This document shows, piece by piece, positions 1 through 64,000 of a stretch of 64,000 nucleotides of DNA. The stretch comes from Odontesthes bonariensis. Its lineage: Eukaryota; Chordata; Actinopteri; Atheriniformes; Atherinopsidae. The notes under the pieces were generated by a model. The model had not been told where the DNA came from and searched no databases. It saw only the letters and a program-made list of their open reading frames with translations. Numbering within the stretch: the first letter of the stretch is position 1; each line of letters opens with the position of its first letter. The translations under genes and the position numbers were made by a program. The stretch is from the NCBI RefSeq assembly GCF_027942865.1, contig NC_134526.1:5769284-5833283 (forward strand), in the 5' to 3' direction.

Positions 1-336
1 ATAAATACAAATAAAATTTAAGCTAAATAAATAATAAAGATAGATAGAATAAATTTATTCATCTAATTTAAACATCCTCTTTTTATTTTCAGGCTAATTT
101 AATGATTTATTCTTTTAAATCTTCTTTTAATTAGTTTAACAGGTGGATAAAAGCTGTTTAAACCTGAATATTTAAGAAGTTTAAGTTTAAAGTGAATTTA
201 ATTCGTGTTTCGCAAACAAAAAGAAAAAACATTGATGTTAGAAGAAGAAAGTGTAGAATGATGTGAAGCGACAAAGGGATTTTGCACGCAGCCGTGTGCA
301 CGTGTGTGCACGTGAGTGACGTTTGTGGTGTTGCAG

Positions 337-3300
337 GCTGGTGCAGCTCAGGAACCCGTGGGGACGCTTCTCCTGGAACGGCGCCTGGGCGGACGACTGG
401 CCCCACTGGCCCCTGCTGCTGAAGAGGGAGCTGTGCACGCAGCGGGCCGAGGACGGCCTGTTCTGGATGGACTTCTGGGACTTTATCAGGTGCACCAAGA
501 GCCCACAGCTCACGGTTCCAGGCAGAACACCAGCTAAAGAAAGTCTGAAAACAACAAGTTTCATTTAATGTCTGAGCCGTTAGAAAGCTCTGAGTCTGCA
601 TTTCCATCACTGAAACACACAGTTTGAGCTCTTTGTCTTCATGAAATAAGACAAACTAACCAGATTTATTCAGGTTTGTTGTGAAAACAAACCTGAATAA
701 ATCTAAATGTCTCAGGGATTTAAAAATTAAAAAGATCAGAAACATTTGAAAAGATTTAAAAAGTCCCATTAATAAAACAGAAGCATGCTTACAGAGTGTC
801 TTTTCTCTCCAGGTACTTCGACTCGGTGGATATCTGTAAGATCCATTCGGACTGGCAGGAGGTTCGTGTTCCGGGCGCTTTCCCCCGAGGAGCCAACGTG
901 CCGCTGATGGTGGTGTCCATGACGGTGCTGGAGAGGACGGCCGTGGAGCTGGCTCTGTTCCAGCAGGGCAGCAGGTGGGGCACCAACTCTTCTTCTGAGG
1001 AGGATCACTTCGCCTTACTGTGGTGAAGAAGCAGCTCTGCATCTGTTGTTGTCATGACAACAGCTTTGTTTTCCTGGAGGATTCATATCAGTTCTGACCC
1101 GGACCTCATTTCTTTGTATATTTGCAGGAAACCAGGAAATCGGTGCAAAATTCAAACGTGAACATAAACCCAGAATCTGAGTCAGAACCAGAGTTAGTTC
1201 AGCTCTGAGCAGCTTTAAAGTGAATATCTGCAGATGTTTCCATGGTAACAGCTGCAGAGATTCACTGAAACATGTTCCAACATGAACATAAACCCAGAAT
1301 CTGAGGCAGAACCAGAGTTAGTTCAGCTCTGAGCAGCTTCAAGGTGAATATCTGCAGATGTTTCCATGGTAACAGCTGCAGAGATTCACTGAAACATGTT
1401 CCAACATGAACCTAAACCCAGAATCTGAGGCAGAACCAGAGTTAGTTCAGTTCTGAGCAGCTTCAAGGTGAATATCTGCAGATGTTTCCATGGTAACAGC
1501 TGCAGAGATTCACTGAAACATGTTCCAACATGAACATAAGCCCAGAATCTGAGGCAGAACCAGAGTTAGTTCAGTTCTGAGCAGCTTCAAGGTGAATATC
1601 TGCAGATGTTTCCATGGTAACAGCTGCAGAGATTCACTGAAACATGTTCCAACATGAACATAAACCCAGAATCTGAGTCAGAACCAGAGTTAGTTCAGTT
1701 CTGAGCAGCTTCAAGGTGAATATCTGCAGATGTTTCCATGGTAACAGCTGCAGAGATTCACTGAAACATGTTCCAACATGAACATAAGCCCAGAATCTGA
1801 GGCAGAACCAGAGTTAGTTCAGTTCTGAGCAGCTTCAAGGTGAATATCTGCAGATGTTTCCATGGTAACAGCTGCAGAGATTCACTGAAACATGTTCCAA
1901 CATGAACATAAACCCAGAATCTGAGGCAGAACCAGAGTTGTGTGTGTGTTTTATTTTTGTTTTTTTTTTCTTTTCATTTAGTGTTTTTTTTTTGTGTTGT
2001 TTCTGTTTTATTTTGTGTTTTTTGTTTTATTTCATGTTTTTTTGTGTTTCTTTTGTTTTCTTTTGTGTTTTTCTGTTTTATTTGGTGGCTTTGGGTCAGA
2101 TTTCCTCCTGTTCATCTGCTGTAGATAGTTCTTTAGGCCTGACACTTCCTCTTCTGTCCTCCACTTGTCCAGTTTTGTTTTTACTTCTTCTTCTCTTTAT
2201 TTATTACCTGCTTTAAAGCACTTTGGCACACCGTAAGGATTGTCTGTAAAGGGCTGTAGAAATAAAGTACATTTACATTTGCATTGATCAGTTTTGCTGT
2301 CTTTGTTCTGTTCTTCAGGCGTTGGGACACAGCAGAGAGCCACCTGCTGGACCTGTGTGTGCTGGTGTTTCGGGCCGCCTACGACAGCTCCGGCACTCTG
2401 ACGCTCGGCCGGCTGCTGGCCCACAGCCGCCGCTCGGTCAGGAGATTCGTGGGCTGCGACATCATGCTGGAACCGGGCGAATACGCCGTGCTCTGCTGCG
2501 CCTTCAACCACTGGCACTCCTCTGTCACAGAGGGCTCAGGTAAGAAGGCCAAAACCCTGATTTTAAACCTTTTTATGAGCAGGATACTCACAAATATGCT
2601 GATAACCATGAGATCTGAAGCCTCAGAAAGCATCAAAGTTTGGCTGCTTGACTGATGAACCTGACTGGAGTTGTGTTTTCAGCGAGCAGCGGCAGAGCCG
2701 AGGCGCCCGGCTACATGCTGGCCGTCTACAGCTCCAGGCTGCTGATGGTGGAGCAGGTGACGGCCTCCAACACCACCATCGCCGACGCCGTCACCCAGCT
2801 GGCAGAAACCAAAGGAGAGCGGCACGAGGTGATGCTGCCTTCACTTAGCAGATCATAAAAAACGACAAAACGCTTGCTCCATAGTCGATGAGCTCCCGCT
2901 TCTGAGAGTGTTTTAAAGTAGAGTTTCTGGAGTGCCATGAGAGTCCAAATCCATGAATAAATGCTCCAACGAATCCAAAGAAAGGGCCGACTCTGAGAAG
3001 AATTTATTATTATTTTATTATTATTATATTATATTATATTATTATATTATTTATTTAACCATTTATCATTATTATTATTATTATATTTATTTAACCATTT
3101 ATTATTATTATATTAGTTATTTAACCATTTATCATTATTATTAATTTAACCATTCATTATTATTTTTATTATATTATTTATTTAACCATTTATTATTATT
3201 ATATTATATAACAATTTATTATTATTATATTATTTATTTAATCATTTATCGTTATGATATCATTTATTTAACCATTTATCATTGTTATTATTATTAAATT

Positions 3301-6300
3301 TATTTAACCATTTATCATTATTATTATTATATTATTTATTTAACCATTCATTATTATTTTTATTATATTATTTATTTAACCATTTATTATTATTATATTA
3401 TATAACCATTTATTATTATTATTAAATTTATTTAACCATTTATCATTACTATTATTATATTATTTATTCAACCATTTATCATTATTATTATTATATTTAT
3501 TTAACCATTTATTATTATTATATTAGTTATATAACCATTTATCATTATTATTATTATATTATTTATTTAACCATTCATTATTATTTTTATTATATTATTT
3601 ATTTAACCATTTATTATTATTATATTATATAACCATTTATTATTATTATATTATTTATTTAACCATTTATCATTATTATTATTATTATTATTATATTTAT
3701 TTAACCATTTATTATTATTACATTAGTTATTTAACCATTTATCATTATTATTATTATATTAGTTATTTAACCATTCATTATTATTTTTATTTTATTATTT
3801 ATTTAACCATTCAGCTATAAAATGGCACCAAAGTTCCATTTTCAGAGTGTGTGAATATACTGAAGTAAAGTCCCTGAATACTTCGTCCTCTCAGGGTCGA
3901 GAGGGGATGACCTGCTACTACCTGACGCACGGATGGGCGGGGCTTATCGTCATGGTGGAAAACAGGCACCCACGACATCACTTGCACGTGTCCTGTGACT
4001 GCAGCGAAAGCTTCAACGTGGTGTCGACGCGCAGCAGCCTTAAAACGCTGGACAGCATCCCTCCTCTGCACAGGTTCAGCACAACACACACGTGCACGTG
4101 AATAAACCCGACCTGCATTTCTGCAGCCGGAGCAGAGGAGCGAACGCCGGCCAGAGATCCGTCAGAAGGCTCCCCCAAAGCGACCAGAACAGACGTGACG
4201 ATGTGATGTAGCGTTCATTTATAAAACATCGCCATCAGGGAGAAGGTTGGAGATTCTGAGAGACCACGCAGGAGTCAGAAAAGAAAGATGTGACTAACCA
4301 CAGAATAATCCAAACTAGAAAATTTCTGAAGAAATTTTGATGGGTGCCAGTCTACTGCCCGCCCTATCAACAAACCCTTTAGTTCAGTTAAAGTTGAGTC
4401 TCCTGTCACATATAAACTTTGAATGAGGTCTCTGTGATGTTGTATGGCTGAGTTAAGAGGCCTCCAAAATAGGGCAGTTTTTGGCATTTTTGGCTCGTTG
4501 AGTACTTTTCAATCGATTTTCCCATTGAAAATCGATTGAAAAGCACTCTGTGAGGCCCAAAATTCCTAAGACAAGTCTGCTGAAGACAGTTATGTCATTT
4601 TTACCAAGGTCCTGTTTAAAATACAGCTTTTATGGCATTTTCAAAATGGCCTCGGTAAGTGCTTTTCAATGCATTTTCCCATTGCATTGTGGGTATTTTC
4701 AAACTTCCCCTCAGTATCAGTTTAAAGGAGAAAAGCAGATCAGATTATAACATGAAGCTGTTATAACAGGGCATCCATCTTGGCTCTACCCTCATAAGTA
4801 GTCTTAGAACAGAGCAGGCTAACAAGGCGTTGCCCCGGTAACAGGAGCAGGCTAACAAGGCGTTGCCCCGGTAACCGGAGCAGGCTAACAAGTCGTTGCC
4901 CTGTTAACAGGAGCAGGTGCGGCTCGTCTGTGTCACTCACATGTACGCTCACTATGGCTTCTTGAAATTGCACTATAATTTTGACTGCACTCGACTGTCT
5001 CAAACAAACGGTCGCTGTTCGAAAAGTAAAAGTCGTATCCGAATAATTCTTGAACTGTCAGCGCCCCAAGAGACGGCAGAAGCCAGTGGTGTAATTTTCA
5101 TTCAGCTACTATGTGTGGCTCGTTTGTTATGGCAATTTTAAAATCATTTTTACACATTGATTTTATGGTTATAGGCATTTATAATGGAAATGGAGAGGCG
5201 ACCTCAGGCAATTTGCAATTTGTGAGGAATCTGTGAGGCAGAGCTCAATGAGTGTGACTGTGTGAAAGAGGACAAAAATACCTACATTTTGAAGTAAAAT
5301 CTGTCCAGATCGGGCAGATATTTTGGACATGAGAGACATTTGTTTGAGGAATTGGTGCAGTATCGATTTTTGAGTGAGGATCTAAGTGGGAGAGACACCT
5401 CGGCCGAGATGTAGTCTTCCTAAAACGGAAACTGCTATTGTGTCAAAGCTGTATAATGTATCAACAAACCCTTTAGTTCAGTTAAAGCCGAGTCTCCTGT
5501 CACATATAAACTTTGAAAGAGGTCTGTGCGATGCTGTATGGCTGAGTTATAAGGCCTCCAAAATAGGGTCGTTATTGGCAGTTGACGCAGTTGGCTTAGC
5601 CAACTGCCAAAAACTGCCCTATTTCTGAATTTTCAATACATTTTCCCATCCACAATTTTCCCATTTTGCCGGAATACCTTTTGACTTCTGAGAGCCAAAC
5701 GTAATAGCACACCGATCGAGGTGGTTGCGCAGACAGCGGTGTGCTTTTTATGCCGGTCGGACCATCGGTGCCAGACTAGTAGCGCGCCGAAATTCATGAC
5801 GGAAACGGTAGAATAAGAGTCCGGCAACAGAGTAATATGTGTGTCTAATGCCTTCAGCATTGGCACCCATAATAATATCTGAACAAAATACCTGCTCACT
5901 CCCACCGTTCTCTGCTGGTTCACTGCAGCCAGAGGATAAATCAGGCAGTTTAACTCGTGTTTAACTCACCTTAAAGTGAGAGAAATGCTCGTAGACTTCC
6001 AGAATGATCTAACAACAAATAGACAAATAGAAAAGTCCTAATATTTGTATATTTTCACCTTAGTGAGGAGGATGCTGCAGAGCACACGTGCACACGTGCA
6101 CACGTGCACACTTACCGAGCAGAATGGAGCAGGCGTCTGTAAAAAAAGGGAAAGGTTATCCAGGACGGGTCGAGCTCGGTTATAGATGGTTTTAATGTGT
6201 TAAACCAGCACTTTGCTTTGGATAAAAGTGTCTGCTAAATCCATAAAGATAAACATAAACACTTATTTTCTACATATAAGCTTTTATTGGGCTTCAAACA

Positions 6301-6867
6301 GTAAACACTCACACAGTTAAAGTGGCGTTAACTCGCTGCAGGGTGCATGAACGACCATGAACGGCCACTCTGAGCCACGTCTGTCTCTGCCCGACGCGAC
6401 GGGGATTAAACGAGACGAAGCGGCTGCAAAAAGCCTCTGAAATTAGTCTTTTTGGCGTGTAAGGTACACAGAGACAGATGCTCACAGATTCTCCTGACTG
6501 TGTGACGCATGAGAGCAGCAGAAGTGTGTGAAACACCATAAACAGTTGCTCTTAGGTTCATGGAAAAGCCGCCGTCACTTTCCATGCTTCGTCTCCTTTA
6601 ACTGTCGCTTCAAAGCTGCCACCATCTTTAGTTTCTGCTGTTCTTCAGCCAGAGCTCCACCTCCGTTAATCCATCTTTTTCCTTTTCAGACAGGTGCTCG
6701 TAGTTTTGTCTCAGCTGGAGGGAAACGCTGGATTCTCCATCACGCACAGACTGGCTCACAGGAAGGCGGTCCAGGCTTCTTTGGGGAACTGGAGTCCCCT
6801 GAAGGCAACGCACAGCCCGGCCTTGAGCCCCGAAACTGCAGGTCTGCATCAGCCTCGACCGCTATGA
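337..6867 (+). CDS. capn15: Calpain-15 (small optic lobes homolog), last six exons, 5' partial
   Basis: Exons read as 337-489, 813-974, 2319-2539, 2683-2828, 3895-4073 and 6690-6867 (TGA 6865-6867). All are bounded by AG/GT and phases join without a break, giving 345 residues of the C-terminal part. The first exon holds the end of the cysteine-protease core: [17 protein letters not shown] contains the catalytic Asn in the calpain NPWG motif; the Cys and His lie upstream of the window. Downstream exons match the SOL-homology region of calpain-15: [73 protein letters not shown] and a C-terminus ending LHQPRPL, close to human CAPN15 as I recall it. Calpain-15 is a non-classical intracellular calpain with N-terminal zinc fingers (not in view). 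The introns carry a 124-bp satellite, an AT-rich array and an interspersed repeat. Family assignment is very secure; the exact 3' UTR end is not visible. Confidence 0.95.
1161..1940. repeat. 124-bp minisatellite, about 6.3 copies, in a capn15 intron
   Basis: A near-perfect direct repeat with 124-bp period: the phrase AACATAAACCCAGAATCTGA recurs at 1161, 1285, 1409, 1533 and so on. Units differ by a few substitutions only, for example GAGTCAG versus GAGGCAG. The rest of the 975-2318 intron holds a T-rich stretch (1940-2090), a short Tc1 remnant and a LINE 3' tail. Confidence 0.95.
2090..2280 (-). mobile_element. Tc1-like transposase N-terminus fragment joined to a LINE 3' tail
   Basis: Positions 2090-2175 match the segment near 34243-34320 that encodes, on the minus strand, part of a Tc1-type helix-turn-helix (LSPADEQDLK-like). 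It is followed at 2190-2280 by a tail (GCTTTAAAGCACTTTGG, then AAATAAAGTAC) also seen at 37910-37970. The match is nucleotide-level within this window; the family name is from general knowledge. Confidence 0.55.
2999..3805. repeat. AT-rich minisatellite (TTATTA / TTTAACCATTTAT units) in a capn15 intron
   Basis: About 800 bp of irregular units built from TTATTATTA runs punctuated by ATTTAACCATTTAT. It fills most of the 2829-3894 intron and ends about 90 bp before the acceptor at 3894. Confidence 0.92.
4330..5877 (-). mobile_element. Unclassified interspersed repeat, long copy plus a partial copy
   Basis: Positions 4552-5877 are the reverse complement of a repeat also present at 60049-61421, with shared landmarks: GGTGCCAATGC...GGCATTAGACACACAT at one end, a GGCAGAAGCCAG block, ACCCTTTAGTTCAGTTAAAG, and CTTAGGAATTTTGGG at the other end. 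A second partial unit lies at 4330-4550, since the phrase CAACAAACCCTTTAGTTCAG appears at about 4370 and again at about 5460. No long open frame is seen. Class unknown to me. It occupies much of the last capn15 intron (4074-6689). Confidence 0.7.
4795..4920. repeat. Short tandem repeat, about 3.5 copies of a 34-bp unit
   Basis: GAGCAGGCTAACAAGGCG followed by TTGCCCCGGTAAC recurs three times with small changes, inside the interspersed repeat. This block is not in the related copy at 60.9 kb in the same form. Confidence 0.75.
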
Positions 6868-7206
6868 CCCCCAGTCAGAGGAGGTGGGAGGGGCCAGAGG
6901 TGGTGGGAGGAGCCAGAGGACAGAAAACAGGGTTATTTTCTTTAGATAATGGACTGTTTCAGACACAGCATCACATTTAGCGAGCGCAGCAGAGGTTTCT
7001 TAGAGACAGAGCTCCTCCAGTCAGAAGGAAATCTCACCGGTCAGTTTAAAATAACCTCACAGCTGTTTATCATTAAGGTGTGAACAGATGTTCATATTCC
7101 AGACGTGCACCTCACAGCGGGAGAGTTCTTCATCTTTTTATTCTTCCCCCTCAGCATCATCCACGTGCACAGTTACACCAGCTGATCTTCCAGACATTTA
7201 ACTCGG

Positions 7207-8542
7207 AACATTTCAGAAACATTTCAGAAACATCTCAAAAACATCTCAGAAACATTTCAGAAACATTTCAGAAACATCTCAAAAACATCTCAGAAACATT
7301 TCAGAAACATTTCAGAAACATCTCAAAAACATCTCAGAAACATTTCAGAAACATTTCAGAAACATCTCAGAAACATTTCAGAAACATTTCAGAAACATTT
7401 CAGAAACATCTCAGAAACATTTCAGAAACATCTCAAAAACATCTCAGAAACATTTCAGAAACATTTCAGAAACATTTCAGAAACATCTCAGAAACATCTC
7501 AGAAACATCTCAGAAACATCTCAGAAACATCTCAGAAACATCTCAGAAACATCTCAGAAACATTTCAGAAACATCTCAGAAACATCTCAGAAACATTTCA
7601 GAAACATCTCAGAAACATCTCAGAAACATCTCAAAAACATCTCAGAAACATTTCAGAAACATCTCAGAAACATCTCAGAAACATTTCAGAAACATCTCAG
7701 AAACATTTCAGAAACATCTCAGAAACATTTCAGAAACATCTCAGAAACATCTCAGAAACATTTCAGAAACATCTCAGAAACATCTCAGAAACATCTCAGA
7801 AACATTTCAGAAACATCTCAGAAACATCTCAGAAACATCTCAGAAACATCTCAGAAACATCTCAGAAACATCTCAGAAACATTTCAGAAACATCTCAGAA
7901 ACATCTCAAAAACATCTCAGAAACATCTCAGAAACATCTCAAAAACATCTCAGAAACATCTCAGAAACATCTCAAAAACATCTCAGAAACATCTCAGAAA
8001 CATTTCAGAAACATCTCAAAAACATCTCAAAAACATCTCAGAAACATCTCAAAAACATCTCAGAAACATCTCAGAAACATCTCAGAAACATTTCAGAAAC
8101 ATCTCAGAAACATCTCAAAAACATCTCAGAAACATCTCAGAAACATCTCAGAAACATCTCAGAAACATCTCAGAAACATCTCAGAAACATCTCAGAAACA
8201 TCTCAGAAACATCTCAGAAACACCTCAGAAACATCTCAGAAACATCTCAAAAACATCTCAGAAACATCTCAGAAACATCTCAGAAACATCTCAGAAACAT
8301 CTCAAAAACATCTCAGAAACATTTCAGAAACATTTCAGAAACATCTCAAAAACATCTCAGAAACATTTCAGAAACATTTCAGAAACATCTCAGAAACATT
8401 TCAGAAACATCTCAGAAACATTTCAGAAACATCTCAGAAACATCTCAGAAACATCTCAGAAACATTTCAGAAACATCTCAGAAACATCTCAGAAACATCT
8501 CAGAAACATCTCAGAAACATCTCAGAAACATCTCAGAAACAT
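7207..8542. repeat. 11-bp minisatellite, about 121 copies, downstream of capn15
   Basis: Uninterrupted array of AAACATCTCAG / AAACATTTCAG / AAACATCTCAA, all 11 bp. Because 11 x 3 = 33 bp, three units encode eleven residues and no unit creates a stop in one plus-strand frame. This makes a long open frame (7080-8597) that is a by-product of the array. It begins about 340 bp after the capn15 stop and could lie in the 3' UTR: no AATAAA was noticed before the one near 8873. Confidence 0.97.
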
Positions 8543-8599
8543 GGTGACTAACACTTTAGCTGACGGCAGCTGGTTGCTCTGTGGAGCGCTGAGATGAAA

Positions 8600-11060
8600 C
8601 CTTCAGAAGGTCACAGTTAAAGTTCTGATTCAATAGAAATAATTCAGTTTGAGTTCAGTTTGGCTGCCTGCACAGTTTGTGTAGATTCTGTATTTAACGG
8701 CACCAGAACCAGGAGGCTGTACTACACGGTGTGATTGGTGACTCATGGAAGTTCTTTCAGGTTCAGCTTTGAATTTGCAGCATCAGGAAGCTGCTTCACA
8801 TCTTACCAGGTTGCATCAGCTTTCTCTGAAAATCAGACAGGTTGATGCATCAGGCCTTCTGGCTGAGAAAAATAAAACCGTCCGAGTCTCCGTTTGACCA
8901 AACAAAGACGGATGACTCTGTTTGACTGGGACTCAGCAGCATCTTTATCAGAGATGGGAATGTTTCTGAGGTCCAAAACACCGACCGATTCCTCTAAAGC
9001 GCCTTCCTGCTGACTTTTAAAGATTTAAAACCAACAATTATGACTTTATTCATCAAAATCATCTCTGAAATATAAAATATTCCCTAATAATATGAGTGAG
9101 CAGCTCAGATTCATCTTATAAAGTGTTTTAAGATGATTTTAAATCATTAAACAACTCAAAAAAACTCCTTTTTTTAACATTTGAGAGGCTGAAAATGAAC
9201 TCAGACAATTACAAAAAGGCCTCTGACTGTTAGAATCTGTTTGTTCTTTTTTCGGATCATTCAGAACAGAACCAGGATTAAATCTGACAGAATAAGACGG
9301 TTCTGGTATTTTAATGTTTAGTTTTATTTTTTATTTCTAATAACCAAAGTTAAAAAAGTGGCTGAAGACGTAACAAGTAAACGTAAGAAAACAAAAAACA
9401 CAACAGAACACATCATGTCTGAGGACAATTAAAAGAAAAGAAGAAGAAAACAAGAACAACCAGATATGATATGCAGAAGAAGAAGAAGAAATAACGTTTC
9501 AAGAGATAATTAATCATCAAAAACACAACAAACAGGAACACAATATTTAAAAAGATTCAGATTAATTCGTTTTTATTTCAGTTATTAGTTTGTTTGCTGC
9601 TCTCTGACATGTTTTCTGTGTTTTCTTTGTGCTGTTTTTGCACCTCAGGGCCACCGTAGGTGTAGTTTCGGTTAAAAATGAAGCTGATTTTTTACAGAAA
9701 CCGGACCAATAACGGCGTCTTTCACCTTCTACGTCATGTTTCCAGCAGCTTTTAACAGACGTTTAACAGAGTCTGGCCACACAGTTCCTCCCGTGGCTTT
9801 TTAACAGAGACGTGAATCAGTTTTCTGAATAAGAGGATCCGTGTTGGGAGCAGCTCTGCCTCTGAGAAACGCCTCTGAAGCCGCTCGTCCCTCCACAAAC
9901 ACCAACATGTAGCGCTAGAAGAGCCACGAAGCACTTTATATCTCACCCACAGGGAGGTCTTCAGGCCCAAACGGCTGGATTTACTCGGTTTATCTCACTC
10001 TTATCACAGCTGTACATAAAGTGTAGGACACACAGTGGAAACCTGCTGCATTAGCACTTTATGAAATGATGCTGGATTATCTTTCATTTCAAAGACCTTT
10101 TATTCTCATGAATCCATTTTAATAGAAGATGAAAACTATGCAAACGTTTTTAAAGTCTTGCTCTGTTGGTTTATCTGATATATTTTCATCTTTTATCATT
10201 CAGGTTTGACTCTTATCTGTATTTACTGTATTAATATTTTATTAGCTGAATGTAAAACGGGGAAAATAAATATTTATCCCATTATTATTTCTGTAAATAC
10301 TGTTATTAATGTGACTTTATGTTAAAATACTGAAGAAGTTTTACGTCCCAGAGTTCTGAACGTCACATATGCTGCATTTTTTACCAGGTTTGCTTATTTT
10401 ATGGGACTTTGGGGCACATTTATGGGACGTTTGCTGTGTTTTTTTCAGGCTTGTTGCTGAAGGGTGACTCCGTTTCTGGGATTCCTTTAAAGAAGCATTT
10501 AGCTGATGGACTCTGGTTTTATTTCCATAAAACTAAAGAAAACCTTCTGATTAAGAAACTAACTTAACTGAAGCATAAAACAGAATTATTTCAGAATTCA
10601 GACCTGACTTACAGACCAAATATTCGCCTCATCGTATTAACTGTTGGACTTTTATAGACTGAAGGTCCATCAGTTGGTGCCTGCTGGAGGGTTTCTCATC
10701 TGTTATTTCAGCGAGTTTATGTGTCATTTGGCTAAAACTTACTGGTTGTAGTTGAGTTGTGCTGCCAGATGAAACCTGCTAAAAATAATACGCTGGTACT
10801 GAGTTATGCTGGGGGGCGGAGCCTATCCCAGCCGCCGTCAGGTGACCCCAGCTGAGAGTCAAACCAATCAACCTAACAAGCCTGCCCCACAGTCTGACCA
10901 TCACCACCATTTTGTTAAATAAGTTTTTTTTATTTTATTTCTTATTTATTTGGTTAGGACTCGGCACATTAATCAACATATCAGCAGAGCATCAACGTAA
11001 ATATGCCGGAGTTAGCACAGTTGCTAAATTACATCCGTTGTCTTAATGCAGGTATCATAA
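8600..11060. other. Intergenic stretch without a recognisable gene
   Basis: AT-rich sequence. A possible polyadenylation signal AATAAA lies near 8873. A scrap of a dispersed repeat occurs near 10810-10920. No conserved coding segment or RNA gene was recognised on either strand. Confidence 0.6.
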
Positions 11061-11279
11061 ATCATGAATCATCAGGTATCATTATTTTGTAAATAATTAT
11101 GATTACAATTAATTGAATTCCAATTGGTTTGAATTGGACTTTATTATTAAAGTGCCTTGAGATGACATTTGTTGTATTTGGGGCTATATAAATAAAAATG
11201 AATTGAATAAAAAAACATACTGACGATACACCACGACAAATGGATACAACATGTAGAAATCTTACATTAAACAAAAAAT

Positions 11280-11870
11280 AAAAATAAATCCTGTTTCACA
11301 TCAAAGTTAAGAGTCCGTACACAAAAGGGAAAAGACGGAGAGGTGACCCATGAGAGCAGCTCTGGCTGTTTTCAACCACTGTTTAAGGGTCTTTTTAAAG
11401 GTGGTGGAATTGTCCCAGTTTCTAACACGAGTTGGCAGTGTGTTCCAGCACTGTTCCTCTGATGGACTCCACCATTTGGCCAAACTTAGTCCTGCATCAT
11501 TGCACATCAGTCTCCTCTAGTGCTCTGGTGTTTACTCTAGAGGATTCTGTCTTTATGAAATCCTGTAATAGTGGAGGGGCTAATCCTTTGGAAACCTTAA
11601 AGATGAGACAGACATCCAAAAACAGCTGATAGCTATCAAAGTCCAAGATTTTGCACTCTGATGTATGTGACCATGTTGTATAACAGCAGGAAATACGAGG
11701 AAGCATCACTGCATGGGTAGAAGTATTCGCTGACTCCATAGTCAGGAAGGGTCTCACATGTTTGAAATTTGATAAGTTAAATTTAATTGTATTTGTGACT
11801 TTTTTAACGTGTTGCTTAAAATTAAGATTAGAGTCAAAGATTACCCCGAGGTACCTAAAGTGTTGTTAAA
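11280..11870 (-). mobile_element. Degenerate LINE reverse-transcriptase C-terminus
   Basis: Minus-strand fragments read LIFKVSKGLAPPLLQDFI and WNTLPTRVRNWDN...FKKTLKQWL. They align in order with the better preserved LINE at 20960-21616 (IFHGKAPPPLQEFV, WNSIPHTIRELPT, FTKHLKAWL). Several frameshifts and stops are present, so it is dead. The family is one with a Rex/L2-like C-terminal thumb region; exact clade not decided. Confidence 0.7.
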
Positions 11871-11899
11871 ATACATCCAAATGCAAAACAACAGGTATG

Positions 11900-12300
11900 T
11901 GGCAGCTCTGTCACAAACAGCACGGAGATCAGAGGCGCCCCTTCCTGCCTGAACGGTTTCCACACCAGATTTCACCAGTTCAACACAGATCGCCACCAAA
12001 TCCCCCAAAGCGTGGGCTCCTGAAGGCCCCGAGGCAGCAGGAAAACACAGAGTACAACAGAGGGTCCTAAAGACCACCGGTGGGAACACCGACGTCTTCA
12101 ACCTGTCTAACGAATGCAGAAGTCCGACGCACTTTCAAAGCATCCGTCCTCATCCTGGTCCCCAGGAAACCAGCCGCATCCATGAAGCCATGAAGTGCTT
12201 TAAAAAGCCGCTCATCCACTCTGTGGTCTCTGGTAGCTTTGACCCTCCACAGTTCGCCCAACAAATGGGAGGAAGAGTACAGAATTTAGTGTTTGTGAAT
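11900..12300 (+). mobile_element. Probable LINE reverse-transcriptase fragment, strongly decayed
   Basis: Short plus-strand phrases around 12090-12270 (VFNLS-like, FKASVLILVP-like, DPPQFAQQ-like, spread over different frames) resemble the N-terminal reverse-transcriptase motifs of fish LINEs. The call rests on phrase similarity only. The rest to 12660 shows nothing recognisable. Confidence 0.4.
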
Positions 12301-12667
12301 GTGCAGAAGTTGAATTGGTTACAGACAGACAGAATAAGGATGGATTGATGTTTACAGTGTATCTGCAGTGTCCCAGTGATGCTACATGGAGATATTCCAC
12401 ATGATCCGGATGAAATTGGGCCGTTTTTAACATGTAAGATGTACATGTAGCCTGTCAGAGAGATTATTAGGACTCATCTTCCATCAATGGACTCGTATAC
12501 ACACAATTCTGCAAGAAAAGAGCAGAAAACATCATCAGAGACGGTCATCCTCCTCAGACACAGCAATCAGCAGCTTCTTTCCTTCCTCCGTCAGACTGAA
12601 GCTAGAGACTGAATAAACACCAGCTACAACACATTTCAGAGTGTAATATTTATCCTATTATAGTCCT

Positions 12668-13152
12668 TTAAAGGTGGGGTCTGTGATGTTTTCTGGAGCA
12701 TTTTTTATCATATTGTCTGAAAACCTCCTCACGACCCCATTGCACTAAAATAGAATGTTTGGCAAAAAAACTAAATATTTTAGTCCATTGTAGAGGGTGT
12801 AGCAAGAGGAAATGTCTGACCAATAGAAGTAATGATGAGAGTTACTTCTATTGGATTCTGACATGCCAATCAACCGTCAGCCCCCCTCCCCCCTGCGCGT
12901 TCACAGACTCGTGAGTTTTTTTTTTTTTTTCATAGTCACTCAGTCTACATGACTCACACGCACTCGTGAGGTCTCGTCTAGTTTCGTTCTCGATCTCGGG
13001 AACATCCGAACACCTCGACCGACAGCATGCGTGTTCATGTGTTTTGAAGGCGTGGTTTCGAGGGGTGGGCTGAAGGGAGAGGCAAGGTTGTGTATTTTCA
13101 AAAATATGGCTTGCAGGAACCGTTTTTCCAAGATCTCAGACCCCACCTTTAA
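12668..13152. mobile_element. MITE with terminal inverted repeats (AAAGGTGGGGTCTG...)
   Basis: The left end AAAGGTGGGGTCTGTGAT is mirrored on the right as CTCAGACCCCACCTTT, spanning about 485 bp. Terminal bases are flanked by TT and AA, compatible with a TTAA-type or A/T-rich target. No coding content. Confidence 0.7.
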
Positions 13153-13229
13153 GTGCAATCCTAACACAAACAGTGCAATATAAACAGCATGTGAATCACT
13201 GATGTCTTTCATCCCAGAGAGAACTTTTT

Positions 13230-13862
13230 TTATACAGTGAATAATCAGATATTCTGATATTATTGTAAAAGTCTGTTGCTCGCAGGCTTTTATTTTGTAA
13301 AAGTCTGTTGCTCGCAGGCTTTTATTTTTGTAAAAGTCTGTTGCTCACAGGCTTTTATTTTGTAAAAGTCTGTTGCTGTCTGCTGTGGAACAGGAAAAGA
13401 AAGTAATCGGCGGATCCACCAAACATGGAGAAGGGTACGGAACTTTTACTCGGCCATTTTCATTTTAAAGTTCTTCCAGACGGCGGAGTCGACAGAACCA
13501 AAGTCATCTGTAAACGCTGCCAAGTTGAATTGTCTTCTCAGCGTAGTAGTTCCAGTCTAAAATATCACTTAAAGGCAAAACACACAACTGATAACAGCAA
13601 GTCATTCAAGGAAACAGACAGTGGAGCGAGGCTTCTGCATAAAAACTACAGAAAGATGCTGATGTTAAAAGTGTGTTTGCACAACAAATGTTATGGCACT
13701 TTCATTCATATGGCAGCACATTTAAAATAAAGCTAAATGATAAAAGCTATACACTACTTTTGGATTCATTTTTGGATTTTGCGTACAAATGAGATTAATC
13801 GTGATTAATCAGGGAAATCATGTGATTAATTAGATTAAACACGTTAATCGTTGCCCAGCCCT
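13230..13862 (+). mobile_element. Non-autonomous hAT element with BED zinc-finger ORF, copy A
   Basis: The right end TTGCCCAGCCCT plus the preceding GATTAATCGTGATTAATC block is shared with copies at 20250 and 46181. The left part holds about four copies of a 38-bp repeat (GTAAAAGTCTGTTGCTCGC). The element encodes the 101-residue BED-finger frame described separately. No transposase catalytic domain is present. Confidence 0.8.
13425..13730 (+). CDS. 101-aa BED-type zinc-finger ORF inside a hAT element
   Basis: Reads MEKGTELLLGHFHFKV..., then ICKRCQVELSS...LKYHLKAKHT: a C-x2-C...H-x4-H finger of the BED class found in hAT transposases and ZBED genes. It ends shortly after the finger (FIHMAAHLK), so it holds only the DNA-binding part. 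A nearly identical frame is intact in the inverted copy at 20351-20656, and a 66-residue part persists at 45849-46049. Expression is unknown. Treat as a transposon-borne ORF, not as a host gene. Confidence 0.55.
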   Translation: MEKGTELLLGHFHFKVLPDGGVDRTKVICKRCQVELSSQRSSSSLKYHLKAKHTTDNSKSFKETDSGARLLHKNYRKMLMLKVCLHNKCYGTFIHMAAHLK

Positions 13863-14510
13863 AATTATAATAAAATTATACAAAAATATTTTAAAAATAG
13901 ACTCCATCATTTGGCTGTGATGTCAATTGAAAAAGAGCTTCTTGACAGCATTAGTCATGACACTGTGATTGATAGATTTTCCAACCTTAAAGTGAGGTGA
14001 CACCGCTTGGTTCTTCCGAAATAGGTTGCTTAGTTAGTAGTCACTTAGTTGTTACCGTATGTTTTTGTGTGAAGTGAATGTGATGTGAGTGGACAGATCT
14101 TTATTCCCCCCATGTCAGGTGTTAAAATCTTTCAGTTTGTCCTCCAGACCACTAGAGACCCCCTGTCCTTGTTCTGTTTAGGGCCCTTCTTAATCCACAC
14201 AGAAAGAGACCTTATTTATTTATTTATTTTATTTATTTATTTGTGTGTTTTATTTATTTATTTTCAAAAGGCATTATTGATATTATTAGCCATGGGTGAT
14301 TACAAAGTGTGGGTTTTTTTGTTTGTTTTTGCTCAAGGATGCATTATTTTAGTGATCAATTTATTTATTTTCTTGCATTTGTTTTTGTTTTAACTCTTTA
14401 CTCCCAAAATAAATGTTGAGTTATCTTCAATATTTGTCTCAGGCTCTCTGTTATCCCTGTCAAGCCAGAGTCTTTTGAAATGAAGAGGTCAAAATTGAAT
14501 GTTGTAGGGC
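13863..14510. other. No gene recognised
   Basis: AT-rich, with TTTATTTATT low complexity near 14210-14270 and 14350-14400. Nothing coding was identified. Confidence 0.5.
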
Positions 14511-14512
14511 AG

Positions 14513-15049
14513 TGTTTCCCAACCTTTTTTGGCCTGAGTACCCCCTCACACATACAACGCGTGCGATGATTCTCCAAAAGTAGAGCAACACAGTGGTTAT
14601 TACATGAAAATCATTTTATTTAATATCCTTAACTTGAACATAAAATTCTCAGGCTTTCTCTCTTTTTTTTAACCTCAGTTGAATTCAACATAAGAATAAA
14701 AAACATTTTCTTGAAATATAAATAAAATAAACCAAAATAGTATAAATACTAAATCAAAATAATCTTCCTTTGTTATCTAACTTAAACAAGTAAAATTTCT
14801 CTTTTTTTAAAGAATACATGAACATAACTTATTTCTCTCTCTTTTTAAGAATACATTAACAGGCCTAACTCATGTAACAATCATCACAAAACAGTCCTCC
14901 ATAAAAGTGCTTTTTAATAGTTACTATCTGAAACAAAACCTTTATCAAAATACTCACTACTGTAGTATAATCTGGTCTTTAGTGAGAGACTTGAGCGTGC
15001 TTGTCTTTCATCAGCTTTGCTAGATGAAAAACACTGTTGGGAAACACTG
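14513..15049. mobile_element. Probable hAT-type MITE (CAGTGTTTCCCAACC ends)
   Basis: CAGTGTTTCCCAACC at the left is mirrored by GTTGGGAAACACTG at the right, about 540 bp apart. The candidate 8-bp flanks do not match well, so the class call is tentative. Confidence 0.5.
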
Positions 15050-15424
15050 TTAGGGGAAAACACTACAAAAAGCAAAACTAATACGGCTCCAAAATGTATA
15101 AATGTACTAGTTCGCCTCAATTATAGTGAGAAATAATGTGCCTCTGTGAGCACTGGGGGCTGGGCCCCCCTAAAGACCAGATCCTAAAATCGCCCCTGGT
15201 TGCATCTGTCACTTTTCCTGACATAGATTTTTAAAATAATGCACATTAGTTTAGTTTTTACCACAATGAGCGCATAATATCTACCTGTGTGGTCTGTTGA
15301 GTGTGTCAGTTAGAGATAATAACACAGTTTTACACTTTATTTAACAGATAACAGTGTTTATCCACACAGATAACGTCCCCAGGAAAGAGACTAGGACGCC
15401 ATTTTGTGCCTCCTCTGTACGCAA

Positions 15425-15441
15425 GTCTCTGTGGCGCAATT

Positions 15442-15481
<40 letters not shown>

Positions 15482-15498
15482 GAGCCCACCCAGGGACG
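15425..15498 (+). tRNA. tRNA-Asn (GTT)
   Basis: A 74-nt sequence that folds as a tRNA. The acceptor strand GTCTCTG pairs with CAGGGAC and position 73 is G. The D arm contains the A box TGGCGCAATTGG and the anticodon loop reads CTGTTAA, giving anticodon GTT. The B box GGTTCGAGCC is in place. A T-run (TTTTTTTT) begins five bases downstream as a Pol III terminator. There is no intron and no CCA, as expected for a eukaryotic gene. All stems look intact, so it is probably functional. Confidence 0.95.
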
Positions 15499-15675
15499 AA
15501 GTTTTTTTTCTTTAATCTTTTAACATGACACTCCGGGCTGGTTATTAGAAAACCCCAACGTCGAAATAAGCGTTTATTTAGCACCCAGTCATGTATTTTT
15601 GGGTGCACCTTCATAGATTTACTTTCTTGTTTTCTGTAACAAAATCTGACAACATTGTTCTCTTTGTTGTTTAAC

Positions 15676-16214
15676 GGTCCGTGTATCATCCGATCATTCA
15701 AGTATTCCTTTCATCTGGCAAACAGAAAAACGAAAAAACGAGTCAAAATTTCGTTTTTCTGTTTTTCTGTTTAACCAAAAAATGGAATATTGGTGTTTGT
15801 TTTCCTATTTTCAGCTCAAAACAGAACAAATGATAAACAGGGAAACCAAAACGAAATAATAAATCTAATTTACGTTCTTGGGTTATTGGTTTCCCCATTT
15901 CCTGCGGTGTCTTTGTGTTGCGTGCGCACATTCTGCGCATACGTGCATGAAGGCTGTATTAGCGTTCCCATGATCCTCAGCGACAGTTACCATGGGGAAA
16001 TCTAATAAAGACAATTTGAATCAATCCTGATATAGATATAGATTTTCATTTCTTCTGAGATATATGTAGATATAGATATTATTTTTTCTGATATATAACT
16101 TCTGTCTATTGTGTTTTATCTTACATGTATAATGTATTATTTCTTCATTTTTCAACTTAATAAAATAGCTGAGTAGTACACAATCTACTTCTCTATCATG
16201 TATTAGTGTTTATT

Positions 16215-16255
<41 letters not shown>

Positions 16256-18628
16256 TGAAGACACACATTTTATATATCGTATGTCTTTTGCAAAATAACC
16301 TATCTTACATCACATATGTTACATACCAGGATATATATATATATATATTCTATTACTGTTAAGCCTACTATGAATATTAAAATACGCTGAATCATGTGTC
16401 TCGTATCATGCCTACATATATGAATTTTGCAGAAACAAAACCCCCGCGAAAATCAGTTTTGTATTCAAGCGAGTTATGATTGATTAAAGCGATACAATGT
16501 AACTTCTCAAAAAGCCCATTATGGAGCTCCCCCTACAGGCTTGGAGGTAATGTACGGTTACACTGTCATAAATACAACACCAGAGGTGGAATGTAACGAA
16601 GTATTTTTACTTCGTTACTGTACTTAAGTAGTTTTTTCTGGAATTTGTACTTACTTAAGTAAAAATAAAAATGCAGACTTTTACTTTTACTCCGTTACAT
16701 TTTGTGACAGCTATCTGTACTTTCTACTTCTTACATTTCTGGAACTGACGTCGTTACTCGTTACATTTAGTCAGTGCTTAATTTGTAAATCATAAGGTGC
16801 CGGAACGCAAAGTACATATGACAGCTCAGGGATGACGAGACGCGCACAGGTCCCGGAACGTATACAGAAAAGGTGCTGAAAACAACATGAAAATGTCCAC
16901 TTGAAACGCTGTGGGACTTACAAGCCTCAATTTCAAATAATATCCATGGTATAAATGTTATCACGATAATTTATAATTATTTTAGGCTAGTACGCAAAAC
17001 ATAGGCAAATGCCCACATCACCACAGGTGGGACTTCAGTATACAGCCAGCAATTAATTTCTCAACAGGTCTAACGTGTAAAAAAAATATTTATTATTCAA
17101 AGATTGGCACGGCGGCCTATTAATAGACAGTATGTTTGCTCACCATATTTAGTTGTTTAAAACACCCCACATCACGAGCCGGATTGTCCTCTACCTCTTG
17201 TTTTCTGCTTTTACTGCGTGTGTCTGTGGCAGTTCTGTGTCCTTTGGCCACCCAGGACCTCACGTACGGGACTGGATTGGATTTAGCCAGGGGGGGTCCA
17301 ACGAGATTTAAGAAGAGTAAAGATGACATGGTGGATGTGAGCAAAGAGCTACGGTTGGGAGTGCAAATCAAGTTCATTTGAGAAATAGCGACCGTAAATT
17401 GAATTTGCTCCGGGGCTAGTCTAGTCACTTGTGGTCGTTTTGCGAGGCTGCAAATCGAAACTTAATCAGGCCAATCAAATCGTGAGGAGCGGGGTCGGAG
17501 GCCGGGCTACCTAGTGACGACAGAGGTGCTACGTTTCAGTGTGTAGTTCCAGAGAATCCATAGACACAGATAGTTTCTCTACTTCAACATGCTACAGTAT
17601 ACATTAGACCATATTTGTTGTACACGCTGCTGGATGTGGTAACAGAATGTTGTTGATAAAAAAAAAATTAAGTCCTATTTTATAAGTTGTTGTTTTCCTT
17701 TTACTGCTCTCAACAGAGCAGTGTTGGAGAATATGTTGGCATGGAAATTACTTAATCCGTTAGTGGTAAATTAGTAAATGTGTTGTCATTCACAGAATTA
17801 GAAGTAGAACTATGCACTGTATTGCCAATCACACACAATATCGCTCAGTACCCAGTACATTTACTTTTGTACTCAAAAGTACATTTAAAAGTTAGTACTT
17901 AGTACTTTTACTTAAGTACATTTTTGGTGTACTACTTTTACTTTTACTTGAGTAAATATTTCGCAGGGTACTTCTACTTTTACTTAAGTACAAGACTTCA
18001 GTACTTCTTCCACCTCTGTACAACACTCTTTCCTTTTCACGTTTCACGTTTGTTGACGAACCGGCGAGGGGTCAGAAGGTGCAAGCTATGTCGACCGAGA
18101 AGAGTAATCAAATGTACCTGGGAGCGTGAGAGGGGTCTATTTGTTTTTGCGGTAGGTGTGCCAGAAAGCAAGTCGAAGTACTTCCGCTCAGCTCTCGGGC
18201 CGCTCCAGCAAAGTTACATAGCGCAGTTTTTCCAATTCAGATCCCCGAAGGGCATAGGAGACAGGCCAATGGTAATATTAAAACTCATTCTAGCCGCACA
18301 ATTTTTTTCAAGCTGTTATTTTAAGGTAGAAATGTTACATAGTATTGCTTTAAATGAGCTGACACTTCATTGCGCCAGCCAGCCAGATTACACTGTTTAT
18401 GATGACCGGGAAACCAATGACCCAAAAACGTAAATTAGATTTAATATTTCGTTTTGGTTTCCCTGTTTATTATTTGTTCTGTTTTGAGCCGAAAATAGGA
18501 AAACAAATACCAATATTCCATTTTTTTGGTTAAACAGAAAAACAGAAAAACGAAATTTTGACTCGTTTTTTCGTTATTCTGTTTGCCAGATGAATGGAAT
18601 ACTTGAATGATCGGATGATACACGGACC
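15676..18628. mobile_element. 2.95-kb DNA transposon with about 200-bp terminal inverted repeats
   Basis: Left arm 15676-15881 (GGTCCGTGTATCATCCGATC...) is the reverse complement of the right arm 18430-18628 (...GATCGGATGATACACGGACC) with few mismatches. The flanks end and begin with TTTAAC, a likely 6-bp target duplication. The interior contains a nested hAT element (16581-18018), a TG microsatellite at 16226-16254 and no recognisable transposase. Without the nested insertion it is about 1.5 kb. Class unknown: long TIRs and a 6-bp duplication are what is seen. Confidence 0.8.
16581..18018. mobile_element. hAT-type element (CAGAGGTGG ends) nested in the long-TIR element
   Basis: Begins CAGAGGTGGAA and ends TTCCACCTCTG. 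It is flanked on both sides by the identical octamer TACAACAC (16573-16580 and 18019-18026), the 8-bp duplication typical of hAT. Subterminal regions are rich in ACTTAAGTA / TTTTACTT motifs, the kind bound by hAT transposases. The interior shows no intact transposase. A related element with the same ends lies at 26501-27512. Confidence 0.88.
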
Positions 18629-18639
18629 TTTAACACCAA

Positions 18640-19714
18640 GCAACTCCTTATACATTTAAATGCCATACAATACAATACAATAAATGCCTTATTTTTTAGT
18701 TACGTTAAATTTAAAGCTCCCATTTAAAGCTCTTCTTTTTTTCTCTCGGTAATTTTGTGCAACAATTATAAGCTCCGTTTTCCGAGGCACAGCGAACGCA
18801 GCATTTTCAAAAACAAAACATCTGCTAGCTAGCAGCAGCTAGCATCGGAGCTGTGCTCAGGTAGCCTCCTTTCTGCGTGTCAGAAAAGCTGCCCAGGTGT
18901 GTTTCTGGGACCTGCCCGGTGAATATACCCGCCCCAGGGTCCAGGTGTTCAGCCTTCAGCCTCTCTCAGGTTCGCAATGCAACAGGGGAATAAGTGCGTC
19001 GCATTAGTTGGTTATTTAGCTAGCTCTCAGTCATCGATGTAACGGCACAACTGTAAGATTAATGTGACAGTGAGTGTCCTTTTTTATTGTTTACTAGCTT
19101 TGTAATTACTCACAGTTTGTTTTACTTGCTGCAAATGTGATGAAATTGAACGTAAAACGGTAGGAACGGAGCCGCTAGCATGCTAAGGCTAGCTACTCAT
19201 TAGCAGTGATTCTGAAGCTGTTATTATTAGCGGATGTTAGCCTGATGGAAATGTGTCAAAAGGCTGCAAAATGAGCAAAGTTGCAAACGTGCTCATTGAA
19301 AATAGCTTCTTGGAGTATTTTACTATGTTAAATACTTAGATTAATGTTTGTGGCACATCGGAAGTTTAGCTGATTCCTTAACATAATTTGGTTTGTAAAA
19401 AAGTCCAAAGCTTTTTAATCAAGAACTTTAAACTTTGAATAATTAAGAAAGAAATTAAAATAGTATTTTTTTCATATACCTATACACTATGGGCCTGGTC
19501 CAGTTCAGATACCACAGCAATGAGCTGGAGTCTGGAAAAAAAAAAAAAAAAAAATACTGTAGATTTGCATATAGCGAATGTTTATTCACTATTTTTATTT
19601 TATTTTATATTTCTTTTATTCTATTCTATTTGCTTGTTTTTACTTTAATTGTTTTCATATCTTTTACTGTATGCTGCTGCAACAAAACAATTTCCCAAAC
19701 TGAGATGAATAAAG

Positions 19715-19800
<86 letters not shown>

Positions 19801-20245
19801 AAGCTACAGAAGATGGAGGTTCTTTCAAATTTAATGTGATTCTGGAAAACTTTACGTGTGAAAGTTAGACGAAAAGCCATTTTCTGTTCTTTTTAAAAAA
19901 AAATATGGGCCACAATAGATGAGGTCCAGATGAAAAACTGCTTTACTTAATCTTGTCACATCTGCACCTCGTGATCTTTTACAGGCTGGAAAGATTCTTT
20001 GATCCTTTATTTTGTTTGTAAAAATGCAAAAAAACAAACCTTTTTGTTGATTTTTATTTTTTTTCACAGTGAGACCAGATCCAGATTAAAAGCCTGAGGA
20101 AGCAGAGGCGTCAGATCTGTAAAGATTATCCCACAGATCGGATCAACCCTTTTAAACACAACTGGTGATTTACAAAGTGTTCATCTTCTCCAAGTAAGTC
20201 TGAAACAGAAAAAGGGCCGTTTCACTGTTTTATGGCACATATTTA
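18640..20245. other. No gene recognised; one TATC microsatellite
   Basis: The segment 18780-19200 is rich in GCTAGC words but has no coding conservation I recognise. A (TATC)n microsatellite fills 19711-19800 just after AATAAAGTATC, as often seen at the 3' tail of fish LINEs. Confidence 0.5.
19711..19800. repeat. (TATC)n microsatellite
   Basis: About 22 perfect tetranucleotide copies. The same motif recurs at 63713-63800 next to an itga2b exon. Confidence 0.97.
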
Positions 20246-20249
20246 AACT

Positions 20250-21768
20250 AGGGCTGGGCAAAGATTAAAATGTTTAATCTAATTAATCACATTTGTACGC
20301 AAAATCCAAAAATGAATCCAAAAGTAGTGTATAGCTTTTAGTATTTAGCTTTATTTTAAATGTGCTGCCATATGAATGAAAGTGCCATAACATTTGTTGT
20401 GCAAACACACTTTTAACATCAGCATCTTTCTGTAGTTTTTATGTAGAAGCCTCGCTCCACTGTCTGTTTCCTTGAATGACTTGCTGCTATCAGTTGTGTG
20501 TTTTGCCTTTAAGTGATATTTTAGACTGGAACTACTACGCTGAGAAGACAATTCAACTTGGCAGTGTTTACAGATGACTTTGGTTCTGTCGACTCTGCCG
20601 TCTGGAAGAACTTTAAAATGAAAATGGCCGAGTAAAAGTTCCGTACCCATCTCCATGTTTGGTTTGAGTTTGAGTTTATTTAAAGCAGGGACAATACATA
20701 TTAATGAACATATACATGTAAATATGCAAGATTATAGCCAATGGCTAATTTCCATCTTTAGTCCCTTCGGCAGATTGATGTCAACAACATAGGATAGTAA
20801 AATCACTAAAACAACAGTAACAACAATTAGAATAGTTAGCCTTCATGGCCAGTGTGAAAAGAGGGAATAATTACAGAGAGAAAACACAATAGGACAGAAA
20901 ATAAAAAATAAAAGCAAGAACAATGAAGAGTTTAGTGGATCATAAAACACATATACATTTTAGGCAGGATTGTGGCAACAGTGCTGTTCCTCCAATAGCC
21001 AAGCTTTAAGATGTTTGGTAAAAGAGGTCAGAGTCGGGAGTTCACGTATTGTGTGTGGTATTGAATTCCAAGTGTGAGAAGCACGAACAGAAAATGTGGT
21101 TTGACTAAAGACACTCTTTCTGAAAGGAACTACACAGTCACCTCTAGAGCCAGCTCTTGTTGATCTGTTTGAGTTTTTTTTCACAAATTCTTGTAATGGA
21201 GGAGGTGCTTTGCCGTGGAAGATTTTGTAAATCAAGATAGCATCGGTGTGTTTAACAGTGTTGTCCCAGTTTAAGCGTTCATGTTTTTTTAGTATCTGAC
21301 AATGATGGTACGTTTTTGGTTTTTTATCTAGTACTTTCAGAGCTTGTTTATAAACCATTTCAATCGGTTTTAGTGTTGTTTTACAGGCCGATGCCCAACT
21401 TGTTAAACAATAGAACATGTGTGACATGATCATAGTGTCAAAGTACAATTTTGCTGACTCAAGAGTTAGATTGTTTCTAATAAACCTAAAGTTGGACAAG
21501 TTGAACTTAATTTTATTTACAATGTTTTTTATCTGTCGTTTGAAAAGAAGTTGTGAGTCAAGAGTGATTCCTAAGTATTTAAACTCTTGTACCACCTCAA
21601 TTGTTTTTCCTTGCACTAAGACGTTAGGATCTGCCGATTACTTTCTTTTCCTCTTCCACAGCAGACAGCAACAGACTTTTACAAAATAAAAGCCTGTGAG
21701 CAACAGACTTTTACAACAAGTCATTCAAGGAAACAGACAGTGGAGCGAGGCTTCTACATAAAAACTAC
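20250..21768 (-). mobile_element. hAT-BED element, copy B, split by a LINE and rearranged
   Basis: The minus-strand right end GGGCTGGGCA lies at 20251 and the 101-aa BED frame at 20351-20656 is intact (MEMGTELLLGHFHFKV...). The element breaks near 20663 and resumes at about 21630 with ...TGCCGATTACTTTC and the AGTCTGTTGC repeats. The intervening about 965 bp is a LINE fragment. At 21719-21768 a piece of the same BED coding region reappears in the opposite orientation, so the locus has also undergone a local inversion or re-insertion. Confidence 0.8.
20664..21628 (-). mobile_element. LINE reverse-transcriptase C-terminal fragment inserted in hAT copy B
   Basis: Minus-strand frame 20960-21616 (218 aa) reads FKYLGITLDSQLLFKRQI, then a thumb/connection region with WASACKTTLKPIE, IFHGKAPPPLQEFV and WNSIPHTIRELPT, ending FTKHLKAWLLEEQ. 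This is the C-terminal third of a non-LTR reverse transcriptase without an endonuclease. It is uninterrupted, so the insertion is fairly young, but 5'-truncated and unable to move alone. Confidence 0.82.
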
Positions 21769-22065
21769 ATCGAATCAAATTTATTTGCAGCACATTTCAT
21801 ATACAGAACAGTTCAAAGTGCTTTACATAAAATAAAAGCATTGCAGCAGGGAGTGGAAGAAGCATTAAAAATACATAAAAGAATATAAAGAGAAACAAAA
21901 TCATTTAAATGAATTTTAAAAACAAGCAACAGTCCAGATAAATTAAAAGATATCGTGCAGATTTCATGCCTAGACACATGAGAACAGAAATGTTTTTAAC
22001 CTGGATTTAAAAATGTCTCCATTTGGTGAAAGTTTAATCTCCACTGGCAGTTTGGATTAATAATG
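21768..22065. mobile_element. LINE 3'-tail repeat
   Basis: The phrase TTATTTGCAGCACATTTC...AAAGTGCTTTACATAAA is a common fish retroelement tail. A related phrase is at 35862-35925 in the protease pseudogene. Confidence 0.5.
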
Positions 22066-22300
22066 GCAGTTTAATAATGAAGGTTGTAAAGTTTGTGGTG
22101 AATCAGAGTTTTTATGCTAACAACAGATTTCTCTTTCGTGTGAACTGCTTTTAACTCCCTGTTTTTTAACTTTTAACTTCTCTGTTTAACAGAGTTGTTT
22201 CCGGCTCGGTTTCCGCCCGGCCTACTGGATCTGAAGCTTCAGGATCGGGAAGCACCGCGAGGAGGCAGCTGCCGGCGGCGCAGCGGGCCTGGTGGACAAG

Positions 22301-28829
<6,529 letters not shown>

Positions 28830-29285
28830 CGGAGGAGGGGGGCGGGGCCTCATGCTGTGCCTCAGCCAGCCGGAGGGGGGCGGGGCTTCTGGGTCGCTGT
28901 GAGCTGAACTACCTGCACACGTGTGGGACGCCAACATGAACTGAATGCTGCTCCGGTTCCTTTAAAGTGTCCTGATCCATGAGGGGACGGAGTTGATAAT
29001 CAGCAGCACTCAGTGAAACACAGAAAATGATCCGATTATTTTCATCTGAACTTTTCACGGGTAAAAAAAAAAGGGACAAATCTGCTGGAAAACTGTAAAA
29101 ATGTGCAGCTTATGGGCGGAGGGATCAGCTGTTTGAGTCGAACTGTAAATGTAGATGTTGTCTGTGAGCAGACTCTCTGTTACGGTTAGTTTTTCCAGTC
29201 CTTCGGTGTTCTTAGAGCTACGTTCACTTACAGGAAGTGACAATCGTAAAAAAAACAAGCCGGTTTATTTTCATTGTAGCAGCTC

Positions 29286-29291
29286 AATAAA
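29286..29291 (+). terminator. Probable stub1 polyadenylation signal AATAAA
   Basis: Canonical hexamer 457 bp after the stop at 28829, followed by a T-rich stretch. It would give a 3' UTR of about 480 nt. Confidence 0.65.
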
Positions 29292-29835
29292 GTTTTTGTT
29301 TTTTTCTGTAAATTTGTCTTCAGCATTAAATCAATGAAGATGGGATGAAATGATTTCCACTATTGAATCATTTCACTACATTCAGGCGCCTTGGTGGGAT
29401 CAGGAGTCGTCCACCTGCAATAAAAAGTCCAGATAATTAAATCCAGATGTTCCGTGGCTGCAGGTGTGTGAATCCAAGCAGCTTCTGCAAACATCTGGGA
29501 AAGAATGTTTCGCTCTCAGGAGCTCAGTGAACTCCAGCCTGGTACCCTGATGGATTTCCTCGCTGCTAAATATTCCGCAGTCAGCCGTCAGTGGTTTTAT
29601 AATTAAGCGGTCGGTCAGGTAAAATGACAGAGCGGGGTCAGAGGTCGCCGACTTTCTGCAGAGTCGGTCGCTACAGACCTCCAACCTTCATGTGGCCTTC
29701 AGATTAGCTCAGGAACAGTGCGTAGAAAGCTTCATGGAATGGGTTTCCATGTCCAAGGTTAAAGGTCACCCCAAGGTCAGAAACCCAAGAGCTACATCTC
29801 AGACCCTGCAGGCCTCAGTTAGCATGTTAAAGGTT

Positions 29836-30160
29836 AAAGTTCATGACAGCACAGACTGAACAGGTATGGCTTGTTTGGAGGAAACCAAGCACAGCGTATC
29901 AGCACAAACACCTCACACCAGCTGTCAAGCACGGTGGTGGAGGGCTGATGATCTGGGCTGGTTCTGCAGCCACCTGGGCACCACCTCTTAACTCCGGCTC
30001 ATGCTTTCGTCTCCCCGTGCAAAGGTCGGGCTGCTCTGAGCTGTATATACAACAGCACGTTTCTGTTTTACCCAACAACACTGTGGGCTCCTTTGAGGCT
30101 CTGCACCTGGCTCATAATAACAGAGTTTCTGCACCTGGCTCATAATAACAGAGTTTCTGC
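29836..30160 (+). mobile_element. Tc1-like transposase remnant
   Basis: Plus-strand codons read VWRKPSTAYQHKHLTPAV then KHGGGGLMIWAG, the block before the second catalytic Asp in Tc1/mariner transposases. A tandemly repeated GCACCTGGCTCATAATAACA lies at 30105-30150. The fragment is broken. The flanks 29330-29830 and 30160-30590 show nothing recognised. Confidence 0.72.
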
Positions 30161-30589
30161 ACCTGTCCCCAGCTGTGAGCTGCTTTTCTTCCTCCCTCTG
30201 ACGGTGAGTTACAGAGCAGCTATCCGTCTGTCTCTCCTCTCTTTCTCTTTCTCCTGTCTTAAACCTTTTTCACTTAAAGTCTCTCATGAAGAAAGGTTCA
30301 GACGGGCCTGATTTTACCGGCAGATTTACCTGCTGCACCTGACAGGTTTCCCGTTTGGTTTTGGGTGTTTTTTTCCTCTGAGTTGCTGCTGCTCAGTCGC
30401 TCCTTAAGCTAACGAATCAGATGTTTTGCAGCGTTTCAGCCGACTGAACTGCTTTGTCTTCATCTTTGGACTGTTTATTCTCCGGTGTTTTCCTCCTGGT
30501 TGTTGATTTAAGACAAACAGTTTTCTTCTTCTCTGGTTTCTGTCGACAGCCTGACTCTGTTTCTGTCTCATCAGGACACTTCTGGCTGG

Positions 30590-30885
30590 TTTATAACAGA
30601 CATATTAACCATCAGAAGTAACATGGTCCTTTTGTTCCCACGGCCATAAGGCTTTTTAACAGGGACTGCTGATTTTTTTTTTTTTCTTTTTTTTTTTAGT
30701 CATTTATTATTATTATTATTAGTTAGTAGTAGTATTTTTTATTAGAATTGTTATTATTATTATTATTGTTGTTAATATACAATCATTGTAAATATTAATA
30801 ATTTTTTGAGCTACTTGACTAATTTGAATTTCCCCCATTGGGGGATAAAGTATTTATTTTATTTTATTTTATTTTATTCATTGCA
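30590..30885 (+). mobile_element. LINE 3' tail with TTATT/TTTTA runs
   Basis: Ends CCCCCATTGGGGGATAAAGT followed by TATTTTATTTTA, the 3' terminus common to several fish LINEs. Internal TTATTATTA low complexity. Confidence 0.55.
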
Positions 30886-32814
30886 TTCTTTAGGAGGTGA
30901 AGCTTTGATTGGTTCCTGTCGCTCCGTCAGGTACCAGCAGCACATGGACTCCTTCACTGTTTAAACTACAAACTAAAGGCACAGTTCAACACATCCCACC
31001 ATGCGGGTCGCACCGCTGTCTTGTGGAGTCCTTCTGTGGGTCTTAACCGTCACAGGTGATTTATTCTGATTTAATCTGATTTCATCTGATTTATTCTGAG
31101 TAGCTTCAGTAATAAGAAGTCTGACTCGGCCTTAAAGCACAGAAACAAGCATTTTAATGTGTTCAGATCAAAGAACAGTGCGATCACACATGGAACCGAG
31201 TCATTTATCAAACTGACCCAATCCTGTTAACGTGGTTTTTATGTAATGTAATGTAACCAACCAGCTCACATTTAGTGACTCTGAAAATCCTTCTTTTCTC
31301 TCCCTCCGACAGGAAGTGACGCACTGTTAAACGGTGAGTTTTCCACCATTTCTGTGCACTTTATGCCAGATTATCTTCATATTTTCATCCTTTTCAGCCG
31401 AGTCTGTTTGTCTGTTTTGATGTTTCTTCATTTTTGTTCCTCTGTGTTGGTTCCTCATCTGCATGAAGGGTGTTTTTTTTAGATAATTTTTAGCTTCGGT
31501 GTCTCTTTGTTCTTATGTTTTATACCTTATACTTCGTGTTGTTATTCATGTACAGCACTTTGTTTCAGCCACGGCTGTTTTGAAGGGCTTTATAAATAAA
31601 GTTGAGTTGAGTTTGACTGATTCGGATCCATTTAACATGAGATCTGAGGTCTAAAGGAGGCTTTGGGGCTCTTCTCTGTATCCACTTCAGCTTTTTTATG
31701 GAGCTGGAGCAGCTTTGCAGTTTATCTCAGAGTCATTTAATCTAGTTTATCTTAGATAGGACGTAAGGAGGGGAATGTCTGTGGAGACACTTTCTAAACT
31801 ATAAGAACAAGCATGCTCCTTTTCGAGTCTCCAGTGACCTCCGTATGACCTCTGAAACAGCTGACCATCAAATTCTGGGCTGAGACACACAGGATCTGCT
31901 TTGGTTCCCCTCATATCCATCTGAACCATCACTTTCTGTGGCTCCTCTTGCACCTACGGTGTCCCACAGGGCTCAGTTTTGGGGCCTTTATTGATCCTGT
32001 TACGTCTTTAAGGACACATCCTCCCACTGCTATGCAGATGCCTTTCAGCTGTTTTTCTCTTTTAAGCCTCTTTAACATGTTTCACAGCTGCTCAGACTCA
32101 GTTAAAAGTTGGAAGTCTGACAGCTTTCTCCACCTTAATGCAGAGGAAACAGAGTCTGAGCCCCACAGATCTGTCTCAGCTCACGGAGACTCTGGGTCCT
32201 CCTGCTTCTTCTGATAAAGGTGGTGAGGTGGTGTGATCAGGAGGATGCAGGCTGGTAACTAAAGGAGAACTCTGTGATCTCTGCTAAAAAAAGCAACTAA
32301 AACTCATCTTTTTAAACCTGCTTTGGGTTGACTTTTTGTTTTGAAGCAATTTGTGAAATTTATCTTGAAAGTTTCCATTCGAGTAATATTTTACTGACTT
32401 CTTTACACCCACAGAGGTGTCTCATGCATGCTGGTGGTTGTTGGGGTTTTATTTCTGTGCATATTAGGTCTGTTGTCCTGGTCAGTTCTGCTTGGCATGA
32501 ACCTGTTTCTGACCTCTGACCTCTGACCTCCGGTGGCGTTCTCTGTGTGTCTGCCTGCAGTTTGCGGCACTGCTCCGCTCAACACAAAGACCAGGATCGT
32601 GGGAGGCGAGGACGCTCCCGCTGGGTCGTGGCCCTGGCAGGCCAGTCTGCACAGGGGCTCACATTTCTGTGGAGGGTCCCTGATCCACAACCAGTGGGTC
32701 CTGACAGCGGCTCAGTGTTTTCCCAGGTTACTGTCCCTCACTAAAGGTCCATTCCCACTGTTTAGAAAGGAAACACGTTTGTAATTTAAGTGGATTAAAA
32801 GCCCACATCTGCAG

Positions 32815-33320
32815 GCTGACTTTGGTGGGGAAGAGAACAGTTTCTATCCTGAGGCCATCAGGCTTTTAAATGGAATATAATGCACTCCCATCACTTTCAC
32901 ACTCGACACTTTACACATGCCTACCTCCACTGCTGTTTGTACTGCAACATGCAATATTGCACAATATTGTTTTTTTATTTTAGGCAAGGCATCTTTATTT
33001 ATATATCGCATTTCATACCACAAGCAACTCAATGTGCTTTTACCTTATGTTCTAGGTTAGTATAGGTCTTAGATTAGCATAGGCTATTATGTGTATTATA
33101 TGTTCAGTACAGCTCTTGTAATTAGGGTAAAATGTATATTGTAGTATCCACATTGCCTATTTATTGTTATTGTTTTTGTTAGAGTACTTATGTCCTGACA
33201 TGTTACGGCATGTTATGTCCTGTTATGGTAGCTGCTGTACGGTGTCCTGTCCTAAGAGTTTCAGTGCCCAGTCCGACTCTGTTCTTCTGTGTATCTGACA
33301 ATAAAAGACTTGACTTGAGA
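32815..33320 (+). mobile_element. LINE 3'-end remnant in protease intron 3
   Basis: Runs from an arginine-rich ...CTGAGGCCATCAGGCTTTTAA block through TGCAATATTGCACAATATTG to GACAATAAAAGACTTGACTT, the usual terminus of fish L2/Rex-like LINEs. A related tail is at 45120-45385. Confidence 0.6.
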
Positions 33321-33649
33321 ACCATCTCTGCCAGATGTGTAACCACGGTGTCTGGTTTCCTCAGCAACAGCACCTCAGGTGTGACCGTTTACCTCGGACG
33401 AGACACCCAGGAGGGCAGAAACCCCTACGAGGAGTCCCGGTCGATGTCCCGGGTCATCAGACACGCCGACTACAACGAGAACACGAAGGCGAACGACATC
33501 GCCCTGCTGGAGCTGTCCTCACCTGTGGAGTTCACCAGCCACATCAGGCCTGTGTGCCTGGCTGGAGGAGAGAGCGTCTTCCCAGACGGGCTGAGCTGCT
33601 GGATCACTGGATGGGGAGACCCCCTGACCGGTGGTGAGCCTCAGTTTTA

Positions 33650-34068
33650 TTATGGGTGCCAATGCCGAAGCCATTAGACACACATATTAATCTGTTGCCA
33701 GACTCTTATTATTCTTCCTTTTCCGTCATGAATTTCGGGCATAATGGGAAAAAATGGGGAAAATGCATTAACGAGCCCCAAAATGCGTTTTGAAAATGCC
33801 ATAAAATAGGGTGACCAAACGTCCGTATTTCACGTCCTGTCCCGGTAGTAGTGCCTGTAAATTTAATGGTCCAAAGAAGGTCATTTAAAAACCAGGACAT
33901 TTCCTCACCTTCTAAAAAAAATCCGGGACGCCCGGGACAGGACGTGACATACGGACATGTCCCGGGAAATACGGACGTTTGGTCACCCTACATAAAAGCT
34001 GTATTTTAAACTGGACCTTGATAAAAATGACATAGCTGTCTACAGCAGACCTGTCTAAGGAATTTTGG
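33650..34068 (+). mobile_element. Unclassified interspersed repeat, internally deleted copy
   Basis: Starts ATGGGTGCCAATGCCGAAG and ends CTAAGGAATTTTGGGC, the same ends as 60049-61421, but most of the interior is missing. It carries a nested MITE at 33807-33988. Confidence 0.7.
33807..33988. mobile_element. Small MITE (TAGGGTGACCAAACG ends) nested in a repeat
   Basis: TAGGGTGACCAAACGTCCG at the left mirrors CGGACGTTTGGTCACCCTA at the right. Both sides carry CATAAAA, a 7-bp target duplication that interrupts the host phrase ATGCCATAAAAGCTG. Confidence 0.82.
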
Positions 34069-34350
34069 GCCTCGCCCTGTTTCCCTTCCTTAAGAATGGC
34101 TTCCTGACAGCCACCCTTCCATGGAGCCCATTTCTGATGAGGCTTGGGCCAACAGCAGATGGATCAGCTGAAGGTCCAGATGCATCTCTCAGCTCCTGTG
34201 TCAGGTCTTTGCTGGATGTTTTCCTCTTTCTTAAGGACATCACTTTCAGATCCTGTTCATCTGCTGGAGATAGTTCTTTAGGCCTGACACTTCTTCTTTT
34301 GTCCTCCACTTGTCCAGTTTCCTCAAATGTTTTAAGGACACACTGCACAC
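34069..34350 (-). mobile_element. Tc1-like transposase N-terminal half, dead
   Basis: Minus strand reads [20 protein letters not shown], then ADEQDLKVMSLRKRKTSS and RNGLHGRVAVRKPFLRK: the paired-like helix-turn-helix region of a Tc1 transposase, lacking the catalytic half. Confidence 0.78.
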
Positions 34351-34447
34351 CATGCTGAGATATGCCAAGTTTTCAGCTAACAGCTCTTTGGGAATCACCT
34401 TGTTGCTGCAGAAATCCTGTTTTCTGTCTGTCACACTGTGTTATCTT

Positions 34448-35582
34448 TGCTGTTTTTCACACATGCAGCTAAAGAAATGGGAACAAATCTTAATTCCAGT
34501 CTAAAACCCACAAAGAGCTTCTAGATTATTCATTTCTGGTGGCATAAAACAGTTTAATCATTTCATTTATATTAATTGTTCCATAATTAGTCATTAGATT
34601 ATATCTTACGTTCCTTTTTTAAGCTTTAAATTGAATCTTATTTACTTTTTCTTGATGTTGAATAACATATAATTCTTATTATTGTCTGTTTTTTTCCTAC
34701 TTTTAGACGTGATAACGTTCATTATTTTGGGATTAGGATTTTTTTCAAACTGAATTTCTTATATTAATTTGACTCTTTTGGTAACTGAAAGCAGTTTTAA
34801 CGTAAATGTACAAAAAAGTTGAAACTATGAAGCTGTTTTTCACAGATGCAGCTAAAGAAATGGGAACAAATGATGTGTCTCTGTGACAGGCTGCTGGGAA
34901 CAAAGTGCCTTAAGATCCAGTTTAAAACGGCTTCTTTGCTAAGTTGTCTGTTCTGTGTGGACACAACACTGGTTCATCCCTTGAGTTAGGAGCCTTTTTC
35001 CTGCCTGAATGGTTCATAGCTCAGAGTTAAGTGGCTTAACAAAGAAAAAACTGGACTGAAGATGAGTGAAAAGGCAGAAAATGTCCAAATAAAAATGTTG
35101 AAAGAGCTTCAGAAAGTGTTGAAACTATTGCTGAAGATCACTTAAGCTGCTTGGATGCAAAATATAAAGAAATGAGAGGTGTCTCATGACCAAAATGCTT
35201 CAAAAACCACATAAAATCCTTAATATGGCTGTCACAATCATACAAATGTGGTTGGAAATTAATTGTTATACAAGAAATTATAATTAAATGTCTGTTTCTG
35301 TTCATTTTAGGCCACTATTTGAGTAAATTCATGTAAAAAAAATTGGAAATTTGTTTTTTTTTTTGCTCGCCTGACTCCAAATCTGAGGGAATTTTATTCC
35401 TGTTTGGTGATATAAAGTCCTGTTGTGACAGGCTGCTGGGAACAAAGAGCCTAAAGATCCAGTTTAAAATGGCTTCTTTGCTAAGTTGTCTGTTCTGTGT
35501 GGACACAACACTGGTTCATCCCTTGAGTTAGGAGCCTTTTCCCTGCCTGAATGGTTCATAACTCAGAGTTAAGTGGCTTAAA
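34448..35582. repeat. Two pairs of direct duplications around a Tc1 fragment
   Basis: A 155-bp block at 34888-35040 (GACAGGCTGCTGGGAACAAAG through AACTCAGAGTTAAGTGGCTTAA) recurs at 35427-35581, about 95 percent identical by eye. A smaller block, GCAGCTAAAGAAATGGGAAC, occurs at 34467 and 34848. No coding capacity. Confidence 0.8.
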
Positions 35583-36589
35583 AGCGTCCTCACGTGTATT
35601 TCGTGTATTCCGGCCTCACGTTTCTGCCTGTTTTCTTCTCCAGCCTTTCTTCCGTCCCCTCAGAGGCTGCAGGCGGTCAACGTTCCCATCGTGTCCAACA
35701 TTGAATGCAACGCGGCCTACGGCTCGATCATGACGGGCATGATCTGCGCCGGTCCGAACTTCAGAGGAAAGGGCTTCTGTGAGGTGAGCTTCCTGTGCCT
35801 CACTCAGTGATGCTGCTGCTTCACCCGGCTTCTTTAACCACACGTCTGTGTGAAGTGAAGGGAAATTTATTTATATAGCACTTTTCAGCAACAAGGCGAT
35901 CCAAAGTGCTTTACAACACGGAAACAACAATCAGGTACAGAAATACAGAAATAAAAACATCAAAAAATCAAACACAGAAATACAGAAATACAGAACATCA
36001 ATCAGGTAAATTTAGCTTACAGTAAGATTGGTATAAATATAACAGGTAATTTGAGTAAACTAACAAAAGCTAACAAACATGGATAAACTTTCCTCTAAGA
36101 GGAGGCATTTAAAAATATAGCTAATAACAGAACGGTTGATATAATGAATGATAACAAAACTTTACTATACTAAGTACAAAGCCGTTCGGTGGTCTATAAA
36201 TTTAATGGGAGTATTTTAAAGTCTATTATTTAACTTGGATAAAAAAACTTTCATCTAAGAGGAAATATTAAGGTTGATATAGTGGTAATAGGTCTTAATA
36301 GACATTTGAATATGACTAAGTTTTCCTCGTGCAGAAGGACTTTGGCGGCCCGTTGGTGACCTTAAACGGCAGCAGGTGGGTCCAGGCCGGAGTGGTGAGC
36401 TTCACCGAGTGTCGGAGTACCAGAGCTGGATCAGCAGCTGGACCGGCGGTGGGCGGCCGGGCTACGTCACCTTCTTCAGCTCGGCCTCCACGCCGGCTCA
36501 CTGCACCGCCCTGTCGGTGCTTCTGCCGCCGGCCGTCCTCAGCGTCTTCTTCTGAATCCACCTGCCAACATTTCTGAGTGTCTGACACC

Positions 36590-37975
36590 AGAAAAAGATT
36601 TAGATTCACATTCAGGTCAGACTGTTGCAATGCACCTTTATGTGGGCGTCTCCCAGTCTTCTCTCAGCCGCCTTCAGCTGGTGCAGAACGCTGCTGCCCG
36701 TCTTTTAACCAACACCAACAGACGTGTGCACATCACTCCTGTTCTTAAAGGGATAGTTCGCCTCTTTTGACATGAAGCTGTGTAACATCCCATATCAGCA
36801 ACATCATTTCTGAACATCTTCTTACCCCCTGCTGCGTCCTGTGAGCAGAGTTCCAGCCTCGTTTTGGCGTTGATGAAGGTAGTCCGGCTAGTTGGCTGGG
36901 GTTTAAAAAATAAAGCGTTTTGCTTCTCAAAACAATATGCGTTCAACAGAGTAATACATTTGCATCACAAAATCGTTCTCCAGGAAAAAGTCAGACCTCA
37001 CAATCGCTTGGCCCTATTTTCTCTCCCTTCGTATTTTGATGGTAATGTTAAAGATTTAAATGATTGTTAAATCCAGTATCAGTTAAGGTGATTTGGTACA
37101 TATATATTCCTTTTTTTTAAAAGTATTTTCATTTATTCAATATGTTCCATTTTATTTAGAATTATTAGAATAATTTAGTGTTAATGTCTAGATAATGGCA
37201 AAATCAAGGCGCCGAACGGGATTGGGTTTGGGCCATGTACGCATTGAATGAGTCAGGAGAGTATAAAAGATTGTCACAAACTGAGGTCAAAGGGAATTTC
37301 CGGGCATTCTGAAATGTACATGTTTTTGTGACGGTCTGTTTAATAAATTCCCGATAAGAGGCTGACCATGACTCATTTTTCTCCACAACAACCCCAGCCA
37401 ACTAGCCGGACTACCTTCATCAACACCAAAACGAGGCTGGAACTCGGCTCACAGGATGCAGCAGGGGGTAAGAAGATGTTCATAAATGATGTTGCTGATA
37501 TGGGATGTCATACAGCTTCATGTCAGAAGTGGCGAACTATCCCTTTAAGTCCCTCCGTTGGCTTCTTGTCCTTTATAGAATTGATTTTAAACTTTTAATG
37601 TTTGTTTTTAAAGCTCTAACGGCCTCGCCCCATCGTATTTATCTGAGCTTTTAACAGTCCTGGTAGAGCTCTGAGGTCAGCAGATCAGTTTCTGCTGGAA
37701 GTGCCCAGGTCAGAACACAAACCCTGGGGTGAGCGAGCCTTTTCCCAAAGCTGCCCCCAGGCTCTGGAATAAGCCCCCCGTCCAGCTGCGTCTTATTTCT
37801 GACCTGGGCCTCTTCACATCTTTTATCTTAATCGATTTTGTTGCATTTTCTTGCTTTCACTGTTTTTTTTTAATTGTTTTTACTTCTTCTTCTCTTTATT
37901 TATTACCTGCTTTAAAGCACTTTGGTACACTGTAAGGATTGTCTGTAAAGGGCTGCATAAATAAAATACATGTAC
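36590..37975 (+). mobile_element. LINE reverse-transcriptase C-terminus and 3' tail, interrupted by a TTAA element
   Basis: Before the insertion it reads SSLSRLQLVQNAAARLLT then RRVHITPVLK. After it, in the same frame, SLRWLLVLYRIDFKLL and FKALTASPHRIYL. This is the terminal thumb motif of an L2/Rex-like LINE. It ends with GCTTTAAAGCACTTTGG and AATAAAATAC. The join across 36748/37545 restores a continuous frame. Confidence 0.82.
36749..37544. mobile_element. Foldback TTAA element, about 796 bp with long inverted repeats
   Basis: Ends AGGGATAGTTCGCC and GGCGAACTATCCCT, each flanked outside by TTAA (36745-36748 and 37545-37548). The inverted arms extend about 155 bp, to the GGCTAGTTGGCTGGGGT / ACCCCAGCCAACTAGCC boundary. 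Partial copies with one arm occur at 39920-40213 and 43409-43700. TTAA target choice suggests piggyBac-type mobilisation. Confidence 0.88.
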
Positions 37976-38268
37976 GTTTACATTTCACTCATTATTTCCA
38001 CTTTTATTTTCCAGCATGAACTGTTTTTCCTCTGCTCTCCACAGAGATATTTCCTGCTTTGGTCTCTTAATACACAGTATTATCTTTACATTTAAATCAT
38101 TCAAGTTCCTGGAATTACGTTTGTGAATCATTTAAGATTAAAACATTCTAAAAAGAAATAAAAAAAGCCAGCTGGAGGAGACGTTGGTCCTTGTGCTTTG
38201 AATCCTCGTGGGTTTTCCTATCTGTGAGGCTGCTGCAGAACACAAGCTGAGCTTATTCCTATCGACCT

Positions 38269-41200
38269 TCAGCCCAGGAAGGTGGAGATGAACACGCTGG
38301 TGTCCAGGTTGAGGGTGGCGTGCCACCAGCGGTCGGGAAAGTACAGCACCTGCAGGGAAAACCGGTTAGAGAACAACCAGCAGTCTGTTTAATTTGGTCC
38401 AAAAGAAGGAAAAAAAAACAACACGGATCAAGAATGATTCAACAGAAAACTGAGAGTCGGAGATTCGTTTGGAGTCTAAAGGTTTAGCTTCAGCACAGCA
38501 CAGAATCAGCCCTCATTAAAACAACCCGCTGTTGTCCTTAGAAACCACTAAATGTGCTGTTTTAGTGCCTTTGGACCCTTTAACACTAACCAGATTATTC
38601 TATCAAACCATCTCTGGTTTAAGTTGGAGGATTTCTCCTCCTCCCAATCACTCGTGGAGTCCCTCAGGGATCCATTTAGGGTCCATTTAGTTTACGTTAT
38701 AAACGCTTCCTTTCGATAGTTTATGATGATTATAGTTTATATTTATTATAGTTTTTATTGATTATAGTTTATATTGATTATAGTTTATATTGATTATAGT
38801 TTATATTTATTATAGTTTTTATTGATTATAGTTTATATTGATTATTGATTATAGTTTACATTGATTATAGTTTATGATGATTATAGTTTATATTGATTAT
38901 AGTTTATAATGATTATAGTTTATAATGATTATAGTATATAATGATTATAGTTTATATTGATTATTGATTATAGTTTACATTGATTATATTTTATATTGAT
39001 TATAGTTTATATTGATAATAGTTTATGATTATAGTTTATATTGATTATAGTTTATGATTATAGTTTATATTGATTATAGTTTATGATTATAGTTTATATT
39101 GATTATAGTTTATGATTATAGTTTATGATTATAGTTTATAATGATTATAGTTTACATTGATTATAGTTTATGATTATAGTTTATATTGATTATAGTTTAT
39201 GATTATAGTTTATATTGATTATAGTTCATAATGATTATAGTTTACATTGATTATAGTTTATGATGATTATAGTTTATATTGATTATAGTTTATGATTATA
39301 GTTTATGATTATAGTTTATGATTATAGTTTATATTGATTATAGTTCATAATGATTATAGTTTACATTGATTATAGTTTGATGATTATAGTTTATATTGAT
39401 TATAGTTTATATTGATCATAGTTTATGATTATAGTTTATATTGATTATAGTTTATAATGATTATAGTTTATATTGACTATAGTTTATAATGATTATAGTT
39501 TATATTGATTATAGTTTATAATGATTATAGTTTATATTGACTATAGTTTATAATGATTATAGTTTATAATGATTATAGTTTATATTGATTATAGTTTATA
39601 ATGATTATAGTTTATATTGACTATAGTTTATAATGATTAGGAACCTTCCTAACGGAGGGCATGAAGGTCTCACCTCTCCAGGTCTGATGGTGCACTCCAG
39701 CGGAGCCTCCTCCTCCGGCAGGTGGGGGTAGGTCTCCATCAGCCAGGACAGGGTGGTCCGGTTCGGGTGGAAATGAGGCTCCTTGTGGGGCGGGTACAGG
39801 AACCAACGCTGTGTGAGGAAAGAGAAGCGGACTGTGAGCGTGCACGTCTGCGCAGACCGAGCAGTCCCCTGCTTCCGAGCAGCAAACACCGTAACAGGCG
39901 CGGCTGTCGGCAGCAGGCAGTGATACGAAGGGAGAGAAAATAGGGCCAAGAGATTGTGAGCTCTGACATTTTCCTGGAGAACCATTTTGTGATGCAAATG
40001 TATTACTCTGTTGAACACATATTGTTTTGAGAAGCAAAACGCTTTATTTTTTAAACCCCAGCCAACTAGCCGGACTACCTTCATCAACGCCAAAACGAGG
40101 CTGGAACTCTGCTCACAGGACGCAGCAGGGGGTAAGAAGATGTTCAGAAATGATGTTGCTGATATGGGATGTTATACAGCTTCATGTCAAAAGAGGTGAA
40201 CTATCCCTTTAATGAATCTTTCAAAAGCAGCTGAGGGTTCATTTTGTGTCAGGAGGAACCGGAGCCACCCTGAAGGTTCCTGCTGGGAACTTTACCCGAA
40301 GCCCCGACGTGTTCCTGCACAGCTGCCACCTGATTGGCTGCCTGGGTGATCACATGCTAAAGCACAGACCAACAGAAGCAGAGGGAATGGTTCTGTTACC
40401 TTTCTGCCATAGATGACCTCTGAGTACCCGGGGCCGTGCCAGTGGAAGGGGACTCCGGTCCCCGGACCTGAGGAAGAGGTTCATGTAACTCAGTCTAAGA
40501 TTTAAATCTCACACGTTCTTTGTCTCAGGAGGAAGTCAAAGTGTTGGTTCGCCCTCTGACCTGCGATCCCGAAGCTGTACGCTCCGCTGGTGCGAGGAAG
40601 GACGTACGGCGGAGCCTCGTAGCGCTCGAACAGACTCTGCCACTCGGTGAAGTTGTTGTCTCCGAAAAAATACAGCGTGTCTGTGGAGAAGATTAAGATG
40701 TTTCACTGCTCACCTTTCTAACACATTCCAGAAAACTGCCTCCACAAATACTCACAGAATGCAGACAGATGAATATTTATCAGGCTCACAGAGAACTGAA
40801 GAACAAACTGATTCAGCTGAGGTCAGAACGCAGCCGGAGAAATCAATTACAGCAAATAAACGTGACCAAAGAACGGCTGAACGAAGCTGAACTGAAGGAA
40901 TAATGAAGGGGAAACTACAGATTCATTCATCCCAATTATTTCACAGATCAGATCCACAGAATAAGAGAAATCAGAAAGTATCAAAAAATATAAAATAATA
41001 TAATATAAAAAAATATAAAAAAACTAAATATATTAAAGCATTAAAAATCTAAACATTCATTAAAAAGGAAAAAAAAACAGAAACTAAACGAGCAAAAGAC
41101 AAAAAGAAAGTTTAAAATAAAGAAGTAAACACAGAGCGATAAGAGAGAAGTTAGTTTGAGTTTAATAATTAACCGAAAGAGAATAACTAACAAAAATAAT

Positions 41201-43997
41201 GTCAATAAATAGAAAAATAATTTATTTTTATTTTTTAAATAAATAAAGATCGACTTTAACTATTAAAGAAGTTAATTTTGTCCAGTTTCAGATCTGTTTC
41301 AGCCTGATGTGCACCTGCTCCGACAGATGTAAAGACAGAAGTTCAGACGGATGTGCAGACAGATGTGCAGACAGAAGCTTAAATAGATGTTCAGACAGAT
41401 GTGCAGACAGAAAGAAAGCCGGTCAGGCTGAACTCACCGCTCCCGAGCGCGTCTGCAGGCTGAGGCCTCAGGAACTCGTCCACGTACTGCTGGAAGGGAA
41501 CGTCCACTGGAACAGAAGGACGCAGAGTCAGAGACGCACCTGTCGGCAGGTAGCAGGCAGCGAGGCTCAGAGCAGCGAGGCTCAGAGCAGCGAGGCTCAG
41601 AGCAGCGAGGCTCAGAGCAGCGAGGCTCAGAGCAGCGAGGCGTTAGGAGGTGTTAGGCGTGCGTACCTTTCCTGTACGAGAAGGTGTTGGCGGTACTCAA
41701 CCTCACTCTCCGGGAGCCGTACTCCTCAAGCAGCTTTGACCTGGAGCACAGCCGCCTGAATCTCTGCAACAGAGCAGGTGAGCAGGAGGTCGTTACCTGA
41801 GCTGAGGACTCGGGTCGGTTTCTGTTGTGCACAATCAGAGGCCGATTTATCCAGCTCACAGGCAAATATCTGAGGATCTATTCTCACAGGAAACTTGTCC
41901 CGATACGCACAAACTGCACTGAACCCTGCTGCATGCACTGCAGGAAAAATCCACCTGAAATACTGATTAATACGCCTGATACCGTTTCTTCTGTTGCCAT
42001 GGAGACCAGTCTGTCTGATGAAGGAGCACTGCGTGCATTCAGCAAACTCTGAATAAACCGCAAAGAGACACGAGAAATAACAAGATGAAGAGAAAAAGAG
42101 CACAAACACTGAAACAAACACAAACTAAGAGACGCGAAATCACAGAAGAAGAATACAGATGCAAAAAATGACCACAAACACAAACTAAGAGACATAAAAA
42201 TCACAATAAAGGGAAAGAAGAAGAATACAGATGCAAAAAAAAGCACAAATGGCTATAAACTGACTCACAATTACAACAAAAGGACAGTAAACGGCTACAG
42301 GACACAAAACAACGAAGCAGAGGATGAAAACAGCCACAAAATGATTAAAAAGAGAAAAAACAAAGACAAAAAAAGACAGTTTCAAGGCTCAAAACAACAA
42401 CAAAAAATACTACAAACACTCAGAATTACTACAGATGGACAAAAAAAACTGAGACTCGACCACAGAAACCCAAAATGACACAAAGATATTTATGACCACA
42501 AACACTCAAATTAACCACGAGAAGACGCAAGATAACAACGGAAAGTCCAAATATGACGAGAAACTGACTCAAAAGGACACGAATAGCCTGAAAATAACAA
42601 ACGATGATGTTTAAAGGAAAAGTTTAAAATTGTGTTTTAAAGAGACTGAAAAGTAAAGCAACTGGACTCTCTGAGGCCCGTTCTGACCCGTTCGTATTCC
42701 CCCGGTTCCATTTAAAGAAGCTGAATGGTCATTCTGCAGCTGGGTTACAGGCAGGTTCTGAACTAAGTTCTGCAGCCCGGTCAGGTTTGAACCCAAACGG
42801 TTCCTCTCTGTGGCCTCTGGCCCACGTACCGTGTTATCGGTGAGGCCTCTGATGATGACCGGTCTGCTGTACGCGTATCTGCAGAGGGAGGAAATCATTT
42901 CAGCAGAACAACTGCAGCAAAACATGCTGGAAAACATCTGGATACCGAGTGTGCAACGCATTACATGAGGTTACTACTCATACTCAAACTACCCAAGATG
43001 CAACGTAACGTGACGTCGCCGATCGTCATTTCCTGAACTAACAGAAAGATTAAATATGTTGGACTTGAAACACATTCAGATTGGGAGCATCAACAGAAGC
43101 TGATGGAGCTGATCACTTTCATTGATTTTACCGACTCACCTCTCCATGAACTGCTGGCGTGAGAGCGCGGCGGTCTCCAGCACGTCGATGTTACACGGTC
43201 CTTCATCCTCCAACCGGAAATCTGAGTCCCGGGACCTGAACACACGAGAAGGTCGGAGCCACCTGGGGTCTATAAAACGCCATTACAAGCGCCCCGTGGC
43301 GTCCAATCACGATCTCCAGCCTCAGCCAATGAAACTGAACGTTTTCCTTTCTGATAGAGCTTTATACACTGCTCAAAAAAATTAGAGGAACAGTTTTTTT
43401 TTAATCAGGGATACGAAGGGAGAGAAAATAGGGCCAAGAGATTGTGAGGTCTGACTTTTTCCTGGAGAACAATTTTCTGATGCAAATGTATTACTCTGTT
43501 GAACGCATGTTGTTTTGAGAAGCAAAACGCTTTATTTTTTAAACCCCAGCCAACTAGCCGGACTACCTTCATCAACGCCAAAACGAGGCTGGAACTCGGC
43601 TCACAGGACGCAGCAGGGGGTAAGAAGATGTTCAGAAATGATGCTGCTGATATGGGATGTCATACAGCTTCATGTCAAAAGAGGCGAACTATCCCTTTAA
43701 ATCTTGAGACCAAAGCATCCTGTAAGTTTGTCCAGGCTGCAAACAAACTGCAGAGTTAAGATTAAAACTCATTGGCTGAGGCTCGGGATCATTATTAGAC
43801 GCCACCTGGAGTTAAATTAGTTTAATTGTGACCCTTTTAGCTTTCCATAGGCGCATCTGTTACAGCTCCAGTGTGTGGGAGTTCTGTGATGAACCAGGTA
43901 TGTGAACTCACCATCCTCCTCCGTCCTCCGCCGTGAGGCCAACGCACGCGCATACCACCACGCACACTGCCACGCGCCACGCAGCTCTGCCGTCCAT
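38269..43997 (-). CDS. jmjd8: JmjC domain-containing protein 8, complete
   Basis: Nine exons in transcription order: 43912-43997, 43140-43235, 42830-42878, 41667-41763, 41438-41506, 40561-40680, 40400-40467, 39674-39808 and 38269-38349; sum 801 nt, 266 aa (human 264). The start gives a signal peptide (MDGRAAWRVAVCVVVCACVG, cleavage near LTAEDGGG), fitting the known ER-lumenal location. The body has RPVIIRGLTDNT, VRLSTANTFSYRK, DTLYFFGDNNFTEWQ, then the cupin core GVPFHWHGPGYSEVIYGRKRWFLYPP and the last strand LYFPDRWWHATLNLDTSVFI, ending STFLG as in human. The family is JmjC-like; its hydroxylase activity is unproven, and reported roles are in TNF/NF-kB signalling and metabolism (from memory). 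All splice phases agree. Introns carry an ATAGTTTAT satellite, a 15-bp repeat, a partial TTAA element and part of a local duplication. Confidence 0.95.
38705..39642. repeat. ATTGATTATAGTTTAT minisatellite in the last jmjd8 intron
   Basis: About 60 irregular units of 12-17 bp, nearly all ending ATAGTTTAT. It ends 30 bp from the donor side of exon 8. Confidence 0.95.
39920..40213 (-). mobile_element. Partial copy of the TTAA foldback element
   Basis: Carries the internal phrase AAGCAAAACGCTTTATTTTTT and one full arm ending in CTATCCCTTTAA. The opposite arm is missing. Located in jmjd8 intron 7. Confidence 0.8.
41562..41645. repeat. 15-bp tandem repeat AGCAGCGAGGCTCAG in a jmjd8 intron
   Basis: Five to six near-perfect copies, about 20 bp from the donor of the fourth exon (41667, minus strand). 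Confidence 0.92.
42180..42725. repeat. Local direct duplication, copy 1 (jmjd8 intron 3)
   Basis: An A-rich segment beginning CAAACTAAGAGACATAAAAA and ending TTCCATTTAAAGAAGC recurs in the same orientation at 44370-44932 with high identity, including GACTCACAATTACAAC and AACCACGAGAAGACGCAAG. One copy is inside jmjd8, the other just upstream of its start. Confidence 0.88.
43409..43702 (-). mobile_element. Partial copy of the TTAA foldback element
   Basis: Same arrangement as 39920-40213: starts ATACGAAGGGAGAGAAAATA and ends GCGAACTATCCCTTTAA. Located in jmjd8 intron 1. Confidence 0.8.
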
Positions 43998-44369
43998 CCA
44001 GCTGTTTCTGATGTGCATTTAACTTTCTGTTTAACTCTCACAACCGCCGACCGTCAGCCGCCGCTGTTCAACTTCCTGCCCGGCAACCAATCAGAAAGCA
44101 CCACAGTCACCTGACCCGTGCGGCGTTCAGGTAACATCGGAACTACCGCTTCTATTTTAATTTTAATGAACTCTACCTTTATTAACAAACAAAAGAGGAT
44201 ACATGAAGAACAGATTCACGAACAAAACACTTAAGGATAACTAAACTTAACATAACTAACTAAACATTTAAGCTGAAAAAGTGCACATAAATGTATTATA
44301 ATACAGATTAAAGCAGGATATTCAAACAAAATATGTTGATTACTTCACTCAGGAGACAACAAAGCAATC

Positions 44370-44932
44370 ACAAACTAAGAGACACAAAAATCACAATAAA
44401 GGGAAGAAGAATACAGATGCAAAAAAAAGGGCACAAACAGACACAAATGGCTATAAACCGACTCACAATTACAACAAAAGGACAGTAAACGGCTACAGGA
44501 CACAAAACAACGAAGCAGAAGATTAAAATGGCCACAAAATGATTAAAAAGAGAAAAACAAAGACAAAAAAACAACAATTTTAAGACTTAAAACAACAAAA
44601 AAAGAATACTACAAACACTCAGAATTACTACAGATGGACAAAAAAACTGAGACTCGACCACAGAAACCCAAAATGACACAAAGATATTTATGACCACAAA
44701 CACTCAAATTAACCACGAGAAGACGCAAGATAACAACGGAAAGTCCAAATATGACAAGAAACTGACTCAAAAGGACACGAATAGCCTGAAAATAACAAAC
44801 GATGATGTTTAAAGGAAAAGTTTAAAATTGTGTTTTACAGAGACTGAAAACTAAAGCAACTGGACTCTCTGAGGCCCGTCCTGAGCCGGATTTATTCCCC
44901 CGGTTCCATTTAAAGAAGCCGAGTCGTCATCA
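44370..44932. repeat. Local direct duplication, copy 2 (upstream of jmjd8)
   Basis: Counterpart of 42180-42725. The remaining 43998-44369 stretch holds the probable jmjd8 5' flank, with no recognised element beyond short GC-rich sequence near 44040-44130. Confidence 0.88.
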
Positions 44933-45099
44933 TCAGGATGTTGAATTAAAATACTTAAAAATAAAACGTTTTATTACTTTATTATTATAAATGTTTTACA
45001 AATAGGAATGAGATGTCTTAAAACGCTGAGTTTCATGACATGTTCTCAGACGTTTTCGTCCTTCTCAGAGTTGCTGATTGCAGATGCTTGTTGGGAGAT

Positions 45100-45385
45100 T
45101 CCTTTTGCTTCCCCCTCGTCTTTGTCGTCGCTCTCCTCGCCACTTTTTGTACTTGTCTGATGCACCTCATGTAAATAATAATACAGTCACTTTACACTTT
45201 ACAAGCATTTTTTTGCACCACACTTGCAGTTACTTGTAGCATTTTTAGTACTGTCTTTGTTGTCCCAGCTGTTCTTTGTTGTTGCTGTTTGTTTGCACTG
45301 AAAACTTCTCGAGAAACGTTATTTCATTGCACTGTGTACTGTGTATATGGAATGACAATAAACCCTCTTGAATCTTGAATGGGGG
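45100..45385 (+). mobile_element. LINE 3' tail
   Basis: Ends CATTGCACTGTGTACTGTG then GACAATAAACCCTCTTGAAT, a widespread terminus of fish LINEs. No coding part retained. Confidence 0.6.
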
Positions 45386-45534
45386 ATTCGCTGATTGTGG
45401 GTTCCTCTGAAGGAAAGTTAAAGTATATAATTACTAATGACTGACTCTTATATCGAAATATAGATTATTAGAGTGAGATTGAGAGTTTCTTTCATCATAA
45501 TTAAACAGTTTGTACATTTTCTCATGTTTTCTGT

Positions 45535-46181
45535 AGGGCTGGGCGAGTTAACTCGTTATTGTCGCGTTAACTCGTTAATTATTTAACGCCGATAAATATT
45601 TTATGGCGCATTAACACAGGTTTTATTATTGTAAAAGTCTGCTGAATGCATCACATTCACACAGTTACAGCAAACACCGTGAAGCATGGAGTAATAAAAT
45701 AAAGATAAACTAGCAGGTAACATCACCGCTACAGGCGTAAAGCTAACGGAGCTAACCGGCGCTACTTCCTGTTTTACTTGTTTCAACATAAAAGCACGCA
45801 TTTCAAAATAAATTAAAAAAAAACTCCTGCATTTACAGCCAAGTTGAATTGTCTTCTCAGCGTAGTAGTTCCAGTCTAAAATATCACTTAAAGGCAAAAC
45901 ACACAACTGATAGCAGCAAGTCATTCAAGGAAACAGACAGTGGAGCGAGGCTTCTACATAAAAACTACAGAAAGATGCTGATGTTAAAAGTGTGTTTGCA
46001 CAACAAATGTTATGGCACTTTCATTCATATGGCAGCACATTTAAAATAAAGCTAAATGCTAAAAGCTATACACTACTTTTGGATTCATTTTTGGATTCTG
46101 CGTACAAATGCGATTAATCGTGATTAATCAGGGAAATCATGTGATTAATTAGATTAAACATTTTAATCGTTGCCCAGCCCT
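45535..46181 (+). mobile_element. hAT-BED element, copy C
   Basis: Left end AGGGCTGGGCGAGTTAACTC, right end GTTGCCCAGCCCT. The first part of the BED frame is replaced by other sequence: the shared coding begins abruptly at CCAAGTTGAATTG, right after TTTACAG, which looks like a splice-acceptor boundary. The remaining 66-residue frame is 45849-46049. Confidence 0.8.
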
Positions 46182-46465
46182 GATGTCTAACCAACACAAC
46201 TCTGAAAAGGACGAAGGACACACACAGCCCAGCGTAAAGACGATTTATTCACCTGAACTAAACGATTCTGTTCACAAACAACGAAAAAACATCACGACAC
46301 ACTCACTCGCATATCCAAACAAGACTAAAAAAAAGGGTTTTCCAGGATGTCCTTGAATTCACCACAAACAAAAATAAAACTCCAGAGAAACAGATAAACG
46401 GGTTTTTATCTGTAAGGAAACAGCAGCTCAGTGTGGTTAAACCGACACTGCAAGCTGTCAATCAC

Positions 46466-46520
46466 ACACACACATGCACACACACATGCACACACACATG
46501 CACATGCACACATACACACA

Positions 46521-46588
<68 letters not shown>
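46466..46588. repeat. (CA)n microsatellite upstream of itga2b
   Basis: Interrupted then perfect CA dinucleotides, ending about 85 bp before the chosen start codon, so probably in or near the itga2b promoter/5' UTR. Confidence 0.95.
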
Positions 46589-46590
<2 letters not shown>

Positions 46591-46670
46591 GTTATATAGG
46601 CGGGTTCATACACAAACAGCTCTTCAGTTCCATGCAGTCGGTCGGTGAGACGGACGGACGGACAGGTGTG

Positions 46671-49600
46671 ATGTGTGTGCTCAGGTGTGTGCTCAGGTGT
46701 GTGCGTGCGCTGCTGTGCGTGACGCACGGTGTGTGTCTGAACCTGCTGGACGACGCTGTGATTTTCAGCGGACCGACAGGAAGTCTGTTTGGGTTTTCTG
46801 TCGACTTCCACACCGTCAACAACCAGTAAGTTCCCCGGAGGATCTAAACTCAAACTCTTAACCTTTTAGCACCCACTGTTGTTGATATGCAACAAGCTTT
46901 TTATTTATTTACATTATTTATTTACATTGTATTTTTATTTATATTTTTATTTATATTACATTGTTTGATTTTTTTAAATTTACATACATTATTTACATTC
47001 ATGTGTAATATGTTTTTACATTACATTTTATGTGCCGACAGTTGTCACAGCAGTTATTTTCTTGGCTCAGTGAATTGCACTCTGCTTTGCGGTGGTCTGT
47101 TCTAGTTGGTTCTGGTCTCGTTTGGTGTGGTCTGCTTTGTCCACCTTTCACAGCGGTAATGGGAGGTCAGCTCTCCAAACTGTATTATTACAAAATTAAT
47201 CAGGAAAGCCCACAGTTGGAAATGTGCAACATTGCCTAAATGATCAAAAATAGCCCAATTCCAAAAATATTGGTTTATTCCCCCCAAAAAAGATGCAAGA
47301 AGAGCCAAAATGATTTTTGTTCAATGATTATTCATATGCTTGGGTACTACAAGGTTAATGCAGTCGTGGAAAAAGGGGAGCAGGTCCTCTGTCAGGTCTC
47401 AGGTTTTATGGATCAGGTTTACGATAAAAAACACCTGGTCCTAAACAGGTGTTAAAACGAGGTAAATCCAACCTCATTTTAACACCTGGTGAAGACCTGA
47501 TGATTTTTTTTTATTATGTTCTGATGTGTACACCAAAGAAAGGGTGTTTTTGAGGAAGGTCAGTTTGGACCTTCTTCTTCACATGATTGTAGCACCGGGA
47601 ACAGGTGAGTTACCCCAGGTAAAGTCCTCCGGTGGTGTTCTGACCTTCTGTCTCTGCAGGTCTTACGTTGTGATTGGAGCTCCCAAAGCCAACACCAGCC
47701 AACCAGGAGTGCTGGAGGGAGGGGGCGTGTTCATGTGCCCCTGGTCACCTGGAGGAACCTGTGACATCATTGACTTTGACCTGAAAGGTGAGATTTTATT
47801 TAGTCTGCTCTAACTAGGGTTGCCAACTCCCTGAAAAATAAATAAGGGACCCCTCATTAGAAGGGCCGGCCGAAACCGATTGCCTTCACCCTTCCTAGCC
47901 GGGTGAATTTTTTGGCCCCTTTTTTTGTGAGTGAAACAATTTTTTAACTATTTGACATGAACACCTGGAAAACTAATAATTATCCAGCAATTCACTTTAA
48001 TATAAAATAAATGAATAAAATAAGTATCTTTCTTAAAGGAGAAGTTCGTTTTTTTTAAACCTGGACCTTATTTTTGGCATAAAATCTGTTCATCTACTCA
48101 CAGATAACAGTTTGGTGAAAGTCGGCGTCCTTCGGAAGATATTTAGATCACTGGAGATCGGCATATATCCATATAACAGAGAGAACAGGGCAGAGACAAT
48201 ACAGCCTCTAAATAAGGCATTATCTGTCTTTATTTCACAGATACTTTACGACCAATGAATGAATGAACGCGTACTATTGCACTGTTAGCCCAGAGCTGCT
48301 GTGTTGTTGTTATTTTGTAGCAGAGTGGTGCAAAAAGTCTACATTAAGTGGTTTCAGAGAGTTACATGGTTCTGTAAAAGCATTCATAAAACAAAACAGC
48401 CATGTACTGATATTAGAAAACGTACTTTGTAGTTGAGTAAGATTTGACCATGAGTATTAATACTTTAACTCACGTACTGGAGTTGAGTACTTTGTCCACC
48501 ACTGCTTAAAGCAGCGTCTGCTTACTGTCACCCATGCTGCTGCCTTGTTGTCTTCCGCTATCTTCTCCGCGAGCAACAGTAACTCCTCGACCAATGAGCT
48601 GCAGCGTATTCTCGTGTGTGAATATGCTGTTAGCTCATTGGTCACCGAGCAGGACCGGGCCAGGGAACAAGTTTACCGTACATTTTCATATAAAGCCCCG
48701 TTATTCATTTCCATTGGCATGATACTGACTATTTTTATACTCACAGTAATACGGGACAAAGGGATTCCCTTTTCAGCTCAATACGGCACAGGTGCTGTTG
48801 TTTCTAAGTACGGGACGATTCCGTTTTTCAAGGGACGGTTGGCAACCCTAGCTCCAACCATCACCTGTTTCATTTTCACACCTGTCACACCTGTCATACT
48901 GTTGTCCCTTTGCTGTGTTGCAGGTGATCAGGTCCACAACAGTTCGGGTCTGCTGTTTCACTCCTTTAAGAGTCATCAGTGGTTTGGAGCTTCTGTCCGC
49001 TCAGTCAGCAGCACACACCTACTGGTAAGAACACACCTACTGATAAGCACACACCTACTGGTAAGAACACACCTACTGGTAAGCACACACCTACTGGTAA
49101 GAACACACCTACTGGTAAGCACACACCTACTGGTAAGAACACACCTACTGGTAAGCACACACCTACTGGTAAGCACACACCTACTGGTAAGAACACACCT
49201 ACTGATAAGCACACACCTACTGGTAAGAACACACCTACTGGTAAGCACACACCTACTGGTAAGAACACACCTACTGGTAAGCACACACCTACTGGTAAGC
49301 ACACACCTACTGGTAAGCACACACCTACTGGTAAGCACACACCTACTGATAAGCACACACCTACTGGTAAGCACACACCTACTGGTAAGCACACACCTAC
49401 TGATAAGCACACACCTACTGGTAAGCACACACCTACTGGTAAGCCCACACCTACTGGTAAGAACACACCTACTGGTAAGCACACACCTACTGGTAAGAAC
49501 ACACCTACTGGTAAGAACACACCTACTGATAAGCACACACCTACTGGTAAGCACACACCTACTGGTAAGCACACACCTACTGATAAGCACACACCTACTG

Positions 49601-52600
49601 GTAAGCCCACACCTACTGGTAAGAACACACCTACTGGTAAGCCCACACCTACTGGTAAGAACACACCTACTGGTAAGAACACACCTACTGGTAAGCACAC
49701 ACCTACTGGTAAGCCCACACCTACTGGTAAGCCCACACCTACTGGTAAGCACACACCTACTGGTAAGCCCACACCTACTGGTAAGCACACACCTACTGGT
49801 AAGAACACACCTATTGGTAAGCACACACCTACTGGTAAGCACACACCTACTGGTAAGCACACACCTACTGGTAAGCCCACACCTACTGGTAAGCCCACAC
49901 CTACTGGTAAGCACACACCTACTGGTAAGCCCACACCTACTGGTAAGCCCACACCTACTGGTAAGAACACACCTACTGGTAAGAACACACCTACTGGTAA
50001 GAACACACCTACTGGTAAGCACACACCTACTGGTAAGCACACACCTACTGGTAAGAACACACCTACTGGTAAGAACACACCTACTGGTAAGCACACATGT
50101 TTTTGCTGTTCATGAGAGAAAGAAATGACTCAGTGTGAGTATCTCTACCTGACAGGCATGTGCGCCCCTGTTCCACTGGAACGTTCAAAAAGGAGGGGCG
50201 GAGTCAGAGAAAACACCTGTGGGGAACTGCCTTCTACTGGACCACAAGACAGGAAGCTCCACCCCATTCGCCCCCTGCAGACAAAACATGATGGAGCACC
50301 AATACAAGTCCATGAAATACAGTGAGACAAACAGACACAGATGAACAGATATGTGGACACTTTCTGAAAGTCTAACTTCTGTTTGTCGTTGCTCAGTTAA
50401 CGACCAGCGCTACTGTGAGGTTGGCTTCAGCGTTGACATCACCAAGGTGAGCTGGTGGTGGGCGGAGTTTCTCTTGCGCAACATCCCAATGTAACCCCAT
50501 AATGCTCACACCAGATCACTGTGTGTTGTAGGAGGGCCGACTGGTGCTCGGAGCTCCAGGAAGTTTCTACTTCCAGGGTGAGGGAAAGAGACTCCTGCTG
50601 GTCACCAACTGTAACTACACCAGACTAAAGATTACACCAGAGAGAAATTTACTGTTTTGTTTCGTTGGGAAGAATTTCTCGATGCACCGCTGGACAATCA
50701 AGACTGTAGTTAATCCACCATGCATAACCAGTGTTTACCAGTTTAAACCAGATGTAGCGAGTTACCAGTCAAAGATATTGTGAAGCAATCAGACCAGTCA
50801 TTGTGCTGACATCATCACTGCCATTCGGATTTTAGGCCAGGTCATCTCAGTGCATGCCAGTGACATCATCAACAGTGGGAGTACCAATGAACCAATCCAG
50901 TCTGTGACAGGTGTCCAACAATCAACTGAGGAAAGAAATTATGATGTTTACCGAGGTGAGTGGAACCATCCTGTCGTGTTCAAAGCAAACGTGTTTGCTA
51001 ACATGCAGAAATCTCATTCACTGGTCCTAAAACCAAACATTCATCTGACATTCATCACAGTCAATCTGCCTTCATCACTTACTGTTGTTTCATGTTCGTT
51101 TCTGAAATCAGTCGACCAGGTTCTGTATGTGTCTGTGTGTCAGGTTACTCTGTGGCCAGTGGTCTGCTGACGGGAGACTCTACACCAGGTCAGATCTGAT
51201 CTAATCTAATCTAATCTAATCTAATCTAATCTAATCTAATCTAATCTAATGTCTAGTCTGATCTATTATTTAGTCTCGTCTAGTCTAATCTAATCTAATC
51301 TAATCTAATCTAATGTCTAGTCTGATCTATTATTTAGTCTCGTCTAGTCTAATCTAATCTAATCTAATCTAATCTAATCTATTCTAATCTAATCTAATCT
51401 AATCTAATCTAATGTCTAGTCTGATCTATTATTTAGTCTCGTCTAGTCTAATCTAATCTAACCTAATCTAACCTAATCTAATCTAATCTAATCTAATCTA
51501 ATCTAATCTAATCTAATCTAATCTAAAGTAATCTAATCTAATCTAATCTAATCTAAACTAACCTAACCTAATCTAATCTAATCTAATCTAATCTAATCTA
51601 ATGTCTAGTCTGATCTATTATTTAGTCTCGTCTAGTCTAATCTAATCTAATCTAATCTAAACTAATCTAATCTAATCTAAAGTAATCTAATCTAATCTAA
51701 TCTAATCTAATCTAAACTAACCTAACCTAATCTAATCTAATCTAATCTAATCTAATGTCTAGTCTGATCTATTATTTAGTCTTGTCTCGTCTAGTCTGAT
51801 CTAATCTAGATTGTGTAGTCTAGTTAAGTCTCATCTCATCTCTTCTGACCCCATCCAATCCGATCTAACATGTTTGTGTTTATGTGTCAGATTATCTTGT
51901 CGGTGTTCCAAATGACAGAAACACAGCAGGAACGGTGAGTTTTTTTTATTGCTTTGATGGTAATCTACTGGAGTCTACCAGCTTCTACTTTAACCCATTG
52001 AGGCCGGGAAAGCGTTGCGTCATTCTACCTTTAAGGCCTGGAAAGCGTACACGTCTTTTTTCATGTATAAGGTTGTTTTGCACCAATTATTGACCTCTGC
52101 GCCAATTAAATGCATTATAATAGACACGTGAGAGTGTCGTCATGTTCCTCGTGTCATTGTTTTGAAGTTAAGTTACATCGGAAAAAAAAAAAAAAAGTTA
52201 AGTTTCATCGAACAAGCATGGAGGACTTTCAGTCCGCACACCAGGGGTGAAAGTCGGTTCACCTGCAGATGCCACACCGTTGCAGGCATTTAATCATATT
52301 TTTACTGAGGAGCTTTGGTCGCATCTCGTTTCCGAGACGAATAGATAGAGTGACCAGGTACTTCAGACTCCAGCTCGAGCAAAGATGGCAAGGTGGTCAC
52401 ACATAACATGAAAACGTTTATTGAAATGTGTATGGACTCCTTGTGCTGCCAGTACGAAGAGATTACTGGCGATAAAATAAATAGATAAATAAATAATTTA
52501 AATATAAAATTTAATTTAATTTTATTACTGTTTTCTAATTGAAAATAGCGCTGTTGCTGCACTTTACTTTTTATTTTATTTTATTACTGTTTTCTAATTG

Positions 52601-55600
52601 AAAATAGTGCTGTTCCTGCACTTTACTTCTTACATTTTCTATTTTCGTGAAGGTGTATGTAAATAAACTCAATTTCCAAAGAAAGCCACAGGTGTAAGCT
52701 CTCAAATACTTTTTGAATTTTGTTTCTATCTGCTACAGAGGCTGAGAAATCAATCATTTAGTAATTGCTGAATTTCCAGAAAAACTTCAGGTTTTAGGAG
52801 GTCTTTCTGAAATCGCCCATAGGTTTTACAGGCATTCTTTTCCAGGCGTCTTAGGCCTAAATGGGTTAAGGATAATCTCAGTTTATCTGCACCACTCTGG
52901 CTGATTCTGTTGGACTCTGTGGATAAAATGAGTTAATTTCAAAGTATCCGTGAATCATGTTTAACGTGAGAAGTTCAGACGATGAATTATCCTACGACTC
53001 TACTGTCCATCTTTATTACCAGGTGAAGATCTATGACGGCAAAAGCATCGAATATCTGAGAGTTCAGCACACCTTCCTGGGAGCGCAGGTAAAACCTACC
53101 TTCTGAGGAAACAACATCCTTACAGCTTGGGTTTTAACCGACTGAACCTGAGGTGTGTCTGTCTCCTGCAGGTGGCGTCATACTTTGGACACAGTGTGGC
53201 TGTGGGTGACATCAACAGTGACGGGTGAGAACAGAGTTCAGTCACTTTCAGACATCAGAACAGACTCTGCCTCCTCTGTAAAAGTAGAACCTGTTTCTCT
53301 TTGCGGTTCTGCAGTCTGGACGACGTCTTGATCGGAGCTCCTCTCTTCATGGACAGAGTGATGGAGCAGCTGCAGGAGAGAGGACAGGTCTGAGAATCCC
53401 GTCTTTGTCTTTGCTCGGTGTTAGACACCCAATAAAAAAACACCTCCATGGGTGTTTTTATCCAGTCAGACTGAAGAATTTGTTGTTGGCTTTGGTGGCA
53501 GGGGGTGACTCAAAAACAAAAATTCATCCCTTCTCAGTGTGTTAGATGCATCACTCACTGTTAGGGATGGGAATCGAAAACCGGTTCCCAGTGTTTCAAT
53601 TCCTTGGAATCGTTTGGCAATTTTATCATTAACGAATGACGTCACCGCGCACGTTGTGTGGCGAGTCCAGTGCAGCCAGCAGTCAACAGTAAACATGGCG
53701 CCCAAGCGGAACAAACGCTCGAAAGTTTGGTTACACATCCCTAAAAAAGACGACAACAGGGCAACTTGCAAAGTGAATATTTCACCAAAGGGAGGAAATA
53801 CTACCAACATGCAATAACTATGAATGAATGTTGCGTTTTCCATCCGCTCCGGACTAACGTTGGTGAATCTGAACTCAGCAACGTTAGCAACGTTAGCATG
53901 TCCTCGGCTAACACTGCAGGTAACTAACTAACTAACTCTGCCTATCATGTTAGCACCATTTGCCTCATTGTAAAAGCTCCTGTTAGTAACGGTTAAGGTT
54001 AAATGAATGCCTTCTCAGGCATTACATTTAGATGAAATCATGAAAGACAGAGCCTGACTGGCTCAGAGCCAGAGGCTGGTGGTACTACCCCCAGTTCACG
54101 TCTACCTCCAGCTTCTCCTTTCACCAGAGCAGGAAGAGTTAAATTACCCAGGCCAGGATAGACCAATGTGGACCTCACCGTTGTTGGGTTTGTAAGGTCA
54201 TGACTCGTGTTACTTCTAAGCTAAACAAAGTTGATGCTAATCAACCGGTTTGTTGTCCTTATTCTCCAAATGAGAATCGATAAAGAACCGAATCGTTAAG
54301 CAGAATCGAAAATGGAATTGGAATAGTAAAAATCTTATCAATTCCCATCCCTACTCACTGTATTCCTTCATTTGTTCAGGTGCTTTTGTACATGCAGAGA
54401 AGACACGCCCCCTTCACTTCCAAGCCTGACCAATCACTGATTGGCCCCTCCCTGTATGGGCGGTTTGGCTCCGCCCTCGCTGTGCTGGGTGACCTGGACA
54501 TGGACGGTTATCAAGGTGACCAGCTCAAAAGCCTTTCCGCAGAAAATGTTGTTTGGAGCAGTTAGGAAGATGTCTGTTAGTCTACTTTATGGAGCTATGT
54601 GCGCTGCTCCATTCACGGCTTTACAAGAACTCAGAGAAAAGTGGGAGAGAGAACTGTCTGTCACAATCAATGCTGTTGACTGGGAAAGTATATGGACTTG
54701 TGCTAAATTAATCTCAGTTTGTAACCGTTTCAAATCGATACAGATTAAGATTTTGCATAGGAAGCATATATCCCCTAATCACAGACATAAGTTCAACCCT
54801 AGTTTGTCTCCAATGTGTCTAAAATGTAAAACAGAAATTGGTAATCTAACTCACTGTCTTTGGTTCTGCCATAAGCTGCAGAAATATTGGTCTAATGTCT
54901 TTACAGAAATTGAAAAGATTCTGGGATTAAAGCTGGTGATGGACCCACTGTCTCTTATATCAGGCCTTCCTGCTAAAGGTGTGAGGTTAATAAATTAAAG
55001 ACTGTTTTGTATTCTTACATTTGCAGCGAGGAAGAATATTTTATTGCAGTGGATTAGCAATAAGGAACCAAATGTTAAAGGATGGCATAAAGGGCTGTTT
55101 GAGTTGGTGCCTCTGGAATACTTGACTTGCGTATCACATTCAAACTCCAAACAATTTTATGAGGTTTGGAAACCTTATTTGAATGACTTGGACCCCAATG
55201 TATCTTCCATTCTTCTACAGGGATTCTCTGGAAGGTCATAATAACGGGACACATTGTTGTGCACCCCTTCTTTTTTTCTTTTATTTACCCATTTATGTAC
55301 TTCTTTTTTACTGTCTTTATCGATATGGATACTGATTGTGTGTAACTGAGTCATTGTGTGTTGAGTGTTGTGTTGGAGTTTTGTGTTTGTTTATGTTGAA
55401 AAAGGAAAATTAATAAACACATTAAGAAAAAAAAAAAAAAGCCTTTCCGCTAAAAGATATCCACCTGAACATCATTAACCGTGACTGTCTCTGTGCAGAT
55501 GTTGCTGTCGGGGCCCCCTGGTCGGGGGACAGTGGGAGGGGCCAGGTGTTTATCTACCTGGGTAAAAGCGACGGTCTGTCAGCCACACCCTCGCAGGTGA

Positions 55601-58600
55601 TTGACAGCCCGTTGTCTGGAAGGACAGCGTTTGGTTTCACTCTGCGTTCGGGGGCTGACATAGATTCAAACGGATACCCAGGTACATTCAGGAGATACGC
55701 AGCAGATCGATCGATAAGGACAAACAGATAATCAATTCTCACCTGCTTTCTGTGTGTCTTGTAGATCTGCTGGTTGGAGCATGGGCAGCGGACCGAGCAT
55801 TTGTCTACAGGTGAGACGTCATGTGACCAACTGACAACAGAGTTAACCGTTTGAATCTGGAGGACGATTCTTTCTCACTTATTTCATCTCATTACCGAAG
55901 ACGTGTAACCATTCTGTTATCTGAAGAAGTCACAGGAAAACAATATCTGACAGTTTCTTCTCCGGAACCTCAACACAGAACTGTAACTCCAGTCAACTTT
56001 GTGCTCAGGTCTCAGGCTGTGATCCGACCCAAAGTCTCCGTCTCTCTGCTGCCGGACTTCCTGAATCCAGACGTCAAACTGTGTCATAGAGGAACCACCC
56101 CCGTGTCCTGGTAACTAACCGCTGAAATGTTCACACGTGCCACTGATTTCAAACAGGGTATCTGGGGTTTCTCAGATATCTCAGGTTCTGGTTCAAGTTG
56201 TGGTGGTTAGTCGCCTCACAGCAAGAGGGTTACTGGTTCGAATCCCGGCTGGAGCCTTTCTGTGTGGAGTTGGCATGTTCCCCCCGGGTATGGATGGGTT
56301 CTCTCTGGGTACTCTGGCTTCCTGCTACCCTCCAAAACAATTTAAATTTACCAGAGAAGTGAGTGTGCATTGTTTTTTGTCCCTGTGTGGCCTTATGATG
56401 GATTGGAAACCCACATCTCACCCAATGGCAGCTGGGATAGGCTCCAGCATCCCCTCCGACCCTGAATTGCATGAAGCAGGTATAGCAAATTAATGGATGG
56501 ATGGTTCCACTCCAGTTCAACTTTAGAGCTTTTGGGGTGGCAGTTGGCTCAGCATCTCACATAAGGAGAGACGCCACCTTCTGAGATGAGGTTGCTGAAG
56601 ACTCTGTTCAAGCTTTGGTTGTTTAGTTTCATTGAGTTCTGGCTCTGATGCTGCTGTCCAAACACATGGCTGCAAAGCAGACCTTAGCTTCTTTAAAAGG
56701 TACAGTCGGTTCTGTTCCTTCTTGTGGACAGCCTCAACATTGTATTTCCAGTTCAGTCTGTTGTCCAGGTGAACACCAAGCTTTCTGTAGTACTCCACTA
56801 CCTCCATCGCTTCACCCAAGAAAGACATTTTTAGCCTTGTTCCCACTATGCAGTCCGGTACGGGTCGGTACGGAACGGTACGGGTCGGGTCTCTTTGGGG
56901 TCAGCTTGCGTTCCCACTGTACAAAGACGACCCTCAGAGGTGGGCGGAGTGCGTGCCGAAGCGTAAATAGCAAATAACATCCATAATTTGGAACCACCTC
57001 CGAGCTTCTTCAGCTTAATGCCACACTGGCTCGCGGCCCGGTTGAAACCACTCTCTGCCATTTCTGCGGCAATCAGCTGGAAAACTTTTTGGTTTGGCAC
57101 AGCGCCATCGAGCTCCCGCTGCACAGCCTCCTCACCAACACCGGAGAGTAGAGCCTGGAACCGGTCCTGTGTGCTCGGTACCCCAAGCAGAAGGGTTACA
57201 GACATGGTAACGGTACGGATCGGTACGCTTTCGTGATAATGGAAACACTGAAATAAGCGAACCGTTCCATCCCGACCCGTACCGGACTGCATAGTGGAAA
57301 CACGCCATATGTTTCCATCCTTTAACACTGAGCAGTATTTAGCAACCCCGGCATAAACAGGGCTTCTAAAGGCTGAGGATGATTCATAAGCACCAGTCGG
57401 CTTCATTTAATACTGGGAATTCACTTAGGAAGTCGACCAGAAACAAGAGAAAGGTCCATTGGGAGTTTACCAGGTAAAAAGGTCAGAAAGCATCGAAGCA
57501 CTTTGAGCTAGTCCTCAGTTGGAACTCAGAGAAAAAGAAAAAGATGGTCGCCTCCCTTTGGAATTTATTTGGGCACGTCCGACAGGGAGGAGGCCCCACT
57601 GGAGGGATTATATATCCCATCTGGCCTGGCAACACCTCGGGTTCCCCCAGCAGGAGCTGGAGAGTGTTGCTGGAGAGGGGGATGTCTGAGTTTCCCTCCT
57701 GGACCTGTTGCATACACGACCCGACCTCGGATTAGCGGAATCCAATAGATGGAAGATTGCTTCTTTATTCTGGTGTTTTCTGGTGTTTTAGAGGTTCCAA
57801 CCATCAGGATGAGCACTGATGCAAATGAATTGACGCCAGTAAATTTGAAGATGCTGTCTGTGTCTCTTCAGTTTTGTCATCCAGATGTGCGTCCAGGTGG
57901 CTGGTCACAGAATACCACAGCAGACAGGTAATGTCCTCAGGTGAACTGGTCCTCAGATGATGTGGACTTCACAATATTTCACAGTAATTTGGAATCAGAT
58001 TTCTGTTTGCGTTCTGATTGGGTCCTGCAGCACTGAGGGTGGAGCTAGAGCTGGACAGGATGAAGCAGCCAATGGCACGGCGAACCCTGCTGCTGTCGAC
58101 CAGTCAGCCGCAAGAGATAATAAATCTGGTTGTTGAGAGGGAGGTGGGCGTGGCCTGTGTCAATCACACAGCCTACCTGAGGGTGAGTAACAGATGAGAA
58201 CAGGTGAGTCACACCTGACTCTGTGTAAACGTCACACTGTCGGACGTTCTTTCTTATGGGGACAACGGGTGTAATGCACGCCGTTACAGGTCATGTCTTG
58301 TAGTCTGTGGTTGTCACGGCGATGGCTAAAGTCTCCAGGAACTTAATGTCGCGTGATCTGAAGCCATGATTACACAACCGTGTGCATGTGTGTGTGTGCA
58401 GTCTGAAGAAGAAGTTCGGGATAAGCTGAGTCCGATCTTCATCACTGCTAACATCAACCTCCTCAACACTACCCAGCATGCATTGCTGCATGGTCAGACA
58501 CACGCGGCTGCCCAGGTTAGGTGAACACTCACGTATGCCCATCTCTGTACAGTGTGTCATTCTCCATCAGTCAGAACTGTACTCTGACCCTCACCTGAAA

Positions 58601-61600
58601 CTGAAACCAGGTGTGAACTAACCCAGCCAGCATGTCCATGTGGGGCCCATGAGGTTTAAATTTGGGCTGCAGATAAGGGTCCCAAGTGGGTTTGTGGCAG
58701 GAGCTGGAGAGTTTCCACGGTGGCCCCACCTGTGTTTGCCCATATGGGTTTCAAAGTGCAACTTGAAGGGTTAGGGTTACCCTAAGCCTTAAATTATTCC
58801 AAAGGCAATACAGATAAACACATCACACAAGTAAAAGAATGTTCACATTCAAATTGGCTAAATGCAAAGTCCAACTAAAGCCACACAGCAACTTGAAACC
58901 CATATGGGCAAACACATGTGAGGCCACCGTGGAAACTGCGGACAAACCCACTTGGGACCCTTATCTGCAGCCCAAATTTAAACCTTATGGGCCCCACATG
59001 GACATGCTGGCTGGGAAGGAGCAGATAAATGTCCTCACAAAGATAGACTAATCACCATCCTGTGTGTGTGTGTGTGCAGACCAGGATCATCCTGGACTGT
59101 GGGGACGACAACATCTGTATTCCTGATCTGAAGCTGAGCGCTGAGCCGTGAGTCCACTACAAACACACTTCACAATCATGGCGGTCCTCACTTCAGAGGG
59201 TTTCATCTTCTGCTAAGGTCCTCACAAACCCTGAAGTACCAACACCTGTGTGTGTGTTAGCGTGTCTAAGAGTGTGCAGGTCGGCGATGATCAGTCGGTG
59301 TTGTTGTCGGTGTCGGCCTTAAACGATGGCGAGGGCGCATATGAGACGGAGCTGGTGGTCCGAATCCCAGAGCACACACACTTCCAGAGCAGTCAGGTGA
59401 CAAAAACACACACACTCAGAGCTGATCAGAACCTCGGAGCTGATCAGAACCTCAGAGCTGATCAGAACCGAGCCCCTCAGGTTGTGTTTACAGGAAACAA
59501 ATGTGTGTTTGTGTGCTCACAGGGTGCCCACAGGCTGGTGTGTGTTCAGAGGAAAGACAACCAGACGGTGGTGGTCACATGTGACCTCGGGAACCCCATG
59601 AGAAAAGGACACGCCGTGAGTGATTCCGCACTTCCTGTTCACGGTTTCTGAGCCTCTGCTTGTGTTCTGAAACATCCGATGGTCACTTCACAACCACAGA
59701 CATTATTGATATTATTGATATTAACCAGTTTTAAAATGTGTCTAAAATAAAAACTAGGGATGGGCGAGTTATTATCGCTTTAACTCGTTAATTATTTAAC
59801 GCCGATAAATATTTTATCGCGCAGGTTTTATTATTTTCTTTAAAAAAAAATTTTGGGGGGGGCTTTTGTGCCTTTAATGGAAAGTTCAGCGAGACAGGAA
59901 GCAGGGGACAGAGAGAGGGGGAACAACACGCAGCACATGGCTGTGCTGCGGGACTCGAACCGGGGCCAGCTGCAACGAGGACTATAGCCTCTGTACATGG
60001 GGCGCCTGCTCAGCCCACTACGCCACAGACCACCTATGTTTTATTATTATGGGTGCCAATGCCGAAGGCATTAGACACACATCTTACTCTTGTGCCAGAC
60101 TCTTATTTTTCCGTTTCCGCCCTAAAGTTCGGCACGCTACTAGTCTGGCAGCGATACTCCGACCGACATAAAAAGCACGGCACTGCGTGCATATCGATCG
60201 GGAATGGTGTGCTATTTCGTTTGGCTCTCATTTGTCAAAAGGAATTCCGGCAAAATGGTAAAAAGTCGGAAAAATTCGGATGGAAAAACGCATTGAAAAT
60301 TTAAAAAAAGGCGATTTTGGGCCTAAATGAGCTTCAAAATGGTCTTTTCAGAGGCCTCTTAACTCAGCCATACAGCATAGCATAGACCTCATTCAAAGTT
60401 TATTTGTGACACGAGACCCTCGGCTTTAACTGAATCGAAGGGTTTGTATATATCTTATACAGCTTTGACACAACGGGAGTTTACGTTTTAGGGAGACAAT
60501 GTGTCAGGTCCTGCGTCTCTCCCACTCTGCTTCTCACTCTGAATTTCATTCTGCACCGATTCGTCAAACAAATCTCTCTCATGTCCGAAATATCTGGCCG
60601 ATCTGGACAAATTTAATCTCAAAACGTAGGCATTTTTGTCCTCTTTCAGACAATGTCCCACTCATTGACCTCTGCCACACAGATTTATCACAAATTGCCT
60701 CTGAGCACAGAGAGTCGTCCCTCCAACTGACATTCCGTCCATTATAAATGACTAAAATGATAAAAATCAATGTGTAAAAATTATTTTAAAACTGCCATAA
60801 AAATCGAGCCTTATATGGTAGCCGAATGAAAATTACACCGCTGGCTTCTGCCGTCCCTTGGGGCGCTCACGGTACAAAAATTATTCGGATACGACATTTA
60901 CTTTTCGAGCTGTGACCGTTTGTTCGAGAAAGTAGGCGAAAGTCCAAAATAGTCCATTTTAAACAGGTAAAAAGTCTGTGTCAGTTGGTGCAGCTGCTCG
61001 CGTGCTGACGAGCTGTCTCCTAGCAACAAGCTTAACAGCCTGCTCTGGGCTGAGACAGGCTGCTTATGAGGGCAAAGCCAAGATGGATGCCAAAGTGTAG
61101 CCATTTTGGGCCTTGCAGATGCCTTATCCAAATACCCACAATACAATGGGAAAATGCATTGAAAAACACTTAATATTAAGCACTTAAGCATATTTAAAAT
61201 GGCATAAAAGCTGTATTTCACACAGGACCTTGATAAAAATGACATAAATGTCTCCTCCATTTAGGGACTGGCAGAGGCGCAAAATGGAATGGTAAAATCG
61301 ATTGAAAAGCACAAAATGAGGCCATTTTGAAAATGCCATTAAAGCTGTATTTTAAACAGGACCTTGATAAAAAAAAAAATGACATAACTGTCTTCATCAG
61401 ACCTGTCTTAGGAATTTTGGGTGAATGCTGCTGTCCCAACTTCGACCCAAACTTCCCTAGTACTTGCTACCAACTACGCAAGTTGAGAAACGGCCTCTCT
61501 GAGTACTCTAAACACTACAATACCCACAATCCTCAGCTGATGCTGCCATGGAGGAGGCATTATTGGTCAGTTGTCACATTGGCAACAGGTTGATTAAAGG

Positions 61601-63712
61601 TTTCTACCTTTAAGACAAACCTTTAATCACAAAAAGAAGCTGAGAAGATTCCCTTGTCTAAAGTTTCTAATGATCCGTGATGGTAAAGCTCTCCTCTCTG
61701 TACTTCTGAACCTCGCTGCTACCACCAGAGGAGGGAAGAAGAGGGAGAAGAGTTGTGTTCCTGGAATTGGAGCACAAACAGCCAGGGCGACATCACCATA
61801 CCATGTTCAGGTTAAGGTGCCAAGGTGAAGGCTGAGACCATGAGTCATAGGACAGGGACCCTGAACCTGACCTCCGTGCACACCCTGGTCTGGTGTAGCA
61901 TCGGAGCTGTGCAGTCGTCCAGTGGAGAGGGAGGCTTGCCAAGAAGTGGTTTAACCATGGGGCGCCACTCTTCAGATGACAACCATTATACCCCACCTGG
62001 TGGTGTTGGCTGGACACGGTCTTCTGTGACCAACAAAAGAGGCCCGGATGGCGGTGAATGCCTGGGTGCTTCATAGCCCACAATGAAGCTCTGCTGCGTA
62101 ATCATGTCCAAACTGATCATGTATTTACATGTGTGCCGTGTTGGTGGTTGCTTGGCCTCCCCGGTGATTAGACTTTCAACACCGCAGGGTTACAGGTGTG
62201 ACATCATCAATCATGGCACCCAGGATACTGTGATAGGTGCATTGATAGATTGATTGGCTGGTTGATCAGTAGTTGAGATCATCTGGTTGTAATGAAGGCA
62301 CAGCTGGTTTCATCTGCCTCTGAGCCTTTCGGTCTTATGTCTGTGGGCTTCATGCAGCCTTTGAAGACAGCTGTTAATGTTGTGATGCAGATGTTTTGGT
62401 TGAGATTATTGATCCGACTGATGATGTCATGTATGATCTCTCTCTGTCGACAGCTGGAGACATGTCTCCTGTTCAGTGTTGGTCACCTGGAGGAGGTGGA
62501 GAGTCACATCACCTTCAGACTCAGAATCCGAAGGTACAATCTTGACTGTAGAATAAACCAGATGCCCATGAGTCTGACCGTCTGACCCCCGTCTGACCCC
62601 CGTCTGTCCGTACAGTAAGAACTCCGTGAACGCCAGCAGCGACGAGGTGACTGTGAAGGTTCAGGTGACAGCTGAGGCCAAGTTGGAGATCAGAGGGTAC
62701 AGTTCAACAGGTCAGGTCATTGTTCATCGTCAGAGTCGATTTAAAGACTGAACAGGTCAACGTCCCTGTGCGTTCACAGAGGCTCCGCCCCTCCAGACGT
62801 GGTCTTGCCTCTCCCAGACTGGCAGCCAGCGGTGCATCCTGGGAGTTTAGAGGAGGTGGGCCCACTGGTGGAGCATGTGTACGAGGTCAGTCTGGCTCTG
62901 TCTAACACCTGATCATGAGTTGAAATATGAAATGCTCAAAAGCCGGCAGGTAAAAGTGAAGCTTGCCGTAACTTTAAGACGTAACTTGAATCCAGCCGTA
63001 CTGACCTGTACGGTGATCTCCCACAGAGGAGGTTAGGAGCAACAGGAAGTCTGGAGGTTTTCTCACACGGTCCACAGCATCTGATGACTGTAATGATATT
63101 GATGATGTTGTTCTGTAGCTGAGGAATCAGGGCCCGAGTTCAGTCAACGCACGGCTGACGGTGGACTTCCCCTCCACCTGGCGACATCACTTCCTGCTCT
63201 ACATCTTCTCCAATGCCTCTGAAGAGTCCCTGACCTGCAGGACCCTGAACGCATCACAGATAGACCCGTTCAAGGTGAGGCACAGCCTCTCTGTACCTGT
63301 CGGTCTCTCACCCGCCTCTCTCTCACCTGTCTGTCTTCCTCACTTGTCTGCAGCTGCTGGGGAACTCCTCCGACGTTGCTGCAGTTTCTCAGGTCATCCA
63401 GCAGGAGGAGACAAACTCACACAGACAAACTGTTCACGTGGTAAAAACAGACTGCAACACACACTGTAACAATGAGGGACATGACTGAGAATAAAAAGAG
63501 CATATTAGAGAGGCAGAGGGGGGCATTAGTGCCTCTGGAACTGGAAACCTGCACATCTGGAAAGGCCCCATCAGTGCTGAAAGGTATAAACAGGTTTTAG
63601 AGCAAGGCCTTGCATGTTTCAGCAGGACAAAGTTAGACCACATCCTGCATCTATTCCAACAGCACGGCTTCGTAGAATCTGAGAAATGGAAATAATTCTA
63701 ATTCTAATTAAT

Positions 63713-63800
<88 letters not shown>

Positions 63801-63922
63801 AGAACTGCAGCAGAGGTGAGGCGGGGTGTGTCAGGTTTGTGTGTGACATCATGGCGTTGGGGCGGGGCTTTAGCGCAGTGATCAGAATCTCTGCTCGGCT
63901 GTGGTTGCACACGCTCACAGAG
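46671..63922 (+). CDS. itga2b: Integrin alpha-IIb (CD41), 28 exons, 3' partial
   Basis: Exons: 46671-46825, 47660-47787, 48924-49024, 50156-50321, 50397-50446, 50532-50577, 50836-50955, 51144-51188, 51891-51934, 53023-53088, 53172-53224, 53315-53387, 54380-54515, 55499-55681, 55765-55810, 56009-56110, 57872-57927, 58031-58182, 58402-58515, 59080-59147, 59261-59396, 59523-59615, 62454-62533, 62616-62696, 62780-62885, 63119-63274, 63354-63440, 63803-63922 (921 codons, all phases agree). A signal peptide precedes the seven-bladed propeller. FG-GAP Ca2+ loops: [27 protein letters not shown]; the first site is degenerate. Thigh and calf domains follow. [32 protein letters not shown] and SQVIDSP favour alpha-IIb over alpha-V/5/8. 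In vertebrates it pairs with beta-3 on thrombocytes as the fibrinogen receptor. Transmembrane helix and tail lie beyond the window. An in-frame ATG at 46632 is an alternative start. Confidence 0.94.
47814..48852. mobile_element. TIR element in itga2b intron 2, with nested repeats
   Basis: Begins CTAGGGTTGCCAACTCCC and ends GGGACGGTTGGCAACCCTAG. Inside are an AAGGAGAAGTTCG repeat (from 48036) and a fragment with ACTCACGTACTGGAGTTGAG (about 48467). Flanks CTCTAAC and CTCCAAC nearly match. No transposase. Confidence 0.72.
49025..50094 (+). repeat. 18-bp array that repeats the itga2b exon 3 splice donor 59 more times
   Basis: Unit GTAAG(A/C)ACACACCTACTG or GTAAGCCCACACCTACTG, exactly 18 bp. Exon 3 ends ...ACACACCTACTG|GTAAGA at 49024/49025, so each unit contains the exon end, the GT donor and the intron start. 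From 49024 to the last CTACTG at 50086 is 1062 bp = 59 x 18, with no length change. Six units read ATAAG instead of GTAAG, leaving 54 of 60 donors. In the exon 3 frame each unit adds V-(S/R)-(T/P)-H-L-L, and the frame stays open to a stop at 50126-50128. The proper acceptor (exon 4) is at 50155. If the first donor is used, the intron is 1131 nt and almost entirely array. Confidence 0.97.
51190..51830. repeat. (TCTAA)n pentanucleotide array with a higher-order unit, itga2b intron 8
   Basis: Runs of CTAAT/TCTAA broken at four places by the same block GTCTAGTCTGATCTATTATT then TAGTCTCGTCTAGTC, giving a higher-order repeat. It starts two bases after the exon 8 donor (51189) and ends about 60 bp before the exon 9 acceptor. 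Confidence 0.95.
51991..52868. mobile_element. piggyBac-like MITE (TTAACCC...GGGTTAA) in itga2b intron 9
   Basis: Left TTTAACCCATTGAGGCC and right GGCCTAAATGGGTTAAGG are inverted, with TTAA at both edges and terminal CCC/GGG as in piggyBac elements. The interior has a GTTAAGTT..CATCGGA doublet and AT-rich sequence without a transposase. About 880 bp. Confidence 0.78.
53562..54353 (+). mobile_element. Non-autonomous hAT with BED finger fragment, itga2b intron 12
   Basis: Ends TAGGGATGGGAATCGAAAA and ATTCCCATCCCTA. The octamer CTCACTGT flanks both sides (53554-53561, 54354-54361). It encodes [18 protein letters not shown] then [17 protein letters not shown], a ZBED/hAT BED-finger start in which the second Cys of the pair is lost. 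The exon 13 acceptor is only 26 bp to the right. Confidence 0.9.
54541..55440 (+). mobile_element. 5'-truncated L1 retrotransposon in itga2b intron 13
   Basis: The plus-strand frame ends with the L1 ORF2 C-terminal Cys/His block: [25 protein letters not shown]. It closes with an A-tail at 55425-55440. AAAAGCCTTTCCGC occurs before (54527-54540) and after (55437-55450), a 14-bp target duplication of the host sequence. About 900 bp remain of a 5-6-kb element. The duplication is perfect, so the insertion is recent. Confidence 0.9.
56195..56510 (+). mobile_element. Dispersed fish repeat (GTCGCCTCACAGCAAGA type)
   Basis: Contains GGTTCGAATCCCGGC, TTTCTGTGTGGAGTTGGCAT and a terminal ATGGATGGATGG run, a very common repeat in fish genomes. 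The GGTTCGAATCC resembles a Pol III B box but no clear A box is seen. Confidence 0.6.
56520..56837 (-). mobile_element. LINE reverse-transcriptase C-terminus
   Basis: Minus strand reads [20 protein letters not shown], then [20 protein letters not shown], the YLGVxLD...KKxQxRLxLLRRL motif of fish L2/Rex-like LINEs. It is decayed and interrupted by the MITE at 56838. Confidence 0.78.
56838..57302. mobile_element. TIR element with a Myb/SANT-like ORF, possibly PIF/Harbinger-derived
   Basis: Left TGTTCCCACTATGCAGTCC mirrors right GGACTGCATAGTGGAAACA, continuing as GGTACGGGTCGG / CCGACCCGTACC. A minus-strand frame through it reads [20 protein letters not shown] then CGIKLKKL, like the Myb/SANT-type domain (I..M...G..R...QC..KLK) of Harbinger accessory proteins. 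No DDE nuclease is present. Class is inference. Confidence 0.65.
57535..57745 (+). mobile_element. LINE 3'-tail repeat
   Basis: GATGGTCGCCTCCCTTTGGA, GGAGGGATTATATATCCC and CTGGAGAGTGTTGCTGGAGA are the conserved tail words of a common fish LINE. No coding part. In itga2b intron 16. Confidence 0.6.
58622..59015. mobile_element. 394-bp inverted-repeat (foldback) element in itga2b intron 19
   Basis: CCCAGCCAGCATGTCCATG at the left is the reverse complement of CATGGACATGCTGGCTGGG at the right, and pairing continues for over 120 bp per arm (GGGCTGCAGATAAGGG, CCACGGTGG, CCCATATGGG). A short AT-rich loop lies at about 58760-58870. It ends about 65 bp before exon 20. Confidence 0.85.
59755..59835 (+). 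mobile_element. hAT-BED left-end fragment
   Basis: TAGGGATGGGCGAGTTATTA then TTATTTAACGCCGATAAATA matches the left end of copy C (45535). Truncated where the SINE begins. Confidence 0.7.
59836..60037 (-). mobile_element. tRNA-derived SINE
   Basis: The minus strand starts with an A box (TGGCGTAGTGGGCTGAG) and has a B box (GGTTCGAGTCC) about 60 nt later, then a C/T-rich body ending in an A/T tail. GTTTTATTATT lies on both sides (59825-59835, 60038-60048), a probable target duplication, though the right one overlaps the T-rich end of the next repeat. Confidence 0.8.
60049..61421 (+). mobile_element. Unclassified interspersed repeat, longest copy
   Basis: Plus-oriented counterpart of 4552-5877, in itga2b intron 22. 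About 1.37 kb from ATGGGTGCCAATGCCGAAGG to CTTAGGAATTTTGGG. No terminal inverted repeat, no tRNA-like head and no long frame were found. Confidence 0.7.
61430..62450. other. Intron 22 remainder of itga2b, nothing recognised
   Basis: Mixed-composition sequence up to the exon 23 acceptor at 62453. Several short frames exist but none resembles a known domain. Confidence 0.5.
63713..63800. repeat. (TATC)n microsatellite abutting the itga2b exon 28 acceptor
   Basis: About 22 tetranucleotide copies run to TATCTATAG, whose final AG (63801-63802) is the acceptor for exon 28. The array itself therefore serves as the pyrimidine tract. Confidence 0.95.
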
Positions 63923-63925
63923 GTA

Positions 63926-63966
<41 letters not shown>

Positions 63967-64000
63967 CCTTGTTAACCTCCTACTGCAGGACCGACCTCAG

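Follow-up and report, generated by a model that had tools for sequence, protein, structure and literature searches.

Exon definition and intron definition predict opposite choices among several identical splice donors, and this question is raised by a tandem array of 18-bp units (60.4 copies by TRF; 49010..50097, plus strand) that straddles the exon 3/intron 3 boundary of an integrin gene of Odontesthes bonariensis. Here, 54 near-identical donors share a single exon, acceptor, and reading frame. All positions refer to the 64,000-nucleotide stretch of DNA that was analysed as a whole (the window).

The host gene appears, from alignment of its predicted product, to be an intact gene for integrin alpha-IIb (itga2b). 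A hand-built model of exons 1–15, which encode the beta-propeller (46671..55810, plus strand), gives 470 amino acids without a stop if exon 3 is joined from its first donor. Against integrin alphas with solved structures, the propeller scores 398 bits with alpha-IIb, 376 with alpha-V, and 360 with alpha-5, and it matches FG-GAP repeats (PF01839); the thigh and calf pieces downstream, joined by hand with approximate borders, score 160 bits for alpha-IIb versus 122 and 98. Exon 3 (48924..49024, plus strand, 101 nt) ends with CTACTG in phase 0, and its last 15 bases are part of the repeat unit, so the array spans the 3′ boundary of the exon. The first donor, GTAAGA, follows at 49025..49030 (plus strand), and exon 4 (50156..50321, plus strand), which was placed by protein alignment and begins with ACAPLFHW, is preceded by the phase-0 acceptor CCTGACAG. 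The intron upstream of exon 3 measures 1136 nt and the downstream one, counted from the first donor, 1131 nt. The tail from the last GT donor to the acceptor (50087..50155, plus strand) is 69 nt long, which matches a minimal intron of itga2b, five others in the model having 75–90 nt. Repeats also occur in further long introns of itga2b: intron 8 holds an ATCTA array, and intron 13 contains an insert between copies of a 14-bp direct repeat.

The sequence-only reading had seen exon 3 end in CTACTG^GTAAG at 49024 as the start of an 18-bp array and had counted sixty junctions, 54 of them with an intact GT. Direct counting gives the same picture: junctions of the form CTA[C/T]TG^[G/A]TAAG recur 60 times in succession from 49025, spaced by exactly 18 bp, with GT in 54/60 and AT in 6/60 (indices 1, 10, 18, 21, 28, and 31, 0-based). 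The proposed spacing of 49024 + 18n is right in its step and off by one in its origin, as 49024 is the last exon base, and the donors lie at 49025 + 18n, the last of them at 50087. The identity of the gene, the phase, and the shared frame are confirmed by the protein alignment and by 60 units without a stop in phase 0, the unit being a multiple of three; the insertion point indeed lies directly before ACAPLFHW within the FG-GAP propeller. The predicted residues, V-S/R-T/P-H-L-L, are correct for GT units, whereas AT units encode I, and the array as a whole reads [VI][SR][TP]HLL.

Shuffling predicts 0.01 occurrences of CTACTGGTAAG in the window, where 53 are observed, and the array holds 53 of the 82 donor-like sites scoring at least 9.0 on the plus strand of the window, while the densest stretch of equal length outside it has three. 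GT units score 9.3–9.4 by the same matrix, a usable donor strength, and are near-identical donors of near-equal strength, all in phase 0 and open in frame. The donor of exon 3 ranks sixth of the 15 modelled donors by matrix and ninth by U1 duplex energy.

The reading frame through the array is unremarkable in being open, since four of the six frames through the unit are open and about 78% of random 18-bp units starting with GTAAG would be open in phase 0. In 59 full units, variation is confined to four of the 18 positions, one of which is the donor G, so there is no visible protection of the donor; variable sites are not depleted in the donor hexamer (2 of 6 positions versus 2 of the other 12; Fisher p = 0.57, a weak test on 18 positions). 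The mean pairwise difference between units is just 0.053 per site, so the array is young or homogenised, and the 60 units contain no indels. A search for higher-order repeats within the array was negative, the longest repeated word of unit types being six, a length reached by 41% of shuffles. CCC units cluster late in the array (p about 0.01), and AT units lie early (p 0.058). An 8-bp direct repeat is present at the collapsed site of the array; it could stem from the copy number being fractional. Strong RNA structure is ruled out for the first 291 nt, the part that was folded, as every one of 200 shuffles was more structured (z = +4.0). A search of IMG/VR for relatives of the array returned 15 stretches, each sharing a single 16-mer and none with a tandem copy, which we read as chance.

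Within the same genome, the boundary is readable in three of the four integrin paralogue loci listed, and the same intron, in phase 0, is present in each of them (102, 478, and 544 nt); TRF revealed no long array in the roughly 3.1 kb retrieved for each of the four loci. The donor CTG^GTAAGA is common to two paralogue loci, and from this identity of donor and phase, we infer that the donor at 49025 is ancestral. Exact-pattern searches of the 945-Mb assembly found the itga2b array to be the sole one of its kind. A wider survey counted exact donor motifs at a fixed period (forward + reverse matches) against a backwards control. AGGTAAG gave 242 + 181 versus 8 + 12 at period 18, 38 + 16 versus 8 + 21 at period 17, 20 + 43 versus 52 + 17 at period 19, and 102 + 281 versus 38 + 26 at period 15; TGGTAAG at period 18 gave 47 + 5 versus 2 + 4, all 47 forward matches being the itga2b array, and AGGTGAG at period 18 gave 234 + 58 versus 110 + 1. 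The excess over control is not counted as evidence and served for drawing places from among the matches listed, of which 21 were fetched (L036–L057, L047 being extra flank of L036). Six of them (L037, L040, L043, L048, L052, and L056) resemble coding repeats that belong to a dispersed element; four (L038, L042, L044, and L045) adjoin exons, as read by eye, with the donor not amplified. No exon was found in the flanks read of L039 and of the 19-bp array L051, and in L046, L049, L050, L053, L054, L055, and L057 the filter found no tandem array carrying the motif. Among these 21 places, only L036 was recognised as a second exon-donor array.

This second array (C6:41905398-41906555) lies in a gene for an I-set/FN3 protein and has 64.1 copies of an 18-bp unit by TRF. 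Like the itga2b array, it is built of donor-bearing units, begins at the donor of an exon (exon end C6:41905405, first donor base C6:41905406), and leaves a short intron after the last donor, 93 nt compared with 1231 nt from the first, the next exon starting at C6:41906637. Unlike it, the array contains four 19-bp units, all with a single-base insertion of one type, that break the frame, and GT is lost in 12 units; no direct repeat like the 8-bp one of itga2b was found there. The frame is lost past the first five in-frame GT donors, so that an open, in-frame position is kept by only five of 52 GT donors and by four of the 48 with GTAAG. Distal donors of the C6 array can therefore hardly carry a needed product, and a continuous frame is evidently not required of such an array.

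Taken together, these data make it probable that a minisatellite has arisen across the 5′ splice site of a compact itga2b intron and is largely inert, the first donor being used with leakage to the next few. The near-identical units and the intron size measured from the last donor point to spread by unit duplication, in which the donor would have been multiplied as a passenger of the repeat. All 54 GT copies could in principle pair with U1. As a 101-nt exon lies between introns of 1136 and 1131 nt, exon definition should choose 49025, the donor closest to the upstream acceptor, and give the normal protein. Minor leakage to the next usable donors would add 12, 18, or 24 residues and would be tolerated rather than selected, since a unit length of 18, divisible by three, preserves the frame and no in-frame stop occurs within it. 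In exon-definition minigenes with identical donor pairs, the upstream donor was used exclusively (PMC9225289). We infer neutrality of the array and its donor usage on these grounds: among the functions that the sequence-only reading had offered, neutral expansion fits best, because the donor G varies, the C6 array loses its frame, and identical-donor minigenes use the upstream donor; a graded splicing device fits less well, and a role as a U1 sink or enhancer is conceivable but less likely.

Against this reading, the same study reports that a short downstream intron, recognised by intron definition, tilts the choice towards the downstream donor; with donor strength not yet equalised, about 60% of all human events, and the majority in each of the four intron classes, showed this downstream preference (PMC9225289). 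The 69-nt intron left by the last itga2b donor would be of just such a size, comparable to the 75–90-nt introns of the gene, 11 of the 54 donors leave an intron below 250 nt, and the entire array is open in frame. Intron definition, still recognising the ancestral short intron, might use the 3′-most donors, with most transcripts carrying up to 354 extra propeller residues, or a mixture might arise from both ends of the array. We regard this as unlikely, for the exon would reach about 1.0–1.16 kb, 294–354 residues of the repeat peptide would break a conserved propeller, and the upstream intron, at 1136 nt, is long. Equal use of all donors would leave just one normal transcript in 54. Still less probable is a two-ended splice ruler, in which exon definition selects donors at the start of the array and intron definition those at its end, giving normal integrin together with forms longer by hundreds of residues, the ratio depending on array length and on the levels of splicing factors, with C6 as a parallel case. 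Were it true, distal donor use at C6 would lead to frameshift and decay, and array length would act as a rheostat of expression.

A selected, graded device producing isoforms in steps of six residues would account for 54/54 GT donors in frame at near-equal strength and for the absence of indels, which, set against the four 19-bp units of C6, could hint at frame constraint in itga2b. It is nevertheless very improbable, given that the insertions sit inside the propeller, the donor G itself varies, as few other positions do, an open frame is expected by chance, and the frame is broken in C6. The array might instead work as an intronic element, with U1 sites alternating with CA-rich motifs of the hnRNP L type, and boost the first donor or suppress premature polyadenylation. 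Consistent with this, 49 of 50 ACACACC copies on the whole plus strand of the window fall in the array, its first 291 nt are poorly structured, CA-rich RNA is bound by hnRNP L (PMC4947485), and, in another report, a downstream consensus donor raised two-U1 complexes, SRSF1 recruitment, and the splicing of one substrate (PMC8724738). We hold this, too, to be unlikely, as signs of constraint are absent, and the same intron does without an array at the paralogue loci. Least credible is an assembly error in copy number: near-identical units are easily miscounted, yet a stretch of 1.1 kb should pose little difficulty to long reads, the assembly, with 187 contigs and a C26 of 34.0 Mb, has the look of a chromosome-scale one, and unit variants are interspersed, unlike in a clean duplication.

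The locus is a ready-made natural test of choice among many identical splice sites. Each step of 18 nt lengthens the exon at the expense of the intron, from 101/1131 to 1163/69 nt, the C6 array provides a frame-broken replicate in a second gene of the same genome, and counting junctions donor by donor in standard RNA-seq data would give a direct measure of the choice rule. The locus also shows that, in genomes with compact introns, a splice site can be overrun by a minisatellite with the coding sequence not visibly disabled.

Repeats near donors are known from several systems. The CA repeat of eNOS (Hui 2003) reportedly acts through hnRNP L on splicing of a nearby donor; unlike the itga2b array, it is not known to hold donors itself. 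Closer is the minisatellite of IFI6 (6-16, G1P3), which, according to Turri, Cuin and Porter (1995), provides multiple splice donors; it reportedly consists of about 26 copies of a 12-bp unit at an exon end, only the first of which are used, and yields in-frame insertions. In DOK7 intron 4, as in itga2b, nearby donors compete for one acceptor, but there are just two sites 11 nt apart and no array (PMC5585400). For human IFI6, two downstream repeat units are reported to serve as donor sites, giving three mRNA species (PMC4526556). Both minisatellites have repeat units that carry splice donors; use of several units is reported for IFI6, and the itga2b array differs in its 18-bp unit, its 60 copies, and its place in an integrin propeller. 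Since IFI6 units serve as donors, the itga2b array can be viewed as a further, larger example of a type already described; it is most probably a neutral repeat, of a sort that is rare but known.

The 18-bp array that straddles the exon 3/intron 3 boundary of itga2b (49010-50097, forward strand) comprises 60.4 copies according to TRF. The sequence-only reading had described it as a splice donor repeated sixty times, and the count is correct: CTA[C/T]TG|[G/A]TAAG occurs 60 times at 49025 + 18n, with GT at 54 junctions and AT at 6. Across the 59 full units, variation is confined to positions 1 (G/A), 6 (C/A), 7 (A/C), and 16 (C/T, once). Since the donors have nearly identical surroundings, with nine variants over the 60 sites when 15 upstream and 6 downstream bases are compared, the first donor (49025) is barely distinguishable by local sequence and is set apart by its position and the upstream exon sequence. 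A donor weight matrix scores the array donors at 9.29-9.37 and places the exon 3 donor sixth among the 15 modelled itga2b donors; by U1 duplex energy (-8.0), it ranks ninth. In the predicted fold, the first donor is modestly less paired than most others (0.46 vs about 0.6), and the opening 291 nt of the array show less structure than any of 200 shuffled versions (z +4.0).

The gene model was built by hand with GT-AG borders and contains 15 exons, which, with exon 3 ending at 49024, join into 470 amino acids without a stop. Residues 30-470 match integrin alpha-IIb (398 bits vs 376 for alpha-V and 360 for alpha-5), and FG-GAP repeats are present; thigh and calf pieces farther downstream, joined by hand with their borders left unmodelled, again score best against alpha-IIb (160 bits, against 122 and 98). 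Exon 1 carries an in-frame 12-bp tandem repeat (46673-46704) in the presumed signal-peptide region. The exon 3/exon 4 peptide formed from the first donor matches the alpha-IIb segment VIVACAPWQHW in the alignment, which makes the normal protein the product of that donor. Each further unit inserts six residues at this very join, where the sequence-only reading had located the insertion point.

The 945-Mb assembly (187 contigs; window at C26:5769284-5833283) was searched for related arrays. All 35 matches to the exact two-unit pattern fall in the itga2b array and none elsewhere in the assembly, and TGGTAAG spaced 18 bp revealed no array besides this one. The exon 3/4 join, used as a protein query, recovered the itga2b locus and one further integrin, and a second protein search gave four integrin paralogue loci. 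The homologous boundary is readable at three of the four (the upstream exon of the C3 locus was not found) and is phase 0 in each, with introns of 102, 478, and 544 nt and donors GTG|GTGGGT, CTG|GTAAGA, and CTG|GTAAGA. In the four loci (~3.1 kb each), the only tandem repeats detected by TRF were a dinucleotide run and two 21-bp repeats of three copies each. The first itga2b donor thus probably represents the original site, and these paralogues do not share the array.

The ancestral intron 3 was probably compact, since only 69 nt separate the last donor from the acceptor and five of the 13 other introns of the model measure 75-90 nt. Collapsing the array leaves a direct repeat of 8 bp with a spacing of 18 bp, which fits slippage but may be no more than an effect of the fractional copy number. 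Of the remaining long itga2b introns, intron 8 is a second one inflated beside its 5′ splice site, by an ATCTA tandem array (51194-51756) lying a few bases past the exon 8 donor (51189). Intron 9 contains a MITE-like stretch (51990-52869) bounded by a 10-bp inverted repeat, TTAACCCATT, and intron 13 a retroelement-like insert (54516-55498) with a 14-bp flanking direct repeat, AAAAGCCTTTCCGC; an open reading frame and poly(A) were judged by eye in this insert, the frame at 54441-54998 has no Pfam match, and the intron minus the insert is ~73 nt long. Elsewhere in the window are large minisatellites of 121 copies of an 11-bp unit (7207-8542) and 25 copies of a 55-bp unit (24462-25860); tandem repeats make up about 14% of the window.

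That the itga2b array keeps the reading frame is unremarkable because the unit can be read without a stop in four of its six frames, and 78% of randomly drawn 18-bp units beginning with GTAAG have an open phase-0 frame. Besides an open frame, the sole need is a unit length that is a multiple of three (1 in 3). A search for AGGTAAG spaced 18 bp led to another donor minisatellite at C6:41905398-41906555 (1899-3056 of the fetched locus), with ~64 copies of the 18-bp unit GTAAGGGGCCGCTGGGAG. Its 251-nt exon encodes the last part of an I-set domain and the first part of an FN3 domain and terminates at C6:41905405 (...CTGGGAG|GTAAGG); joining from the first donor lets the next exon complete the FN3 domain. 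Counted from the first donor, the intron is 1231 nt long; counted from the last, it is 93 nt. There are 48 GAG|GTAAG and four GAG|GTAAA donors, GT being lost in 12 units, and one extra base in each of the four GTAAA units (19 bp) breaks the frame. Just 5 of the 52 GT donors (4 of the 48 GTAAG) are in frame and open, all inside the first 90 nt; thus, a donor array can persist though most of its donors are out of frame, a pattern to be expected where splicing uses just the first few.

The AGGTAAG-type searches also returned arrays adjoining exons without donor amplification. At C1:11958029, C3:834597, and C3:2629877, arrays that are pyrimidine-rich on the exon strand lie directly upstream of acceptors (exons assigned by eye; Pfam finds a WW domain in the exon at C3:834597), which suggests that minisatellites reach 3′ splice sites too in this genome. 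Part of the period-18 AGGTAAG matches comes from a dispersed repetitive element, recognized by eye at six loci (L037, L040, L043, L048, L052, and L056), whose open reading frame holds an expanded KVSETG-like tandem repeat.

Which itga2b donor is chosen may depend on the exon and intron lengths. As described by Carranza et al. 2022 (PMC9225289), exon-definition minigenes with 365-nt introns and identical donor pairs use the upstream donor exclusively; in human pairs of near-equal strength, long introns favour the upstream donor and downstream introns of <250 nt the downstream one; when pairs are not filtered for strength, about 60% of events prefer the downstream donor. Among the usable itga2b donors, the first 8 give an exon of ≤250 nt, the last 11 an intron of <250 nt, and 35 lie between. 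Viewed from the first donor the architecture is long-long, and 49025 would be chosen, with a short tail of products carrying +12, +18, and +24 residues; viewed from the last donor it is long-short, and the opposite would be predicted. First-donor use seems more likely than last-donor use, because the insertion would hit the propeller of an intact-looking gene and frame loss is tolerated in the C6 array.

Among the open-licence papers listed, judged partly by title, no comparable donor minisatellite was found elsewhere, be it in fish or in itga2b. The donor array is probably neutral, and together with the second example in the same genome it offers a good natural experiment. The closest precedent is human IFI6, where minisatellite repeat units act as splice donors: splicing from two downstream units produces three mRNA species (PMC4526556, citing Turri et al. 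1995). The itga2b array is a genuine and striking minisatellite at a splice donor and a larger member of this IFI6-like kind.
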